Source: Vulcanimicrobiota bacterium
GTDB lineage: Bacteria; Vulcanimicrobiota; Vulcanimicrobiia; Vulcanimicrobiales; Vulcanimicrobiaceae
Direction: 5' to 3'
DNA length: 64,000 nucleotides
NCBI GenBank assembly: GCA_027452165.1
Contig: DAIDGX010000024.1
Location: 62,001-126,000 of the forward strand
In this document: piece by piece, positions 1-64,000 of the stretch
Layout of the letters: each line of letters begins with the position of its first letter
Numbering within the stretch: the first letter of the stretch is position 1
Notes under the pieces: model-generated
Seen by the model: the letters and a program-made list of their open reading frames with translations, nothing else
The model's database searches: none
Told to the model about the DNA's origin: nothing
Made by a program: the position numbers and the translations under genes

Positions 1-351
1 CGTGGGCGGCGCCGGTGTCGGCGGCGCATTCACGACCACGGTCGTTTCGTACGCCATCGATCCCATAAACGTCGCCGAAGCAACGTAGTGGCCGGGCTTC
101 ATATACACGTGCGTCAGCGTCGCCATGCCGCCGGCGGGCGTGACGTCTTGTTCCGCACCGTCACCGAATTGCACCACGGCGCCGCCGATCACGTTCATAC
201 CGCGCGGTGCCGTCACGGTGAAGATGACGGGAACACCAACGGTGGTAACGCGGGGCACCGCGACGATTGATCCCGGTGTCAACGCGAGCGCCGGAGCCCA
301 CGTTGCAAACGCAAGCACGGCGGCGATGCTGATGAGACGGCGTACCATCAT
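1..351 (-). CDS. Exported PKD-domain protein, 3' part missing
   Basis: Only the first 117 residues lie in the window; the gene runs off the left edge. It starts at tandem ATG codons that overlap the TGA of the upstream gene, which suggests translational coupling. Residues 1-24 are a signal peptide (two Arg, a hydrophobic run, an Ala-rich end). Residues about 30-105 form a PKD-like Ig fold, with VIFTV early, then FGDG, then THVY and a Gly-His-Tyr strand. It is homologous in layout to the neighbouring 728-residue protein. PKD domains usually mediate surface adhesion or carbohydrate/protein binding; the actual partner is unknown. The last visible residues are Pro-rich, typical of a linker to another domain. 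Confidence 0.75.
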   Translation of the reverse strand, partial: MMVRRLISIAAVLAFATWAPALALTPGSIVAVPRVTTVGVPVIFTVTAPRGMNVIGGAVVQFGDGAEQDVTPAGGMATLTHVYMKPGHYVASATFMGSMAYETTVVVNAPPTPAPPT

Positions 352-2534
352 TGGGTAACCTCCAGATGCACACGCAGCGCGGGTGACGCGCTCGACGTGA
401 TCGGAATGCCGGTCGTGTGCGAGAGATACTCGTACCGCAAGCCGAGCGCAAAGTGCGGCCCGACGTGACGGCTAAGCGTCAGCGCAAAATCGCGATCGAT
501 CGCATGGCCGAAGGCGCTGCTCGAATTGCTCGCGGCGTAGAAGCTCTGGAGTTCGAACGTTGACGGCGGTCCAAGCGGCAACCCGTAGGTGATCGTCGCG
601 CCGGTATTCGAGAGTCCGGTCAGCATCGGGATGCCGAAACGCGGAACCGATCCGCTCGCCGGCAGCGGCGCGTTGTTCATCGCGTTGACGCCGATCGCGA
701 ATTGCCGTGCGCCGCGCACCTCGCTCCACTGCACGCTCGTCGTACGAATCACGGCGTTCAGGCTCCCGCCGAGCAGATCGCGCATCGCGGTGAGACTCTC
801 GGAGAGTCCGAGCGACGCACCGTTCCACGATCGGGAGATCGCAAGGCTACCCGTGTCGGCGTCGGTGCTCGCGCCAAGGCTGCGATTCGACGCGCGCGAT
901 CCCGTAAGCGCGATCGTGAGCGAACTCGGCAGCGAGAGCACGTATCCGAGATCGGCGTTTGCGACGCGCGAGAAGACCGAGCGCGTGCTCGTTTGCGTTG
1001 CGCCCGCAAGCAGCGTGCCGTGCGCACCGAGTCCAAACTGCGCGTTGAGCGCGGTGGCGGTTTGATCGCCGGCCGCGCCCGCGCCGCCCACCGCTCCGAA
1101 GAGCGGTCCCGCGTTGGTGTACGTCGCCGATATCGCGGTGCGCGCATGGGCAAAGTTCAGCAAGAGATCGTCTCCGGTATCCGAACCCGCGGGAGCACCG
1201 ACGGCGAGCCCATCGACGGTCGAGACGCCGACATCGGCGCTCACGTCGAGATCGCGCGAGAGATGGTGTTCGAGCGAGGCGAGCGTCGTGACCGCGCGCT
1301 GCTCGACGCTAAAGAACCCGGTCGATGGATCGTCGCGCACGTCGATCACCCGTGCCGCGGCTTTTGTCTGCGCATCGCCATACGAGATGCCGAAAATGTT
1401 TGAGCGTTGTCCTTGTAAGCCGTCGAATGCAAGCGCCGACGATCCCGATGCGAGATCGACGCGCATGCGCCCGGTACGATACGCGCCGAAGAGCCCGCGC
1501 ACGACTTCACCGCTCCCGAGCAACTGCGGCAGCGCGACCATCGTGCGGCCGTCACCGATCAGCCAGCCCGGAGACGCGCTCGTCGTGTCACCGCCCTGCG
1601 CATCGGGTGCACGCACCTTGCCCGGCTTACCGGAGCGCAGGTAGAACGTTGCATCGGAGCGACCCGAGACGGGATCGGTCGTTCCCGTAATGCCGAGCGC
1701 CGAGGTGGGAAATTGCAACTCGGTCGTGATCGCGGCGTTGAGCGATTCACGCGACGGCGTGGCCGGACCGATGTCGAGCGCGCCGCTTCCACGTACCGAA
1801 CTCTTGAGCGCGGCGTGCGGGTCGGGGCCGGGCAGCACGCGCAGCGGAATCGGTTGCGAACGCAGCACGCGTCCGCCGTTGAGGGTGAGCAACGAGATCG
1901 TCAACGCGTACCGTCCCGACGCATCCAGCGGGACATCATAGGGGACCTGGAGCACGCGCGACGCGGCACCCGCGAATGTCGAAACAAAGACCGGGACCGC
2001 GTCGCTGCGACGCAGCAGCTTGCCACGCGCATCGAGCAGATCGATCACGGCTTCGAGCCGCGGAAACGGGAGGCCAACGCCCGTTTGCCCCATGGCGAGC
2101 CCGTAATTGAGGATCACCGTGGTCTCTCCGCCGGCGATGACCGGTGAGACCGTCACCGAAGCCGCGTAGGCGCTGCCGATCGGCACCTGCGGGAGCGGTT
2201 GCACGACGCGCACGCTCGTCTCCGCGACGATGCTGCCGAGGACCGTGATGTAGGCCGTTAAAAAGCCCGCGTTCGGATACACGTGCGAAAGCGTGGTCGC
2301 TCCGGAGATCGGCATTGCCGTGCCGTCGCCAAAATTCAAAACAAGCGAGCCGTTGATCGCCGGGACGTTGGCCACGGTAAAGAGAACCGGTTGTCCAAGA
2401 TCGACCGAGGTCGGGGTGGCGACCAGCGTGATGGGACCGAATTGCGGCGAAGCCACAACCGCAACACCCCGGAACGCAAAAAGCAACAGCGCAAAAGCCA
2501 GAGAAACGCCGACCAAGCGATCGCGTCGAACCAC
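348..2534 (-). CDS. Exported PKD-domain protein with probable outer-membrane C-terminus
   Basis: 728 residues. A signal peptide spans about residues 1-28 and a PKD-like domain about 33-110 (FTV, NFGDG, SHVYPNAG). The middle part has repeated Ig-like strands, including a segment about bipolar 'alpha-2-macroglobulin-like' presentation of ligands that I cannot assign. From about residue 330 to the end, alternating polar/hydrophobic strands with Gly/Ser/Thr turns resemble a beta-barrel or autotransporter-like passenger; the end (ALGLRYEYL then a VHLEV strand) is typical of the last strands of a porin fold. I infer a cell-surface or outer-membrane protein. Its stop overlaps the start of the next PKD gene, so the two form an operon. 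No catalytic motif was recognised. Confidence 0.65.
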   Translation of the reverse strand: MVRRDRLVGVSLAFALLLFAFRGVAVVASPQFGPITLVATPTSVDLGQPVLFTVANVPAINGSLVLNFGDGTAMPISGATTLSHVYPNAGFLTAYITVLGSIVAETSVRVVQPLPQVPIGSAYAASVTVSPVIAGGETTVILNYGLAMGQTGVGLPFPRLEAVIDLLDARGKLLRRSDAVPVFVSTFAGAASRVLQVPYDVPLDASGRYALTISLLTLNGGRVLRSQPIPLRVLPGPDPHAALKSSVRGSGALDIGPATPSRESLNAAITTELQFPTSALGITGTTDPVSGRSDATFYLRSGKPGKVRAPDAQGGDTTSASPGWLIGDGRTMVALPQLLGSGEVVRGLFGAYRTGRMRVDLASGSSALAFDGLQGQRSNIFGISYGDAQTKAAARVIDVRDDPSTGFFSVEQRAVTTLASLEHHLSRDLDVSADVGVSTVDGLAVGAPAGSDTGDDLLLNFAHARTAISATYTNAGPLFGAVGGAGAAGDQTATALNAQFGLGAHGTLLAGATQTSTRSVFSRVANADLGYVLSLPSSLTIALTGSRASNRSLGASTDADTGSLAISRSWNGASLGLSESLTAMRDLLGGSLNAVIRTTSVQWSEVRGARQFAIGVNAMNNAPLPASGSVPRFGIPMLTGLSNTGATITYGLPLGPPSTFELQSFYAASNSSSAFGHAIDRDFALTLSRHVGPHFALGLRYEYLSHTTGIPITSSASPALRVHLEVTQ

Positions 2535-2578
2535 AATGCCTCCACCCGAAGTGAAAAGTAACCTCGGTTGCTGCGCGC

Positions 2579-3037
2579 TTACGGCACCCGTTGCAGGACG
2601 CCCTGCTCAAGTGGCATGAGTCGAAGGTCTCGCATGCCCAGGCGCTCCAAGCGCTCCGTCATGCCGTCGGCAAAGAAGATCGCGCGTTCGGTGGTCTGTC
2701 GCACGATCGCGCGGGCAAAGCGCCATTCACGCAGATGTGAGCGATCCGGCGAAAAACGCGCCGCAAGCAAGGTAAGCGGCGCGCCGTTCCATTCCCCACG
2801 TACCTCAAGCAAGCCACGCCGTTCGAACGGGCGAGCGCTTGCCAAGGGAAGATAACGATCGTGCACCTCGTGCGCCGCAAACGCGGCGCGCCACAGCAAC
2901 GCCTCGCCGCCGCGATAGGCCCAGCCAAGCGCAAACTGCGTCGCAAGCGCGTAGGCATCACCCGCGTCGATCCCATGAACGCAGACGATCGATGCGTCGC
3001 TTGCGGCGATGCGCTCGGCGATCCGACGCCGGCTCAA
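2579..3037 (-). CDS. Endonuclease/exonuclease/phosphatase-like small protein
   Basis: 152 residues from a TTG start; the frame stays open upstream, but no ATG or GTG is available before the arginase stop, so the start is uncertain. The middle (HDRYLPLASARPFERRG, then a LEVRGEW strand and RFSPDR) resembles the core of the EEP (DNase I-like) fold, where a tolerated 'R-G-L-L' strand is followed by the H-x-x-L/S-P-D region. It is shorter than a normal EEP enzyme (about 230-280 residues) and lacks the clear N-terminal NxN metal site and the C-terminal SDHxP motif. It may be degenerate or regulatory. It follows arginase with a 44-nt gap and may be co-transcribed with it. Confidence 0.45.
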   Translation of the reverse strand: MSRRRIAERIAASDASIVCVHGIDAGDAYALATQFALGWAYRGGEALLWRAAFAAHEVHDRYLPLASARPFERRGLLEVRGEWNGAPLTLLAARFSPDRSHLREWRFARAIVRQTTERAIFFADGMTERLERLGMRDLRLMPLEQGVLQRVP

Positions 3038-3081
3038 GGCGTGTGTCGATGCGCTCGCGATCGCGAGCAGCGTGGATGCGT

Positions 3082-3972
3082 CTAGAGGATCGATTTTCCG
3101 AGGCCCGAGCAGATCAAGCCGACGGCGAGCGCCGCCGTCTGATTGCGCGTGTCGAGGATCGGATTGATCTCGACCATCTCCATCGAACGCAACTGCCCGG
3201 ATTCGAACGCGATCTCCATCACGAGATGCGCTTCACGATAACTCAAGCCGCCCTTGACCGGCGTTCCGGTGCCGGGCGCTTCGCTTGGATCGATGCCGTC
3301 CATATCGAAGGATACGTGCATGGGACGGCCGCCCGCGCCCGCAATCGCAACGGCTTCCTCCATGATACGCGGCATGCCGAGCTTATCGACATCGGTCATC
3401 GAAAACGCGCGCACGCCCGATTCGCGTAGCAACTGCTTCTCGATCTCATCAACGTCGCGCAGGCCGATCTGCACCGTCGTTTCGGGCAGCGCGTAGCCGT
3501 TCTTCAACGCAAACCATAACGGCATGCCGTGCACGTTGCCCGTCGGCGAACTTTCGGGACTGTTGATGTCGGCGTGCGCATCGATCCAAATCACGCCCGG
3601 TGCCGCGCCGTGTGCCCGCGTGAGACCCGCAAGCGTGCCCATCGCAATCGAGTGATCGCCACCGAGTACGATCGGCACGCCGCCGTCGATGATGCTGCGC
3701 TCGACGATGCCCGCGAGCTCGTCGCAGACGCCTTGGATCACCGCCAGATACTTTGCGGCGGGATCCTCATTGTCGAGCGACTCACGAATCGGCACGTGCA
3801 AATTGCCATGATCGATGATCTCGGGAATGTTGAGATTGCGCAGCCGACCGTGCAGCTTGGCGTAGCGCACGGCGGAGGGTCCCATATCGACGCCGCGCCG
3901 GCTGGCGCCGAGATCCATGGGGACGCCGATGATATCGACGCGCGACGTGCGCGCAATTGCGGTGCTCTTCAC
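3082..3972 (-). CDS. rocF: Arginase
   Basis: Hydrolyses L-arginine to ornithine and urea with a binuclear Mn2+ centre in the cytoplasm. 296 residues, normal for the family. The metal ligands are all present: H107 in GGDHS, D131/H133/D135 in DAHAD, and D223/D225 in SFDMDGIDP. The substrate loop with SPTGN is also present, which favours arginase over agmatinase or formiminoglutamase. The GTG start overlaps the stop of the upstream permease gene (GTGA), so the two are translationally coupled. Longer in-frame upstream sequence belongs to that neighbour. The role is probably arginine catabolism for nitrogen or polyamine supply. Confidence 0.93.
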
Positions 3973-5054
3973 GGGGACCCTTGCTTCGAAGCCCGCAGGA
4001 CGATCACCCGCAGTATCCCCGCAACCGGCACCGCGAGCAGCATGCCAAAGACCCCGCCGAGCTCGGCCCCGATCAAGATCGCGAGCAGCACGATCAGCGG
4101 GCTCAGTTTGACCTGGCGACCGACGACCGTGGGCGCGATCAGATGCCCCTCCACCTCGTAGATTCCGACGAAGAGGGCGGCCACGATCGCGGCGTTCACC
4201 CACCCGTTGTTCGCGAGCGCCACGAGCACGGCGGGAATGAAGGTGAGTATGGCGCCGACGTAGGGGATCAAATCGCCGAATGCCGCCAACAGCCCGAGCA
4301 AAAACGCATATCGCACGTGCATTGCGAGCAGCGCGATCGTGAGCATGACGCCGACGCAGAGCGCGACGAGCAACTGCCCGCGAATGAAGCCGCCGAAGAC
4401 GCGATCGACATCGCCAAGAAACGCAAGCGTCGTCTCGCGGCGCTCGTTCGGCACCAGGCGCAGAAGCGCATCGCGCAGACGCTCCATGTCGAGCAGCATG
4501 TATGCCGCGAGCAGCGGGATGATGACGAAGGTCGCGACCGCAGCGAATGCGCCGAGCGCAACGCTCATCACGCGCCCTATGGTCTCGAAACCGTGAGCAT
4601 GCAGCCATTCCGCCGCCGCTACCGGAAGTTGCAAGACGTCGGTGCGTATCGAGTCGGGCAAGCGCGAGAGCAACGGGTTGTTCGGATCGTTGATATAGGT
4701 GCCGAGCGTCGCCGCAAGCGTCGGCCAATTCCGCACGAGATCGCTTGCATCGCTCGCAACGCGCGGGATCACGAGCCAGCCGGCCGCGACGAACAGGACG
4801 GCGAGCGACGCGTACACTACGAGCACCGCGACGACCGTCGGCATGTTGCGCGCCAAGCGCGAGACGATCGGATAGATCAGATAGGTGAAGAAGATCGCGC
4901 CGATCAGAATGTAGACGATCGGAGCGATACGTTCGAGAAAGAGCAGGCCCAAGTGACCGAGGTAGAGCGCGAGCACGATGACCAGGAGCAGCTTGAGTGC
5001 GTACGTGAGACGCGCTTCGGTGACCCAGCCCCATGGATCGCGCGAAGGGGTCAT
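3969..5054 (-). CDS. AI-2E family (UPF0118) membrane transporter
   Basis: 361 residues with about eight membrane segments: a pair near the N-terminus (LLVIVLALYL, YILIGAIFFTYLI), an extracytoplasmic/amphipathic middle, and a block of tightly packed C-terminal helices with the family pattern FGDLIPYVG and VGRQVKLSPL. The family includes TqsA-type exporters and Na+/H+ antiporter-like members, so the substrate is not predictable. The ATG (ACC CC follows) was chosen because it overlaps the stop of the DUF5069 gene (ATGA) and removes an unrelated N-terminal extension. It is coupled upstream to DUF5069 and downstream to arginase. Confidence 0.85.
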   Translation of the reverse strand: MTPSRDPWGWVTEARLTYALKLLLVIVLALYLGHLGLLFLERIAPIVYILIGAIFFTYLIYPIVSRLARNMPTVVAVLVVYASLAVLFVAAGWLVIPRVASDASDLVRNWPTLAATLGTYINDPNNPLLSRLPDSIRTDVLQLPVAAAEWLHAHGFETIGRVMSVALGAFAAVATFVIIPLLAAYMLLDMERLRDALLRLVPNERRETTLAFLGDVDRVFGGFIRGQLLVALCVGVMLTIALLAMHVRYAFLLGLLAAFGDLIPYVGAILTFIPAVLVALANNGWVNAAIVAALFVGIYEVEGHLIAPTVVGRQVKLSPLIVLLAILIGAELGGVFGMLLAVPVAGILRVIVLRASKQGSP

Positions 5055-5515
5055 CGTTCGCGCGCCGCCTCGATCGCACGCGACGGCCACAGGCGTTTGA
5101 TCGTCCAGGTCAGCGCGTACGCCGCAGCGTTGACCAGCGGCTTGAACGGCCGCCAACCCGCCCCAGCATACCCGTCATCGATATCGAGCACGAACATGAA
5201 GAGCCGATGCTCGGTTCCCAAGCGTTCGCCCCATCGGCGAACACGATCGAGCGCTTCGGGGTCGCGATCGCGCAATGCCGCGAGCACGGCCGCATCGTCG
5301 GGTGCGGCAGCGACGATGCGCGCAAAATCGGCGTGGCTCAAGCGCAACGCGCGCAGACACGCGCGATCCACCGGCGACTGGCCGTAGAGATAGGCTCCAA
5401 GCGTCCCCGCGTGCGCGGCTCGCGTCTTATCGATCAGCCGCGGCAACCATGCGATGCCGTCGATGCGTTCGTTCCAGCGGCGCGGTGCCTCGTCGCGCAA
5501 ATCCTTGGCTTGCAT
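5051..5515 (-). CDS. DUF5069 domain protein
   Basis: 154 residues. The start at MQAKDLRDEAPRRWNE was chosen because DUF5069 proteins begin with the 'DLR..PPR' pattern; a longer frame upstream lacks similarity. Family signatures visible are KDLRDEAPRRW, the segment LPRLIDKTRA, and GAYLYGQSPVD. The function of DUF5069 is unknown. The C-terminal third (FKPLVNAAAYAL..IKRLWPS) has an amphipathic or membrane-associated helix. It is the first gene of a three-gene coupled set with the AI-2E permease and arginase, and is divergent from the BMP importer across 53 nt. A paralogue lies at 46849-47298. Confidence 0.75.
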   Translation of the reverse strand: MQAKDLRDEAPRRWNERIDGIAWLPRLIDKTRAAHAGTLGAYLYGQSPVDRACLRALRLSHADFARIVAAAPDDAAVLAALRDRDPEALDRVRRWGERLGTEHRLFMFVLDIDDGYAGAGWRPFKPLVNAAAYALTWTIKRLWPSRAIEAARER

Positions 5516-5568
5516 GCCGCGTCGTTCGGTACGAAGGCTTCGGCCTCCCCGAGTCGTAGTCAGACGCG

Positions 5569-6594
5569 ATGAAGGTGAAGTCGCTCGCCGCGCTTCTCGC
5601 GGCGGCAACCAGCGTGCTGTCGCTTGCCGCGTGCGGCCACCATCGTGGCCCGGCTCCAGGACAGCTGACGCTCGGCATGGTCACCGACGTCGGAGGGCTC
5701 GGCGATCGCTCGTTCAACGATTCCGCGTACCGTGGGCTGCTGATGTCGAAAGCGAGACTCGGCGCCTACATCCAGGTGCTGCAGTCGCGTTCCGCCGCCG
5801 ACTATCAGCCGAACCTCACCGCGCTCACGAACCTGCACTTTGGCATGGTGTACGCGATCGGGTTTCTGATGGGTCTCGATCTCGACCAAGTCGCCAAGCA
5901 GCATCCGCAGCAACGCTACGCAATCGTCGATGCGGTGATCGACGATCCGAACGTGGTCTCGATCACGTTTCGCGAACAGGACGGCTCGTTTCTCGCGGGC
6001 GCGCTCGCGGCGATGGTGAGCAAAACGCACCACATCGCGTTTTTGGGCGGCCAAGATATTCCACTTATCGAAAAATTTCAAGCCGGTTACATTGCCGGCG
6101 CGCGCGAGATCGATCCTACGATCAAGGTGGACGTAAAGTACGCCGGTAGCTTCGATGACGTCGCCGCGGGCAAAGAGATCGCGAACCTGCTCTTTGGCGA
6201 CGGCGCGGATATCATCTACACCGCGGCAGGCAAAGTGGGCCTAGGCGCAATCGATGCCGTAAAATCGCACGATCATGATTACATCATCGGCGTCGATTCG
6301 GACCAAGACGCGCTCGCACCCGGACGCGTGCTTACATCGATGGTCAAGAAGGTCGATGTCGCGGTCTTCGATGTCGCAAAGTCGCTACGCGACGGGAAAC
6401 CGATGCACGGACACGTGGTCTTCGGCCTCAAAGACGGCGCGATCGGGCTCACCGATTTCAAATACACGAAACAGGACATCGGTGCGGCAAACCTCGCGCG
6501 CCTGCATGCGATCCAAGCAGCCATCGTGAGCGGGAAGATCGTGCCGCCCTCCACGCTCAAAGCGCTCGCCGCATTCCGGCCGGTTCCGTTGTGA
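5569..6594 (+). CDS. BMP-family substrate-binding lipoprotein (nucleoside/purine ABC importer)
   Basis: 341 residues with a lipoprotein signal ending in LAAC, lipidated at C22. The mature part is a BmpA/Med fold: the first strand GMVTDVGGLGDRSFND is the family hallmark, followed by later LGGQDIPLIEKFQAGY and IYTAAGKVGLGA segments that line the binding cleft. Homologues (BmpA, TmpC, PnrA, YufN) capture guanosine, inosine or other purine nucleosides outside the cytoplasmic membrane. It is followed with a 4-nt overlap by its ATPase and two permeases, giving a complete importer. Specificity cannot be read from sequence alone. Confidence 0.9.
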   Translation: MKVKSLAALLAAATSVLSLAACGHHRGPAPGQLTLGMVTDVGGLGDRSFNDSAYRGLLMSKARLGAYIQVLQSRSAADYQPNLTALTNLHFGMVYAIGFLMGLDLDQVAKQHPQQRYAIVDAVIDDPNVVSITFREQDGSFLAGALAAMVSKTHHIAFLGGQDIPLIEKFQAGYIAGAREIDPTIKVDVKYAGSFDDVAAGKEIANLLFGDGADIIYTAAGKVGLGAIDAVKSHDHDYIIGVDSDQDALAPGRVLTSMVKKVDVAVFDVAKSLRDGKPMHGHVVFGLKDGAIGLTDFKYTKQDIGAANLARLHAIQAAIVSGKIVPPSTLKALAAFRPVPL

Positions 6595-8021
6595 TCGCAC
6601 GACCTGCGCTCACCCTACGCGGCATTCGCAAGAGCTACCCCGGCGTCGTCGCGGTCGATGATGTCGATCTCGACCTCTACCCCGGTGAGATCCACGCACT
6701 CGTCGGCGAGAACGGTGCGGGCAAATCGACGCTCTCGGCGATCGCTTTCGGCGAGACACGCGCGGACGCGGGCAGCGTCGAAGCATCGGGAACGGTCGGC
6801 CTCGTACATCAACACTTCGAATTGGTCGGGCGACTGCGCGTGTGGGAGAACGTGCTGCTCGGGCGCGAACCGCGCCGTGGCTGGCGCATCGATGAAACTG
6901 CGGCTCACGAACGCGTGCGCGCGGTCGCCGAACGCAACGGTCTTGCGATCGATCCGGATGCCCTCGTCGAAGGCCTGCCGATCGGCGTGCAGCAGCGCGT
7001 CGAGCTCCTGCGCGAACTCGACCGCGAACCGAGCGTGCTGTTACTCGACGAGCCGACGGCCGCGCTTGCGCCCGCCGAGATCGCGGCGTTCTTCGCAACC
7101 GTGCAGCGACTCGCGCAACGAGGCACGGCAGTCATGATCGTCACGCACAAACTGCAAGAGGTGATCGCCTATGCGACGCGCGTGAGCGTGATGCGACACG
7201 GCACGATCGTCGCGCGGATGGAGACCGCCACGACGAGCGTCGATGCGATCGCGCGGGCGATGGTCGGCGGCGATCTTCCGGGCGTCGCAGCACGCGAGGC
7301 CACGCAGCCCACGCCGTGCCTCACGATCGAAGCACTGTGCGCGGGCGCAGGCGAGACACGCATCGAGGGTTTGCACCTGGAGGTACGCGCGGGTGAGATC
7401 GTCGGCATCGCGGGCGTGGAGGGCAACGGACAATCGACGCTCGCCGATGCCGTCGCCGGCATGATCGGCTACGACGGAAGGATCGCGTTTGCGCATCCGC
7501 GCGCGACGCTTGGCGTGATTCCACAAGACCGCCAGCGTGAGGCGCTCGTGATGCCGTGGTCGATCGTCGAGAACGTCGTGCTCGGACGGCAAGACCGCCC
7601 CGGCATCCGTCGTGGTGTCGTGATCGACCGCGCGCACGCGCTCGCCGACGCCCAACGCATCAAGGAACGCTTCGACGTGCGCACGCCGTCGCTCGATGTG
7701 CCGGTGCGGACGCTCTCGGGTGGCAACCAGCAGAAGGTGGTCGTTGGGCGCGCGCTGATCGACTCGCCCGACGTCGTACTCGCGTACAATCCAACGCGCG
7801 GTATCGATGTCGGCGCGGCAGCGCTCGTGCAATCGCGTCTGATGGAGGCGCGTAACCGCGGGGCAGCGGTGCTGCTCATCTCGTTCGAACTCGATGAGAT
7901 TCTCGCGCTCGCCGACCGTATCGCGGTGATGTATCGCGGCGCAATCGTCGGCGATTTTGAACGCTCGAACGTCGATCGCGCGGCGATCGGCCGGCTGATG
8001 GCGGGGTTGTCCAACGCATGA
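6591..8021 (+). CDS. Double-domain ABC ATPase of nucleoside importer
   Basis: 476 residues, two ABC cassettes as in RbsA/YufO-type ATPases. The first Walker A is GENGAGKST with Walker B LLLDEPTAALAP and the signature region (IGVQQRVELL) typical of this family. The second site has a divergent P-loop (GVEGNGQST), LSGGNQQK and a Walker B with N in place of the glutamate (LAYNPTRG), as is normal in this family, so only one site is fully catalytic. GTG start overlapping the upstream stop. It energises import of the ligand bound by the preceding lipoprotein. Confidence 0.92.
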   Translation: MIARPALTLRGIRKSYPGVVAVDDVDLDLYPGEIHALVGENGAGKSTLSAIAFGETRADAGSVEASGTVGLVHQHFELVGRLRVWENVLLGREPRRGWRIDETAAHERVRAVAERNGLAIDPDALVEGLPIGVQQRVELLRELDREPSVLLLDEPTAALAPAEIAAFFATVQRLAQRGTAVMIVTHKLQEVIAYATRVSVMRHGTIVARMETATTSVDAIARAMVGGDLPGVAAREATQPTPCLTIEALCAGAGETRIEGLHLEVRAGEIVGIAGVEGNGQSTLADAVAGMIGYDGRIAFAHPRATLGVIPQDRQREALVMPWSIVENVVLGRQDRPGIRRGVVIDRAHALADAQRIKERFDVRTPSLDVPVRTLSGGNQQKVVVGRALIDSPDVVLAYNPTRGIDVGAAALVQSRLMEARNRGAAVLLISFELDEILALADRIAVMYRGAIVGDFERSNVDRAAIGRLMAGLSNA

Positions 8022-9040
8022 AACTACGACGTACGCTCGCCGGTCCGCTCGGCGCGATCATTTTACTCGTCGTGCTGATGTCGCTTGCGATGATCGTGGC
8101 GGGAACCAGTCCGCTCGACGGATTCGCCGCGCTCTTTCAAGGTGCGCTCGGCGGCACGAGTCAAATCGGCGAGACCCTCGTGGCCACAAGCGCGCTGCTC
8201 TTTCCCGCGCTCGGCATCGCGCTTGCATTTCGCGGCGGGCTCTTCAACATCGGCGCCGAGGGGCAACTGCTGATCGGCGCGCTCTTCGCTGGCGCGGTGG
8301 GGGCGCAATTGCACCTGCCGGGATGGCTCGGCATGATCGTGCTGCTCGCGCTCGGCGCACTCGGCGGCGGACTCTGGGGTGCGATCGCGGGATGGATGAA
8401 GGCGCGCTTCAACGCAAACGAGATCATTGCGACGCTCATGCTAAACTTCGTCGCGGCATATCTCTCGCTCGCGCTCGTGAACGGGCCGCTGCGTGGACCG
8501 CTTGCAACCGGTGCGGAGACCGCCTGGCTGGATCAGCGGTATTGGCTGCCTACGCTCTTACCCGGCTCGCGTCTCTCGATCGGCATCCTCGTCGCGCTTG
8601 CGTTCGCACTCGTTCTCTACTGGGTCTTTACGCGTACCGTATTCGGGTACAAGTTGCGCGCAGCGGGGGACGCGCCCGAAGCGGCACGCCGCGCGGGCAT
8701 CGACATCGGGCGCATCACGTGGATCTCGCTTGCGCTCTCGGGCGCCATCGCGGGCGTCGGCGGCGCGACGATCGTCACCGGCGAGTTACACCGCTTCAAC
8801 ACACAACTCTCGCCCGGTTACGGCTTCATCGGTATCGCGGTCGCACTCGTGGGCGATCTGCAACCGCTCTGGATCTGCCTTGCCGCGTTCGGCTTCGGGA
8901 TTTTGGAGGCGGGGGGCCTCGCCATGCAAGCAAGCGCCCAGGTTCCCAAAGACGCGATCCACGTGATCGAGGGCCTCATCATCCTCGTGCTCGCTGCGCG
9001 CCGATACGTTGCGGCGCGCACGGAAACGGCTGCGGTGTAA
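8018..9040 (+). CDS. Nucleoside ABC importer permease (YufP-like)
   Basis: 340 residues, BPD_transp_2 superfamily. There are about eight to ten hydrophobic segments. The conserved cytoplasmic coupling region reads FNIGAEGQLLIGAL, followed later by LMLNFVAAYL and AGDAPEAARRAGID, the EAA-like loop of this family. It overlaps the ATPase stop by four bases (ATGA) and is followed after 3 nt by the second permease; the two would form the heterodimeric membrane pore. Confidence 0.92.
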   Translation: MKLRRTLAGPLGAIILLVVLMSLAMIVAGTSPLDGFAALFQGALGGTSQIGETLVATSALLFPALGIALAFRGGLFNIGAEGQLLIGALFAGAVGAQLHLPGWLGMIVLLALGALGGGLWGAIAGWMKARFNANEIIATLMLNFVAAYLSLALVNGPLRGPLATGAETAWLDQRYWLPTLLPGSRLSIGILVALAFALVLYWVFTRTVFGYKLRAAGDAPEAARRAGIDIGRITWISLALSGAIAGVGGATIVTGELHRFNTQLSPGYGFIGIAVALVGDLQPLWICLAAFGFGILEAGGLAMQASAQVPKDAIHVIEGLIILVLAARRYVAARTETAAV

Positions 9041-9043
9041 CGC

Positions 9044-9904
9044 ATGATCGAACTCGTTCTCTCGCTTGCACTCCTCACGTTGATCAAAGCGACGCCACTC
9101 ATCTACGCTGCGCTCGGAGGCGTGATCTCGGAGCGCTCCGGCGTGATCAACATCGGGCTCGAAGGGATGATGGCGATCGGCGCGTTCACCGCCGTCATCA
9201 TCTCGTACGCGACGCGCCAACCGATGCTCGGTTTGCTCGCTGGTGTAGCCGCCGGTGCGCTCGCCGGCTACGTGCTCGGCGTCGCGGCGACACGTTTCAA
9301 GGTCGATCAAATCGTCGCCGGAACCGGCATCAACCTGATCTGCGCGGGCGGTGCCGCATATGGTCTCGTGCTCATCTTCAATCAGCCGGGCGCAAGCGCA
9401 CAGGTACCCGCGCTCGGCCACCACTACCTCGTGCTCGTCGTGCTCGCGTTCATTGCGGCGCTCGCCTTGCACTGGCTGCTCGCGCGCACACCGTGGGGCC
9501 TTCGCGTACGTGCGTGCGGCGAGAATCCCGCGGCGCTCGCATCGGCAGGTATCGATCCGCTCGCGATGCGGCTCACCGCGGTCACGATCTCGGGCGCGCT
9601 CGCGGGGCTCGGCGGCGCATTCCTCTCACTCGGCGAGTTGAACCTCTACTCCGACGGCATGACCGCCGGGCGCGGCTTCATCGCGCTCGCCGCCGTCATC
9701 TTCGGCCGTTGGAACCCCATCGGCGCAACGCTTGCGTGCGTGGTCTTTGGCCTTTTTGAAGCATTGCAATACGTGCTGCAAGGACGCATTTCGTGGCTGC
9801 CCGCCGATGCGATGCAAGCATTACCCTACATCGCCGCGCTCGTTGCGCTCGCCGGCATCACCGGCAAAGTGCGGGCACCCGCATCCGACGGCGTGCCCTA
9901 CTGA
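9044..9904 (+). CDS. Nucleoside ABC importer permease (YufQ-like)
   Basis: 286 residues, the shorter of the two BPD_transp_2 subunits. Recognisable are the N-terminal YAALGGVISERSGVINIG stretch (same coupling region as its partner), GLRVRACGENPAALASAGID, and a C-terminal run of three helices. It completes the four-gene operon starting at 5569. The last residues extend into a short hydrophilic tail. Confidence 0.92.
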   Translation: MIELVLSLALLTLIKATPLIYAALGGVISERSGVINIGLEGMMAIGAFTAVIISYATRQPMLGLLAGVAAGALAGYVLGVAATRFKVDQIVAGTGINLICAGGAAYGLVLIFNQPGASAQVPALGHHYLVLVVLAFIAALALHWLLARTPWGLRVRACGENPAALASAGIDPLAMRLTAVTISGALAGLGGAFLSLGELNLYSDGMTAGRGFIALAAVIFGRWNPIGATLACVVFGLFEALQYVLQGRISWLPADAMQALPYIAALVALAGITGKVRAPASDGVPY

Positions 9905-9973
9905 GCACGAGCGCGCCAGGGCCTGCACCGATCGGCTTGAATCCTACACGCCGTGGCCGATACCAACTCTAAG

Positions 9974-10963
9974 ATGTTGCGCCGTATCACCGCATACGCC
10001 GCCCTCACGTGCGCGCTCGCGTTCGTGTCGGCTCATCCCGCACGCGCGTTCGTCATGCCCTCCGCGATGAAGACGCTGCGAGTCGATGGCTTGCGACTAG
10101 CCGCTCGCTTGCCGGCGCAGAGCGCGTTCGAAGTGCTCGACCTCTCGACGGGCCTGCACGTGATGCACAACGCCAACGAGAGCATGCCCGCCGCTTCGAC
10201 GATCAAGATCCCGGTCATGGTCGAGGTGTTCCGGCAAATGGAGGCGGGCCGTTTCACGTTGGAGCATCACCTGACGCTGCTCGCTTCCGATAAAGATTAC
10301 GGTTCGGGCGATCTGTGCGACGAGCCCGACGGCGGCACGTACACGGTTAAGGATCTGCTCTCGCTGATGATCGACATCAGCGACAACACCGCAACCAACA
10401 TGTTGATCCGTTTGGTCGGACGCACGCGCATCAACGCATCGATGCGCCGCCTCGGCCTTACGCACACGCGCTTGGCGAGCGACATTCGCACCGACACCTG
10501 GTCGGTACGGCAGACACTGCGCAGTTCGCCCGCCGACATGGTGAGACTCCTCACCATGATGGCCAAACGTGAACTCGTCGATGCATGGTCGTCGAACGAG
10601 ATGATCTCGATCCTCGAGCAAGATCAAATCAACACGCTCCTGCCCGAACCGCTCCCCGACGACGTGCCGATCGCCCACAAGACCGGCAGCTTCTCCGATA
10701 CGCTCGACGACGTCGGAATCGTGTACGAAAGCGACGCGCCCTACGTGATCGCGGTCATGACGACCGGCCTTCCGTCGCTAGGCATCGGACGTAGCTTCTT
10801 TCATGCGCTCTCGCGCACCGCGTACATGCAAGAAGAACGCCTCGCATCATGGCGTTCGCTTGTCGGTATCGCCACCTTCGCGGATTCGGGAGGCATCATG
10901 CCGCCCGATATCCGCTACTGGCAAAACAGCGCCCTCACCTCACGCGCCGTCGGCGGGGGGTAG
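9974..10963 (+). CDS. Exported serine hydrolase of the class A beta-lactamase fold
   Basis: 329 residues from the ATG that gives a clean signal peptide (MLRRITAYAALTC then ...HPARA); a GTG seven codons earlier at 9953 is the alternative, and neither has a good ribosome-binding site. The fold motifs are complete: catalytic S75xxK78 (STIK), S136-D137-N138, and K236-T237-G238. The omega-loop motif ExxLN, which supplies the deacylating Glu of true class A beta-lactamases, is not visible between SDN and KTG. I therefore favour a D,D-peptidase-like or other serine hydrolase acting on cell-wall material over an antibiotic-resistance enzyme. It is monocistronic and convergent with ilvE. Confidence 0.8.
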   Translation: MLRRITAYAALTCALAFVSAHPARAFVMPSAMKTLRVDGLRLAARLPAQSAFEVLDLSTGLHVMHNANESMPAASTIKIPVMVEVFRQMEAGRFTLEHHLTLLASDKDYGSGDLCDEPDGGTYTVKDLLSLMIDISDNTATNMLIRLVGRTRINASMRRLGLTHTRLASDIRTDTWSVRQTLRSSPADMVRLLTMMAKRELVDAWSSNEMISILEQDQINTLLPEPLPDDVPIAHKTGSFSDTLDDVGIVYESDAPYVIAVMTTGLPSLGIGRSFFHALSRTAYMQEERLASWRSLVGIATFADSGGIMPPDIRYWQNSALTSRAVGGG

Positions 10964-10999
10964 CAACGGGCCACCGCCGGGCGACGCGCCGGAAGCGGG

Positions 11000-11938
11000 T
11001 TAGGCAGAGACCTTCGCACCGTACGTGCGCGTGAGCCAGGAGGCAAAGGCGGGTTCTTCGCCACGGACGGCACGCTGGTAGGTTTCGGAGAGCCTGCGCG
11101 TGATCGGGCCGACGCCGCCGGTGCCGACGACGCGATGGTCGATCGTCCCGATCGGCGCGATACCCGCGGCGGTTCCGGTGAAGAAGAGCTCGTCGGAGGC
11201 ATAGAGCTCGCCGCGATCGATCGAACGCTCGACGACTTGGATGCCGAATCCCTCAGCGATCGTCATGATCGCGCGGCGCGTGCATCCTTCGAGAACGTTC
11301 TGCGAAGGATCGGGGGTATAGAGCTTGCCGTGGCGCACGAGAAAGAGATTTTCGGCGCTCCCTTCGGCAACGTGACCGTCGTGCGAGAGCAGGATCGCTT
11401 CATCAAAGCCGTTGGTGATTGCCTCGCTCTTGGCAAGCGCCGAGTTCACGTAGAGGCCGGTGATCTTCGCGCGCGGCGGCGCCATCGTATCGTCGGCGCG
11501 ACGCCACGAGCTGGTACAGACGTTGAGCGCCTTGGTCGGATCCAGATAGGTGCCAAAAGGAACCGGGATCATCGCAAAATGGTCGGGGACGTTGTGGAGC
11601 CGTACGCCGATGTCTTCGGCCGCCTTGAACACGCACGGGCGGATGTAGATATCGGTTTCGAACCCGTTACGTTTACAGAGATCGACGGTGATCGCGATCA
11701 ATTCGTCAACGGTGTGCGGAATATCCATCAGCAGGATCTTGGCCGAAATCTTGAGGCGCTCGTAGTGCTCGCGCAGCAACACGAGGTAGAGCTCGCGATC
11801 GTGCGCGTTCCAATGGCCGCGAATGCCTTCAAAACAACCTGTGCCGTACTGCAGGCCGTGCGTGAGCAGGCCGACTTTCGCCTCGTCGTAGCGGCGAAAC
11901 TCTCCACCGGAGAAAACGGTAATCGCTGATAGATCCAC
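11000..11938 (-). CDS. ilvE: Branched-chain-amino-acid aminotransferase
   Basis: 312 residues. A PLP fold-type IV enzyme that interconverts Val/Leu/Ile and their 2-oxo acids in the cytoplasm. The hallmark start (GLLTHGLQYGTGCFEGIR) is present, then the PLP-lysine region AKITGLYVNSALAKSEA, with E in the DEAILL motif and the phosphate-binding loop EGSAENLFLV. GTG at 11938 was chosen: AAGGA lies about 11 nt upstream and the family starts just before this point; an ATG at 11965 would precede the ribosome-binding site. It is divergent from chrA. Confidence 0.88.
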   Translation of the reverse strand: MDLSAITVFSGGEFRRYDEAKVGLLTHGLQYGTGCFEGIRGHWNAHDRELYLVLLREHYERLKISAKILLMDIPHTVDELIAITVDLCKRNGFETDIYIRPCVFKAAEDIGVRLHNVPDHFAMIPVPFGTYLDPTKALNVCTSSWRRADDTMAPPRAKITGLYVNSALAKSEAITNGFDEAILLSHDGHVAEGSAENLFLVRHGKLYTPDPSQNVLEGCTRRAIMTIAEGFGIQVVERSIDRGELYASDELFFTGTAAGIAPIGTIDHRVVGTGGVGPITRRLSETYQRAVRGEEPAFASWLTRTYGAKVSA

Positions 11939-12003
11939 GATGCTGGAAGCTCCTTGACGTCGCATGGTCGCGTTTACGTAAAACGCCCGAACGTTGCAAG
12001 GTT

Positions 12004-12020
12004 GCCGCCGCGACGGCGGC
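12004..12020. other. Perfect 7-bp hairpin between ilvE and chrA
   Basis: GCCGCCG, CGA, CGGCGGC form a perfect stem-loop in the divergent ilvE-chrA gap, 17 nt before the chrA start. There is no T tract on either strand, so it is not a standard terminator. It may be a local structure in the chrA 5' leader. The rest of the gap has no obvious promoter pair. Confidence 0.4.
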
Positions 12021-12036
12021 GCACCTCTACAAGGCC

Positions 12037-13209
12037 ATGATGAGGCTCTCGAAGGTGCTTGCGGTCTTCATCAGACTTGGGTGCACCTCGTTCGGCGGTC
12101 CGGTCGCGCATCTCGGGTACTTTCACCGCGAGTTCGTGGAACGGCGGCGCCTGCTCGACGACGCGACCTTCGGCGAGTGCATCGCCCTCACCCAACTGCT
12201 TCCGGGTCCCTCCAGTTCGCAGACCGGTATGCTCATCGGTTGGATTGCTGCGGGGCCACTCGGTGCGCTCACCGCTTGGATCGGTTTTACGCTGCCCTCC
12301 GCAGTGTTGATGACCGCTTTCGCGCTCGCGCTGCCGCGCCTCGACCCCTATGCGGGATGGCTCCATGGCCTGCTGCTCGTCGCAGCAGCCGTCGTCGCGT
12401 CGGCGATCGTCACCATGCGCGCCACGCTCGCACCCGACTTTGCGCGCATCCTCGTCGCGCTCGGCGTTTTCGGGCTCGTGATCCTTGCGCCGTTCGGCGC
12501 CGTCGCACCGGTCGCCATCGCGCTTGCAGCGATCGCCGGCGCAATTGCGCTGCACGGCCGCATCCCGCTCGCGCAGCCACATCTCGATCTGCGCATCTCG
12601 CGACGCGCCGGAACCGCGATCCTCGTCGCGTTTACACTGGTCTTCGCCGGGCTTACGGTGTGGGCAACCCATGGCTCGCACGTGGCGATCCTCGCCACCA
12701 CGCTTTTTGGCGTGGGAAGCCTCGTCTTCGGCGGCGGGCATGTGGTTCTTCCGCTACTCCAGACACAGCTTGCGTCCGGCGGAATCATCGATCAACGCAC
12801 CATGCTTGCCGGCTACGGCGCTGCTCAAGCGATGCCCGGCCCGCTCTTCACGCTCGCCTCGTTTGTTGGCGCGCGCGCCTACGGCGCATCGCTTGCCATT
12901 TTGGGTGCAGCGCTCGGGACGCTCGCCATCTTTGCGCCATCGTTCTTCTTGCTCGCGGGCATCGCACCGTTCTATCGCGCGCTCGCCGCAAACGATCGTT
13001 TTCGTGCCGCGCTCGCGGGCGCAAATGCAGGCGTGGTCGGACTGCTCGCGGCCGCCTTCGTTACACCGATCTGGAATACGGCCGTGCACGGCGGTACCGA
13101 CGTGGTTTTCGTCATCGCCGCATTTCTCGCGATCCACGTTGCGGGCGTCCCTGCCTGGGCGGTGGTGCTCCTGGGCGCGATTGCCAGCTTCGCGATCGGA
13201 GCGGCCTGA
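12037..13209 (+). CDS. chrA: Chromate/anion transporter, ChrA (CHR) family
   Basis: 390 residues, two homologous CHR halves as in long-chain ChrA. The first half starts with GCTSFGGPVAHLGYF and LLPGPSSSQTGMLIG; the second repeats the pattern in LVFGGGHVVLPLL and AQAMPGPLFTLASFVG. ChrA proteins expel chromate or sulfate-like oxyanions, and the FGGP/PGP motifs belong to the transport core. About ten membrane segments. ATG at 12037 (or the next ATG three bases on) follows an AAGG. The neighbouring phosphoesterase starts 4 nt after its stop, so the two are one transcription unit. Confidence 0.9.
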   Translation: MMRLSKVLAVFIRLGCTSFGGPVAHLGYFHREFVERRRLLDDATFGECIALTQLLPGPSSSQTGMLIGWIAAGPLGALTAWIGFTLPSAVLMTAFALALPRLDPYAGWLHGLLLVAAAVVASAIVTMRATLAPDFARILVALGVFGLVILAPFGAVAPVAIALAAIAGAIALHGRIPLAQPHLDLRISRRAGTAILVAFTLVFAGLTVWATHGSHVAILATTLFGVGSLVFGGGHVVLPLLQTQLASGGIIDQRTMLAGYGAAQAMPGPLFTLASFVGARAYGASLAILGAALGTLAIFAPSFFLLAGIAPFYRALAANDRFRAALAGANAGVVGLLAAAFVTPIWNTAVHGGTDVVFVIAAFLAIHVAGVPAWAVVLLGAIASFAIGAA

Positions 13210-13213
13210 GCGC

Positions 13214-15439
13214 GTGCGCCGTTTTGTGCTGATTGCCGCGCTCGCGCTCATCGCCGGTGCAACCCTCACCGCGACGCGGCTCCCGTCGAACTGGCTCATC
13301 TCGCCGCCGGCAGGGCGCGTTGCCATGGTGGGTACGATGCCGCAGGGGCTCGCGCTCTCGCCCGATAGGTTACAGCTTGCCGTCGTCGATGCCGGCTTCA
13401 ATCCGCCGGCGCTACGCATCCTCGATGCACGCACGCTACGCCTGCTGCGACGCATACCGCTCAAAGACGCGTTCGGCACGCCCGTGTGGTTGAACCGCTC
13501 GCATCTGCTCGTTGCCGGCGGTTCGCTCGATGCCGCGCAAGACGTCAACCTGCAGAACGGACGTGTGACCATCCCAACGTCGCTCAAGGGTCCGCTGCTC
13601 GGCTGGGCCGCCGGCGTCGCGGTGCATAACGGGATCGTCGCCGTCACCTACAACATGGCCCGCACGGTGATGGTCGCCGACCTGCTGCACGGCACACATT
13701 ACAGTTATCGCACGGGCGAACGTCCTTCGGCCGTACTGATCGCGCGACATCGCGTCATCGTCGCCAATCAGGGCGAATCCTCACTTACCGTCGGAGCAAC
13801 CGGCAACGTGGAGCACGAAGCGACGATCGCCGTCGATCTGCATCCCGGCGCGCTCGCGCTCGCGCCAGGCGGCAAGCTGCTCTACGTCGCGTGCACCGAT
13901 GCCGACACCATCGACGTCGTCGATCTCGCGCGCGAGCGGGTCGTTGCGCGCATTGCGGTCGGCCTTCCGCAGGGCTCCGGGGCATCGCCGAACGCGCTCG
14001 CCGTCACACCCGGCGGTACACTCTACGCGACGCTCGGTGCCGAAAACGCGATCGCCGAGATTCGCAACGGGCGACTCGTCGCTCGCGCCCCGGCCGGATG
14101 GTATCCCGACGCGATCGCCGTCGGCGCGCGGACGGTCTTCGTCGCAAACGGCAGGGGCGAATCATCGCACGCGAACCCCCGGTTCAATCCCGAGGCCGCC
14201 ATCGATTCCTCGTATGTTGCTTCGCAACTCGTCGGCTCGATCCGTACGCTTGCGCGCACGCGGTTCGGTGCCGCGAGTACCGCGCAGGTGCTCGCGGATA
14301 TTCCGCATCCGCTGGCAACGCCGGCACAAACCGTCGTACGCGCGCACGGCCCGATTCGGCACGTGATCTACGTCATCAAAGAGAACCGCACCTACGATCA
14401 GGTGCTTGGCGATCTGCGCGGTGCGAACGGCGATCCACACCTCGCGTGGTTCGGCGAAAAGATCACGCCGAACCAGCACGCGATCGCACGCCGCTTCGGC
14501 ATCTATGACAACACTTTCGCGGACGCTCAAGTGAGCGCCACGGGGCACAGTTGGTCCACGGCGGCGTTCGCAAACGATTATGCCGAACGCTTTTGGCCGA
14601 TCGATTACGGCGGCCGCATCGATCGCTATGATTTCGAAGACGGCGCGGTCGCGAGCGTACCGCGCAACGGATATCTCTGGGACGACGCGAACCGCATGCA
14701 CGTGGCGTTCCGCGACTACGGCGAGTTCGTCACCACGCCGAAGTCGCACTATCCGGTCACCACGCACATGCCCGGATTGCGCGGCAAGATCGATCCGAGA
14801 TATCCCGGATTCGATCTTGCCTTCAGCGACGAAGCCCGCATCGATGAGTGGCAACGCGAATTCGCGTCGTACGTCGCGCATCACGACCTCCCACCGCTCG
14901 AAATCATTCGTTTGCCCAACGATCACACGTGGGGCACACGCGCCGGCGTTCCAACACCGCAAGCCTACGTCGCGCAAAATGACCTCGCGTTCGGACGCCT
15001 CGTCGATGTCGTGTCGCACTCGCCGTACTGGCGCGATACCGCCATCTTCGCGATCGAAGACGACGCGCAGAATGGGCCGGACCACGTGAGCGATCAACGC
15101 ACGACGTTCTTTCTCGCATCGCCCTACGCCGCGCCGGGCGTGCACCACGCGCACTATACCACCTCGAGCGTGTTGCATACGATCGAACTGATCCTCGGGC
15201 TGCCACCGATGAGCATCTACGACGCGGTCGCACCACCGCTGTATGACGGTTTCACGCTCGCACCGGACCTCGCACCCTATAACGTACTCCCGGAGCGTAT
15301 CAACCTTACCGCGACGAACGCGGCAAACGCCTACGGCGCTGCGCAATCGGCACGAATGGACTTCCGGCACGCCGATCAAGCGAGCGCAGCCGAATTGAAC
15401 GATATCCTCGCGCACGCAGCGGGTACGACCCCACCATGA
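13214..15439 (+). CDS. Beta-propeller/phosphoesterase fusion protein, exported
   Basis: 741 residues from a GTG 4 nt after chrA; a much longer open frame upstream is an accident inside chrA. Residues 1-20 form a signal or anchor segment. About 25-330 hold a YVTN-type beta-propeller with repeats such as GGKLLYVACTDADTIDVVD and 'AVTPGGTLYATL'. The rest is an alkaline-phosphatase-superfamily phosphoesterase: HVIYVIKENRTYDQVLGD carries the metal and nucleophile region, with later DNTFADAQVSATGHSW and EDDAQNGPDHV motifs. Such proteins resemble AcpA-type acid phosphatases or non-haemolytic phospholipase C. Substrate unknown. It overlaps the next gene by four bases. Confidence 0.85.
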   Translation: MRRFVLIAALALIAGATLTATRLPSNWLISPPAGRVAMVGTMPQGLALSPDRLQLAVVDAGFNPPALRILDARTLRLLRRIPLKDAFGTPVWLNRSHLLVAGGSLDAAQDVNLQNGRVTIPTSLKGPLLGWAAGVAVHNGIVAVTYNMARTVMVADLLHGTHYSYRTGERPSAVLIARHRVIVANQGESSLTVGATGNVEHEATIAVDLHPGALALAPGGKLLYVACTDADTIDVVDLARERVVARIAVGLPQGSGASPNALAVTPGGTLYATLGAENAIAEIRNGRLVARAPAGWYPDAIAVGARTVFVANGRGESSHANPRFNPEAAIDSSYVASQLVGSIRTLARTRFGAASTAQVLADIPHPLATPAQTVVRAHGPIRHVIYVIKENRTYDQVLGDLRGANGDPHLAWFGEKITPNQHAIARRFGIYDNTFADAQVSATGHSWSTAAFANDYAERFWPIDYGGRIDRYDFEDGAVASVPRNGYLWDDANRMHVAFRDYGEFVTTPKSHYPVTTHMPGLRGKIDPRYPGFDLAFSDEARIDEWQREFASYVAHHDLPPLEIIRLPNDHTWGTRAGVPTPQAYVAQNDLAFGRLVDVVSHSPYWRDTAIFAIEDDAQNGPDHVSDQRTTFFLASPYAAPGVHHAHYTTSSVLHTIELILGLPPMSIYDAVAPPLYDGFTLAPDLAPYNVLPERINLTATNAANAYGAAQSARMDFRHADQASAAELNDILAHAAGTTPP

Positions 15440-16152
15440 ATCCCTGGTTTCTCGCAGGCACCACGTTCTTTGCATCGGCGGTCGAGTTCGTCGAAGCGGC
15501 GACGATCGTACTTGCCGTCGCCTCGACACACGGCGCGCGCGCGGCGCTTACCGGAACCCTCGGTGCCGCCGCGGTGCTCGTCGCGTTCGTCACGATCGGC
15601 ACGCCGCTGCTCGTGAGCGCCGCCGCGCTCGCACACATCGAGCTCATCGTCGGGCCGTTTCTCGTGCTCTTCGGGATTGCGTGGCTGCGCAAAGCGATTT
15701 GGCGCTACGCCAGACGCAAGGCGCAGCACGATGAGCGAGCGATCTTCGCGCGCGAGGTCGAGCAGTTACGAGCCGGCCGCGAACACCGGAGCGGCGTTGC
15801 GGTCGCCTTTCAGGGCGTCCTGGTCGAGGGGCTCGAAGTCGCGGTGATCGTCGTCACGTTCGGCGCATCGACGCCGCATTTGGTCGTGTGGTCGGCGGGC
15901 GGTGCATTAGCGGCGCTCGCGCTCGTCACCATCGTCGCGCTTGCGCTGCGTGCACCGCTCGCGCGCGTCCCGGAGAACGCGCTCAAAAGCATCGTCGGCG
16001 TGATGTTACTCGCACTTGGCACCTATTGGTGCGGTGAGGGCGCGGGACTGATCTGGTGGTTCGGGGATGCGACGCTCTTTGCGTTCGTCGCGCTCTACGC
16101 GCTTGCCGCGGCGGTGCTCGTGGAGGTACACAAACGTGCGGCCGCTGCGTGA
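15436..16152 (+). CDS. Multi-spanning membrane protein (COG4280-like)
   Basis: 238 residues with six hydrophobic segments. An acidic motif in the first helix (ASAVEFVEAATIVLAVA) and a matching one after the central polar loop (FQGVLVEGLEVAVIVVTFG) sit in two homologous halves, a layout shared with UPF0016/GDT1 cation antiporters and FTR1-type carriers. The paired E..E helices would line a cation path. I infer a metal-cation or proton-coupled transporter; the substrate is not known. ATG overlaps the preceding phosphoesterase stop (ATGA). Confidence 0.65.
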   Translation: MNPWFLAGTTFFASAVEFVEAATIVLAVASTHGARAALTGTLGAAAVLVAFVTIGTPLLVSAAALAHIELIVGPFLVLFGIAWLRKAIWRYARRKAQHDERAIFAREVEQLRAGREHRSGVAVAFQGVLVEGLEVAVIVVTFGASTPHLVVWSAGGALAALALVTIVALALRAPLARVPENALKSIVGVMLLALGTYWCGEGAGLIWWFGDATLFAFVALYALAAAVLVEVHKRAAAA

Positions 16153-16309
16153 GCTCTACGACTTTGTCACCGGCGGCTCGCTCGTCGCCCCGGCCGGTGT
16201 AGCGATCGCCCTCGTCGTCGCGTTCACGCTGCCGCTGTTTCGCGAGCAAGCCTTCGCGCTCGTCTTGCTCGCGACGCTTGCCGGGTCAACGTTCGAAACG
16301 ATCCGCTGA
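16136..16309 (+). CDS. Small single-span membrane protein, function unknown
   Basis: 57 residues from GTG at 16136, which has GGAGG about 9 nt upstream inside the preceding gene. It overlaps that gene by 17 bases in another frame. The centre (APAGVAIALVVAFTLP and then ALVLLATLAGSTF) gives two short hydrophobic stretches. I know no family. The tight packing with the COG4280-like gene suggests a small accessory subunit. It ends the four-gene set that begins with chrA. Confidence 0.5.
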   Translation: MRPLRELYDFVTGGSLVAPAGVAIALVVAFTLPLFREQAFALVLLATLAGSTFETIR

Positions 16310-16415
16310 TCGCGCTAGATTAACCAAGCGCATCCGGTTTCGGATTCCTGGGAGTTACACTACTCGTTAAGCTTGCTACCTTGCTCGCACGCTACACGTT
16401 AGGAGAGAACTCCGC

Positions 16416-17747
16416 ATGGCTTCATCCCCTGCATCCTCCGGCAACCGATGGTCGATCGCTCTTGCCGGCGTGATCGTGATGCTCTGCCTCGGTACCGTTT
16501 ACTCGTGGAGCATCTTCACCAACGCCCTCATCGCGGGATTTAACTGGTCAACGCAACAGGCGACGATCCCGTTTGAAACCGCGATCTTCTTCCTTGGCCT
16601 CGGCGCCGTCTTCGGCGGGCGCTGGCAAGACCGCGTCGGCCCTCGCACCGTGACCATCGTCGGCGTCATCACCTGGGGCATCGGTGTGCTCTTGGCGGGC
16701 CTCGGCACGCAAGCGCTTGGCGCATGGTGGCTCGATCTCACCTACGGCGTGATCGCCGGATTCGGAAATGGTATGGCCTACGTCACGCCGGTTGCGATGG
16801 TCACGAAATGGTTTCCCGATCGCCGCGGACTCGGCAGCGGCATGGTGGTGATGGGCTTCGGCTTGGGCGCGTTCGTGTACAACCAAGTCATCACGCGCTT
16901 GGGCAGCTACGTCATCGCGGCCAAACCCGCGCTTGCGTACGTCAAAGCGCGCGATGCGTCGATCAAAGCGGGCACTGCGTTCGATCCGACGCAGTATCAG
17001 CTCTCCGGGGACGTCATGCATGGATTGATGATGCTCTTCGTGATCTCCGGCGTGGTCTTCGTCGTTCTCGGCGGCCTTGCCGCGATGTCGCTAAAAAATC
17101 CGCCCGACACGTACAGCGTCGCCGGCGCAAACGCAACAGCGGCCGCCCACACGCCGAGCTACACGCCGGGTCAAGCGATGGCGATGCCGCAACTCTACGG
17201 CCTGTGGTTGCTGCTCTTCCTGAACGTCACGGCCGGCATCTTCGTTATCTCGAATGCGGTGCCGATGATCAGCGAATTCTCGGGCGCGGGCGCCGCGACC
17301 GCCGCACTCTGGTATGGCTTGATCGCCGTCTTCAACGGCCTCGGACGTTTCTTCTGGGGTTGGATATCGGATCGCATCGGCCGCGGGATGGCCTATACGG
17401 TCATGTATCTCGTCCAAGTCGTGATCTTCTTCGCGGTCGCACACCTCAACGGGCTCGCGGGCGTGCTCACGGCGTTTGCGATCGTGCTGCTCTGCTACGG
17501 CGGTGGCTTCGGCGTGATGCCGTCGTTCAACGCCGACTTCTTCGGCACGAAATACATGGGGCAGATCTACGGCTTCATCCTGACCGCCTGGGGGCTCGGC
17601 GGCGTCGTTGGGCCGTTCATCGCGGGCTTCGTGAAGGACAAAACGGGGTCGTACACGGCGGCGCTCGTGTGGATCGCGGTCATGCTGCTCGTAGCGGCGA
17701 TCATTCCGTTCTTCGTCAAGAAACCAAGCGGCGAAGCCGCAGCCTAA
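16416..17747 (+). CDS. MFS carrier of the oxalate/formate antiporter (OFA) family
   Basis: 443 residues with twelve predicted membrane helices. The OFA signature begins at WSIALAGVIVMLCLGTVYSWSIF, followed by GRWQDRVGPR between helices 2 and 3, and a second copy WGWISDRIGRG. The Lys-rich loop before the C-terminus is short. TAGGAG lies about 10 nt before the ATG. It precedes the formate dehydrogenase genes by 21 nt, which points to formate as substrate, though OFA members also carry oxalate and other monocarboxylates. Confidence 0.88.
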   Translation: MASSPASSGNRWSIALAGVIVMLCLGTVYSWSIFTNALIAGFNWSTQQATIPFETAIFFLGLGAVFGGRWQDRVGPRTVTIVGVITWGIGVLLAGLGTQALGAWWLDLTYGVIAGFGNGMAYVTPVAMVTKWFPDRRGLGSGMVVMGFGLGAFVYNQVITRLGSYVIAAKPALAYVKARDASIKAGTAFDPTQYQLSGDVMHGLMMLFVISGVVFVVLGGLAAMSLKNPPDTYSVAGANATAAAHTPSYTPGQAMAMPQLYGLWLLLFLNVTAGIFVISNAVPMISEFSGAGAATAALWYGLIAVFNGLGRFFWGWISDRIGRGMAYTVMYLVQVVIFFAVAHLNGLAGVLTAFAIVLLCYGGGFGVMPSFNADFFGTKYMGQIYGFILTAWGLGGVVGPFIAGFVKDKTGSYTAALVWIAVMLLVAAIIPFFVKKPSGEAAA

Positions 17748-17768
17748 CGCGAATCGCGGGGAGTATCA

Positions 17769-20700
17769 ATGGCCACGACCACGATCGACATCACCGGTCT
17801 TGCCGGCGCCGCGGAGACGGAGCTCTCCGCGCGCGTCGGCATGCTCCCCAACGTCGCTTCCGAACGCACGAAGCGTTTGCAAGGACGCATCGCCGGCGCC
17901 AAACCGGTGACGAGCGTCTGCGGGTACTGCGCGGTCGGCTGCAGCACGCTCGCCTACGTCAGCGACGACGGCACGTTGCTCGACGTCGAGGGCAACCCCG
18001 AGAGTCCGATCAACGGCGGCCACCTGTGTCCCAAAGGCTCCGCACTCTTCGGTCTCACCGTCAACGATCAGCGCTGGACGACGGTGAAGTATCGCGCGCC
18101 GTACGCAGACCGGTACGAAGAGCGGCCGCTCGCGTGGGCGCTCGAACGCATCGCACAGCGTATCCGCGAAACGCGCGAAGCAACCTTCGTTCGCGAGCGT
18201 GACGGAAAGCGCGTCAACCACACCCTCGGCATCTCGTCGCTCGGCGGCGCCACCTTCGGCGTTGAAGAGAACTATCTGCTCGGCAAGTTCATGCACGCGC
18301 TCGGCGTGGTCTCGATTGAGAACCAAGCGCGAATATGACACTCCTCGACGGTGCCGGGTCTCGGCACCTCGTTCGGTCGCGGCGGCGCGACGGTCTGGGT
18401 TCCCGATCTCGAGAATGCTGACTGCATTTTAATCGAGGGCTCCAACTTTGCGGAGGCTCACCCGGTTGCGTTCCGCTTCGTGATGAAGGCCAAGGAGCGC
18501 GGGGCGACGATCATCCACGTCGATCCGCGCTTCACCCGCACGTCGGCGTTGGCCGATATCTACGCGCCGATTCGCAGCGGCACCGATATCGCGTTCCTCG
18601 GCGGCATCGTCAACTACGTGATCTCACACGAGAAGATCTTTCGCGAATACGTCGTCGCCTACACGAACGCAAGTTTCATCGTGAGCGACGCATATCGCGA
18701 TACCGAGGATCTCGACGGCCTCTTTTCCGGATACGACGGAGCCTCGCGCACCTACGATACCGCTTCGTGGGCGTTCGAGCGAGACGGCCAAGGCGTTATC
18801 GCGACCGATCCGACGCTCACGCATCCGCGTAGCGTCTATCAGATTCTCAAACGCCACTTCGCGCGCTATACGCCGGAGATGGTGGAACGCACCTGCGGCA
18901 CGCCGCAAGCGCAATTTTTGCAAATCGCGGAGACCCTCGCGCACAACAGCGGACGCGAACGCACGACGGCGTTTGCCTATGCGGTCGGCTGGACCCAACA
19001 CACCGCGGGAGTACAGTTCATCCGCACGGCTGCAATCGTGCAGACGTTGCTTGGCAACATGGGGCGCCCGGGCGGCGGCATCATGGCGTTGCGCGGCCAC
19101 GCCAACATTCAGGGCGCAACCGACGTTCCCACGCTCTACGATCTGCTTCCCGGGTATCTCCCCATGCCTTCGGCGCTGCGCAACGAGCAGACGCTCGCCG
19201 AATACCTGAAACTGAACGCCAAGCCGACCGGCTGGTGGGCGCATACACCGAAGTATATGATCTCACTGCTCAAGGCGTTCTACGGCGAACACGCGACGCC
19301 GGAGAACGATTACGGCTACGCCTATCTTCCGCAATTGATCGGCGACCACTCGATGCTGCCGACCACCTTTGCGATGAAGGATGGCGTCGTCAAAGGCTCG
19401 TTCGTCATCGGGCAGAATCCCGGCGCATCCGGACAGAACGCCGAACTCGTGCGCTCGGCGATGGAACGGCTCGACTGGCTCGTCAACATCGATAGTTACG
19501 ATAACGAGACCGTGTCGTTCTGGCGACGTGAAGGCGTTGATCCATCGACGATCGCCACCGAAGTCTTCTTCCTGCCCGCCGCCACGGTGCTCGAAAAAGA
19601 GGGCACCATGGTGCAGACCAGCCGGCTCTTGCAGTGGCACGATAAGGCGGTCGAGCCGGCGGGCGACAGCAAGAGCGACGCGTGGTACTTCAACTGGTTC
19701 ATGCTGCGTATGAAAGCGCTCTACGCGAACTCGACCGATCCGAAAGATTTGCCGATTCTACACACCGCGTGGAATTACGAGCACGATGACCCGCACGAAC
19801 GCGTGAAGGGCGAGCCCTCGGTACTCAAAGTGCTCCAGGAAATCAACGGATATACGGTTGCTGATGGTGCTCAGGTCGCCGGCTTTTCCGATCTTAAAGA
19901 CGACGGCTCGACCGCGTCGGGCTGCTGGATTTATAGCGGTGTCTGCCCCGACAAAGCGACGAATCGCGCGCGTAATCGCGACGCGAGCGGCCCGTACACG
20001 GCGCCGAATTGGGGCTTTGCCTGGCCTGCGAACCGGCGTACGCTCTACAACCGCGCGTCGGCAGCCCCCGACGGAACGCCTTGGAGCGAGCGCAAAAAGT
20101 ACGTGTGGTGGGACGCAACGCGCGGCGAGTGGACCGGCATCGACGTGCCCGACTTTCCCAAGACCAAAGCACCCTCGACCCCCGCGAACAAACATGCCAC
20201 CGGCATGGACTTTCACGGTGGCGCGGATCCATTCATCATGAACCTCGACGGCGTCGCGCAGCTCTTCGTGCCATCGGGCCTGAAGGACGCGCCCATACCC
20301 GCGCACTACGAGCCGCTGCAATCGGTGGTGGAAAACCCCATCTACACACAGCAAAGCAATCCGGTGCTGCGCGAATACGTTCGCAAAGACAACGCCTACA
20401 ACAAACCCGTGGACGCCGATTATCCGTACGTCCTCACCACGTATCGCATCACCGAGATGTCGGGAATCATGACGCGCTACGTGCCGTGGCTTGCCGAACT
20501 TCAGCCCGAGGCGTTCGCCGAAATCGATCCCGAGCTTGCCGTGAGCAAAGGCATCAAGAGCGGCGACTACGTGGTGATCTCTACGGCCCTCGGCGAGATG
20601 GAGGCTCGCGCGCTCGTTTCGGGGCGGATGCGCCCGTTGCGGGTGAACGGCAAGCGCGTGCACCAGATCGGCATCCCATATAATTACGGCAGCCAGGTCG

Positions 20701-20852
20701 CGTTCGCACGTGGCGACTCGGTGGGCGATTTGATCGCAATCGCGCTCGATCCGAACGTCTCGATACACGAATCGAAGACGCTCACCTGTGCCATTCGCAA
20801 GGGACGCCTCCTTCGACGGCGCCCTGCAAGCTTCGCTCAGGATGAAATGTAG
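17769..20852 (+). CDS. fdnG: Formate dehydrogenase major subunit, selenocysteine-containing (FdnG-like)
   Basis: 1027 residues if the in-frame TGA at 18336-18338 is read as selenocysteine (residue 190). The split halves join in frame: ENQARI, Sec, HSSTVPGLGTSFGRG, matching the V-x-N-Q-A-R-V-U-H-G active site of E. coli FdnG. An N-terminal Fe-S site is C51-x2-C54-x3-C58-x28-C87. Molybdopterin-domain landmarks follow throughout (EAHPVAFRFVMKAKERG, IHVDPRFTRTSALAD, YALGWTQH-like AVGWTQH, GNMGRPGGGIMALRGHANI) to a C-terminal IGIPYNYGS motif. It oxidises formate to CO2. There is no N-terminal twin-arginine signal, unlike FdnG, so it may face the cytoplasm. The last ~13 residues come from a repeat-like element. 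Confidence 0.93.
18346..18371 (+). promoter_or_regulatory. SECIS-like hairpin downstream of the UGA
   Basis: Starting 8 nt after the in-frame TGA: CGA, one unpaired C, GGTGCC, a loop GGGTCTC, GGCACC, TCG. The 6-bp upper stem is perfect and the lower CGA/TCG closes it. The loop contains GGTCT, the same apical core as the E. coli fdhF SECIS element (GGUCU), which SelB recognises. The bulged U of the E. coli stem is not obvious here. It lies entirely in coding sequence, as in other bacteria. Confidence 0.75.
20808..20846. repeat. Dispersed-repeat-like element at the fdnG 3' end
   Basis: The strand reads CTCCTTCGAC, GGCGCCCTGCAAG, CTTCGCTCAGGATGA. The last part (reverse complement TCATCCTGAGCGAAG) resembles a short motif I recall as dispersed in many bacterial genomes. 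It sits exactly where fdnG should end: family members stop near the TCAIRKG segment, and the remaining residues here are encoded by the element. The only copy I saw in this window is this one, so the repeat call rests on recall. Confidence 0.4.
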
Positions 20853-20860
20853 AGGTTAGG

Positions 20861-21709
20861 ATGGCAAACGGCTTCTTTACGGACACCACGCTGTGCATCG
20901 GTTGTAAGGCATGCGAGGTTGCGTGCAAGCAGTGGAATGAGTTGCCGTCCGACGGCTTTGTCTTTACGGGCGAGTCGTACGACAACACCTCGGAGCTTTC
21001 GGGCACCACGTGGCGACACGTGGCCTTCGTCGAACAGATGGCGATCGACCACCAAGGCGAGCTTCAGGATCGCTGGCTGATGTCGAGCGACGTGTGCAAA
21101 CACTGCACGAATGCGGGTTGTCACGAAGCCTGCCCGACGGGAGCGATCATACGTAACGAGTTCGGCGCTGTCTTCATTCAGCCCGACGTTTGCAACGGGT
21201 GCGGCTACTGCGTGGTCTCCTGCCCGTTCGGCGTGGTCGATTTGATCGAGAAGTTCGACCCGGACGGAACGCATTACAACCTCGCGTCGCTCGCGACGTC
21301 ACGCTTAGATGCTCGAGCGACCGCGGTACAACAATCCGGCGGCGTCGCCGGTAAGTGTACGCTCTGCTACGATCGCCAGCGCCTTGGTTTCGTTCCCGCG
21401 TGCGCAAAGGCGTGTCCCACCGAGTCGATCCAGTTCGGCGATCTCGACGAGCTCCGCGAACGAGCGCATGCGCGCGTCGAGCGACTTTCGGAGCGCGGCG
21501 TAAGCGCGCAACTCTACGGCGCCGACGACGTCGGCGGCGGCATCGGCGCACTTAACGCGTTCTTTCTCTTGACCGATCGCCCGGAAACCTACAACTTGCC
21601 GGCGCAGCCGGTGTTGCCATCGACGCGTCAGCCAGCCGGTTACACGGCGGCGGCAGTGGCGGCACTCGGCCTCGCGCTCGCGGGATGGATGATCTTTCGC
21701 AATGCCTGA
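20861..21709 (+). CDS. Formate dehydrogenase Fe-S electron-transfer subunit
   Basis: 282 residues, four 4Fe-4S clusters: C12-x2-C15-x2-C18-x3-C22 at the N-terminus, then CKHCTNAGCHEAC, CNGCGYCVVSCP, and CTLCYDRQ...CAKACPTES. The C-terminal helix (AVAALGLALAGWMIF) anchors it in the membrane, as in FdnH/FdoH. It passes electrons from the Sec-containing subunit to the membrane subunit. An AGGTTAGG precedes the ATG. It overlaps the NrfD gene by 8 nt. Confidence 0.93.
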   Translation: MANGFFTDTTLCIGCKACEVACKQWNELPSDGFVFTGESYDNTSELSGTTWRHVAFVEQMAIDHQGELQDRWLMSSDVCKHCTNAGCHEACPTGAIIRNEFGAVFIQPDVCNGCGYCVVSCPFGVVDLIEKFDPDGTHYNLASLATSRLDARATAVQQSGGVAGKCTLCYDRQRLGFVPACAKACPTESIQFGDLDELRERAHARVERLSERGVSAQLYGADDVGGGIGALNAFFLLTDRPETYNLPAQPVLPSTRQPAGYTAAAVAALGLALAGWMIFRNA

Positions 21710-22655
21710 TCTTTCCGAATGTCGCGAACGCGACGATGTCCCGACCTATTACGAGCGCCCGCTGCTCAAGGCGCCGCATTGGGAATGGAACGTGGTCACC
21801 TACCTGTTCCTCGGCGGCATCATGGGCGGCTTGGGATTGATCCAATTGATCGCGCACCCCGAACGTCCGCAGGAACGCCGGCTCAAACGCACCGTACGCA
21901 TCACCTCGTTCATCCTGGCAGCAGGCAATCCGGCAATCCTTATCACCCACCTCGGCCGGCCGGAACGCTTCCTCAACATGCTGCGCATCGTGAAGATCAA
22001 GTCGCCGATGTCGCTGGGCGTATGGGGTCTCGTGCTCTACTCGGGCGCCGCGGGCGCAAACGTCGTGCGCGAACTTGCGATCGACGGTGTGCTTCCGCGC
22101 TGGATGCGTCTGCTCGCGCCAGGCTTCTTGGCGCCGCTCCAAGCCCTGCTCGGCGCGTTCACGGCCGGCTATACCGGCGTGCTACTCTCGGCAACGGCAA
22201 ATCCATTCTGGGGATCGGGCAAGCGCCACATTCCCGCGGCGAGCGTCTGTTCGGGCCTCGCCTCAGCCTCCGCGCTTGCGAGCCTGCTCTCCACCTTCGA
22301 AGGCAATCACGCCGTCGTCCACAAGCTCGAGCGTCTGGAGATGGTAGCGGGCGCGGCGGAGCTCCTGATTCTCAACGACTTCAAGCGGGCGGCAGGAGCC
22401 TACGGCGCGCCGTTTTTCAAGGGGAAGCGCGGCGAGCGACTCCTCACCTACACGGTGGTTGCCGGTACGCTCGCGCCCCTCGCGCTGAACCTGATCGGTC
22501 AGGCGGTGAAGCTTCCCAAACCTATCGACGCGGTGCGTACCACGCTCGCCTCGGCGCTAACGCTGGTCGGCGGCTACGTGCTGCGTGAATCGTTGATCGA
22601 AGCGGGCAAGGAGTCCGCGCGCGATCCACGCGCCGCCTTCCGCCAACCGCGATGA
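21702..22655 (+). CDS. NrfD/PsrC-type membrane subunit of formate dehydrogenase
   Basis: 317 residues with about eight helices. Identified as NrfD by WNVVTYLFLGGIMGGLGLIQLI and the loop with HLGRPERFLNMLRI, the quinone-site region of this family. The family transfers electrons to the quinone pool without haem, in place of the cytochrome b subunit FdnI. It overlaps fdhD by four bases at its 3' end (ATGA). The complete order MFS-fdnG-Fe-S-NrfD-fdhD is one transcription unit. Confidence 0.9.
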   Translation: MPDLSECRERDDVPTYYERPLLKAPHWEWNVVTYLFLGGIMGGLGLIQLIAHPERPQERRLKRTVRITSFILAAGNPAILITHLGRPERFLNMLRIVKIKSPMSLGVWGLVLYSGAAGANVVRELAIDGVLPRWMRLLAPGFLAPLQALLGAFTAGYTGVLLSATANPFWGSGKRHIPAASVCSGLASASALASLLSTFEGNHAVVHKLERLEMVAGAAELLILNDFKRAAGAYGAPFFKGKRGERLLTYTVVAGTLAPLALNLIGQAVKLPKPIDAVRTTLASALTLVGGYVLRESLIEAGKESARDPRAAFRQPR

Positions 22656-23497
22656 TCGACGAGCGCCCGGGCCGCACGACCGAGACTCGCGTCGTGCGTT
22701 ACGACGGATCCGAACAGCACGAGGCGTTCGATGCCGTTACAACCGAAGAGCCGCTCGAAATACGGCTCGTCGCGGCGGACGTTACGCGGACACTCGCGGT
22801 CACCATGCGCACGCCCGGCAACGACTTCGAGCTTGCGACGGGTTTCGTCACCGGCGAATCGATCGTACGTTCACGCGACGAGATCGAGCAGGTGAGCTAC
22901 TGCATCGATCCCGCGATCGATCCCACGCAGCGCTATAACATCGTCAACGTCGCGCTGCGCTCAAGCAGCGTGCCGGACGTAGCTCGCTTGGAACGCCACT
23001 TCACGATGAACAGTTCGTGCGGCGTCTGCGGCCGCGCCAACCTGGAGGCGCTGCGCGATCTCGGTATCGCCAAGCTCGACGACGCCGTGCGCGTACCGAT
23101 TGCAACGATCTATGCGCTCTCCGATCGTATGGCGCAATCCCAACGCGTTTTCGCCACCACCGGCGGACTCCACGCGGCGGCGCTCTTTGCTGCGAACGGC
23201 GAACCGCTCGTCGTACGTGAGGACGTTGGACGCCACAACGCCTTCGATAAGATCGTGGGATGGGCGCAGATGAACGCGCGTCTGCCGCTACACTCCACGA
23301 TCGTGCTCGTGAGCGGCCGCGCGAGTTACGAGATCGTGCAAAAGGCAACGGTCGCGCGCATTCCCGTCGTCGCCGCCGTCTCTGCACCGAGCAGCCTCGC
23401 CGTCGATCTCGCACGCGAATTCAACATCACGCTGATCGGCTTCGTGCGCGGCGCCCGCGCAAACGTCTATAGCGCGCCCGAGCGCATCACGGCGTAG
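22652..23497 (+). CDS. fdhD: Formate dehydrogenase accessory sulfurtransferase
   Basis: 281 residues. FdhD transfers sulfur from IscS to the Mo/W-bis-MGD cofactor of formate dehydrogenase. Family motifs are MRTPGNDFELATGF, the CGVCG loop (SSCGVCGRAN, with the two catalytic Cys), RVFATTGGLHAAAL, VREDVGRHNAFDKIVG and SGRASYEIVQKA. It overlaps the NrfD gene and converges on the sensor-kinase gene, sharing 11 bases at the 3' ends. Confidence 0.95.
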   Translation: MIDERPGRTTETRVVRYDGSEQHEAFDAVTTEEPLEIRLVAADVTRTLAVTMRTPGNDFELATGFVTGESIVRSRDEIEQVSYCIDPAIDPTQRYNIVNVALRSSSVPDVARLERHFTMNSSCGVCGRANLEALRDLGIAKLDDAVRVPIATIYALSDRMAQSQRVFATTGGLHAAALFAANGEPLVVREDVGRHNAFDKIVGWAQMNARLPLHSTIVLVSGRASYEIVQKATVARIPVVAAVSAPSSLAVDLAREFNITLIGFVRGARANVYSAPERITA

Positions 23498-26186
23498 CGA
23501 GCAGGCGCTCGAGCGCGGCGATCAGGTCGCCAATCAGGACGGGCCGCGGCAGCGTTACCGCCGCGCCGATCAGGGAGGCATTCTGTTCGACACCCACCGC
23601 CACGACCGGCAACGCGCGCTCGCGCGCGAAGGTCCGGAATTGCGCCACCTGCGAGCGCGAGAGCCGCTCGGGCGCGATGACCACGAGCGCATCGACCGCT
23701 TGCGCATCGGTGATCGCGGGCACTTCATCGGGCGAACTCATCACGACCACGCGATATCCCGCTTCTTGCAAGCCGTAGGCGAGCACCGAACGGTCGCGCT
23801 CCGGGTCGAGCACGGCGAGCGTACGCGGTCCGGCCCGCCGTGTCACGCGACGCGGTAACACCACGATGAACGTCGTGCCCTCGTTCTCCATGCTCTCAAC
23901 CGCGATCGTTCCGCCGTGCAGCGCCACGAGTTGCTTGGTGAGATAGAGTCCGAATCCGGTTCCGGAGATGCGCATCTTCTTTGCGTTCGACGCCCGTGCA
24001 AAACGATCGAAGATGAGCGCAAGCTCGCCCGAAGGAACACCGATGCCGTAGTCGCGCACGCGCACCTCGACGTCGGTCTCGCGACCTTCGATCGTTACCT
24101 CTGGTGCGCGAGCTCCGGGCGAGTATTTGATCGCATTGTCGATGAGGTTCGAGAAGACCTGACGCAGCCGCTCGTCGTCGCCATTGACGTGCACGTCGCC
24201 GCCCACGTGTATGCTCACGTGGCTTCGGTCGGCATACTGCGCCGCAACCGACTCGACGAGCGCGCCCAGATCCACGTCGTGGACCTGCAGCGTCACCTCA
24301 TTGCGCTCGAGGCGCGAGAGTGTGAGCGTATCAGTTGCGAGCTCGCTCAACTGCAACGCCGAACGCTTGATCGTGTCGAGAAACTCGCGTTGCTCGTCGT
24401 TCACCTCGCCCACCTCGGCGGTGAGATCGGCAAAACCGACGATCGAGGTGAGCGGTCCGCGAAAATCGTGCGCCAGCATGGTGATGAGATCGCTCTTGGT
24501 TTGGTTGAGCTCGAGCACGGCCACGCGGCGCTCTTCGAGCTCGCGGTAGAGCGACACGTTGCGGCAGGCGACGGTCACGTATTCGGATATCAAATCGAAG
24601 ACGAAGAGATCGACGTTGCGCCAGGTGTGGCCCGCGCGCAGCGTGGCGTCGAGCACGACGCGGGCATCTCCGAAAGCGCCCGCGTAGCGTACCACGCGCC
24701 GCTTGTCGTCGCTGATCGCACGGATGGGTTCGTGCGCGGCGCGCGCGGCGAGTTCGTCGGGCTTGGCGCTCGTCGCGTCGATGGCAGCAAGATCGCTCAC
24801 CGTCGTGGTGCGCTCGTGGTCGAACACGGCGAGCACGCGTGCGTCGGCGCGGAGCAGTTGGTCCATGCACTCGATGTACGCGGACACCAGGGCCCGCCCG
24901 TCGAGCGCGGCAAAGATCCGGCGTGCTGCGCGCGCAAGCGCGAGCAGACGGTCGTGTTCCTCGGCGAGGGCCGAGGTACGCTCGAATTCGAGCGTCACGT
25001 CGCGTTCGATCGAGATCCAATGCGTCACGTGGCCCGCCGCATCGCGTACGGGATGCAGCGAGACCTGATTCCAAAACGTGGTTCCGTCTTTGCGATAGCT
25101 CGCGACCACCGCCTGCGTAGCGATCCCCGCCGCGAGCCCTTCGCGAATCTTTCGCATGCCGTCGTCGTCGGGCATACCTTGGCGAAACGCGTCGAGCGAG
25201 CGCCCCACGGCCTCCTCGCGCGGTATCCCCGTCTGCTTCTCGAATGCATCGTTGACATAGGCCGTGCAGTACGTGCCGTCGGGCTCGATCACGTAGAGCA
25301 CGATCGCGTCACCGGCGGCATTCAGAGCACCGAGCAAAAGCGAGATCTCGCTCTGCGCGTGGCGTTGCTCGGTGAGATCGCGTGCGACGACCACGAGCAA
25401 CTGCCGCGACTCATCGGGCACCACGTCGGCGCGCAACTCGACCGGATATGAACTGCCGTCGCGACGGCGCAGTTCGGCGGTGCGTACCACCTCCTTGCCG
25501 GCACGCGCATCGGCCAGGACCTCGTCGAACCCAATCTCGCGCAGATCCGGCACGATGTCGAAGACCGGCATGCCGGAGAGCTCGCGCAGCGAATAGCCGA
25601 GGCGATCGCACGCGCCGCGCGAGGCCAAGATCAACGTCTTCGACTCCGGATCGGCTACGAACAGATCCAGGTGCGCCGCATCGAAGATTGCGAGCATCCG
25701 GCGGCGCGCCTCGAGCAGGCGCATCAGCGTACGTCCGAGGAGATCGAGCGCCGCTTGCTGCTCCGGCGTGAGGTGGCGCGGTTCAGTGTCGATCACGCAG
25801 AGCGTGCCGATCGTATAGCCCTCGGTGGACGTGAGCGGAATGCCGGCATAAAAGCGAATGCGCGGATCGCCCGTAACGAAGGGATTCTCTCGAAACCGCG
25901 GGTCTTTACGCGCGTCCTCGACAACCATCGGCTCGCCGCTCGCCACGACGTGATTGCAGAAGGCAACCTCGCGCGGACTTTCGACGTCGTTGATTCCAAT
26001 CCGCGATTTGAACCACTGCCGATCGGCGTCGATGAGGCTGATCATCGATCCGCTCGTGCCCACGATGCCGCGCGCGAGGGCGGTGAACGCGTCGTACGTC
26101 TGCTCCTCGGGCGTATCGAGCAGTTGGAACGCGTGCAACGCCGCAACGCGCGCCGCGTCGTCGTGCGGGCGTGCCGTCGCCGTCAT
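23487..26186 (-). CDS. Hybrid sensor histidine kinase with GAF, two PAS and degenerate receiver
   Basis: 899 residues: GAF about 20-165, PAS about 175-285 (with PAC), PAS about 290-405, a GAF-like or linker region to about 550, HisKA with the phosphorylatable H573 (LAHDFRGPL), HATPase about 675-780 (NLIDNAIKYSP, DYGIGVP, GTGFGLYL), and a C-terminal domain with receiver topology but no conserved acidic pocket or Lys, so it probably cannot accept phosphate. No transmembrane segment, so a soluble sensor. It is the last gene of the polX-hydrolase-kinase unit (4-base overlap). Input signal unknown. Confidence 0.88.
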   Translation of the reverse strand: MTATARPHDDAARVAALHAFQLLDTPEEQTYDAFTALARGIVGTSGSMISLIDADRQWFKSRIGINDVESPREVAFCNHVVASGEPMVVEDARKDPRFRENPFVTGDPRIRFYAGIPLTSTEGYTIGTLCVIDTEPRHLTPEQQAALDLLGRTLMRLLEARRRMLAIFDAAHLDLFVADPESKTLILASRGACDRLGYSLRELSGMPVFDIVPDLREIGFDEVLADARAGKEVVRTAELRRRDGSSYPVELRADVVPDESRQLLVVVARDLTEQRHAQSEISLLLGALNAAGDAIVLYVIEPDGTYCTAYVNDAFEKQTGIPREEAVGRSLDAFRQGMPDDDGMRKIREGLAAGIATQAVVASYRKDGTTFWNQVSLHPVRDAAGHVTHWISIERDVTLEFERTSALAEEHDRLLALARAARRIFAALDGRALVSAYIECMDQLLRADARVLAVFDHERTTTVSDLAAIDATSAKPDELAARAAHEPIRAISDDKRRVVRYAGAFGDARVVLDATLRAGHTWRNVDLFVFDLISEYVTVACRNVSLYRELEERRVAVLELNQTKSDLITMLAHDFRGPLTSIVGFADLTAEVGEVNDEQREFLDTIKRSALQLSELATDTLTLSRLERNEVTLQVHDVDLGALVESVAAQYADRSHVSIHVGGDVHVNGDDERLRQVFSNLIDNAIKYSPGARAPEVTIEGRETDVEVRVRDYGIGVPSGELALIFDRFARASNAKKMRISGTGFGLYLTKQLVALHGGTIAVESMENEGTTFIVVLPRRVTRRAGPRTLAVLDPERDRSVLAYGLQEAGYRVVVMSSPDEVPAITDAQAVDALVVIAPERLSRSQVAQFRTFARERALPVVAVGVEQNASLIGAAVTLPRPVLIGDLIAALERLLATP

Positions 26187-26965
26187 CCGAAAAACTCTCG
26201 CAGCATCGTGTTAAAGGCCTCGGGAGCATCGGCGTTTGCAACATGGCCCGCACCGGGCAACTCGCGCAAACGCGCGCCCGGAATACCGGCCGCGATCGCT
26301 TCGGATAGCTCGCGCGGAGCGATCGTGTCGCGCTCACCGTACGTCACGAGCACCGGAACCTCGATCGTGGGCAGCAGCGCACGATAATCACCCGTCCACG
26401 TCGCCTCGGTCGCAGCCAGGTACGAGGCGACCTCTTTGCACGCCATCTGCTCGAGCGTCTGGCGCATGCGCTCGGGCGGCAGGCCCAAGCGCGCGGCGCG
26501 CTCGCGCGCGAACGTGGGCATGTCACCCGCGGCGCGTACCGCCGCCTTGATGCCGTCGGCGTAGGCGCGCGCGTTCGGATATGCCGCGAAGCTTCCCACA
26601 ATCACCATCGCCTCGATGCGTTCGGGCGCTTGCATCCACAGCTCGAAGGCGACCACGCCGCCCAAGCTGCACCCGACGAGGGTGAAGCGTTCGATACCCG
26701 CCGCATCGGCAACGGCAAGCACGTCGCGCGCAAAGCCGCCGCGCGTGATGAGCGCCGGGTCGGGCTCGGGTTTGGGAACACCGTTGCCGCGCAGTTCGAT
26801 CGCAAGCGCACGGTGCGAGGGTGCGAACGCCCGCAGCTGCGCGTCCCAAATCGCCGCCATCGAACCGACGCCGTGAACGAACACGAGCGCCGGACCCGAG
26901 GTGCCGCTGCGGCGCGCCCCGGCATGCGCACCGTCGGGTGTTACAACCGTCAAGGTTTCGATCAC
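26183..26965 (-). CDS. Alpha/beta hydrolase
   Basis: 260 residues. Catalytic triad is readable: nucleophile Ser in GCSLGG, Asp in GERDTIAP, His in GAGHVANADAPEAF, with oxyanion-type HGVGSM near the N-terminus. The family includes esterases, haloperoxidase-like and lactone hydrolases; the substrate cannot be told. GTG at 26965 overlaps the polX stop (GTGA), which decides the start; a longer in-frame extension is coding for polX. Downstream it overlaps the sensor kinase by four bases. Confidence 0.85.
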   Translation of the reverse strand: MIETLTVVTPDGAHAGARRSGTSGPALVFVHGVGSMAAIWDAQLRAFAPSHRALAIELRGNGVPKPEPDPALITRGGFARDVLAVADAAGIERFTLVGCSLGGVVAFELWMQAPERIEAMVIVGSFAAYPNARAYADGIKAAVRAAGDMPTFARERAARLGLPPERMRQTLEQMACKEVASYLAATEATWTGDYRALLPTIEVPVLVTYGERDTIAPRELSEAIAAGIPGARLRELPGAGHVANADAPEAFNTMLREFFG

Positions 26966-28689
26966 GCGCAATTCCTTTTGCGGGCCACGAATGCCAACAC
27001 CTCGTCGAGCGGCCAAGCATTCACGATATCTTCTTTGGTGAGAGCTGCCCGGCGCGCCTGTCCGACCGCAAGCTCCAGATTGGCGAGGTCGGCAATGCCG
27101 TGCGCGTCGGAATCGGTGGTAAAGCGTACGCCGAACTGCTTAGCCCGGCGCACCAACGGTGCCGGCAGGTCGAGGCGCATCGCCTGCCCGTCGATCTCGA
27201 GCGCCGTGCCCGTGCGCGCAGCCGCCGCAAAAACCGCGTCGTAATCGAACTCGTATCCGGCGAAGCCCTCGAGCATGCGCCCCGTGGGATGCCCGATAAT
27301 GGTGACGAACGGGTTTTCGCAGGCGCGGATCAACCGCGCCGTCATCGCGTCGCGATCCACATTGAACGCCGTGTGTATGCTTGCGATAACGATGTCCAAT
27401 TGAGCGAGCACCTCGTCGTCGTAATCGAGCGTTCCGTCGGGGAGGATATCCACCTCACTTGCACAGAGCGTGCGAATGTTGAAGCGTCCGCCGATCTCCG
27501 TCACGCGCGCGCGCTGCTCGCGAAGACGCTGCGGATCGAGGCCGTAGGTGCTGCCGCGACCCCACGAATGATCGCTGATCGCATGGTACGCATATCCGCG
27601 TGCGGCACACGCAGCGATCATCTCCTCGAGCGAATCGCGTCCGTCACTCCACGTGCAGTGCATGTGAAAATCGCCCCGCACGTCGGCAAGTTCGATCGGT
27701 TCTGGAAGCTCGCCCCGCAACGCGAGATCGACTTCGTCGAGGCCGCTGCGCAGTTCCGGCGGCACGAATTGCATGCCGAGCGCCGCATAGACGCCGGCCT
27801 CGTGCGCGCATGTGGTCACGTCGCCGCTCTCCAGGTTCAATATCCCGTTTTCACTGACGCGCAGACCCTTACGCACCGCGTGTTCGCGCACTTTCACGTT
27901 ATGTTCGCGCGACCCGGTGAAATGCTGCAGAAGATTTCCGTACAGATGATCGGGTAACACGCGCAGATCGATCTGGAAGCCGTCCTCCAGCCAAATGCTC
28001 GTCTTCGTGGGCCCTTCGGCGACGACGGCATGCGCGCGCTCCCAGCGCGCAAAGTAGGTGGTGATGGCCCGCGCGTCGTTCGCGGTGCAGACGAGATCGA
28101 TGTCGCCGACGGTCACCTCTTGACGACGTAAGCTCCCCGCGTACACAAGACGGTCGTGCGGCGGACCGGCGCGCAGGTACGCCATCGCCTCGTGCGCGAT
28201 CCGTAGCGCCTTCGCAAGCGGCGTGCGATGCAAGCGGCCCTTGTAGGCAAGAATTCCGCGCTTCCAGTTCTCGATCGTCTTGGGCCCGAGACGCGGGATG
28301 CCGGCAAGCCGGCCATCGGCTATCGCGGCCTCGAGATCGGCAAGCGCACCGATGCCGTGCTCCTTCCAGAGCATGGCCGCCGTCTTGGCGCCGATCCCGC
28401 TGACGCCGAGCACCTCGAGGATGGTCGGCGGGAACTGTTGGTAGAGCTCGTCGAGCGCGTCGGCGCCTCCGGTATCGAGCAATTGCTCGATCGCGGCGCC
28501 GATCGACTTCCCGATCCCGGGCAGTGCAAGCAGCTCGCCCGCGGCCCGCAGATCGGCGAGCGGGGCAGCGTTCTCGACGGTTGCAGCGGCCCGCTCGAAA
28601 GCGGTGTACTTGTAGAACGTCTCGCCCGCCATCTCCATCAGCGTGCGGATTTCCAGGAGCTTCTTCGCGATTTGGGCGTTGGAGAGCAT
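26962..28689 (-). CDS. polX: DNA polymerase X with PHP exonuclease domain
   Basis: 575 residues, the normal length for bacterial PolX. Order: helix-hairpin-helix modules about 20-160 (LPGIGKSI, VSGIGAKTA, IPRLGPKTI), nucleotidyltransferase palm with EVTVGDIDLVCT carrying two metal-binding Asp, and a PHP domain about 335-570 beginning DFHMHCTWSDGRDS with later SDHSWGRG and DGTLDYDDEVL. It fills short gaps in base-excision repair and has Mn2+-dependent 3'-5' exonuclease and phosphodiesterase activity. ATG at 28689 was chosen at the family start (MLSNAQIAKKL). It is divergent from the next gene across 41 nt. Confidence 0.93.
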   Translation of the reverse strand: MLSNAQIAKKLLEIRTLMEMAGETFYKYTAFERAAATVENAAPLADLRAAGELLALPGIGKSIGAAIEQLLDTGGADALDELYQQFPPTILEVLGVSGIGAKTAAMLWKEHGIGALADLEAAIADGRLAGIPRLGPKTIENWKRGILAYKGRLHRTPLAKALRIAHEAMAYLRAGPPHDRLVYAGSLRRQEVTVGDIDLVCTANDARAITTYFARWERAHAVVAEGPTKTSIWLEDGFQIDLRVLPDHLYGNLLQHFTGSREHNVKVREHAVRKGLRVSENGILNLESGDVTTCAHEAGVYAALGMQFVPPELRSGLDEVDLALRGELPEPIELADVRGDFHMHCTWSDGRDSLEEMIAACAARGYAYHAISDHSWGRGSTYGLDPQRLREQRARVTEIGGRFNIRTLCASEVDILPDGTLDYDDEVLAQLDIVIASIHTAFNVDRDAMTARLIRACENPFVTIIGHPTGRMLEGFAGYEFDYDAVFAAAARTGTALEIDGQAMRLDLPAPLVRRAKQFGVRFTTDSDAHGIADLANLELAVGQARRAALTKEDIVNAWPLDEVLAFVARKRNCA

Positions 28690-28730
28690 CGCGTGGGATT
28701 TCTTCGGCGGCGGTGGGAACAACGCCCGCG

Positions 28731-29831
28731 ATGGCAAGGAACCGGCTCGATCCGGCGATCTTTCACCTGCCCGTCGAAAAGATGCGTGCCGGGTACTATT
28801 CGGACGCGTACTTCAACCGGGCACGCGAGATCCTCGAGCGCGACGGCTACCACCCGCGCGTGCGCATGCAAGTCTTTCAACGCAGCGACGCCGTGCTGGG
28901 CGGCATCGACGAAGCGATCGCAATCGCAAAGCTCTGCAGCGGCAGCCCGGCACCGGGCGGCGCGTGGAGCGAGGGCTGGGAGCACCTGCGCGTGCATGCG
29001 CTTTACGACGGCGATCGCATCGGCTCGTACGAAACCGTGCTGACGATCGAAGGCGACTACGCGCTCTTCGCACACCTCGAAACGCCGCTACTCGGCGTCC
29101 TCTCGCGACGCACCCGCATCGCGACGAACGCGCGCGAGATCGTGGCTGCGGCCAACGGCAAGACCGTGCTCTTCTTTCCCGCACGTTTCGATCATCATTT
29201 GGTGCAGACCGGTGACGGCTACGCCGCCTACGTCGCGGGCGCACTTGGCGTCTCGACCGACGCGAACGCCGAGTGGTGGGGCGCGCGCGGCATGGGAACC
29301 GTCCCGCATGCCCTGATCGCCGCGTATGGCGGCGACACCGTGCTCGCCACCAAAAAGTTTGCCGAACATATCGCGCCCGACGTGAACGTCATCGCGCTCG
29401 TCGATTTCGACAACGATTGCGTGACGACGAGCCTCGCGTGTGCGCGCGCCCTCGGGTCGCGACTGTGGGGCGTGCGCCTGGACACGTCGAACACGCTCGT
29501 CGATCGCTCGTTGTGGGACCGCTTCGGCACGTTCGTTCCCACCGGCGTCAACCCGCAACTCGTGCATAACGTGCGCGGCGCGCTCGACGCCGAGCGCTTT
29601 AACCACGTCAAGATCGTCGCGAGCGGCGGTTTCACCGCGGCGCGGATCGCACACTTTGAAGCGACGGGCGTGCCGGTGGACGCCTACGCCGTAGGCAGCG
29701 CCTTTTTCGAAGGATCGGGCAGCTTCGATTTCACTGCCGACATCGTGGCAATAGAACGCGACGGCGTGTGGCATGCTTGCCATAAGGTGGGGCGGCCGGA
29801 ACGGCCGAACCCGCGACTCGTTCGCGTATGA
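28731..29831 (+). CDS. Nicotinate phosphoribosyltransferase-like protein
   Basis: 366 residues. The N-terminus has GYYSDAYFNRA and MQVF, the motif of NAPRTase family members; the active-site region shows GYAAYVAGA, and the phosphate-binding strand VKIVASGGFTAARI is present with the terminal IVAIERDG. The family makes nicotinate mononucleotide from nicotinate and PRPP, feeding NAD+ salvage. The start at MARNRLDPAIFHLP agrees with family starts; a longer open frame is not supported. Divergent from polX. Confidence 0.85.
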   Translation: MARNRLDPAIFHLPVEKMRAGYYSDAYFNRAREILERDGYHPRVRMQVFQRSDAVLGGIDEAIAIAKLCSGSPAPGGAWSEGWEHLRVHALYDGDRIGSYETVLTIEGDYALFAHLETPLLGVLSRRTRIATNAREIVAAANGKTVLFFPARFDHHLVQTGDGYAAYVAGALGVSTDANAEWWGARGMGTVPHALIAAYGGDTVLATKKFAEHIAPDVNVIALVDFDNDCVTTSLACARALGSRLWGVRLDTSNTLVDRSLWDRFGTFVPTGVNPQLVHNVRGALDAERFNHVKIVASGGFTAARIAHFEATGVPVDAYAVGSAFFEGSGSFDFTADIVAIERDGVWHACHKVGRPERPNPRLVRV

Positions 29832-30397
29832 CCCCGATTTTGCGCGTGCGCGATGCCGCCTATACGTCGCACGGCCGCGCGATCGTTCCTCCGGTACGTT
29901 TCGACGTGCATGCATCGGAGCGCGTCGCACGCGTCTGCGCGAACGCAAACGAGGCGCGCGGCCTCGCAATGATGTGCGCGGCGCTTGCCCGCACCACGAG
30001 CGGCACGCTGTTGATCGGTGAGTACGACCCACGCGTACAGCCCGTGCACTGCAAACGCTTGGCCGGATACGTGGCCCACGATCCGCTGCCGCTCTCACGC
30101 GACGAGTTGCTGCGTTTTGTCGATTATCGCGCCGCGCTTTGGGATATCGATCCAGCGCGCGCGCGCGCACACGTTCACCTGCTGCTCGAACGCCTCGAAG
30201 GCTTACACGAAGCCTTCGCCTATCCGATCGCGGTCGCGTTGCTACCGTTCCCGCAGCTGCTGGTCCTCGACCGCCCGCACCCCGCATTTGCCGCGCACGT
30301 GCTCGCCGCCGCGGGTTCGTGCGCCCTCCTATCGACGCATCTCGACGAATCGTCGGCGCGCGCGTACGCGCCGGCCCTCGCGGAGGCACGCGCATGA
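29828..30397 (+). CDS. ABC-ATPase-like protein with lost nucleotide-binding motifs
   Basis: 189 residues that align with ABC cassettes from the first strand onward: VRDAAYTSHGRAIVPP, ERVARV, then the position of Walker A reads ANANEARGL instead of a P-loop, with the strand GTLLIGEYDP following exactly as in real cassettes. Walker B is LLVLDRPHP: the catalytic Glu is replaced by Arg. The LSGG signature is not visible, but a His-switch-like LLSTHLDE is. I infer a pseudo-ATPase. It overlaps the stop of the nicotinate phosphoribosyltransferase gene and the start of a membrane protein, so it may be a regulatory or structural subunit. Confidence 0.6.
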   Translation: MTPILRVRDAAYTSHGRAIVPPVRFDVHASERVARVCANANEARGLAMMCAALARTTSGTLLIGEYDPRVQPVHCKRLAGYVAHDPLPLSRDELLRFVDYRAALWDIDPARARAHVHLLLERLEGLHEAFAYPIAVALLPFPQLLVLDRPHPAFAAHVLAAAGSCALLSTHLDESSARAYAPALAEARA

Positions 30398-31053
30398 CGG
30401 CGCGCGCGCTACGAGCGCTCGTCGAAGCGCGCCTAGGCGCGGAGCGACGCGCGATCGCGTTCGCATGTGCGACCGCCGCCGTCGTCGGTTTCATTCAGCC
30501 GCACGGGATCATGACCATCACCGATCCGCTGGGCGCCGATATCGCGATACGTAGCGTGTGGCTCGCGGGGCCGATGTTCTTCTGCAGCACGATCGCAATC
30601 GCGATCGCCCTCGTGCAGGGCCCCGGACGCCATCCCTACCTCGACGCGAGCGAGTCGAGCGCGCCGCTCTTCGGTCGCGAACTCGCTCGCGCGAAAGCGC
30701 TTGTCCCGGTGATCGCATCGCTGCTCGCCGCGTTCGTGTACTGGTTTGCGCAGTTTCTCACCGGCTTCGCCGCACCGCCCACATTCTTCGCGCTTGCGCT
30801 CGCATGCGTGCTCGCAAGCGGCCTCGTCGCGTTGAACGCGACGGTGCGAAGCGGCGTCGCCAAGGCCGTTACGATCGCGCTTGCTGGGACAGTGAGCATC
30901 TGCGCGTTCGTGCTCGCCGTGTACGTCGATCCGTTTGCAAAGCAGCGAGGCGACGCCATCGGCGTCGCCTCGGAGTTGCTGTTCTGCGCGATCGTGGGGT
31001 TCTTCGCGCTACGCGAGTACGGCGAAGCGCTCGCGCGTTACGATCCCGTCTAG
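30394..31053 (+). CDS. Multi-spanning membrane protein, possible partner of the pseudo-ATPase
   Basis: 219 residues, about six hydrophobic segments (FACATAAVVGFIQ, MFFCSTIAIAIALVQG, VIASLLAAFVYWFAQFL, ALALACVLASGLVAL, a further two). No family recognised; the layout resembles an ABC-2 type permease half. ATG overlaps the preceding stop (ATGA), so it is translationally coupled to the ABC-like gene. Its 3' end overlaps the convergent PfpI-like gene by four bases. Confidence 0.55.
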   Translation: MTARALRALVEARLGAERRAIAFACATAAVVGFIQPHGIMTITDPLGADIAIRSVWLAGPMFFCSTIAIAIALVQGPGRHPYLDASESSAPLFGRELARAKALVPVIASLLAAFVYWFAQFLTGFAAPPTFFALALACVLASGLVALNATVRSGVAKAVTIALAGTVSICAFVLAVYVDPFAKQRGDAIGVASELLFCAIVGFFALREYGEALARYDPV

Positions 31054-31613
31054 ACGACTTGCGCCGCGCCCGCCGACGCGAGCTTTTCGAGCATCGCCCG
31101 GTTGAACTGCACGAGATCTTCACCGCCGCGCGTGGAGACCCAATTGGAGTCACCGACGGTCGGCTGATCGCGATAGAGACCGCCTGCGTTGCGAATGTCG
31201 TCGGCGATCGAGGACGCACCCGTGACCTGCCGGCTGCGCGCCAACTGCGACGAGATGAGCACCTGCACGCCGTGACCGACCGTGAAGATCGGTTTCTTCG
31301 CCGCGTCGAACTCGCGGACGAACCGTTGCACCTCTTTGTCCGTACGTAGCTTGTCCGGCGAGACACCGCCGGGAATGAGGAGCGCGTCGAAGTCCTCGGC
31401 CGTACAGTCGGCAACGAGCTCTTCCGCCCGCGCCGCCTGCCCTTCATCCAGACCCCGCTTGCCGCGGATCTTTTGCCGCGCACGCTCGTCCAGACCCACG
31501 ATCGTCACGATCGCGCCCGCATCTTCGAGGGCGCGCCGGGGCTCGTTCAGGTCGGCTTCTTCGAATCCATCGCCGATAAGCGCGGCGATTCGCTTGCCAT
31601 CAACACCTTGCAT
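31050..31613 (-). CDS. DJ-1/PfpI family protein without the usual Cys
   Basis: 187 residues, clear PfpI/DJ-1 fold: DGFEEADL at the start (conserved Glu of the family), ALLIPGGVSPDKLR, and a C-terminal VTGASSIADDIRNAGGLY and VSTRGGEDL. The nucleophile elbow reads FTVGHGVQ, with G113 where family members have Cys (A-I-C-H-G-P). Glyoxalase, protease or deglycase chemistry that needs that Cys would be impossible. I infer a stress-related or scaffold role. Convergent with the membrane protein. Confidence 0.8.
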   Translation of the reverse strand: MQGVDGKRIAALIGDGFEEADLNEPRRALEDAGAIVTIVGLDERARQKIRGKRGLDEGQAARAEELVADCTAEDFDALLIPGGVSPDKLRTDKEVQRFVREFDAAKKPIFTVGHGVQVLISSQLARSRQVTGASSIADDIRNAGGLYRDQPTVGDSNWVSTRGGEDLVQFNRAMLEKLASAGAAQVV

Positions 31614-31640
31614 CGTGGGGCCGAGTGTTCTCCGGGGCCG

Positions 31641-32150
31641 CTAGAGTGTCCCACCCGTCTCCTGGCAGGCCACACGCAGCAAGTAAGCAAGCTCCACCTC
31701 GATCTTCCCCAGGGCATCGAGCAGCTCGTCGCCGCGCACCGCCGCAAGGGTCGGGTTCCGCTTGGTCATATCGCTCTCGGGCACTTGGTGGCGCGGGTTG
31801 ATCTCGCGCATGTAGATGCGCGCATCGTAGCGCAGCGGCCCTTCGGGCAGAAAGAAGAGCGGATCGAGCCCAAAGGCGTACGCCTGGAGCGACAGGATCG
31901 CGGTCTTCTGGAGAAGCTCGATGGGCTTGGCCCGCAGGGCCAGCGCCAGGCGCGCAAGTGCCGAGATGCCTACCCGTTGCGAGCCCGCGAGCACGGCCGC
32001 GACCGTTTCAAGGGGCATGCCCGTGGCCTCGGCGAGGCGCCCGTGGCTCACCTCGCGCTCCTGCGCGAAGGCGGCGAGGGCGGCGCCGAAGGCTGGGCCT
32101 CCGGCGGTTCCCGTGCGCCCGTCCCAGGCAGGCTGCTGATCGTTCATCAT
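31641..32150 (-). CDS. Helix-turn-helix-like protein of unknown function
   Basis: 169 residues. About residues 20-70 resemble a Cro/CI-type HTH (AFAQEREVSHGRLAEATGMP, then LETVAAVLAGSQRVG). The C-terminal half (ELLDALGKIEVELAYLLRV) is a helical region without known motifs. It could be a regulator for the adjacent Rieske-SDR-FMN reductase genes; it starts by overlapping the Rieske stop. Start is the first of two tandem ATGs. Similarity of the HTH is only moderate. Confidence 0.45.
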   Translation of the reverse strand: MMNDQQPAWDGRTGTAGGPAFGAALAAFAQEREVSHGRLAEATGMPLETVAAVLAGSQRVGISALARLALALRAKPIELLQKTAILSLQAYAFGLDPLFFLPEGPLRYDARIYMREINPRHQVPESDMTKRNPTLAAVRGDELLDALGKIEVELAYLLRVACQETGGTL

Positions 32151-32467
32151 TCGGGCAAAGGCTCCGTGGCGAGGTAGATGGCGCCGTCGTCAACCCGCAC
32201 CTCGAAGCGCGGAATTGTGGCGTAATCGCCCAAGGTGAGCGTGCCGGTGCGCAGGTCGAAGCACCACGCATGCCAAGGGCACGTGATCGTCCGGGCCTCG
32301 AGGAAGCCGTCGGCGATCGGCCCGCCTTGGTGCGGGCAGGCGTTCTCGAGCGCGTAGAGCTCGCCCTCGGCGTTGAAGAGCGCAACCTCGTAACGTCCGA
32401 CGACGAATGCCCGCGCGCTCCCCGGGGGAAACGTCGCGAGATCCGCGACTCGAACGAACTCCGGCAC
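32147..32467 (-). CDS. Rieske [2Fe-2S] ferredoxin-like protein
   Basis: 106 residues, single Rieske domain. The cluster ligands C-x-H and C-x2-H are in ACPHQGGPI and CPWHAWCFD. This size matches NirD/dioxygenase ferredoxins, which carry electrons between a flavoprotein and an oxygenase or nitrite reductase. It sits 4 nt after an SDR and overlaps the HTH-like gene by 4 bases, in a small redox cluster with an FMN reductase. Confidence 0.88.
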   Translation of the reverse strand: MPEFVRVADLATFPPGSARAFVVGRYEVALFNAEGELYALENACPHQGGPIADGFLEARTITCPWHAWCFDLRTGTLTLGDYATIPRFEVRVDDGAIYLATEPLPE

Positions 32468-32471
32468 GCCC

Positions 32472-33239
32472 TCAAAATACCGACTTAATCATCCCACCGT
32501 CTATCGCAATCGTCTGGCCGGTGACGTAGCGCGCACCTTCGCCGCACAGGAAAGCAACCATCGGCGCGAACTCCTCGGGCGTGGCGACGCGGCCGACCGG
32601 AATATCCGCCCGCGCCGCAGCCTCCATCGCGCGATCGTCGCCGTAGAGCGCGAGCAGGCGATCGGTGTGGATGCGTCCCGTTGCAATGGCGTTGACCGTG
32701 ATGCCCTGCGCGCCGACCTCGAGCGAGAGCGTCTTGAGCGCGGAGACGAGCGCGGTGCGAAACGCGTTCGAGAGCGCAAGCGTGGGAATCGGCTGCTTGA
32801 CCGAACTCGAGGTGAGCGCCACGATGCGGCCCCATCCACGCTCGCGCATCTGCGGCACCACGCCGTCAACCAGGTGCAACATACCACGCAACACCGTGCG
32901 ATAGCCTGCGTCCCAGTCATCGAGCGATAGCTGCGTCACCGTCCCAGGCTTCGGCCCGCCCGAGTTTGCAACGAGGATGTCGATCGCACCGAAGTCGCGA
33001 CGCGCGTCGGCGAGCAATCGCGCGACCGACGCATCGTCGGTAAGATCGGCAACGTACGCGCGCGCTTCGGGTGCGCCTGCAGATTTTGCCGCGCGCGCCA
33101 CCTCCTCGAGTTCATCGCGTCGCCGCGCCGCAACGGCTAAGCGTACGCCTTCGGCCGCGAGCGCAAGCGCAACTGCTCGTCCGAGGCCCGCACTTGCGCC
33201 CGTAACAAGCGCGGTTCTGCCGCGAATACCTAAATCCAT
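32472..33239 (-). CDS. SDR-fold oxidoreductase lacking the YxxxK motif
   Basis: 255 residues. Rossmann motif TGASAGLG near the N-terminus, NSGGP for the NNAG position, and ITVNAIATGRIHTDR after the catalytic region. At the catalytic Tyr-x3-Lys position the sequence reads LALSNAFRTALV, as in a subgroup of SDRs without YxxxK, so classical ketoreduction is doubtful. ATG at 33239 touches the stop of the preceding FMN reductase (one base shared). Confidence 0.75.
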   Translation of the reverse strand: MDLGIRGRTALVTGASAGLGRAVALALAAEGVRLAVAARRRDELEEVARAAKSAGAPEARAYVADLTDDASVARLLADARRDFGAIDILVANSGGPKPGTVTQLSLDDWDAGYRTVLRGMLHLVDGVVPQMRERGWGRIVALTSSSVKQPIPTLALSNAFRTALVSALKTLSLEVGAQGITVNAIATGRIHTDRLLALYGDDRAMEAAARADIPVGRVATPEEFAPMVAFLCGEGARYVTGQTIAIDGGMIKSVF

Positions 33240-33820
33240 CAGTACGGAACCCCTTTCGCGCGCGCATCGCGCAGCGCGTTCATGTACCACACGAACTCAT
33301 CGAAGAACTCGGCGGTGCGCTCATCGGTCTTCGGATCGCTTGGCGCCCCCGCTTCGTCGAATGCGTCGGCCACGTTCGGAACGGGCAGCAACGATGGAAT
33401 CGTCACCATCCCCATCTCCGCGAGGCATGCACGTAACGTCATGGCCGCGCGCACGCCACCGAATCGCCCGTTCGAGTAACACACGATGCCGGCTGGGCGA
33501 AAGAAGTACTCTTCGAGGAAGTGATCGAGCAGATTCGTGAGCGCGGGCGGAACCGTGTGGTTGTACTCGCCGGACACGATCGCGAAGCCGTCGGCGCGGC
33601 GGAACAAATCGGCTAGCTCTTCCAAAAGTGCCGGGGCCTGCCCGCGCGGATATTCCTTGTACATGCGATCGAGCAGCGGCAGGTGCTTTTCAAGCGGATC
33701 GACCAGCACGGCTTCGATGCCACGCGCCTCGAGACGTTGCATGACGTAGCGCGCGGCCCGGATACCCTGCCGGTCGCGACGCACCGATCCGTAGATGACG
33801 GGAACGAGCAGTTTCTCCAT
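33239..33820 (-). CDS. NAD(P)H-dependent FMN reductase
   Basis: 193 residues, flavodoxin-like. VPVIYGSVRRDRQG contains the phosphate-binding GSVR, and SGEYNHTVPPALTNLLDH is the FMN-ring-binding GEYN motif of the family. These enzymes reduce FMN or quinones with NAD(P)H. It begins the Rieske-SDR-HTH cluster and diverges from the thioesterase by 47 nt. Confidence 0.88.
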   Translation of the reverse strand: MEKLLVPVIYGSVRRDRQGIRAARYVMQRLEARGIEAVLVDPLEKHLPLLDRMYKEYPRGQAPALLEELADLFRRADGFAIVSGEYNHTVPPALTNLLDHFLEEYFFRPAGIVCYSNGRFGGVRAAMTLRACLAEMGMVTIPSLLPVPNVADAFDEAGAPSDPKTDERTAEFFDEFVWYMNALRDARAKGVPY

Positions 33821-33867
33821 ACTGGCGGGCGCTTTTGCGGCCCGGCGTGAATATCCCGGCGGCAATT

Positions 33868-34245
33868 ATGAGCGAACACGAAGAAATCATCGAGCGGCGC
33901 ACCGAGATCGTCTTCCCCCACGAGACCAACGCCTATGGCACGCTCTTTGGCGGCAAGGCGCTCTCCATGATGGACGTGGTGGGGGGGATCGCCGCGATGC
34001 GCGCCTGCCGCAAGCAGGTGGTGACGGTCTCGATCGACCGGATCGACTTCAAGGAGCCGATCCGTGCCGGCGAGTTCGTGGAGACCATCGCCCGGGTCGT
34101 GCGGATCGGCACCACCTCGATCACGGTTGAGATCGAACTCTGGGCAGAGAACCCGATCTCGGGGGAGCGCCGCCTTTCGACCAGCGGCAAATTCGTCTTC
34201 GTGGCGGTCACCCCCGAGGGCAAGCCGACCCCCGTGCGCGGATAG
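33868..34245 (+). CDS. Acyl-CoA thioesterase, hotdog fold
   Basis: 125 residues. The hotdog signature is HETNAYGTLFGGKALSMMD, with the catalytic Asn/Asp helix and VSIDRIDFKEPIRAGE as the second strand. It cleaves acyl-CoA thioesters. ATG at 33868 has weak GGCGG upstream; an earlier GTG-type extension in the same frame is less likely. It is separate from the FMN reductase unit. rpsO follows after a promoter region. Confidence 0.88.
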   Translation: MSEHEEIIERRTEIVFPHETNAYGTLFGGKALSMMDVVGGIAAMRACRKQVVTVSIDRIDFKEPIRAGEFVETIARVVRIGTTSITVEIELWAENPISGERRLSTSGKFVFVAVTPEGKPTPVRG

Positions 34246-34248
34246 GCC

Positions 34249-34278
34249 TTGTCGATCGGTTCGGTTCTCTGCTACGAT
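34249..34278 (+). promoter_or_regulatory. Sigma70-like promoter of rpsO
   Basis: TTGTCG, an 18-nt spacer, TACGAT. The -10 box ends at 34278, giving a transcript that would start near 34285 and a 5' leader of about 70 nt before the rpsO GTG. Confidence 0.5.
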
Positions 34279-34288
34279 ACGCCGGTCG

Positions 34289-34318
34289 CCGGGACGGAGG
34301 CACCGCCCCTGTACCCGG
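34289..34318 (+). promoter_or_regulatory. Possible structured rpsO leader
   Basis: CCGGG (34289-34293) pairs with CCCGG (34314-34318), and GGC-ACC-GCC forms a small hairpin inside. S15 is known to bind its own leader in several phyla, using different structures, so this is a candidate autoregulatory site. The pairing is short and could be chance. Confidence 0.3.
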
Positions 34319-34353
34319 ACGAGGCTATCCTGTTGTAAGGAGTTCTTCAACCC

Positions 34354-34623
34354 GTGCCCTTGACCAAAGAACAGAAAGCCGAGCTCGCGACCAAGTACGG
34401 TCGCGGCCCGAGCGATACCGGCTCTGCCGAAGTCCAGATCGCGATCCTCACGGCGTCGATCAACCAGCTCACCGACCACCTGAAGATCCACAAGAAGGAT
34501 CATCACAGCCGCCGCGGGCTGCTGCTTCAGGTCGGCCAGCGGCGCCGTCTGCTAAACTACCTCCAGAAAAAAGATCTGGAAGGCTATCGCAAGCTGATCT
34601 CCGATCTCGGACTACGTCGCTAA
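34354..34623 (+). CDS. rpsO: 30S ribosomal protein S15
   Basis: 89 residues, typical size, all family landmarks present: [35 protein letters not shown] region and LLNYLQKKD, then the C-terminal Lys/Arg-rich tail. It binds 16S rRNA in the central domain. GTG start with AAGGAG about 11 nt upstream. A strong intrinsic terminator follows. In many bacteria pnp is directly downstream; here it is about 5.2 kb away. Confidence 0.98.
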
Positions 34624-34647
34624 CCGCAGCCGAAGCGAAATAAAACA

Positions 34648-34679
34648 AAAGGAGCCTCGCAGCAGTGCGGGGCTCCTTT
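34648..34679 (+). terminator. rpsO intrinsic terminator with GCAG cap
   Basis: A 14-bp stem (34648-34661 with 34666-34679) including one T.G wobble, closed by GCAG, followed by a short TGCT run. The apical part CTCGCA-GCAG-TGCGGG is almost identical to the pnp terminator. Confidence 0.85.
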
Positions 34680-34718
34680 GCTATGCATCGCGTTATGCGA
34701 TGTGCGATGTAACGCGCA

Positions 34719-35729
34719 CTACCTCTTGCGTTTGAGGGCGCGCCGCGCGGCCGCCTTGATCGCGTCGGTTCCCATGCCGTAGTGTTCGATCAGTTCGGTC
34801 GGCTCGCCGGATTGACCGAATTGATCGCGCACGCCCACAAACTCGATCGGCACCGGATGTGATTCGGCCAGAATCTCGGCCACGCGCGAACCCATGCCGG
34901 CATGCACCTGATGCTCCTCTACCGTCACGATCGCGCCGCACTCTTGCGCAGCTTGCGTGATCGCCGGAGCGTCCATCGGTTTGACGGTGTGATTGTTGAC
35001 GACACGGCAGTTGATGCCTTCGCTTGCGAGCTGATCTGCCGCAATGAGCGCGTTGTACACAAGGATGCCGCATGCGACGATCGCCACGTCGTTGCCGTCG
35101 CGGAACGTCTGCGCCTTGCCGATCTCGAACGGCGTCTCTTCCGTGGTGACGATTGCGGACTTCTCGCGAGCGAAACGCAGATAGGCGGGGCCGAATGTTT
35201 CCGAGAGCGCGAGCGTCGCCTTCTTCGTCTGCACGGAATCGCACGGAACGACCACCATCATGTGCGGAATAACGCGCATGATCGCGATGTCTTCGATGGC
35301 TTGGTGCGTGGCGCCGTCGGGCCCGACGGAGACGCCCGCGTGTGCGCCCGCAATCTTCACGTTCGTCTCGTTGAGCGCCATGATCGTGCGGACTTGCTCC
35401 CACGAGCGCCCCGGGTTGAACATCGCGTACGACGCAATCCATGGCACCTTGCCGGTCGCGGCAAGCCCGCCCGCCATCGCAACGAGCATCTGCTCCGCGA
35501 CGCCGATCTCCAGGTACTGCGCGGGATGCGCCTTCTTGAAGCCTTCCATGCGCGTCGACTCCGCGAGGTCGGCGCAGATCGCGAGCACGTTCGCGTTGCG
35601 GTTGCCCGCCTCGATCAAGCCCTCGCCGAAGCCGTTGCGCGTGGGGAGCTGCTTGAGTTCGGCGCCGTTGCGGTAGTCGAGCAGATGCATCGTTTGCGCG
35701 GCGCGATCCATGACATCCGTGCTAGACAT
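34719..35729 (-). CDS. Transketolase C-terminal subunit (split transketolase)
   Basis: 336 residues. Matches the pyrimidine-binding and C-terminal parts of transketolase: NVLAICADLAESTRM, EIGVAEQMLVAMAGGLA, GVSVGPDGATHQAIEDIA and the terminal GHVVTVEE-like AIVTVEEHQVHAGMG. It partners the neighbouring N-terminal subunit to move two-carbon units in the pentose-phosphate pathway. The start overlaps the other subunit's stop by 8 nt. A convergent arrangement with rpsO leaves about 40 nt between the terminator and its stop. Confidence 0.9.
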   Translation of the reverse strand: MSSTDVMDRAAQTMHLLDYRNGAELKQLPTRNGFGEGLIEAGNRNANVLAICADLAESTRMEGFKKAHPAQYLEIGVAEQMLVAMAGGLAATGKVPWIASYAMFNPGRSWEQVRTIMALNETNVKIAGAHAGVSVGPDGATHQAIEDIAIMRVIPHMMVVVPCDSVQTKKATLALSETFGPAYLRFAREKSAIVTTEETPFEIGKAQTFRDGNDVAIVACGILVYNALIAADQLASEGINCRVVNNHTVKPMDAPAITQAAQECGAIVTVEEHQVHAGMGSRVAEILAESHPVPIEFVGVRDQFGQSGEPTELIEHYGMGTDAIKAAARRALKRKR

Positions 35730-36579
35730 TGGCGAGGATCCTTTCACGAGCAGCGGAGAGTTCGCGCAGCGCTTCGTCGGCCTGCTCCTTGTTCGGCGGC
35801 TTGCCGTGCCACGTGTAGTCGCCTTCCATGTAACGTACGCCCTTGCCGGGGATCGTCTTCGCAACGATGACTTGCGGCTTACCCTTCGTCTGCTTCGCGC
35901 GCTCGCAGGCATCGAAGATCGACGCCATGTCATGGCCATCGCACTCGAGCACTTCCCAGTTGAACGAGCGATACTTATCGGCGAGCGGTTCGAGCGGCAT
36001 CACGTCTTCGGTGGAGCCGTCGATCTGGATGAAGTTGCGGTCGATGATGCACGTGAGGTTGTCGAGCTTGAACTTGCCCGCCGTCATCATCGCTTCCCAA
36101 TGCAGGCCGCATTGGTGCTCGGCGTCCGACGTGACCACGTACACGCGAAAGTCCTTACTGTCGAGTTTGGCGCCAAGCGCCATGCCGACGCCTTGCGCGA
36201 GCCCTTCGCCGAGCGGCCCTGAGGTGGACTCAAGCGCCGGCATCTTCACCCGTTCCGGATGCCCTTGGAGCCGCGAGCCGAACTTCCGCAGCGTCAGTAG
36301 CTCCTCGACCGGGAAATACCCGAAATTGGCCATCGCCGAGTAGCGCACGGGCGCGATGTGGCCGCACGAGAGCAGCAGGCGGTCGCGATCCGGCCAATCC
36401 GGCTTTTTCGGGTCGTGGCGCAGCACGGCGCCGTAGAGGGCGGTGAAGATGTCCGCCATGTCGAGCGATCCGGCCGAGTGACCGGAGCCCGCGGAAAGCA
36501 GCGAACGAATAATGCCCTGCCGGACGTCGTTCGCCTTGAGTTCGAGCTCCTTGCGGCGCTCGGGGGTCAGGCTCTGCAT
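35722..36579 (-). CDS. Transketolase N-terminal (TPP-binding) subunit, split type
   Basis: 285 residues. The N-terminal half matches the ThDP-diphosphate domain: AGSGHSAGSLD with the catalytic-region His34, SCGHIAP with His74, and LGEGLAQGVGMALGAK. At the position of the usual GDG motif it reads SDAEHQCG (151-158), with IIDRNFIQ where NN is expected. Split transketolases occur in some bacteria and archaea. The start at MQSLTPERRKELE fits family starts and avoids an upstream extension without similarity. Confidence 0.85.
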   Translation of the reverse strand: MQSLTPERRKELELKANDVRQGIIRSLLSAGSGHSAGSLDMADIFTALYGAVLRHDPKKPDWPDRDRLLLSCGHIAPVRYSAMANFGYFPVEELLTLRKFGSRLQGHPERVKMPALESTSGPLGEGLAQGVGMALGAKLDSKDFRVYVVTSDAEHQCGLHWEAMMTAGKFKLDNLTCIIDRNFIQIDGSTEDVMPLEPLADKYRSFNWEVLECDGHDMASIFDACERAKQTKGKPQVIVAKTIPGKGVRYMEGDYTWHGKPPNKEQADEALRELSAARERILANV

Positions 36580-36671
36580 AGGCCCCGTTATACCAGGGGG
36601 CGGGCCAGCAGACCTAGCGATTAGGTAGGGCAAGGGTCGGAAGGACGCAGATGTCGTTCGCCCGTGCGCCT

Positions 36672-37085
36672 TTATCGTGCTTCTGGGGATTGCCGTCGCT
36701 GCGCTGACGTGTGCGCCTGATGGCATGCAAGACACAGCGTCTCAAGGTTCCCCAGGTGGTGCGCGCAACTCAACCGGCGGTGATCCCCGCGTGCGGGGAT
36801 GATGTGATTGACCTCCAGACGATCGGTCTTGCGTAGCGTGCGATACTTCGGATGCGTGCGACCCGGCGGCTTGTGACCGCAGCGCGTGCAGCGGTACTTG
36901 TCGCGACGCCGCACCGTGCGCCGCGCGACCGACCACCAATGATTCGTCCAGAATGCGTCACCGCAACGATCGCTGCACCACATGCGCCGCCGTTTGGGTA
37001 ACTCCGCGCCGCACCATGCGCATCGCCCCGGCGAGACGCCGTGCGCGATCGTGCAGGCCGCGAGCAGCGAGAGGCTCTTCGTCAT
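36672..37085 (-). CDS. HNH endonuclease with zinc ribbon
   Basis: 137 residues. An N-terminal double CxxC ribbon (CAWCGAEL, CSDRCGDAFW) precedes the HNH core: YRCTRCGHKPPG and LEVNHIIPARG, with NLETLCLACHQAHT containing the final His and Cys. Such proteins cut DNA non-specifically or act as homing or repair nucleases; no intein or intron partner is visible here. ATG at 37085 overlaps the stop of gamma-glutamyltransferase (ATGA). An alternative is a McrA-like restriction subunit. Confidence 0.8.
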   Translation of the reverse strand: MTKSLSLLAACTIAHGVSPGRCAWCGAELPKRRRMWCSDRCGDAFWTNHWWSVARRTVRRRDKYRCTRCGHKPPGRTHPKYRTLRKTDRLEVNHIIPARGDHRRLSCAHHLGNLETLCLACHQAHTSAQRRQSPEAR

Positions 37086-38800
37086 TTGATTCCGAGCGCA
37101 GCTCCGGCCGGGTGACGGCGATCGGTTCCACCCTGCAGCGTGCCGTTCGGATTCACCACGATCGCCTGCGCCGAGCCCCAAAACGGGATCTCTTTGAACG
37201 CATAGCCGTCGGCGCGCAGCGTCGAGATCGTCGCCGGGGTGAGCGCGTGCGGTTCGTACTGGATCTCGTCGGGAAGCCACTGATTATGAATGCGCGGCGC
37301 ATCAACCGCCTCTTGCGCGCTCATGCCGAAGTCGAACACGTTGAGAATCGTTTCGAGCGTAATCGTGGGAATGCGCGATCCACCCGGGCTTCCGGTCACC
37401 ATCGCGAGTTTGCCTTCACGCAACACGATCGTCGGCGCCATCGACGAGAGCGGGCGTTTTCCCGGCTGAATATCGTTGCGCTCGTTCTGCACGAGCCCGT
37501 ACATGTTCGGCACGCCGGGCTTTGACGTGAAATCATCCATCTCGTCGTTCAAAAAGAAGCCGGTATTCCCCGCGATTACGCCCGCACCGAACCAGTCGTT
37601 GATCGTGTAGGTCATGCTCACCGCGTTCCCCTGCGCATCGACGATCGCCACGTGCGTCGTGTCGTTGTTTTCGTGAACCGTGATATGGAGCCCCGGTTTC
37701 ACGTCTTTCGACGGCGTCGCGGCGGCCGGCGCGATCGACGCGCGCAGCCGCGCCGCGTACGCAGGCGAGAGCAACTGCTTCACCGGGTTGTTGACGAAGG
37801 TCGGATCGCCCAGATACTCGTTGCGATCGGCGTACGCCCGGCGCTCTGCTTCGATCAGATAATGCGTCTCCTTGACGCTATGCCAACCCCACCGCGCAAA
37901 AGGATAGGGCGCAACGATATCGAGCGTCTCGCACATCGTCACCCCGCCCGAACTCGGCGGCGGCGCCGAGAGAATCTCCAGGCCATGATAGGCGCAGTGC
38001 GTTGGAGCGTATTCGTCAACCGTGTAGTCGGCGAAATCTTTCATCGTCAGGATGCCGCCATGTTTCTCGCTCGACGCGACGATCGCGCGCGCGATCGGTC
38101 CGCGATAAAACGCGCTCGGACCATCCTTCGAGATCAATTCGAGCGTGTGCGCGAGGTTGCGCTGGACGATGCGTTCGCCCGCGTGCGGGAACGTTCCACC
38201 GGGCATCCAGATCGCACGCACATTCGGCTGCTTTGCAAACGTATAGAGGCCGCTATACCCCTCGCTCGCGGCGCCTTTGAACGGCAACAGATCGCCTGGC
38301 TGCAGAACGAAGCCGTCACGCGCAAGCGCGATCGCACGCGCCATGACGCGTGCGCGCGGCATCGTGCCGAACTCGCGAAGCGCACGATCCATGCCCATCA
38401 CGGTTCCCGGTACCCCGATCGCAAGCCACCCCTTGCGCGAGCGCATCGGTACCACGTTGCCGTGCGCGTCGAGATACATGTCGCGGGTCGCGCGAAGCGG
38501 CGCTTTCTCGCGAAAATCGATGAAGCGCGTGCGCCCGTCGTGCATGCGCACGAGCATGAAGCCCCCGCCGCCGATGTTGCCGCAGCACGGATCGACCACC
38601 GCAAGCGCGTACGCAACCGCAACCGCCGCATCGACGGCATTCCCCCCAGCCTTCAAAATATCGATGCCCGCCTGCGAAGCCAGGTGCTGCTCGGTCACGA
38701 CCATCGCATGGTACGCGGGCGGCCGCGGAGGCGCGGCGGCGGCCGGCGGCACGGCGGATGCCAGCAGTGCGAGCAGTACGAGGGCGGCGATCGGTCTCAC
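37082..38800 (-). CDS. ggt: Gamma-glutamyltransferase, exported
   Basis: 572 residues. Signal peptide about 1-22. The Ntn-hydrolase precursor is recognisable by DILKAGGNAVDAAVAV, DPCCGNIGGGGFMLVR, and the autocleavage site region NNDTTHVAIVDAQGNAVS, where the Thr after D becomes the catalytic N-terminal nucleophile of the small subunit. PGGSRIP appears in the C-terminal loop. It hydrolyses glutathione or gamma-glutamyl peptides in the periplasm. Diverges from the next small protein. Confidence 0.92.
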   Translation of the reverse strand: MRPIAALVLLALLASAVPPAAAAPPRPPAYHAMVVTEQHLASQAGIDILKAGGNAVDAAVAVAYALAVVDPCCGNIGGGGFMLVRMHDGRTRFIDFREKAPLRATRDMYLDAHGNVVPMRSRKGWLAIGVPGTVMGMDRALREFGTMPRARVMARAIALARDGFVLQPGDLLPFKGAASEGYSGLYTFAKQPNVRAIWMPGGTFPHAGERIVQRNLAHTLELISKDGPSAFYRGPIARAIVASSEKHGGILTMKDFADYTVDEYAPTHCAYHGLEILSAPPPSSGGVTMCETLDIVAPYPFARWGWHSVKETHYLIEAERRAYADRNEYLGDPTFVNNPVKQLLSPAYAARLRASIAPAAATPSKDVKPGLHITVHENNDTTHVAIVDAQGNAVSMTYTINDWFGAGVIAGNTGFFLNDEMDDFTSKPGVPNMYGLVQNERNDIQPGKRPLSSMAPTIVLREGKLAMVTGSPGGSRIPTITLETILNVFDFGMSAQEAVDAPRIHNQWLPDEIQYEPHALTPATISTLRADGYAFKEIPFWGSAQAIVVNPNGTLQGGTDRRHPAGAALGIK

Positions 38801-38874
38801 GTTTAGACAACCTCCGGTAAAGAATCGGCGTCACGGGTGGTCCGTTCGGGCCTCCCGGCGTAGAATCGAGGGGT

Positions 38875-39243
38875 ATGAGCATCTCCTTCGCCGGATCCAG
38901 CGTGCTCTCCGCACCGTCGCAACCGCAGGCGGTGCCGGGCTTCGGCGCGCTCGGCCTGAGCCCGAACGGCACACCGCAGCCAAGCCCCGCGGCGACCACG
39001 CCCAGCCCAACCCCGGCGAGTTCATCGAGCAATCCGTACCAGCAGGCGTACGACTCGCTCGCAGCGTGGTCCAGCAACTACCTGCTGCAAGCCATCGAGA
39101 GCGGCGCACCGCAGATCCCGCAATACACCGCGGGCGGAACCGCGTCGTCGTTCGCCCAGCTCACCACGCTGCTCGGCGAGATCGCCCCTGCGGTGCAGCA
39201 GGGCCTCTATGGCAACGGCACCGGCGTCAACGCGCTGGCATAA
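38875..39243 (+). CDS. Pro/Ser-rich hypothetical protein
   Basis: 122 residues, not recognised. The first half is Pro/Ser/Thr-rich and lacks folding motifs; the second half (YQQAYDSLAAWSSNYLLQAIE) reads as two amphipathic helices. No clear signal peptide. It lies 18 nt before a secreted hypothetical protein and 74 nt after ggt, divergent from it. It could be secreted through an unconventional route or be a filament protein; this is conjecture. Confidence 0.4.
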   Translation: MSISFAGSSVLSAPSQPQAVPGFGALGLSPNGTPQPSPAATTPSPTPASSSSNPYQQAYDSLAAWSSNYLLQAIESGAPQIPQYTAGGTASSFAQLTTLLGEIAPAVQQGLYGNGTGVNALA

Positions 39244-39261
39244 CAAGATTTCCGCCTCGTC

Positions 39262-39702
39262 GTGCGAACGACCGCGGCGATGTTCCAATTTCTGCTTGCC
39301 TTTACGACCGTGCATCCGCTTGCGCCGGCCGGTCCCCGCGTTACCGTCGATGCGTGCTGGGCGCAACGCGGCTCGGCGCCGTACACCTCGTTCTATACCG
39401 ACCGTCACGGGAAGCTGCAAAGCATTTACCATCCGCGCGGTCAGGGAACGATCGCCATCTCGTACGTCAACAACGCACCCGAGCCGCTCGTCAGCATCAC
39501 GTTCGGCTTCGTCGCCAAGGGCTACATGGTGGCCGAGGAGCATGACGTCGGCACGTTTTCGCATGGGGTCGAGATTGCGCACACCTTCGACGTAAGCGAC
39601 CAGATATTTCCGCTCGGCACCACCCTGCCGAGGTGTGTGGTGCTCTCCGAGCACTATGCCGACGGCGTGCGGTGGGTGAACCCCGACCCACCCCGATTCT
39701 AA
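39262..39702 (+). CDS. Secreted hypothetical protein
   Basis: 146 residues. A probable signal peptide (MFQFLLAFTTVHPLAPA, if the ATG at 39280 is used, or a slightly longer one from GTG at 39262). The mature part has repeating beta strands (TIAISYVNNAPEPLVSITFGFVA) and two Cys, suggesting a small extracytoplasmic beta fold. No family recognised. Confidence 0.5.
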   Translation: MRTTAAMFQFLLAFTTVHPLAPAGPRVTVDACWAQRGSAPYTSFYTDRHGKLQSIYHPRGQGTIAISYVNNAPEPLVSITFGFVAKGYMVAEEHDVGTFSHGVEIAHTFDVSDQIFPLGTTLPRCVVLSEHYADGVRWVNPDPPRF

Positions 39703-39832
39703 GCGACCAAGCTGCCCCCGGGCGTGCCAAGACGGGGTAAACCGCCGCGGCCGACGAGGGGCTGTGCGCGTTCCTCCAGAACGGGACACGGTTCATTTAT
39801 AAGAGCAAACAATACACAATCTAGGAGTAATT

Positions 39833-42163
39833 GTGCCCGAATCCGTGACCCTTACGGTCGGCGGGCGCACGATGGTCATCGAGACCGGCGAACTCGCGAA
39901 GCAAGCAAACGGCTCCGCGCTGGTTCGTTACGGCGACCAAAATGTCGTGCTCTGCGCCGTCACTGCCTCCGACAAACCTCGTGAAGGCATCGACTTTTTT
40001 CCCCTTACCTGCGATTTCGAAGAGAAGATGTACGCTGCGGGCAAGATCCCGGGCGGCTACATCAAGCGCGAAGGGCGTCCGCCCGAGCACGCCGTGCTCA
40101 GCTCGCGTCAGATCGATCGCCCGATCCGCCCGCTCTTCCCCGAAGGCTTCCACAACGACGTGCAGATCGTCGCGACGGTGCTTTCGATCGATCCGCAACT
40201 CGATGCCGACGTGCTCGGCGTATGCGCCGCCGGCGCCGCGCTCGCATTCTCCGACATTCCGTTCGACAAAACCGTCGCTGCGGTGCGCGTCGGACGCGAT
40301 GAAGACGGCAACTACATCTGCAATCCGTCGCTCGATCAATACGAGACGGGCGGCATGGACATCGTCATCGCCGGCACCGCCGATGCGGTGATGATGGTCG
40401 AAGGCGGCGGCAACGAGATCTCCGAGGAAGAGTTCCTCGGCGCGGTCGAGTTCGCACACGCCGAGATCAAGAACATCGTCGCTGCGATCAACAAACTCGC
40501 GAAGAAGGTCGGCAAAGCCAAGCGCGAGTTCCCGATCAAAAAGGTGAACGCCGACCTCGACAAGTGGGTTCGCAAAACGTTCGCCAAGGATATCGCGAAG
40601 GCCATGCGCATCGTCGAGAAGGGCGAGCGCGAAGAAGCCTTCGACGCGATCACGCGTGAAGAAGCGATCGCCCGCTGCGCCAAAAAAGACGAAGCGATCA
40701 AGACGCTGCTCGAAGATCCCGCGTACGCCAAAGACTTCGGCAAGATCATCAAGTCGATGGAAGAGGACGAGCTGCGCGTGATGGTCGTGGACGAAAAAAT
40801 TCGTCCCGACGGCCGCAAGCCCAACGAAATTCGTCCGATCTGGTCGAAAGTGCATTACGTTCCGCGCGTACATGGTTCGGGCGTTTTCACGCGTGGACAG
40901 ACGCAGGTCTTCACGGCGGCGACGCTTGGTTCGTCGGGTGACGCGCAGCGTCTCGACGGCATCGTCGCGCTTGAAGACAAGCGCTACATGCACTTCTACA
41001 ACTTCCCACCGTTCTCGGTGGGCGAAACGCGCCCGATGCGCGGCCCCGGCCGTCGCGAGATCGGCCACGGTCACCTCGCCGAACGCGCGCTCGTTCCGGT
41101 GCTTCCGCCGAAGGAAGAGTTCCCGTACACGATGCGCCTGATGAGCGAAGTGCTCGAATCGAACGGCTCGTCGTCGATGGCCTCGGTCTGCGGATCGACC
41201 CTCGCGCTCATGGATGCGGGCGTGCCGATCACCGATCACGTTGCGGGCGTCGCGATGGGCTTGATCCTCAAGGGCAAGCAGTACGCGATCCTCACCGACA
41301 TTCAGGGCCTCGAAGACGCGCTCGGTGAGATGGACTTCAAAGTCGCGGGCACCAAGAAGGGCATCACCGCGATCCAGATGGACATCAAGGTGCAAGGCGT
41401 CACGATCGACATCATGCGCGAAGCGATGGCCGAAGCGAAGAAATCGCGCCTCTTCATCATCGGCAAACTCGCCGAGACGATTCCCGCGCCGCGTACCGAA
41501 CTCTCGAAGTTCGCGCCGCGCATGATCGTCATCAAGATCAACCCGGACAAGATCAAGGACGTCATCGGCCCAGGCGGCAAGGTGATCAACAAGATCATCG
41601 CCGAGACCGGCGTCGAGAAGATCGACATCGAAGACGACGGCACCGTGTACATCACCTCGCTCGACGGCGAGAGCGGTGATGCGGCCAAGAAGTACGTCGA
41701 GTCGATCACCAAAGACATCGTCGTCGGCGAAACCTATCACGGCGTCGTCACGCGCGTCATCGCGATCGGTGCGTTCGTGCAGATTCTTCCCGGCAAAGAA
41801 GGCCTCGTCCACATCTCGCAACTCGCTCCCGAGCGCGTCGCGAAGGTGGAAGATGTCGTCAACGTCGGTGACGAGATCGACGTCAAGGTGATGGAGATCG
41901 ACGGCCAAGGCCGCGTGAACCTCTCCCGCAAGGCCCTGATGCCTGGCGGCGACACAGGCGACAGCGGTCACCGCGGTGGCGGTGGCCGTGGCAACGGCGA
42001 GTTCCGCCCGCGCCGCGACCACGGTGGGCACAACGATCACGGTGGTAATGGCGGTCGTCGCGACCACGGCGACCACGGCGACCACGCTACGCCGCCGGCC
42101 GACGCGCCCGGCGCCCCGCCGCAGCGTCGCCGCCGCCGCCCCCCGGGCCGCCACGACGACTAA
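39833..42163 (+). CDS. pnp: Polyribonucleotide nucleotidyltransferase (PNPase)
   Basis: 776 residues, 3'-5' phosphorolytic exoribonuclease of RNA decay. Order: first RNase PH domain (GGYIKREGRPPEHAVLSSRQ), all-helical domain about 240-310, second RNase PH domain with RRREIGHGHLAERAL-like region and SSSMASVCG, KH domain (VIGPGGKVINKII), S1 domain (AFVQILPGKEGLVHISQLA). The tail after about residue 700 is unlike most PNPases: low complexity with His/Asp/Gly and Arg repeats. GTG start, TAGGAG 5-6 nt upstream. Not adjacent to rpsO. Confidence 0.97.
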   Translation: MPESVTLTVGGRTMVIETGELAKQANGSALVRYGDQNVVLCAVTASDKPREGIDFFPLTCDFEEKMYAAGKIPGGYIKREGRPPEHAVLSSRQIDRPIRPLFPEGFHNDVQIVATVLSIDPQLDADVLGVCAAGAALAFSDIPFDKTVAAVRVGRDEDGNYICNPSLDQYETGGMDIVIAGTADAVMMVEGGGNEISEEEFLGAVEFAHAEIKNIVAAINKLAKKVGKAKREFPIKKVNADLDKWVRKTFAKDIAKAMRIVEKGEREEAFDAITREEAIARCAKKDEAIKTLLEDPAYAKDFGKIIKSMEEDELRVMVVDEKIRPDGRKPNEIRPIWSKVHYVPRVHGSGVFTRGQTQVFTAATLGSSGDAQRLDGIVALEDKRYMHFYNFPPFSVGETRPMRGPGRREIGHGHLAERALVPVLPPKEEFPYTMRLMSEVLESNGSSSMASVCGSTLALMDAGVPITDHVAGVAMGLILKGKQYAILTDIQGLEDALGEMDFKVAGTKKGITAIQMDIKVQGVTIDIMREAMAEAKKSRLFIIGKLAETIPAPRTELSKFAPRMIVIKINPDKIKDVIGPGGKVINKIIAETGVEKIDIEDDGTVYITSLDGESGDAAKKYVESITKDIVVGETYHGVVTRVIAIGAFVQILPGKEGLVHISQLAPERVAKVEDVVNVGDEIDVKVMEIDGQGRVNLSRKALMPGGDTGDSGHRGGGGRGNGEFRPRRDHGGHNDHGGNGGRRDHGDHGDHATPPADAPGAPPQRRRRRPPGRHDD

Positions 42164-42183
42164 CCGGTCATCCGTGAAGGACA

Positions 42184-42217
42184 AATCAGGGGCTCGCAGC
42201 AATGCGGGCCCTTGATT
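42184..42217 (+). terminator. pnp intrinsic terminator with GCAA cap
   Basis: 15-bp stem (42184-42198 with 42203-42217) with two T.G wobbles, closed by a GCAA tetraloop, 20 nt after the pnp stop. The apical CTCGCA-GCAA-TGCGGG is shared with the rpsO terminator. The downstream T run is weak. Confidence 0.85.
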
Positions 42218-42242
42218 CGTTTATGCGACAAAAGGAGGAACC

Positions 42243-42653
42243 ATGCGCGTGAACTGGCTCGCGATCGTGGTGAGCGCGATCGTCTTTTTCGCTTTCGGCG
42301 GCCTGTGGTACGGCGTGCTCTTCAAGAGCGCGTGGGCGGCGGCAGTGAGTGTCGGCATGACCTCGCCCCCTGGGATGGGCGGCACCTACCAGTACGTCGT
42401 GGCCGTGCTCATGGCGTTCTTCGCCGCGTACGGAATTGCGCGCATCTTCAGTTGGCGCGGTAACGTGGATGTCGGCCGGGGCGCCTTCATCGGCCTCTCG
42501 ATGGGCCTGCTGATCTACGGCAGCATGACCTGGATGACGTACGCGTTCGAGCAGCGTGGACCCATGCTCGGCTGGATCGACATCGGCTACGTGGCGATCG
42601 GCATGGCGATCATGGGCGCGATCATCGCCGCATGGAGACCGAAGAACGCATAA
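42243..42653 (+). CDS. DUF1761 membrane protein
   Basis: 136 residues with four hydrophobic segments. Family features are FAFGGLWYGVLFKSAWAA at the N-terminus and the alternating Gly-rich helices YLIYGSMTWM-like GLLIYGSMTW. DUF1761 has no known function. AAAGGAGGAACC lies immediately upstream of the ATG, the strongest ribosome-binding site in this region. A perfect terminator follows. Confidence 0.75.
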   Translation: MRVNWLAIVVSAIVFFAFGGLWYGVLFKSAWAAAVSVGMTSPPGMGGTYQYVVAVLMAFFAAYGIARIFSWRGNVDVGRGAFIGLSMGLLIYGSMTWMTYAFEQRGPMLGWIDIGYVAIGMAIMGAIIAAWRPKNA

Positions 42654-42684
42654 TCCTGACAGCGGCTGTCATATATGGCCAGCT

Positions 42685-42718
42685 AAGCTCGGGGTACAGA
42701 CCAAACCCCGAGCTTTTT
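42685..42718 (+). terminator. DUF1761 terminator or VOC-gene attenuator
   Basis: AAGCTCGGGGT (42685-42695), a 9-nt loop, ACCCCGAGCTT (42705-42715), then TTTTT to 42718. Eleven perfect pairs and a T run make it a clear Rho-independent terminator. It lies 31 nt after the DUF1761 stop and only 4 nt before the GAGGAG of the VOC gene. Confidence 0.9.
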
Positions 42719-42734
42719 CATGAGGAGCCCTTCC

Positions 42735-43496
42735 ATGGCCGCAGCTTCCACCTCGAGCGCCACCGCGATCACCGGCGTCGATCTGATCGGCGCGATCGTT
42801 CCCGACATCAAAGCCGCGCTCGCATACTACCGCGACGCGCTCGGCCTTATCCCAACCTCGCCGGATGACGGCAACGGTGCCGAGTTCACCTTCAACGACG
42901 GCGTGACGTTCGGGCTGTGGCAGCCCGACGAGGCGATGCCACCGCACTTCAGCGTGATGTTCCGCGTCGCCGACGCGCGTAAAGCCGTCGAAGAGTTGCG
43001 TGCGCGCGGCGGCGAGTTCATGGACATTTTCGAATCGCCCGTCTGCTACATGGGCATCGGCAACGATCCCGATGGCAACCGCGTCATCATCCACGAACGC
43101 AAGCCGCACGGCGACGAATCCGTACCCCACCATCCGCGCAGCGCGACGAGCGTGAACGGCGCCGATATGTACGGCTTCTTCGTCAGTGACGTACAGCGTT
43201 CGCTTACGTACTATCGCGACGTGCTCGGCCTGACGCCGACCGAGATCGACGAGCAGGCGCGCGGCGCCGAGTTTACGCTCGCCGATGGCAGCACGTTCGG
43301 CTTCTGGTGCCCGCCCGATCGCGGCAAAACGTCGGGCGGCTTCACGATGTTCGCCGTCGCCGATGCGAACGCGAAGATCGCCGAACTGCGCGAGCGCGGC
43401 CTCGCGATCAGCCCCGCGATGGAGACGCCCGTCTGCCACATGGCCTTCGTCGAGGACCCGTTCGGCAACACGACGATCATCCACCAGCGCAAGTAA
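42735..43496 (+). CDS. Two-domain VOC (glyoxalase-fold) protein
   Basis: 253 residues, two tandem VOC modules at about 20-125 and 140-245. Each repeats KAALAYYRDALGL / RSLTYYRDVLGL followed by GAEFT, FGLWQPDE / FGFWCPPD and DPDGNR / DPFGNTTIIH. The C-terminal metal ligand positions are plausible but not certain. Members are dioxygenases, glyoxalases or binding proteins. ATG at 42735 was chosen for GAGGAG seven bases upstream; an earlier ATG lies in the terminator region. Confidence 0.8.
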   Translation: MAAASTSSATAITGVDLIGAIVPDIKAALAYYRDALGLIPTSPDDGNGAEFTFNDGVTFGLWQPDEAMPPHFSVMFRVADARKAVEELRARGGEFMDIFESPVCYMGIGNDPDGNRVIIHERKPHGDESVPHHPRSATSVNGADMYGFFVSDVQRSLTYYRDVLGLTPTEIDEQARGAEFTLADGSTFGFWCPPDRGKTSGGFTMFAVADANAKIAELRERGLAISPAMETPVCHMAFVEDPFGNTTIIHQRK

Positions 43497-43521
43497 GCCC
43501 GATTCCGATCCGGCCTCGCAA

Positions 43522-43570
43522 ATGCCAGTATTCTAGACATTATCCCGATTAATGGCTAGAATACTGGCAT
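43522..43570. promoter_or_regulatory. HipB operator: 15-bp perfect inverted repeat
   Basis: ATGCCAGTATTCTAG (43522-43536) and CTAGAATACTGGCAT (43556-43570), with 19 nt between. The arms are exact reverse complements. The right arm overlaps the hipB start codon at 43569. A repeat of this size directly at the start of a HipB-type gene is expected for dimer binding and autorepression; the spacer is AT-rich, suited to a -10 element. Confidence 0.85.
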
Positions 43571-43880
43571 GGCCAGAACGACCGCCGTGCTGCTCCCGCG
43601 CCTTCAGCGCCGCTTGGAAAAGCTCGGCGAACGCCTCCGCGCGGCGCGGCAGCGTCGCGGGCTTCCGGCTGCGCTCGTCGCGGAGCGCGCGGGCATGTCG
43701 CTCATGACGCTGCGCGGGATCGAGAAGGGTCGACCGGGAGCGACGCTCGGCGGGTACGCCGCCGTGCTGCACGTACTCGGCCTCGACGCGGATCTCGATG
43801 CGGTGGCGGCGGCAGATCCCCTCGGGCGCGAGCTCCAAGACGCACACCTCAAGCGCCGACAGCGAGCATCGACCCGATGA
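43569..43880 (+). CDS. hipB: HipB-like antitoxin, XRE-type HTH
   Basis: 103 residues. The HTH is residues about 20-75: RLEKLGERLRAARQRRGLP, then ALVAERAGMSLMTLRGIEKG with the recognition helix, and the SLDAxL-like tail. A basic C-terminus follows. It overlaps the toxin start by four bases (ATGA). The right arm of the operator covers its first codons, so it likely represses its own transcription, as HipB does in E. coli. The start is decided by the family beginning and the operator. Confidence 0.8.
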   Translation: MARTTAVLLPRLQRRLEKLGERLRAARQRRGLPAALVAERAGMSLMTLRGIEKGRPGATLGGYAAVLHVLGLDADLDAVAAADPLGRELQDAHLKRRQRASTR

Positions 43881-45121
43881 TCGGGCGCGAGATCGCCGTC
43901 TACGCCGATTGGTCGGCAGATCGCGCCCCAGCCCGTCTCGGAACTTTGCAAAGCCGAACCGGGCGAAACACCGAGATTTTCTCGTTCGCATTTGCCGACG
44001 ACGCCCTCGACGATCCGCGCCTCAAACGGCAGCATCTCGATCCCGACATCGCGCTCTTTCCCGGACCTCAATATCCGCGCGACGACCGCGCGCTCTTCGG
44101 CATGTTCGCTGACTCGTGCCCCGATCGCTGGGGACGACGTTTGATCGATCGGAGCTTCGCGCGCCGGCGGCGTGCTGGAGAACTTCCGTCGAGCGCGCGC
44201 CCGACGGAGTCCGATTATCTTCTCGGCGTGCACGACGCGTTTCGATCCGGCGCGCTGCGCTACAAGCTCAATGATGAGGGCGCGTTTCTTGCAAACGATC
44301 TGCCCGATGCGGCTCCTCCGTTCGTACGTCTGCGCGAACTCGAGGCTGCGAGCCGGGCGCTGGAGCGCGATACCGATGACGATCCGCAACTCGACGAGCA
44401 GCTGCAGTTGCTGCTCGCTCCGGGCGCATCGCTTGGCGGCGCTCGACCGAAAGCGAGCGTCTGCGATCCGCAAGGAAACCTTTGGATCGCGAAGTTTCCG
44501 AGTCACAACGATCGCTACGATACCGGAGCGTGGGAGTATGTCACCCATCGACTCGCCGGGCGCTGCGGTATTCGCGTTGCGGAGGCTCATGCACGGCGCT
44601 TCGGTGATGCCGGACACACGTTTCTCGTTCGGCGCTTCGATCGCGATGGACCGGCGCGACGGATCCACTTTGCGTCGGCGATGACGCTGACGGGCCATAC
44701 GGACGGCGAACCCGCAACGTACCTCGAACTTGCCGACGTGATCGCCTCACAAGGTGCCGAAACGAAGAGCGATCTTCTCGAGCTGTGGACGCGCATCGCT
44801 TTCAACGTCATGGTCTCCAACACGGACGATCATCTGCGCAACCATGGTTTTCTCCTGACGCCGAACGGTTGGCGCCTCGCGCCTGCGTTCGACATGAACC
44901 CCAACCCCTCGGGCATCGGGCTCGCGCTCGATATCGACGAGAGCGACAACGCACTCGATATCGACCTCGTGCGATCGGTGGCAGAGTACTTTCGCGTCGG
45001 CGACGCAAAGGCGATCCTCGCGCGCCTCAAAGAACACATTTCGGCGTGGCGCGAGGTCGCGCGGGACCTTGGCTTATCACGAGGAGAGCAAGATGCAATG
45101 GAGCCAGCGTTTCGCCGATGA
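43877..45121 (+). CDS. hipA: HipA-family serine/threonine kinase toxin
   Basis: 414 residues. A HipA N-domain (EIAVYADWSADRAPARLG) is followed by the kinase core: GGARPKA (187-193), ATP-anchoring K206, NTDDHLRNHG (315-324, the catalytic loop) and PAFDMNP with the metal-binding Asp339. E. coli HipA phosphorylates glutamyl-tRNA synthetase and causes growth arrest. Neighbour: the 3' end runs 29 nt into the SDR start. Antitoxin lies upstream with a four-base overlap. Confidence 0.9.
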   Translation: MIGREIAVYADWSADRAPARLGTLQSRTGRNTEIFSFAFADDALDDPRLKRQHLDPDIALFPGPQYPRDDRALFGMFADSCPDRWGRRLIDRSFARRRRAGELPSSARPTESDYLLGVHDAFRSGALRYKLNDEGAFLANDLPDAAPPFVRLRELEAASRALERDTDDDPQLDEQLQLLLAPGASLGGARPKASVCDPQGNLWIAKFPSHNDRYDTGAWEYVTHRLAGRCGIRVAEAHARRFGDAGHTFLVRRFDRDGPARRIHFASAMTLTGHTDGEPATYLELADVIASQGAETKSDLLELWTRIAFNVMVSNTDDHLRNHGFLLTPNGWRLAPAFDMNPNPSGIGLALDIDESDNALDIDLVRSVAEYFRVGDAKAILARLKEHISAWREVARDLGLSRGEQDAMEPAFRR

Positions 45122-45968
45122 CTCTACGATGAGTACTGACGCGATTCTCGTTACCGGTGCTTCGACCGGAATCGGCCATGAAACGGCATTCCTTCTTGCG
45201 CAGCGCGGGTACACCGTGTTCGCGGGCGTGCGTAAAGAGGGCGACCGTGAGGCGCTCGAAGCCGAGCACCCGAACATCCGGCCGATCATTCTCGACGTCA
45301 CCGTCCCCGCCGACGTCGCGCGCGCGATCGAGACTATTCGCGAATCGGGCGCGACGTTGCGCGGGCTCGTGAACAACGCGGGCATCGCGGTTGCGGGTCC
45401 GCTCGAATTCCTACCGCTCGAATCGCTGCGCCATCAATTCGAAGTCAACGTGTACGGACCGATCGCGATGGCGCAGGCGGCGCTTCCGCTACTACGTGAG
45501 ACGCAGGGCCGCATCGTGGTGATCGGTTCGATCGCGGGGCGCATCTCGGCACCGTTCGTCGGCCCGTACAGCGCGTCGAAATCCGCGATCGCATCGCTCA
45601 CCGACGCGATGCGCATGGAACTCTCGCCAAGCGGCATTCGCGTGAGCCTGCTTGAGTTCGCCGCCGTGAAGACGCCGATCTGGGCGAAGGGGCGACGCGG
45701 CAAAGACGAGCTCGTCGCGAAGATGCCGCCGCAAGCGATGACCTATTACGGCAAGATCGTCAACGCCGTCGTCGCGCAGACCAAGCACGAAGAAAAGGTC
45801 GGCATGGAGCCGCGCGTGATCGCCGAGACCGTACTCCACGCACTGACCGACGCAAAGCCGCGTGAACGCTACGTCATCGGTCGTCAAGCAAAAATTCAAC
45901 GCGTCGTCGCGGCGCTGCCGGCACGCACGCGCGATCGTCTCATCAAGAAGGCGATGGGGCTAGACTGA
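45093..45968 (+). CDS. SDR-family oxidoreductase
   Basis: 291 residues from ATG at 45093, which has GAGGAG about 6 nt upstream inside the hipA 3' end. The alternative ATG at 45129 gives the typical N-terminus but lacks a ribosome-binding site. The motifs are canonical: TGASTGIG (Rossmann), NNAGIAVAG, and YSASKSAI with the catalytic Tyr-x3-Lys. Substrate unknown; members near this sequence reduce carbonyls with NADP(H). Transcription through hipBA may include it. Confidence 0.85.
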   Translation: MQWSQRFADDSTMSTDAILVTGASTGIGHETAFLLAQRGYTVFAGVRKEGDREALEAEHPNIRPIILDVTVPADVARAIETIRESGATLRGLVNNAGIAVAGPLEFLPLESLRHQFEVNVYGPIAMAQAALPLLRETQGRIVVIGSIAGRISAPFVGPYSASKSAIASLTDAMRMELSPSGIRVSLLEFAAVKTPIWAKGRRGKDELVAKMPPQAMTYYGKIVNAVVAQTKHEEKVGMEPRVIAETVLHALTDAKPRERYVIGRQAKIQRVVAALPARTRDRLIKKAMGLD

Positions 45969-46003
45969 GTGTTCCTATTGACTCCATGTGCTGCAATGAG
46001 CGC

Positions 46004-46603
46004 ATGATCGACCGTGAGATCGTCCTCGAATCCGAGGGCGTGCGCCTCGAACCGCTGCATTCGCGCCATCTATCTCAGATCGCGCGCGTCGGGAACGACC
46101 CCGCGCTCTGGGAATTGACCTACGGCGCGAACCCGTTCACGAACGACGCCGATACCACGCGTTGGTTTGCGGATGCGACGTGCACGCAGAACACGCTCGC
46201 CTTCGCGATCTTCGACCTGCACACGGGTGAGATCGCGGGCTCAACGCGCTATCTCGACATCCAACCCGTCAATCGCAAACTCGAGATCGGCTACACGTTT
46301 CTCGGGCGACGCTTCTGGCGCACGCACGTAAATACCGAGTGCAAGTATCTGCTCTTTACCTATGCCTTCGAGACATGGGGCGCGCAGCGCGTGCAGCTCA
46401 AGGGCGAAGCGATCAACGTGCGCTCGCGCAATGCGATGGAACGCATCGGCGCTACGTACGAAGGCACGCTGCGTTCGTTTCGCGTCAAACCTGATACGGG
46501 CGAGATTCGCGACACCTCGTTCTACAGCGTGATCGCACCGGAATGGCCGCGCGTGAAGGCTATGCTCGAGGGCCGAATCCGCGGTAGCCGCGCAACGGGA
46601 TGA
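46004..46603 (+). CDS. GNAT acetyltransferase (RimJ/RimL-like)
   Basis: 199 residues. Strand pattern EGVRLEPLHSRHL, then AGSTRYLDIQPVNRKLEIGYT and the acetyl-CoA signature QRVQLKGEAINVRSRNAME are those of RimJ/RimL and related GNATs. Probably acetylates a small molecule or a ribosomal-protein N-terminus. Its 3' end overlaps the convergent muconolactone-isomerase-like gene by 44 bases. Confidence 0.85.
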   Translation: MIDREIVLESEGVRLEPLHSRHLSQIARVGNDPALWELTYGANPFTNDADTTRWFADATCTQNTLAFAIFDLHTGEIAGSTRYLDIQPVNRKLEIGYTFLGRRFWRTHVNTECKYLLFTYAFETWGAQRVQLKGEAINVRSRNAMERIGATYEGTLRSFRVKPDTGEIRDTSFYSVIAPEWPRVKAMLEGRIRGSRATG

Positions 46604-46847
46604 GTTGCGCATCGATCATCGTTTTGGCGACGAGCGGCAGACGTTGGAGTTCTGAACGGGCGCTCTCGACCGACTCCGCCTCCATCATCAGACACGCACC
46701 CGGTACATCGTCGCGGCTCCACGCCGAGCGAACAATACCCTCGGCGTAGAGACGGCGTAACGCTTCGGCCTCGTCGTCGAGCAACGCTGCAAACTGGGTG
46801 TCGGTGAAGGCTTCGGTGCGACGGCGCAGGACGGCGAGTATCTGCAT
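46560..46847 (-). CDS. Muconolactone-isomerase-like (YciI superfamily) protein
   Basis: 95 residues, small ferredoxin-like alpha/beta fold. The family pattern is LLDDEAEALRRLYAEGIVRSAWSR, then LMMEAESVESARSELQRLPL, ending in YRGFGPR. Family members include muconolactone isomerase and uncharacterised YciI proteins. It stops inside the GNAT gene on the other strand. It is separated by one base from the DUF5069 gene before it, so the two are one unit. Confidence 0.65.
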   Translation of the reverse strand: MQILAVLRRRTEAFTDTQFAALLDDEAEALRRLYAEGIVRSAWSRDDVPGACLMMEAESVESARSELQRLPLVAKTMIDAQLIPLRGYRGFGPRA

Positions 46848-46848
46848 G

Positions 46849-47298
46849 CTATGCGTAATATGACGGGAACATGCGCCGATCATCCGCCTCGATGATGTCG
46901 ATGATGGTTTCGAGTTCGGGGTGCAATGCGAGCGTCTCGCGGTAATACTCGGCGAAGAACGCTGGATCGTGCGTATGCTTCGGCTTGATGCGGCGCAGGG
47001 TTTGGTTGAGCGCCGGGTACTGCGAAGGATCGGTGTGCTCGCGCAGCCAGGCCGCAACCTCGGCCTCGGTACCGGCGCGCGCGACGGCGTCACGCAGCTC
47101 CGCCACGGGAACACCGATGCGCTCTAAGACGAAGGTGGAGATGCCCTTTATCGGCCCGGCATCGATCACGTATTCGCCGGGATGGCCGCCCGGCAGCATG
47201 GCACGCAGTTTGTCGATGGTGCGCGGCATCAGCATCAGGCCGTCGAGTTCGTCGTAGCAACTGCGCGGTGGGCGCGTCCGTAGGTCGAGCGGTTCCAT
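46849..47298 (-). CDS. DUF5069 domain protein
   Basis: 149 residues. Complete DUF5069 pattern: MEPLDLRTRPPRSCYDELDG, LMPRTIDKLRAMLPGGHPGEYV, WLREHTDPSQYPALN. Paralogue of the protein at 5051-5515. Function unknown. It diverges from the UbiD gene by 59 nt. Confidence 0.85.
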   Translation of the reverse strand: MEPLDLRTRPPRSCYDELDGLMLMPRTIDKLRAMLPGGHPGEYVIDAGPIKGISTFVLERIGVPVAELRDAVARAGTEAEVAAWLREHTDPSQYPALNQTLRRIKPKHTHDPAFFAEYYRETLALHPELETIIDIIEADDRRMFPSYYA

Positions 47299-47357
47299 AC
47301 CGACATTAGTCGCGGCGGGCGGAACCGGGGCCTGCTTCCGCGTAGTTGCACCTTACC

Positions 47358-48872
47358 ATGCCGTTCGATACGTTGCGCGCGTACGTCGATGCGCTGCGCC
47401 GGGCAGGCGAGCTGCACGTCATCAGCGCCCCCGTCGATCCCTACCTCGAAATCGCCGAGATCACCGACCGCGTCGTTAAGGCCGGTGGCCCCGCACTGCT
47501 CTTCGAGAACGTGAAGGGGTCGAAGTTTCCGGTCCTCACCAACCAATTCGGCTCGCAACGCCGCATGGCGATGGCCTTCGATGCCAAGCGCTTGGACGAT
47601 GTCGCCGCGCGCTTACGCACGCTGATCGACCTCTCGCCGCCGGGGCCGTCGCTCGGCGAGAAGCTCGAGACGCTCAAACGTTTTGCGCCGCTTGCAAACG
47701 CGCTGCCGAAGATCGTGCGCGAAGGCTCGTGCCAAGACGTGGTGATCCGCACCCCCGATCTCACCAAACTGCCGGTGCTCACCACCTGGCCGATGGATGG
47801 CGGGCCGTTCATCACGCTGCCGCTCGTCATCACGAGCGATCCCAAAACCGGGCGGCCGAACGTCGGCATGTATCGCATGCAGCGGTACAACGCACGCGAG
47901 ACCGGCATGCACTGGCAGCGCCACAAGCAGGGCCGCGCGCACGCGCAAGCCTGGGGCGACAAGATTCCGGTCGCTGTCGCAATCGGCAGCGATCCGGCGC
48001 TCACCTATGCGGCCACCGCGCCGTTGCCGCCGGTGCTCGATGAGTTCGCGTTCGCCGGGCTCCTGCGCGGGAAACCGGTTCGCCTGGTGAAGGCGAAGAC
48101 GATCGACGTGAAGGTGCCCGCCGACGCTGAGTTCGTGTTGGAAGGGTACGTCGATAACACCGACCTGCGCACCGAGGGGCCGTTCGGCGATCATACGGGC
48201 GTGTACAGCTTGGCCGACCGCTTTCCCACCTTCAAGGTGACGTGCGTGACGCATCGGCGCAATCCGATCTACGCCGCGACCGTCGTCGGAAAACCACCGA
48301 TGGAGGATGCGTGGCTTGGCAAGGCCACCGAACGCCTCTTTTTGCCGCTGTTGCAGATGGTGCTCCCCGAAGTCGTCGATATGAATCTGCCGGTGGAAGG
48401 CGGCTTCCACAACCTCGCGATCGTGTCGATCAAAAAGCAGTATCCCGGCCACGCCAAAAAAGTGATGAACGCGCTCTGGGGACTCGGTCACATGATGATG
48501 CTCACGCGCATGCTCGTGATCGTCGATGCCGACATCGACGTGCAAGACACGCGTAGCGTTGCCTGGTTTGCCTTGAACAACCTTGCGCCGGAGCGCGACG
48601 TCGTCATGATGCCCGGCCCGGTGGACGATCTCGATCACGGCTCGTACAGCGTTGCGTACGGCACGAAACTCGGCATCGACGCCACGCGTAAGGGCGCAAG
48701 CGAAGGATATGTACGCGAGTGGCCGCCCGATATCGTGATGGACGGCAAAACCAAAGCGCTGGTGGATAAGCGCTGGAGAGAATACGGACTGGACCGCATC
48801 GGCAAGCTGCTCGTACCCGACGACTGGTCGGGGCAAGGGCCACGAGCCTTCGAACGGTTGCGCCGTGGTTAA
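47358..48872 (+). CDS. UbiD-family decarboxylase
   Basis: 504 residues. Uses prenylated FMN to decarboxylate aromatic or alpha,beta-unsaturated acids. Landmarks: GGPALLFENVKGSKFPVLTN, GMYRMQRYNARETGMHW (substrate/Mn region), EGPFGDHTGVYS with the catalytic Glu, and the terminal DDWSGQGPRAFE. ATG at 47358 chosen; a TTG four codons earlier is less likely. It overlaps the UbiA gene by 8 nt. A UbiX-like prenyl-FMN synthase is not in the window. Confidence 0.9.
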   Translation: MPFDTLRAYVDALRRAGELHVISAPVDPYLEIAEITDRVVKAGGPALLFENVKGSKFPVLTNQFGSQRRMAMAFDAKRLDDVAARLRTLIDLSPPGPSLGEKLETLKRFAPLANALPKIVREGSCQDVVIRTPDLTKLPVLTTWPMDGGPFITLPLVITSDPKTGRPNVGMYRMQRYNARETGMHWQRHKQGRAHAQAWGDKIPVAVAIGSDPALTYAATAPLPPVLDEFAFAGLLRGKPVRLVKAKTIDVKVPADAEFVLEGYVDNTDLRTEGPFGDHTGVYSLADRFPTFKVTCVTHRRNPIYAATVVGKPPMEDAWLGKATERLFLPLLQMVLPEVVDMNLPVEGGFHNLAIVSIKKQYPGHAKKVMNALWGLGHMMMLTRMLVIVDADIDVQDTRSVAWFALNNLAPERDVVMMPGPVDDLDHGSYSVAYGTKLGIDATRKGASEGYVREWPPDIVMDGKTKALVDKRWREYGLDRIGKLLVPDDWSGQGPRAFERLRRG

Positions 48873-49713
48873 GCTCTTCTTGAAAGAGATCCGCATCGAA
48901 CATACCCTCTTTGCGTTGCCGTTCGCCTACGTCGGCGCGGTGCTCGCGGCGCGCGGCATGCCGTCGTGGTGGGCGCTCGTGTGGATCACGCTTGCCGTTT
49001 TTGGCGCGCGTACCGCCGCAATGGCGGCCAATCGCTACTTCGACCGCGACATCGACGCGCGTAACCCGCGCACCGCACGACGTGCGCTTGCGAGCGGCGC
49101 GCTTGCCCCCGCCGTGATGCTGTGGGCGATCGCACTCGGCTTTGCATTGCTGCTCGTCGCCGCGTGGATGCTCAACCCGCTCTGCGTGAAACTCATGCCG
49201 GTTGCCGCGCTCGGCGTCCTCGTCTATCCGCTCTGCAAGCGCTTCACGTGGCTCGTGCATTTCGTGCTCGGAGCCGTCGATGGGCTCGCGCCGCTTGGTG
49301 CGTATATCGGCATCACCGGCCGCGTGAGCCCAAGCGCAATCTTCCTGTTCCTCGCCGTCACCGTGTGGGTGGCCGGATTCGACGTCGCCTATGCCCTTAT
49401 GGATCTCCCGACCGATCGCGAGCAGGGTATCAACTCGGTGCCCGCACGCTTCGGCGAACGCAGCGGGCGTTGGTTGCCGATCGCCCTCCACGTGGTCATG
49501 GCCGTATTCCTCGCGTTCACCGGCATCCTCGGCGACGCGGGTTGGCCATACTACGCGGGCGTGCTCGCCGCGGTGGCGGTGACCCTTTACGAGAACCGGT
49601 TATACGGCCTTGCCGAGAACGTCTTCGTGCTCAACGAACGCATTTTTACGGGCAACATGCTCTTCTCGGTCGCCTTCCTCGCAACGACTGTTGCGGGATA
49701 TATCGTACGATGA
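48865..49713 (+). CDS. UbiA-family prenyltransferase
   Basis: 282 residues with about nine helices. The two Asp-rich metal motifs are AANRYFDRDIDARNP and MDLPTDREQGINSVPARFG. These enzymes transfer a polyprenyl chain to an aromatic acceptor in the membrane. With UbiD next door the pair fits MqnL/MqnP of the futalosine menaquinone pathway or ubiquinone-type UbiD/UbiA steps. GTG start overlapping the upstream stop. Confidence 0.88.
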   Translation: MVKLFLKEIRIEHTLFALPFAYVGAVLAARGMPSWWALVWITLAVFGARTAAMAANRYFDRDIDARNPRTARRALASGALAPAVMLWAIALGFALLLVAAWMLNPLCVKLMPVAALGVLVYPLCKRFTWLVHFVLGAVDGLAPLGAYIGITGRVSPSAIFLFLAVTVWVAGFDVAYALMDLPTDREQGINSVPARFGERSGRWLPIALHVVMAVFLAFTGILGDAGWPYYAGVLAAVAVTLYENRLYGLAENVFVLNERIFTGNMLFSVAFLATTVAGYIVR

Positions 49714-50852
49714 TCTCGCGCGCGCACTTTCTGTATGCAGGCCTCGCGACGGGAATCGCGCCGGCCTTTCCACAAGCCGGCGTGTTGCAGCAATCGTCGA
49801 TCGGTGTAAACGTACCCTTGACGGGTCAATACGCCCCGTACGGAGCGCAGATCGTGGCAGGCGTGCAGGCCGCCGTCAATGAGACCAATCGCTACAATTC
49901 GACGCTAACGCGCGCGTGGGGCGTGCGCACGTTCGACGACCGCAACTCCGGCACCGTCGCAAGCTCGAACGTGTTCGTCGCCGCCTCGGACCCGAGCGTG
50001 GTCGGCATGGTAGGCGATCTTACCGCCGATGTGACGCTTGCGGCGCTCCCGCAATACGCCAACGCAAATTTTGCGATCGTGGTCCCGAGCGTCACGGCCG
50101 ACGTCATCACCGCGCGCGGTTACCGCAACGTGTTCCGCCTTCCGACGAGCGACACGAACGAAGGCATTCTCCTTGCGCGCGCGCTGCTCGATAAGCACAA
50201 CGGCACGAACGTCGTCGTGCTCGTGGTCGGCAGCGATTACGGTGCCGACGTGGCGAACGCGTTCATCGCCCAAGCCAAGGCACAACACCATACGGCCTCG
50301 CTCGTCACACTCGATGCGAACGAAGACCCGAAGAACTCGGCTGCGGTCGCGGTCGAACGTCATCCCTCGTTTGTTTTCCTGGCGGGCAAGCCCGAGGCGC
50401 TCGGCCCCGTCGCGACGACGATGCGCACGATGGGTTACACCGGTCCGTTTGCGGCGAGCGATGCGTTTTACACGGATCAAACCACGACGGCGTACGGGAA
50501 GGCGCTCGACGGAATGCTGGTTGCGTCGTCGCTCGCGCCGCTCGATCGTGTGCCGTCGGTCGCAGCGTATCTGCGCGACTTCGAGAACGACGTGGGCACC
50601 GTTAGCGCGTTCTCTGCCTATGGCTATGCCGCCGCGCAACTGATCATGCAGGCATCTGGCCGCATCAACGCCACGACCCGATTCCAAGTCCTCACCGAGC
50701 TCCAGCAGGGAGGCTCGTACAATCTGCTCGTCGGCCAGTACACCTTCAACTTCGCCGGAGACGCGACCGTACCGAACGTCTATCTCTTCCGCGTCACTTC
50801 CGGCGGCTTCGTTTACGACCGCCCGGCAATCGTTTCGGGATTCGTCGTGTGA
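49710..50852 (+). CDS. LivK-like ABC substrate-binding protein
   Basis: 380 residues. Short N-terminal hydrophobic segment that may be a signal peptide or anchor (the usual lipobox is absent). The periplasmic-binding fold of branched-chain amino-acid receptors is clear: IGVNVPLTGQYAPYGAQIVAGVQ, then VVPSVTADVITARG and SAFSAYGYAAAQLI. Ligand unknown. It overlaps ubiA by four bases (ATGA). No permease or ATPase genes are adjacent, so it may have another role such as a sensor or enzyme cofactor carrier. Confidence 0.8.
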   Translation: MISRAHFLYAGLATGIAPAFPQAGVLQQSSIGVNVPLTGQYAPYGAQIVAGVQAAVNETNRYNSTLTRAWGVRTFDDRNSGTVASSNVFVAASDPSVVGMVGDLTADVTLAALPQYANANFAIVVPSVTADVITARGYRNVFRLPTSDTNEGILLARALLDKHNGTNVVVLVVGSDYGADVANAFIAQAKAQHHTASLVTLDANEDPKNSAAVAVERHPSFVFLAGKPEALGPVATTMRTMGYTGPFAASDAFYTDQTTTAYGKALDGMLVASSLAPLDRVPSVAAYLRDFENDVGTVSAFSAYGYAAAQLIMQASGRINATTRFQVLTELQQGGSYNLLVGQYTFNFAGDATVPNVYLFRVTSGGFVYDRPAIVSGFVV

Positions 50853-50862
50853 GCGTGCGGTG

Positions 50863-51027
50863 CTACGCGCCGCGCCGCGAAAGCTCGTCTTCGGGCACGA
50901 TGCGTACGCGATGTGGTACCGGCGCTTTTGTCAGCGGCGCCGCATCGGTATCTTCGAGCGCAACGCAAAACCGCAGACGCCATGAGCCGAGCGTGATCGC
51001 GAAATTGGTTCCGAAAATCTCCATCAT
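50863..51027 (-). CDS. Small protein at the end of the GntR-ABC operon
   Basis: 54 residues. Tandem ATG codons, GGAGG about 8 nt upstream within the last codons of the permease, stop TAG at 50863. The protein reads MMEIFGTNFAITLGSW, then a middle rich in acidic and Pro residues, and PHRVRIVPEDELSRRGA at the end. No family known. It is directly downstream of the permease (3-nt gap), so it belongs to the operon started by the 36-residue peptide gene. Confidence 0.6.
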   Translation of the reverse strand: MMEIFGTNFAITLGSWRLRFCVALEDTDAAPLTKAPVPHRVRIVPEDELSRRGA

Positions 51028-51030
51028 TGT

Positions 51031-52053
51031 TTAGGCCTCCACGCGCCGCCACTGCCACACGGCGAGCGCTCCGTAGATTGCGAGAAGTGCGCACACCGCC
51101 GCGAAGCGTGGTGCGAAGGATGGGTCTGCGACCGAGAGGCTTCCGGTCGTCACCACGGTGTCCGCTGGACCGAAGCTTGCGTAGGTAAGCGGAATCGCGC
51201 GCATGATCGTCCATGCGATATCATGCACCGCGTTACCGACGATCGAACCCCCAAGGGAACTCGATCCGAGGCTCATGATCACAAGCAGGACCGGCCACGA
51301 AAGCCCGAGCACGGCCCCGTAGTTGCGGCGCATCGATGCCGTCGCTGCAGCCAGGAGCGCGTACCACGCGAGCGGCAAGCCCACGCTCATCATCAGCGCG
51401 TAGAACGAAAGCCCATCAAACTCGTAGTGCGGTAGTTGAAAGAGGGCCTGCACCGCGATTGCGGCCACGATGGCCATCCCGCCGGAGGCGAGGACGCCGA
51501 CCGCGTCCGCGCCCATCGTCTGTATTGCCATAGCGACGCGTCCGATGGGTTTGGTGAGCGAGATCTCCAGGTGCCCGGCATTCTCGCGAGCGAACGGGGC
51601 ACCGAGGATCGTCGCAACGATCAGGGCCACGAGCTCGGCGAATCCGATCAAGAAGAAGAACGGCGTCGGCGCGTTCGTGTACACGGTTGTCGTCGTAAAC
51701 TTCCCGTCGGTCGATTTTTGCACGCTCAGGCTGCCGAAGAGCACGCTGCTCACGTGCTCGTGAGGACCGGCAGGTTGGGTGACGACAATTTTTTCGCCTT
51801 CATAGCCGTGATTGTCGATGACGACACGCTCGCCTCGTGGTGAGATCAAGGTGGTGCGCACCGTTCCGTCGGGAAGCGTGCTCACGGTTTTTTTCGTACC
51901 CGCCTGCGTCTTGACGTCATTGATGATGGTATCCACCGTCGTTAGGTGAGCGACGCTTAGCCGTACGATGGCGGCGAGGAAAAACATGACCGCAAGCGCG
52001 ATTGCGATACCGCGCAGCGCATTTCGCACGCGCAGCCATTCAACGTAATTCAT
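51031..52053 (-). CDS. ABC-2-type permease of the GntR-ABC operon
   Basis: 340 residues. A short N-terminal helix, then an extracytoplasmic domain about 40-150, then six or so helices (FFLIGFAELVALIVATILG, and on to the C-terminus). The layout is that of ABC-2/YtrC-like permeases. It overlaps its ATPase by four bases. Probably exports a toxic compound or cell-wall antibiotic, as related GntR-regulated systems do, but the substrate is unknown. Confidence 0.75.
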   Translation of the reverse strand: MNYVEWLRVRNALRGIAIALAVMFFLAAIVRLSVAHLTTVDTIINDVKTQAGTKKTVSTLPDGTVRTTLISPRGERVVIDNHGYEGEKIVVTQPAGPHEHVSSVLFGSLSVQKSTDGKFTTTTVYTNAPTPFFFLIGFAELVALIVATILGAPFARENAGHLEISLTKPIGRVAMAIQTMGADAVGVLASGGMAIVAAIAVQALFQLPHYEFDGLSFYALMMSVGLPLAWYALLAAATASMRRNYGAVLGLSWPVLLVIMSLGSSSLGGSIVGNAVHDIAWTIMRAIPLTYASFGPADTVVTTGSLSVADPSFAPRFAAVCALLAIYGALAVWQWRRVEA

Positions 52054-52961
52054 TTGATAGCTCCCTCGACGACGTCGGCCGTCGTTTCTTGCGGCGCAAC
52101 CGCGTACAAGAAGATGTCTTCGAGATTGAGATCGACGATGCGCACACCGGTCCCGCCGAGCGCTTCAAGCTTTGCAACGAACTCGGCAGAATCGTTCGAG
52201 ACGAGCAGGCGTACGATGCGTCCGCTGCGATCGACACGCAAGATGCGCCCGTCCCGGGATATCCCGTTGAGCGAAAGAGCTTCCGACGGGAAGATCGCCT
52301 CAACGATCTTGCGGCCGGCCTTGAGGTCGTCCACCGCACCCTCGAGCGCCAGATTACCGCGATCGATCACGGCGATTCGCTCCGCGGCGCGTTCGACTTG
52401 ACCGATTTGATGCGAGGAAAAGATCACCGTAGCTCCGCGTGCCGACTCGTTGATGATCAAGTTCAGCACGTGGCGTTGGTTGATCGGATCGAGCCCGCTC
52501 GTCGGTTCGTCGAGAATCAACAGGTCCGCTTTGCGCGCGATCGCAAGCGCGACCATCGTCGCCGTGCGCATGCCTTTCGAGAGCGCGCGCGTCTTCTTGC
52601 GCGGATCGATGTTGAATTGTGCAAGCAACTCGTGCGCGTGCTTCACCTCGAACGACGCATAGGCACGGCGCTGCATCTCGACGTGCTCGGCAACCGTCAT
52701 CCAGTCGTAGAGCACGCTGCGCTCGGGCACGTAGGCAATCGTATCGAACTTTGCCGGCGTGAGCGGCTGGCCGTCGTACGCGATGCTGCCCGATGTCGGC
52801 CGCGCGAGGCCGAGCATGCATTTGAAGGTCGTGGTCTTACCCGCGCCATTTGGGCCGAGCAGGCCGAAGACGCAGCCTTCGGGCACGTCGATCGACAGGT
52901 CGTTGACCGCGGTGTACGGTCCGTACGTTTTGCGAAGATGGGAAATCGTGACGATGCTCAT
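52050..52961 (-). CDS. ABC transporter ATPase of the GntR-ABC operon
   Basis: 303 residues. Complete motifs: Walker A GPNGAGKTTT, signature ALSKGMRTA (LSGGQ variant), Walker B LLILDEPTSGLDP, His-switch SSHQIG. The C-terminal region after about 220 is an accessory domain of unclear role. It belongs to the drug/lantibiotic-export type of ABC ATPase rather than an importer. Four-base overlaps link it to the GntR gene and to the permease. Confidence 0.92.
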   Translation of the reverse strand: MSIVTISHLRKTYGPYTAVNDLSIDVPEGCVFGLLGPNGAGKTTTFKCMLGLARPTSGSIAYDGQPLTPAKFDTIAYVPERSVLYDWMTVAEHVEMQRRAYASFEVKHAHELLAQFNIDPRKKTRALSKGMRTATMVALAIARKADLLILDEPTSGLDPINQRHVLNLIINESARGATVIFSSHQIGQVERAAERIAVIDRGNLALEGAVDDLKAGRKIVEAIFPSEALSLNGISRDGRILRVDRSGRIVRLLVSNDSAEFVAKLEALGGTGVRIVDLNLEDIFLYAVAPQETTADVVEGAIK

Positions 52962-53356
52962 GGTTGCTCCGTAAACCAGCGATCGATCGATTCGGTGACG
53001 AGCGCTTGCACGTCGTCGGCCTTCAGGCCGATGGATTTTGCTTCGCGCACCGCGGCGTCAACGACGTCGCGAGCCACGTCGCGGGCGGCCGCTTTGGTCG
53101 AATCGGCGGCGCCGTTACTTTTGACGAAGGAGCCGCGTCCGGGCGCGGTGTCGATCACACCGTCACGCTCGAGTTCGCGATACGCCTTCGCGACGGTGTT
53201 CGGGTTGATTGTCAGGTCGAGCGCGAGCTGCTTGACCGTCGGAAGCTGCTCGCCGGTCCCCAGAATACCCAAGGCTACCGAGCGCTTGATCTGCTCGATC
53301 ACCTGCAGGTAGATGGGCACCCCGCTACGCGGGTCAACCGTGAGTACCACCGGCAT
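52958..53356 (-). CDS. GntR-family regulator, YtrA type
   Basis: 132 residues, an N-terminal winged helix (about 10-75, with IPLYLQVIEQIKR and LTINPNTVAKAYRELERDG) and a short C-terminal part of about 50 residues. That size and lack of an effector domain define the YtrA subfamily, whose members usually repress an adjacent ABC transporter and respond to antibiotics or membrane stress. It follows a 36-residue peptide gene by 5 nt and precedes the ATPase by overlap. Confidence 0.9.
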   Translation of the reverse strand: MPVVLTVDPRSGVPIYLQVIEQIKRSVALGILGTGEQLPTVKQLALDLTINPNTVAKAYRELERDGVIDTAPGRGSFVKSNGAADSTKAAARDVARDVVDAAVREAKSIGLKADDVQALVTESIDRWFTEQP

Positions 53357-53361
53357 GGCGG

Positions 53362-53472
53362 CTAGAACTTCGGGCCCCAGCCTTGAAACAGCGGCGCTGC
53401 GGCCTGCTGCGGAATACGCACGCGCGATTCCCGGGTGGCTTCGTCGCCAGGACGGCTGATGAAACGGGTCAT
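53362..53472 (-). CDS. 36-residue GWGPK peptide, first gene of the GntR-ABC operon
   Basis: Encodes MTRFISRPGD, a charged middle (EATRESRVRIP), and a C-terminus PLFQGWGPKF. CGGAAGGA ends about 10 nt before the ATG. The final GWGPK motif is shared with the 52-residue protein at 59602-59760, in both cases after an Ala/Ser/Phe-rich stretch and an R-V-x-I segment. It has no signal peptide or membrane segment. It could be a secreted signal, a substrate of the ABC exporter, a leader peptide or a peptide modulating the regulator. I know no matching family. Confidence 0.6.
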   Translation of the reverse strand: MTRFISRPGDEATRESRVRIPQQAAAPLFQGWGPKF

Positions 53473-53512
53473 GGTTGTGTTGTCCTTCCGTACTTCATAC
53501 CAATACGCTGTC

Positions 53513-53557
53513 GTACTAGTACACTAGTACAATAGAGCTTTCTGCATGCTCCGTCAA
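53513..53557 (-). promoter_or_regulatory. Promoter and operator of the GntR-ABC operon
   Basis: On the minus strand: TTGACG (53557-53552), a 17-nt spacer, TATTGT (53534-53529), a near-ideal sigma70 pair. The -10 box and start site overlap an 18-bp palindromic stretch at 53513-53530 (GTACTAGTAC and ACTAGTAC). YtrA-type regulators bind such sites, so this is the likely operator of the GntR gene in the same operon. Confidence 0.75.
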
Positions 53558-53639
53558 GAGGGCCCGTCGGGACCTGAGAAATGCGCACGGACCGCAGCAG
53601 TTGTCCCGCCATCATCATCGTCCGAAAAGCGACCCACGG

Positions 53640-54074
53640 TCATTGCAAGGGCCGTGCATTTTCGGACCGATCAACGCGCTCCTCAATAGCATTGCGCACG
53701 TCCGTTTTCACGAAATCATCGCCCTTAAACAGCAACGGTGCATCTTGCGCGATCGCGGTAACGTAGCTACAGCAATCACCGAGGTTTAGACCGGCTTCGT
53801 GATAGCCCTTACCGTAAAACGTGTACGCTTCGCCGGCCCGCTGCGCTTCGTCTTCGCCAAATGCGAATACGCGTACATCGAACTCACGTAGAAAAAGCTC
53901 GAGATCTAAGATGCCTTGAGGCCCCGCTTTCGCTCGCATGACGACGGCACACTCAAACGCGGTAAAGGCACTCACCCCAAGGGTCTGCGCGCTTCGCAGC
54001 GCGTGATAATAATCAGCGGCATCGTCCTCATCCATGAGCATCGCGACGATCGCCGACGTATCCAGAATAATCAC
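53640..54074 (-). CDS. vapC: PIN-domain ribonuclease toxin (VapC)
   Basis: 144 residues. Metal-binding acidic residues are visible as D5 in LDTSAIVAML, E41, D100 in NLGDCCSYV, and D119/D120 in FKGDDFVKTD. VapC toxins cut tRNA or rRNA. It overlaps its antitoxin by four bases. The adjacent 167-nt gap on the left carries the start of the GntR operon; nothing else is evident there. Confidence 0.9.
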   Translation of the reverse strand: MIILDTSAIVAMLMDEDDAADYYHALRSAQTLGVSAFTAFECAVVMRAKAGPQGILDLELFLREFDVRVFAFGEDEAQRAGEAYTFYGKGYHEAGLNLGDCCSYVTAIAQDAPLLFKGDDFVKTDVRNAIEERVDRSENARPLQ

Positions 54075-54328
54075 GCGTCGAACGTACCGCGCTCGCCGTA
54101 CCCAAGAATGTCGTCGACGGGGCGTGGGTCACGATCGTGGCCGCGGCGAGCGCGCACGCGGGCTTGGATTCGGGCAATCGCAGCCTGACGCGGATCCGAT
54201 AGCGCCTTGAGACGGGCGGCACGTTCACGCAAGGCGGCGGTGACGGCGGCGGTAATGGACTCGCCGGTGCGCGCTGAAATCTCGCGCGCGAGCGCCTCGG
54301 CTTCGTCATTCTTGATGTTGAGGGCCAT
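54071..54328 (-). CDS. vapB: VapB antitoxin, Rv0623-like
   Basis: 85 residues. Starts with MALNIKNDEAEALAREIS, the usual opening of this antitoxin family, followed by a ribbon-helix-helix-like helical region and an Arg-rich stretch. The ATG at 54328 was chosen for AGGA at suitable distance; an ATG two codons upstream is the alternative. Partner of VapC. Confidence 0.85.
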   Translation of the reverse strand: MALNIKNDEAEALAREISARTGESITAAVTAALRERAARLKALSDPRQAAIARIQARVRARRGHDRDPRPVDDILGYGERGTFDA

Positions 54329-54529
54329 GACCATATCCTACCCGAAAAGCATCAATTCAACAATGCCACACAATATTTATTCCATTCCACCATGATTCCG
54401 TGATGGCGTTCTTCGCGATTCGGCGGGTCGGCACGTACCAAAGACCAGGGGTTTTCCCGGATGGCCGGGGGCATGGGCCTTAGGTACCATGAGGCACACC
54501 AGAGATTCGCTCACGGAAAGGTCATCGCG
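54329..54529. other. Upstream region of vapB and the diguanylate cyclase gene
   Basis: About 200 nt without a gene. AT-rich around 54350-54400, consistent with promoters in both directions, including a TTGAAT-like element on the minus strand. I saw no operator of the size found at hipB and no clear riboswitch. Confidence 0.4.
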
Positions 54530-55813
54530 ATGCTCGACCAGGCTCTCGTCTGGAACACCGACATCAATCTGCAGGTCACGTCGCTTACGGCTCGGCTGCG
54601 CGACTTTGCGGGCATCGGCGACCGCGCGGCGACCCTACACGTGAGCGATCTCTGGGGAAGCTCCGATCCGGCCGACGTGATCCTCGCCGCGCACCAGTGG
54701 GTGCTCGATGGCGAGCACATGAGCTACGAGGCCGCGGTCCGCTCGACGCGCTTACGCTTCGAACTCGCTCCGCTGGTCGATGCGCTCGGCACGGTGGTGG
54801 GCGTGTGCGGCCGCGCCGTGGAGTTGCAGGCCGCCTCGATCGATCCGCGCGCCATGAACGCCGCCGAGCGCACGATCGGCATGGGGACCTGGTACGAGGA
54901 TCTTCGCACGGGGATCGTGACGATCTCCGAGGGCCTCGCCGGTATGCTCGGGACGCCGCGACACACGATGCACCTCGATATCCGGGCCTACGACCATCCA
55001 GAAGATCACGCTCGGGTCCTACGCACGCTCGCGGACTACGACGGCGAGGATGGCTACGCGTCCGATCACCGCATCCTCTGCGCCGACGGCCGCGTGCGTG
55101 CCGTGCGCGAACGCGTGCGTACGGTCTACGACGACCGGGGCGTTGCGATCGCCCGCGTCGGCACATTACTCGACATCAGCGATCTCAAGGAACGCGAAGC
55201 GCATCTCTCGGAACTCGCGCTTTGCGACGCGCTCACGCGACTGCCCAACCGTACCGCATTCGAGGAACGGCTCGAGTCCGCGATCGCGCGCTGTTCGCGC
55301 AACGAGCGGCGCTGTGGCGTGCTCTTCATCGACCTCGACGGTTTCAAGATGCAGAACGACCGGCACGGCCACGCGTTCGGCGATCGCATCCTGATCGGCG
55401 TCGCCGATCGCCTCTCACGCCACGTGCGCGCCTCGGACACGGTCGCACGCTTCGGCGGCGACGAGTTCGTGGTGCTGATCGACGACCTCTATACCGACGA
55501 CGCTGCCGTCGATGCGGCACGCAAAATTCTGCGAAGCCTCGACGACCCGTTCAGCGTCGATGGAACGACGGTGAGCATCCGCGCGAGCATCGGCGTTGCC
55601 ACGTACCCCGGCAGCGGGGCCACCGCGCGTGACGTAATGGAACGCGCCGATCACGAGATGTACGTGGTCAAGCGCAACGGCGGCTGCGGGGTCAAACTCG
55701 CGGCACAGAAGGAAACTGCACGCGAGGCCACTGAGAAGCGATTGTGCCAAACCCCCTCTTCGACGGAGCCGCATCGCTTCGTCACCCTCGAGAGCGTCTT
55801 GCGTTCGTCCTAA
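54530..55813 (+). CDS. Diguanylate cyclase with PAS region
   Basis: 427 residues. An N-terminal sensory region (two PAS-like halves, about 1-105 and 110-220) is followed by a GGDEF domain: GGDEF at 309-313, and an RxxD inhibitory site (R300ASD303) 5 residues before it, so the product c-di-GMP can feed back. No EAL or HD-GYP. Soluble. ATG at 54530 was chosen (GGAAAGG upstream); the frame is open for 23 further codons upstream. Its end overlaps the next gene by 70 nt. Confidence 0.88.
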   Translation: MLDQALVWNTDINLQVTSLTARLRDFAGIGDRAATLHVSDLWGSSDPADVILAAHQWVLDGEHMSYEAAVRSTRLRFELAPLVDALGTVVGVCGRAVELQAASIDPRAMNAAERTIGMGTWYEDLRTGIVTISEGLAGMLGTPRHTMHLDIRAYDHPEDHARVLRTLADYDGEDGYASDHRILCADGRVRAVRERVRTVYDDRGVAIARVGTLLDISDLKEREAHLSELALCDALTRLPNRTAFEERLESAIARCSRNERRCGVLFIDLDGFKMQNDRHGHAFGDRILIGVADRLSRHVRASDTVARFGGDEFVVLIDDLYTDDAAVDAARKILRSLDDPFSVDGTTVSIRASIGVATYPGSGATARDVMERADHEMYVVKRNGGCGVKLAAQKETAREATEKRLCQTPSSTEPHRFVTLESVLRSS

Positions 55814-57243
55814 CGCTCGTCTTTGCGCTCCCGATCGCGTATGCGATCGGGCGCGTGATCCACCAAGATATCGGGCCGCCCGAAGTGGCGCTCTTCATCG
55901 TGATCGCGATGCTCTATGTCACGCTCGCACGAGGGCGCCTGATCGGCTCGTCGGTGATGATTCACGAAGCGCAATACCCGCGCGTGTTCGCGATCGTCAA
56001 AAACGTGTGCTTGCGTCTCGAATTGCCGATGCCGCTCATCTTCGTGCGCGAGGACAATTTCGTGCCGGCGGTCGCCTTGGGTTTCGGGGAACCCTACGCG
56101 CTCGTGCTCTCGAGCCACTGGATCGAGACCTTCACCGACGACGAACTCGCGTTTTCGATCGGCCGCGAACTCGGGCACATCGCTGCGGGGCACACGCGCT
56201 ACCTCTCGCTTTTGAGCGTGAACGGCAACGAGAACGCGCTCGTTTCGATCGTCTTCGGTGGATGGTTGCGCACCTGCACCTACACTTGTGACCGCATCGG
56301 GCTGCTCGCATGCGGATCGCTCGACGCCGCGATTCGCTCGATCGCGATTGCGTCGTTTCACGAGTTCGGCCGGCACGTGAACACCGGACAGTTCATCGAA
56401 CAGGGCCGCGAGGTTGCAAGCGACAGCGTCTTGCGTTGGGGCGAGTGGCTTGGATCCGAACCGTACGCCACGCGGCGCATCGCCGCGATGGACGACTTCA
56501 TGCGCTCGCCGGCGTTCGCGCAGGCGTCCGCGTGGTATGCTCGCGAGGTCGTCGAAACGCCGGCTACCGCGACGGCCGGCAGCGGTGTGGTGACGCGCGC
56601 CGACTGTGCCGGGTGGTGGCGACGCGTATGGGCAGTAACGATCGACCTCGTCGTCGTCAGCACCCTTGTGCTTGCGTTCACCGCGCAGACGCATCAGCAA
56701 CTGCAACCCGTCACAACCACCGTCGTCTCGACCGACAAGAACGGCAAGACGACCAAGACGATGAAGACCGTCGAAGAGCCCGTCGTCACCCCTGGCATCG
56801 TTTCGACCGGCAGCGATGGCGTCGTGCGCTTCGGGATCGCGCGCATCGACAACGCCGGGCTCCATCTCGATCTCGCCGACACGCCACTGGGCCATTTCGT
56901 CGAACGCGTGACGAGTTTCGCGGGCAATTCAACCCTCTTTTACACCGCGGTCTATCTTTGGCTGCTCGTCGGTCTTGCCGGGCAGAGCTTCGGTATGATG
57001 ATCCTGGGCTTGCGCGTGGTAACGACCGACTATAAGACGCCGGGTCTTGGACGCGCGTTTGCGCGCTACGCGATCGGGCTCGTTCTGTGGTGGTTAATCC
57101 TCCCGCTGAGCCCATTCATGCGTCGCGTCATGCTGCACGATCGCATCTCGGGTACGCGTTTGATCCGCGCCGAACGCATCATGGCGCGCGCTGCGCGCGC
57201 GGTTACGCCCTCACCGGCTACGCCGGCGCCGATTGCGCGGTGA
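55744..57243 (+). CDS. M48-metallopeptidase-like/RDD fusion, zinc motif altered
   Basis: 499 residues. Two N-terminal helices, then an M48-like domain (about 70-250) with SIGRELGHIAAGH where the active-site HExxH is expected: the first His is R141, while E142 and H145 remain. An RDD membrane domain (about 290-470) follows, with helices and FGMMILGLRVV. I infer a membrane-anchored, probably non-proteolytic or differently metallated protein. GTG start inside the preceding gene (70-nt overlap, different frame). Confidence 0.65.
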   Translation: MPNPLFDGAASLRHPRERLAFVLTLVFALPIAYAIGRVIHQDIGPPEVALFIVIAMLYVTLARGRLIGSSVMIHEAQYPRVFAIVKNVCLRLELPMPLIFVREDNFVPAVALGFGEPYALVLSSHWIETFTDDELAFSIGRELGHIAAGHTRYLSLLSVNGNENALVSIVFGGWLRTCTYTCDRIGLLACGSLDAAIRSIAIASFHEFGRHVNTGQFIEQGREVASDSVLRWGEWLGSEPYATRRIAAMDDFMRSPAFAQASAWYAREVVETPATATAGSGVVTRADCAGWWRRVWAVTIDLVVVSTLVLAFTAQTHQQLQPVTTTVVSTDKNGKTTKTMKTVEEPVVTPGIVSTGSDGVVRFGIARIDNAGLHLDLADTPLGHFVERVTSFAGNSTLFYTAVYLWLLVGLAGQSFGMMILGLRVVTTDYKTPGLGRAFARYAIGLVLWWLILPLSPFMRRVMLHDRISGTRLIRAERIMARAARAVTPSPATPAPIAR

Positions 57244-57673
57244 GCCCGAGGGCGTTCGAGAGCCGGCTCAGGTAGTTGTTCAAGCCGATCGTCGCGAGGA
57301 TCTCCACGACCGCGCCCGGGGCGAAGTGCTCGTGCAACGCCATCGCGAGATTGGGCGGCAAAGCGCGCGGTTCGCGCGTAAGCGCAACGGTCGCAGCAAG
57401 CGCAGCGCGCTCCGCATCGCTAAAGAGCGGGCTTCGCGCGTAGTCGCCAAGCGATGCAAGCGTCGCGGTGTCGATGCCCAGATGCTGCGCGATCTCTTCG
57501 TGCACGCAGGTGCAGTAGTCGCAGGCATTTAGCCAGCCGACCATAAGCGCGATCAGTTCCTTGACGCGCCGTTCCACGCTATCGCTCTCGTTGAGCGCGC
57601 GTACGTGCGCGGCGAGCGTGCGCGAGAGTTCGGGCTGCGCTGCGAGCGCCTCGAACAACGAACCGTATGCCAT
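57218..57673 (-). CDS. AhpD-like / carboxymuconolactone decarboxylase family protein
   Basis: 151 residues. CDYCTCVHEE holds the conserved CxxC of AhpD-type peroxidases, and NLAMALHEHFAPGAVVEI matches the second part of the fold. Members couple reduction of AhpC or act as decarboxylases. Convergent with the M48-like gene (26-base overlap). It ends just before the CadC-like regulator stop. Confidence 0.8.
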   Translation of the reverse strand: MAYGSLFEALAAQPELSRTLAAHVRALNESDSVERRVKELIALMVGWLNACDYCTCVHEEIAQHLGIDTATLASLGDYARSPLFSDAERAALAATVALTREPRALPPNLAMALHEHFAPGAVVEILATIGLNNYLSRLSNALGLTAQSAPA

Positions 57674-57676
57674 CGC

Positions 57677-59083
57677 TTAGGCGGGTTGCTGCGGCGAACT
57701 GAAGTGGCTAAACGCTGCATCCGCACGCAGTGCCGCGAAACGCGGGTCGTTCTCGATCGCAAGCCACGCAAGATGTCCCTTCAGCCCGCGAAGCAGTTGC
57801 AGTGCGATCGAGCGATCGCCCACGGCGGCGGCGGCAGCGGCGAGATCGGTCGGATCGACGCTCTTCTCGTGCGCACTTGCAAAGGCGAGTTGCGCGCGCG
57901 CGGCGCGCATATGGTGCTGCAGCGCGAAGACGTGCGCGAGAAGCGCCGCCGCTTCGGGGCGATTCCCCGCCTCGATTGTCCCGTAGCGTTTGAAGGCGTC
58001 GATCGCGCGAGCGTAGTTGCCTTCGGCTTCGTAGGCTTCGCCGATCGTCGTCAAAACATCGGTGCGATGCGGATCCAAATCGAGCGTTTGGCGCGAGTAG
58101 GCAATGGCCTCGTTGAAGCGATGGTCGAGATAGGCAGCCGACCCGAGCCAGTCGGTGGTTGAGACCGAGAGCGGGTCGAGATTCGCGGCGGTCTGCAGTT
58201 GGTGGAACGCCTCGTGCATGCGTCCACGGTACAACAGCGCGACGCCGTACCATTCGTGCGCCGGTCCGTACGACGGGTCGAGTTGAATCGAGCGCTCGAG
58301 TTCATCGATCGCGTCACCCTGACGATGCATGTCGAGCGCGATCAAACCAAGCGATGCATGCGCTTCAGCGCAGTTCGGATCGATCGCGAGGGCTTTCTCG
58401 GCGTAGCTACGCGCCCGCGCGAAATACACGGTCTGCGGCAGCGTGCCGTAACGATAGTCGCCCATAATCGCGTTGGCTTCCGAGAGCGCCGCGTAGCCGC
58501 GTGCGTCGCGCGGATCGGTGTCGATCACTTGCGCGAAATAGGCTAGGCTCTTCTCCACGCCGCTACGCGTGCGCAGATTCCAATAATAGCGGCCGATTTG
58601 GTAGAGGCGGGAGCCGTTGGCCGACAGGTGCGGTACGCTCGTACGATGAGCGGCCGCCGCCGTGAGCGCTAGGCCAAGCACGACGAGCGCAAGGCTCGCC
58701 GCCACCGCAAGCACGCGCAGTCCGTAACGCGCCGGCTTGCGTATCACGCGCGGTTGCGCAAGCGGAACGTCTTCGAGCTTGCGTACCTCTTCGACGAAAC
58801 GGTACCCGCGACGCGGCACCGTCTCGATCGCGTCGCGCCCCCACGTTGCACGCAGCATCTTGCGCAGCACGTAGATGTTCTGCGCGAGATTTGCTTCTTC
58901 GACGAAGCCCTCGGGCCAGATGCGATCGAGCAGCGCGCCTTTGGCGAGCACGTCGCCCGGATGCTCCACAAGCGCGAGCAACGTCTCCACGACCTTCGGA
59001 CCGAGCGCGACGGGCGCGCCTTCGTGAAGGAGTAAGAGACGCTCGACGTCGAGCTGGAACGGGCCGAACTCGTAAACGCTCAT
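57677..59083 (-). CDS. CadC-like transmembrane winged-helix regulator with TPR
   Basis: 468 residues. DNA-binding wHTH about 1-100 (GPFQLDVERLLLL, NIYVLRKMLRATWG and the terminal IETVPRRGYRFVEEV, a Trans_reg_C hallmark). A single transmembrane segment at about 121-145, then four or five TPR repeats (for example AHEWYGVALLYRGRMHEAF and ALAIDPNCAEAHASLG) outside or at the membrane. It senses a protein or peptide and activates a promoter directly, like CadC/ToxR. The target is not known; the gap before the GWGPK gene at 59602 is the closest divergent gap. Confidence 0.85.
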   Translation of the reverse strand: MSVYEFGPFQLDVERLLLLHEGAPVALGPKVVETLLALVEHPGDVLAKGALLDRIWPEGFVEEANLAQNIYVLRKMLRATWGRDAIETVPRRGYRFVEEVRKLEDVPLAQPRVIRKPARYGLRVLAVAASLALVVLGLALTAAAAHRTSVPHLSANGSRLYQIGRYYWNLRTRSGVEKSLAYFAQVIDTDPRDARGYAALSEANAIMGDYRYGTLPQTVYFARARSYAEKALAIDPNCAEAHASLGLIALDMHRQGDAIDELERSIQLDPSYGPAHEWYGVALLYRGRMHEAFHQLQTAANLDPLSVSTTDWLGSAAYLDHRFNEAIAYSRQTLDLDPHRTDVLTTIGEAYEAEGNYARAIDAFKRYGTIEAGNRPEAAALLAHVFALQHHMRAARAQLAFASAHEKSVDPTDLAAAAAAVGDRSIALQLLRGLKGHLAWLAIENDPRFAALRADAAFSHFSSPQQPA

Positions 59084-59601
59084 GGTGATCTACCGGACCT
59101 CTCCCGAGTAACGTTAGCCTATGTACGCTGACCGTGCTCGCCGGTTTCGGCCGGGTGGCGGGCAGCTCTACCCGATACCTGTTCGTTCACGGCGGCCAAG
59201 GCTCCCCATCCCCGGCGCCTCGATCCGCGGCTGGACGGTCCGGCCAGGAGGGCCGCCCCTATCGCAAGCGAGGGACCCTGGGCGAACGTGACCACCCGGA
59301 GCCCTAGGCCGGATTCGCCGCCGGCGGGCTGCGACGCTTGTCGCTCGATTTCGAAAGCGGACGCAAAGCAACCGGATTTGCAACTGAATCGCTTCATCGT
59401 TATGTACGTGCTGCGCACGGCTACGACACGTAAACGCGCTTATCGCGCGTAGTACGAATGGCCCATCGCATGACGTTTTTTTACGCATTCGTGTCACAAA
59501 ACGTGTGAAACAAAACGCATAGATACACCGTAATGCAGAGTGTACAGTGACTTACGGATCGAGCAATGTTGCAGCGCGATTCGCTACGGAAGGAAAAGAT
59601 T
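59084..59601. other. 518-nt gap between the CadC-like regulator and the GWGPK peptide gene
   Basis: No convincing gene on either strand. About 59119-59418 carries an open frame on the minus strand (99 codons), but it has no ribosome-binding site and is read only because this part is GC-rich; I do not call it. About 59130-59340 is strongly self-complementary. About 59460-59560 is AT-rich, with TCACA, AAACG, TGTGA as an inverted repeat and an ACGCAT repeated twice; this is the likely promoter region of the peptide gene. Confidence 0.45.
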
Positions 59602-59760
59602 TTGAATACGCCCTCGCAGTCGAAAGCCGTCGAAGAGCCAGAACGCGAGCCCGTCGTTTCGTTCACGCGCGTGATCGAAATTGCACCGAGCAGCTCGTCG
59701 TTCGGCGGCTGGGGACCGAAGGTCGTCGGTCTCACGAGCACCCTCGTTCGTTGGAATTAA
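59602..59760 (+). CDS. 52-residue GWGPK peptide
   Basis: TTG start with CGGAAGGA about 7 nt upstream, the same segment as at the 36-residue gene; an ATG 12 codons earlier has no such site. The protein starts MNTPSQSKAVEEP, continues acidic and then FTRVIEIAPSSSSFGG, and holds GWGPK with a 12-residue tail ending LVRWN. No signal peptide, no hydrophobic helix. Shares the R-V...GWGPK arrangement with the gene at 53362-53472. A GCAA-capped terminator follows 108 nt on. No family known. Confidence 0.6.
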   Translation: MNTPSQSKAVEEPEREPVVSFTRVIEIAPSSSSFGGWGPKVVGLTSTLVRWN

Positions 59761-59867
59761 TCCAAAACTAAGGTTTCATCCACACCATATGGTGTGAGAT
59801 GGAAATGGGCCGGCGTTGACCCTCCACCAACGCAGACCCAAATGGACTCCAACTCGTAGAGTGCAGC

Positions 59868-59908
59868 AAACAAGCAGGGTCGGCAGCAATGCCGGCCCTA
59901 CTTGTTTT
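59868..59908 (+). terminator. Terminator of the GWGPK peptide transcript
   Basis: A stem of about 17 bp with one mismatch and one T.G wobble, loop GCAA (59886-59889), then TTTT at 59905-59908. The apical TCGGCA-GCAA-TGCCGG design is that of the rpsO and pnp terminators. It overlaps the 3' end of the convergent lipid-kinase gene. Confidence 0.8.
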
Positions 59909-60746
59909 CCTTAAGCGGTACGTACACGCGCAACGCCTTCGGCACCAGGTCAAATCGCGCCGGCGTGGTTCCGGCAGGTTCGCCGTCGGCACTGATGCGA
60001 TGCGGGTGCCGCGTGCGCAGCGTGAATCCGCGAGCCCGGATAGCACGCAAGCCGTCGGCGCGCGTGCGTCCGCCTGCAAGGATCGCGCATAGCACGCCGA
60101 TCGCTTGCCGGAAGGACCGGACGTCAATGCTATAGAGATCGAGCCAGCCGTCGTCGATCGCAGCATCGGCCACGTTCACGAGCCCGCCGAAACGATGGCT
60201 GTTCGCAACCGTCAGTTGCACCGTGCGCAGGCGCTCGCAGCCGCCCTCGTGCTCGATCTCGACCGTGATGGGGCGCGCGTGACGGAAGGCCTGCAACGTG
60301 GTACCGAGCACGCCGAGGGCGCCGAAACGCCGCTTGAGGTCGGGGGTTTGCAGGCGCGTGAGCCGGCTCGAGATGCCGATGCTCGCCTCGTTCACGAAGT
60401 AGGTGCCGTTCACGCGCGCGACGTCGATCGCGCGCTCGTGCGCCGCCGCGATCGTGCGCACCGCCCCATCGAGCTCGAGCGGGATTCCAAGGGTGCGGGC
60501 GAGCTCGTTAAAGGTGCCGAGCGGCACGATGCCAAGCGGCAGCCCGCGCGCGAGCGCCATCTCGATGATCCCGAGCAGCGTGCCGTCGCCGCCCGCCGCG
60601 ATGATGCAGTCGGCCTCCGGGGCGACGTCGGCCGGCCAGCCGTCCTCCACCACCTGCACGCCCGCCCGGTGGAGCGCGTCGCGCAGCGGAACGGCCGCCT
60701 CTCGGCCCCGCCGCGACCGGGGGTTCACGACCAGCTGCGCGAGCAT
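59898..60746 (-). CDS. Diacylglycerol/lipid kinase, YegS-BmrU family
   Basis: 282 residues. Contains the catalytic IIAAGGDGTLL motif near residue 50-60, GIVPLGTFNELAR, and a C-terminal region (ITVEIEHEGGCERLRTVQLTVAN) with the second lobe. Phosphorylates diacylglycerol or related lipids. Only some members have a known lipid substrate. Ends in the terminator of the convergent peptide gene. Confidence 0.88.
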   Translation of the reverse strand: MLAQLVVNPRSRRGREAAVPLRDALHRAGVQVVEDGWPADVAPEADCIIAAGGDGTLLGIIEMALARGLPLGIVPLGTFNELARTLGIPLELDGAVRTIAAAHERAIDVARVNGTYFVNEASIGISSRLTRLQTPDLKRRFGALGVLGTTLQAFRHARPITVEIEHEGGCERLRTVQLTVANSHRFGGLVNVADAAIDDGWLDLYSIDVRSFRQAIGVLCAILAGGRTRADGLRAIRARGFTLRTRHPHRISADGEPAGTTPARFDLVPKALRVYVPLKENK

Positions 60747-60890
60747 GACCGCCTGGTTTCGCTAGGTACCCCGGGGGGACCACTTGGGTCTATCGGCCCC
60801 GATAGACAGGTGGAACCCCCGATGTTTGCTCGGGCATGCACCACGTACGATAGCACCATCGAATCGCTTGTCGCCCAAGGAGAGCCGCCA

Positions 60891-61211
60891 ATGACCGCAA
60901 CGATCGACACCACCGTCAACTTCGATACCACGCAACCCCGCTGCTACGTCCTCGACGAAACGCATCGCGTGATCATGATCTGCACGCCCTCTCCGGGCAA
61001 TCCGCTTAATGCCCGCTTCACGCCCGAAGAGCACCTGGAGCTGCCGAGCCTGCTGAGTAAGGCCGTGCGCGCCCTAGAGGACGCCTGCGAGAAGCGCTCG
61101 GAGCGCACGATGAGCGCCGAGATCGGCAACCTGCACCTGCGGGTGAATCTGCTCCATGGCGCATGGGGCCAGCACACGGCCCTGATCGTCGAACCGCGCC
61201 TCGGCGGCTAA
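60891..61211 (+). CDS. Conserved-looking hypothetical protein
   Basis: 106 residues. AAGGAG seven bases before ATG at 60891 decides the start; an open frame continues upstream to ATG 60822. The middle reads PRCYVLDETHRVIMICTPSP, with later RFTPEEHLELPSLLSKAV, and GAWGQHTALIVEPRLGG ends it. It looks like a compact alpha/beta protein, perhaps PAS- or GAF-like, but I recognise no family. Its stop overlaps the convergent GNAT gene by four bases. Confidence 0.5.
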   Translation: MTATIDTTVNFDTTQPRCYVLDETHRVIMICTPSPGNPLNARFTPEEHLELPSLLSKAVRALEDACEKRSERTMSAEIGNLHLRVNLLHGAWGQHTALIVEPRLGG

Positions 61212-61678
61212 AGCTCGCCTTCGAGCGGCTTGCCATAATGAACGTGGCAGTCCGGCTCGTTCTGATAGGCGGGAATGCGGCGGTATCCGAGCGATTCGTA
61301 GAGCGCGATCGCCGCACGCATCGACGGTTTGGTATCCAGGATCACACGCGCCGCTCCGGCGCGACGCGCATGCGCTTCGGCGGCCTCCATCAAGCGCACG
61401 GCAAGCCCCTGACGCCGCCCCGCGGGACGCACGTAGAGACGCTTGATCTCGAACGCGCCGGACAGCTCCTCGTAGGGATGTACGGCGACACATCCCATGA
61501 CATCGGCACCGGCAACCCCGAGAAAAACAGCGGAGCGCGCATCTGCGAGGTGCCGCGCCACCTCGGCATCGACGTCATCGCGCATCACGGTGTCGCGAAT
61601 CGTCGTGAGATACTCGGCGATCACCGCCGCCGCGATCTCCGCATCGTCCGCACCGGCCCGCCGCACGTCGATCATCAT
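61208..61678 (-). CDS. GNAT-family N-acetyltransferase
   Basis: 156 residues. The acetyl-CoA signature is LYVRPAGRRQGLAVRLM, followed by the usual AARVILDTKPSMRAAIALYESLGYR. The start at tandem ATGs after the tRNA was chosen because the frame continues through the tRNA gene, which cannot be coding. Substrate unknown. Confidence 0.88.
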   Translation of the reverse strand: MMIDVRRAGADDAEIAAAVIAEYLTTIRDTVMRDDVDAEVARHLADARSAVFLGVAGADVMGCVAVHPYEELSGAFEIKRLYVRPAGRRQGLAVRLMEAAEAHARRAGAARVILDTKPSMRAAIALYESLGYRRIPAYQNEPDCHVHYGKPLEGEL

Positions 61679-61703
61679 ACCGTCAAAGCCCAGCCTCGGG
61701 TTT

Positions 61704-61790
61704 TGGTGCTCAGGAAGGGACTCGAACCCCCACGATGTTGCCACCACTGGTACCTGAAACCAGCGCGTCTACCAATTCCGCCACCTGAGC
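61704..61790 (-). tRNA. tRNA-Leu(CAG)
   Basis: 87 nt including encoded CCA. Acceptor stem GCTCAGG pairs with CCTGAGC; anticodon loop TTCAGGT gives anticodon CAG; the long variable arm (TGGTGGCAACATCG) is the class II type of leucine tRNAs; T loop GTTCGAG. It lies between the GNAT and the MFS gene, transcribed opposite to the latter. Confidence 0.97.
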
Positions 61791-61881
61791 GCGACTGACC
61801 CGGGTTCGCCCTGCGCGGCCCGCACCCTTCCGGGCGACGCAACCGGGCCCTCCGCGACCGGGTCTCGAAGGGCACGCTCCC

Positions 61882-63072
61882 GTGATTCGCAAGCTCTTGC
61901 CGATCCTCGGCATCACGTTTATCGACATCATCGGCTTCAGCATGCTGTTGCCGCTGCTCCCCTATTTCGTCACGCACTTCGGGGTGAGCGCGGAGGTCGT
62001 GGGCATTCTGATGGCCACCTTCTCCCTCTGCCAGCTGATCTCGGGGCCGCTGTGGGGCAACGCGTCCGATCGGATCGGACGCAAGAAGGTGCTCGTGATC
62101 AGCCAGATCGGCGCGACGATCGGATGGGCGATGCTGGCCTTCGCGCACACGATCCAGTGGGTCTTCATCGCGCGCATCGTCGAGGGCATCTCGGGCGGCA
62201 ACATCGGCATCACGCAGGCGTACGTCGCCGACGTCGTGGAGCCGAAAGACCGGGCGCGCGCGTTCGGATTCATTGGCGCCACCTTCGCCGCAGGCATGGT
62301 CTTCGGGCCGGCGGGCGGCGGGCTGCTCTTCGCCAGGTATGGTTTCGCTGCGCCGTTTCTCGTGGCATCGGGACTGCAATTGCTCACGTTGATCCTCACG
62401 CTCGTGCTGCTGCCCGAATCACGCGCGAAGCCGGCTGATGGCGAGGCCAAGGTGGGCCTACGTGAGATGGCAACCACGTTCACGAACGCGCGCTTCTCGC
62501 CGCTACTCGCACAGAAATTCGCGCTCTCGCTCGCGCTTTACGCGTGGTACTCGGTGATCGCGCTCTACCTGGCGGGTCAATTGAACTTCGGCGTGGTGCA
62601 GACCACGCAGTACTTCTCGGGCTTTGCGCTCGTGAACGTGGCGATTAACGGCATCGGCGTCGGTAAAGCGTCGAAAAAACTCGGCGACCGGGTCATGTCG
62701 CTGCTCGGTCTCGCACTCCTTGCGATCGCGTTTGCGTTTACGCCGTTCGTGCATACGGCGCTCACCGTCGCGGTGGTGATGGTGCTCTTCGCGCTCGGCG
62801 GCGCGTTCGCGCAAAACGGTATCACCGCGATGATCTCGAACGCGGCGACCGATCGCGAACAGGGCACGGTCCTGGGGGTCAGTTCGTCGCTCGACTCGCT
62901 CTCGGGCATCATCGCGCCCCCGATCTCGACAGGGGTGCTCTCGCGATACGGATCCCCGTTTGCGGGGCTTCCCTCGCTCGTCATGTCAGCCGCCGGCCTC
63001 GCTCTCGGCATTCGCAACGCACTCACCCCGAGCGCTCTGAAGACTGAAACCAACCCCGCCGCCTCAAAGTAA
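61882..63072 (+). CDS. MFS drug/efflux transporter, TetA/DHA1-like
   Basis: 396 residues with twelve helices. The DHA1 family antiporter signature between helices 2 and 3 is LWGNASDRIGRKKVL, and helix 5 has the GPAGGGLL motif (antiporter motif C) typical of drug exporters. Helix 4 region reads VEGISGGNIGITQAYVAD. The GTG start follows the tRNA gap. Probably exports a hydrophobic compound by proton exchange. Confidence 0.85.
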   Translation: MIRKLLPILGITFIDIIGFSMLLPLLPYFVTHFGVSAEVVGILMATFSLCQLISGPLWGNASDRIGRKKVLVISQIGATIGWAMLAFAHTIQWVFIARIVEGISGGNIGITQAYVADVVEPKDRARAFGFIGATFAAGMVFGPAGGGLLFARYGFAAPFLVASGLQLLTLILTLVLLPESRAKPADGEAKVGLREMATTFTNARFSPLLAQKFALSLALYAWYSVIALYLAGQLNFGVVQTTQYFSGFALVNVAINGIGVGKASKKLGDRVMSLLGLALLAIAFAFTPFVHTALTVAVVMVLFALGGAFAQNGITAMISNAATDREQGTVLGVSSSLDSLSGIIAPPISTGVLSRYGSPFAGLPSLVMSAAGLALGIRNALTPSALKTETNPAASK

Positions 63073-63117
63073 AGCTCGTAGTCCGGACAGAACGTCGTCG
63101 CCTCGGAGGATGAGCGC

Positions 63118-63882
63118 ATGAAGACTAAGATTACCGGAACCACGCTCCCCGTGCTCGAGATCGGGCTCGAACCCGGTGATAAGATCGTCGCCGAACCCGG
63201 CGAGTTCTCGTGGATGACCTCGAACGTGCAGTTGAACACCACCGCGATGACTGCGGGTGCGAAGGGACTCTTCGGCGTGATCACGCGCGCGATGTCGGGC
63301 GGCGGAATTTTTATGACGGAGTATACGTCGAACGGCACCGGCTTGATCGCATTCGCCGCCAAAGTCCCGGGGCAAATCGTCCAGGTCGATGTGACGCCGG
63401 GCAAAGAGTACATGATCCATCGCCACGGATTTTTGTGCGCAACGGACGGCGTGCAACTGCAGATGGGCTTCCAGCGCTCGCTCGGTGCGGGCATCTTCGG
63501 CGGCGACGGCTTCATGTTGCAACGGCTGGGCGGCTCGTGCAGCGCATGGGTCGAACTCGGCGGCGAGATCGTCACCTACGATCTGCAACCCGGCGAGACG
63601 ATTCAGGTGCATCCCGGTCACATCGGGATGTTCGAGGCGACCGTCAACTTCGACATCACCTTCATGAAAGGGATGATGAACGCCATCTTCGGCGGTGACG
63701 GGCTCTTCATCGCGCGCTTGACCGGTCCCGGAAAGGTATGGCTGCAAACGCTTACCATGCCGAATCTCGCGGGCGCGCTCGCGCCGTATCTCGGCGGCGG
63801 GCAGATGCAGCAGACCGCGCAGGCGGGCGTTGCCGGCGGCATCGCGGGCGCCGTGCTGCGCGATATGTTCGGCGGCAGATAG
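63118..63882 (+). CDS. AIM24/TIGR00266 family protein
   Basis: 254 residues, mostly beta. GEFSWMTSNVQLNTTAM, KGLFGVITRAMSGGGIFMTEY and the repeated CSAWVELGGEIVTYDL segment define the AIM24 fold (two related halves). A Gly/Ala-rich C-terminus follows. Family members are linked to mitochondrial biogenesis in eukaryotes; the bacterial role is unknown. 45 nt after the MFS gene, so perhaps co-transcribed. Confidence 0.85.
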   Translation: MKTKITGTTLPVLEIGLEPGDKIVAEPGEFSWMTSNVQLNTTAMTAGAKGLFGVITRAMSGGGIFMTEYTSNGTGLIAFAAKVPGQIVQVDVTPGKEYMIHRHGFLCATDGVQLQMGFQRSLGAGIFGGDGFMLQRLGGSCSAWVELGGEIVTYDLQPGETIQVHPGHIGMFEATVNFDITFMKGMMNAIFGGDGLFIARLTGPGKVWLQTLTMPNLAGALAPYLGGGQMQQTAQAGVAGGIAGAVLRDMFGGR

Positions 63883-63894
63883 CGTACGGGCGCG

Positions 63895-64000
63895 TTACGC
63901 CGCGGATTTTTTGCGCCGCGTCGTCGCGCTCTTCTTCTCGGACTTCTCTTGAGAAGCGGTGCGCCCGTTCGCGGCGCGCCGCTTCTTGCTCTCTTCGAGC
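63895..64000 (-). CDS. C-terminal end of a Lys/Arg-rich protein, 5' part outside
   Basis: Only the last 34 codons and the TAA are inside. The sequence is basic and low in hydrophobics (LEESKKRRAANGRTASQEK then KSEKKSATTRRKKSAA). This is the kind of tail found on DNA-binding or RNA-binding proteins such as Ku or histone-like proteins. I cannot name the protein. Confidence 0.45.
   Translation of the reverse strand, partial: LEESKKRRAANGRTASQEKSEKKSATTRRKKSAA

Follow-up and report, generated by a model that had tools for sequence, protein, structure and literature searches.

An undescribed small-protein family with a shared C-terminal motif, encoded in several types of regulated operons of Eremiobacteria

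In this study, a previously undescribed family of small proteins (34-55 residues) was identified in soil bacteria of the class Eremiobacteria. The family is confined to Candidatus Eremiobacterota and comprises 131 distinct loci (identical sequences merged). The host of the window belongs to this phylum too, as the closest relatives of its GntR regulator carry that label. Its members carry a common signature, F-x-G-W-G-[PV]-[KR]-phi (where phi is a hydrophobic residue), at the extreme C terminus; in eight known members, including the one encoded at positions 59602-59760 of the window, approximately 12 extra residues follow the motif. The window is the whole stretch of DNA that was analysed (64,000 nucleotides). 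It contains two members, which are listed here together with their ribosome-binding sites:

53362-53472, minus strand: type-A small protein, 36 aa, MTRFISRPGDEATRESRVRIPQQAAAPLFQGWGPKF, C-terminal LFQGWGPKF, first gene of a GntR/ABC operon (basis: about 60 orthologous leaders ahead of this GntR gene in relatives, Shine-Dalgarno and selection tests)
53483-53490, minus strand: Shine-Dalgarno sequence CGGAAGGA of the type-A gene (basis: sequence and Shine-Dalgarno enrichment)
59587-59594, plus strand: Shine-Dalgarno sequence CGGAAGGA of the type-B gene (basis: sequence)
59602-59760, plus strand: type-B small protein, 52 aa, TTG start, LNTPSQSKAVEEPEREPVVSFTRVIEIAPSSSSFGGWGPKVVGLTSTLVRWN, with SFGGWGPK followed by the tail VVGLTSTLVRWN (basis: orthologues and selection)

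A sequence-only reading of this DNA had proposed that the two ORFs represent a peptide family with a common core motif. The ORFs do exist as described (coordinates, strands, ribosome-binding sites and neighbours were confirmed), and the family is real, with many members, purifying selection and conserved neighbours; the roles then suggested for it fare less well, as discussed below. The sequence CGGAAGGA, which that reading regarded as a shared mark, is indeed present upstream of both genes. As a family signature it was rejected, because it is an ordinary ribosome-binding site and the form of the Shine-Dalgarno sequence varies among members (AAAGGA, AGGAG etc. in others). The host genome (95% complete, 2.64 Mb) contains two matches of the strict GWGPK codon pattern GGNTGGGGNCCNAAR, both located in the window, and none of its reversed control; a profile search revealed a third family member (G000:C23:345588-345614, minus strand, MLTANKLDKTLPGARTTLGRPALADLRPTFDGWGPRL).

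When 98 relatives were searched with the strict pattern, matches were found in 56 genomes. The open frames at these matches (mixed with chance matches in other frames) include dozens of short ORFs ending in F-x-G-W-G-P-K-hydrophobic, directly followed by a stop codon. A looser, degenerate DNA pattern including the stop codon gave matches in 90 of 149 genomes of the phylum, compared with approximately 6 for the reversed pattern; the matches in relatives are far above the control. These matches are almost limited to two families (f1 and f3) of a single class and are at chance level in the other classes. Outgroup samples were near chance (Acidobacteriota, 7/149; Chloroflexota, 4/151), and most of the matches found there end in TGG, not in a stop codon. 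In a survey of the regions upstream of 80 GntR relatives, approximately 62 had a leader whose end consists of FxGWG plus P or V, mostly with K or R as the next residue.

The residues F, G, W and G of the signature are invariant by search design. The last residue was left free, and each of the 119 distinct type-A proteins has L, I, F, V or A there. The region upstream of the motif is looser, with R, P and hydrophobic residues, and the R-V-x-I likeness previously pointed out between the two window proteins is weak and covers only a portion of a looser R-x-P-[TV]-[VIL]...P region. Type-B orthologues found in seven other loci start with GTG, TTG or (L083) ATG, and the type-B tails (the window copy and seven relatives from the first survey) mostly end with WN. 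The earlier remark that no such family has been published is upheld: when 39 members were compared with Pfam and NCBIfam, no family was matched by more than one of them (best E 0.0096), and the string GWGPK occurs in no paper of the literature searched, the latter being a weak test, as a family could be described without this string. Neither a signal peptide nor a hydrophobic or transmembrane stretch is visible in the member sequences (read by eye), and AlphaFold gives an uninformative, disordered model for type A (pLDDT 65, pTM 0.13).

Sequence-based evidence strongly supports the view that both window ORFs are real genes and that the ORFs of the family are coding. A Shine-Dalgarno sequence at a proper distance precedes 93% of the members, compared with 19% of control short ORFs handled with the same start-choosing rule (85% and 9%, respectively, for a Shine-Dalgarno sequence with ATG). 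The dN/dS ratio for 30 disjoint pairs was 0.20 overall, 0.10 in the last nine codons and 0.22 in the rest, and in a second comparison (13 pairs) it was 0.15 in frame and >2 in both shifted frames; these ratios are somewhat lowered by the choice of pairs with a protein identity of at least 60% and by the residues that the motif search itself holds constant. Third codon positions vary within the motif, which indicates that selection acts on the protein.

In the commonest context (76 loci), the small protein is encoded by the first gene of a YtrA-like GntR/ABC operon. The operon lying behind the type-A gene, already recognized in the sequence-only reading, was confirmed:

53514-53529: putative GntR operator TACTAGTNNACTAGTA, 41 nt upstream of the type-A start
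52958-53356, minus strand: YtrA-like GntR regulator, 132 aa, starting 5 nt after the type-A stop (PF00392, E 2.6e-14)
52050-52961, minus strand: ABC transporter ATPase (PF00005, E 9.4e-28)
51031-52053, minus strand: ABC permease-like membrane protein, no Pfam match (cluster C0, 75 neighbouring proteins)

Typical features of the YtrA subfamily are present, i.e. a GntR helix-turn-helix with a short C-terminal region, ABC genes downstream and a palindromic putative operator upstream. The YtrA-subfamily regulons described in PMC4494728 likewise combine a GntR regulator with a reduced C-terminal domain, an ABC operon and a palindromic operator, and are autoregulated; unlike for the type-A operon, the accessible part of that paper describes no added small gene at the operon head. 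A TACTAGTNNACTAGTA-like site (with up to 3 mismatches) is located within 120 nt upstream in 76 of the 76 GntR-type loci. In the host genome TACTAGTNNACTAGTA is the only site found at up to 2 mismatches, and copies of the family outside GntR operons mostly lack this operator. Joint control of both window genes by the GntR operator was rejected, as the operator is unique in the genome. In many GntR-type leaders a conserved GGTAC element (53488-53530 in the window) is present approximately 12 nt from the main operator, and it is perhaps an extra half-site. Directly after the ABC permease (window positions 50863-51027, minus strand) lies the gene of another conserved small protein (54-58 aa, 'MEI.GTNF.ITLGSWRLRF..A.EDTD'), and proteins of this type occur in the GntR operons of approximately 16 relatives.

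Outside the GntR operons, the neighbours of the family copies are DUF4097/ECF-sigma, DUF5916/CadC-like, CGNR, PadR and SARP-like genes. The third copy of the host belongs to a context with a DUF4097/DUF6249 pair and an ECF sigma factor. A DUF5916 gene, beside a CadC-like/TPR regulator, precedes type B and a short-tailed relative, while in family f3 the context is a CGNR/ABATE regulator. Single cases lie next to regulators of the PadR, ECF, LuxR-like and SARP-like types, the last two names coming from a reading of the sequences rather than from a profile. Of the 131 loci, 103 have a regulator gene directly alongside and 12 more have one within two genes. These values are inflated, since GntR was the route by which many of the loci were found; among the 62 loci found through the motif alone, the GntR type accounts for 34 and the DUF5916/CadC type for 11. 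The surroundings of the type-B gene in the window are as follows:

57677-59083, minus strand: CadC-like regulator (Trans_reg_C and TPR), divergent from type B (PF00486, E 2.7e-14), a conserved neighbour (cluster C3)
59294-59448: site of the missing DUF5916 gene; relatives have an approximately 2-kb gene between the CadC-like gene and type B, and type B is kept here

The 518-nt gap between type B and the CadC-like/TPR gene, reported earlier, was confirmed. In a BLASTn comparison of this gap with two related loci (L053 and L054) the flanks align joined, with approximately 2 kb missing; the DUF5916 gene is thus missing in the window, and this explains the gap. A relict of this gene was rejected, as no clear remnant was present among the TBLASTN matches listed and the BLASTn alignment shows the flanks joined.

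The explanation that we favour, although we would give it somewhat less than an even chance, is that each operon type makes its own small, disordered protein and that all of these proteins share a C-terminal docking tag, which one trans-acting partner reads. The proteins, small, probably disordered and presumably cytoplasmic, would be encoded beside a local regulator (YtrA-like GntR, ECF sigma, CadC-like, CGNR/ABATE, PadR or SARP-like), which presumably switches on their expression. Each operon type has its own N-terminal and middle part, which would target the local system; the eight residues at the end (F-x-G-W-G-[PV]-[KR]-hydrophobic) are common to all and would most likely be the docking tag. 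A candidate reader of this tag is one conserved trans-acting partner, e.g. a protease or adaptor, a core regulator or a processing factor. The presence of one ending in unrelated operons argues for such a tag; the type-B proteins, with approximately 12 residues after the motif, argue against it, as a free C terminus would not always be needed.

The distribution of the family among genomes also bears on this proposal. The genera g9 (11 genomes) and g25 (10 genomes) gave zero motif matches, and in g9 the DUF4097 gene is kept without the tagged leader in 5 of 5 genomes tested. Seven further genomes, with a closely related GntR gene without a leader, contain no copy anywhere. Host operons that are kept while every copy is absent fit one shared trans-acting partner, but this clade-wide absence represents few independent evolutionary events and could reflect lineage history. 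An extended form of the proposal, which we consider rather unlikely, is that proteins of stress and transport operons across the class carry one tag recruiting or reporting to a single machine, and that lineages which lost the machine lost all of the tagged proteins.

One eight-residue ending ties together several unrelated regulated operons, in a family that is under purifying selection and has no curated profile. If one partner reads the tag, this would be a new way of linking separate stress or envelope operons in an almost uncultured phylum, and the clade-wide absence offers a direct route to the partner through phylogenetic profiling. The family and the tag shared across several operons are new, while the biochemical mechanism may prove to be of a known type.

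Among the alternatives, the best placed, in our judgement improbable, is a cis-acting leader ORF, in which ribosome pausing on FxGWGPK-phi at the stop codon, or termination-reinitiation, sets the expression of the next gene (GntR, DUF4097, PadR or ECF). The stop codon directly follows the conserved motif and, in the GntR loci, lies only 3-47 nt before GntR; an own Shine-Dalgarno sequence of GntR is present in just 30 of 76 detected starts, which fits translational coupling. However, the gene caller placed no gene on the same strand within 60 nt downstream of 34 of the 131 copies, among them the complete DUF5916/CadC-type set of 13; in type B the reading frame runs on for 12 codons beyond the motif, and purifying selection extends to the N-terminal part (dN/dS 0.22). 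Moreover, the GntR-type leaders show no conserved RNA fold (RNAalifold consensus of -2.1 kcal/mol and covariation of -0.06 for 20 leaders), and an RNA attenuator was rejected for this reason; an Rfam search of positions 50000-64000 gave no match except a tRNA. The bmrCD leader peptide of Bacillus subtilis (PMC4191407) is likewise encoded by a short translated ORF that precedes a regulated operon for an ABC transporter, and, in the part of that source available, it acts by ribosome-mediated transcription attenuation; in contrast, the family described here has no conserved RNA fold and approximately one quarter of its copies are without a downstream gene.

We regard as still less probable that the proteins are precursors of RiPP- or pheromone-like signal peptides, either secreted or modified, whose mature part would be the conserved C terminus around GWGPK. 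A short length, a conserved C terminus containing Trp and Lys, and an ABC transporter in the commonest operon would suit such precursors, but no hydrophobic or signal region is seen in the sequences, the radical-SAM signature CxxxCxxC occurs in 0 of 818 neighbouring proteins, and most of the non-GntR copies have no exporter alongside. The PqqD/RRE domain (PF05402) is absent from the family-positive genomes G000, G001 and G002 (own genus), G038 and G050, and SPASM (PF13186) from the family-positive genomes G036 and G038, which weakens the case for a RiPP of the RRE- or SPASM-dependent classes. As a general role, the modified or exporter-associated peptides suggested in the sequence-only reading are thus not supported.

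A dedicated small subunit or modulator of the adjoining ABC transporter, placed like YtrG of B. subtilis, is very unlikely. The gene order does correspond to ytrG-ytrA-ABC (a gene for a small protein of approximately 45 aa upstream of a YtrA-type GntR repressor and an ABC transporter, as for type A), and the small protein accompanies most of the GntR loci of the collection scan (approximately 62/80). On the other hand, the tag is also found in operons without any ABC transporter, and closely related GntR genes occur without the small protein. YtrG has been described as a small transmembrane protein (PMC12772383) and as a 45-residue peptide that is probably not part of the transporter (PMC8060467). 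This description, of a transmembrane protein of one operon, sets it apart from the proteins studied here, which are hydrophilic, carry the FxGWG[PV][KR]phi tag and occur in several unrelated operons.

A chance resemblance of two unrelated short frames, conceivable given the short motif and only two strict GWGPK copies in the genome, is refuted by the phylum-wide recurrence, the Shine-Dalgarno enrichment, the dN/dS and frame controls and the conserved neighbours, and its probability is next to nil.

In family f3, two tagged small proteins (L100 and L101) are encoded on either side of a metallophosphatase-like gene, beside a CGNR regulator. In the window, the GntR operon adjoins a PIN-domain/Rv0623-like gene pair (53640-54334, minus strand), a toxin-antitoxin module of the VapBC type.
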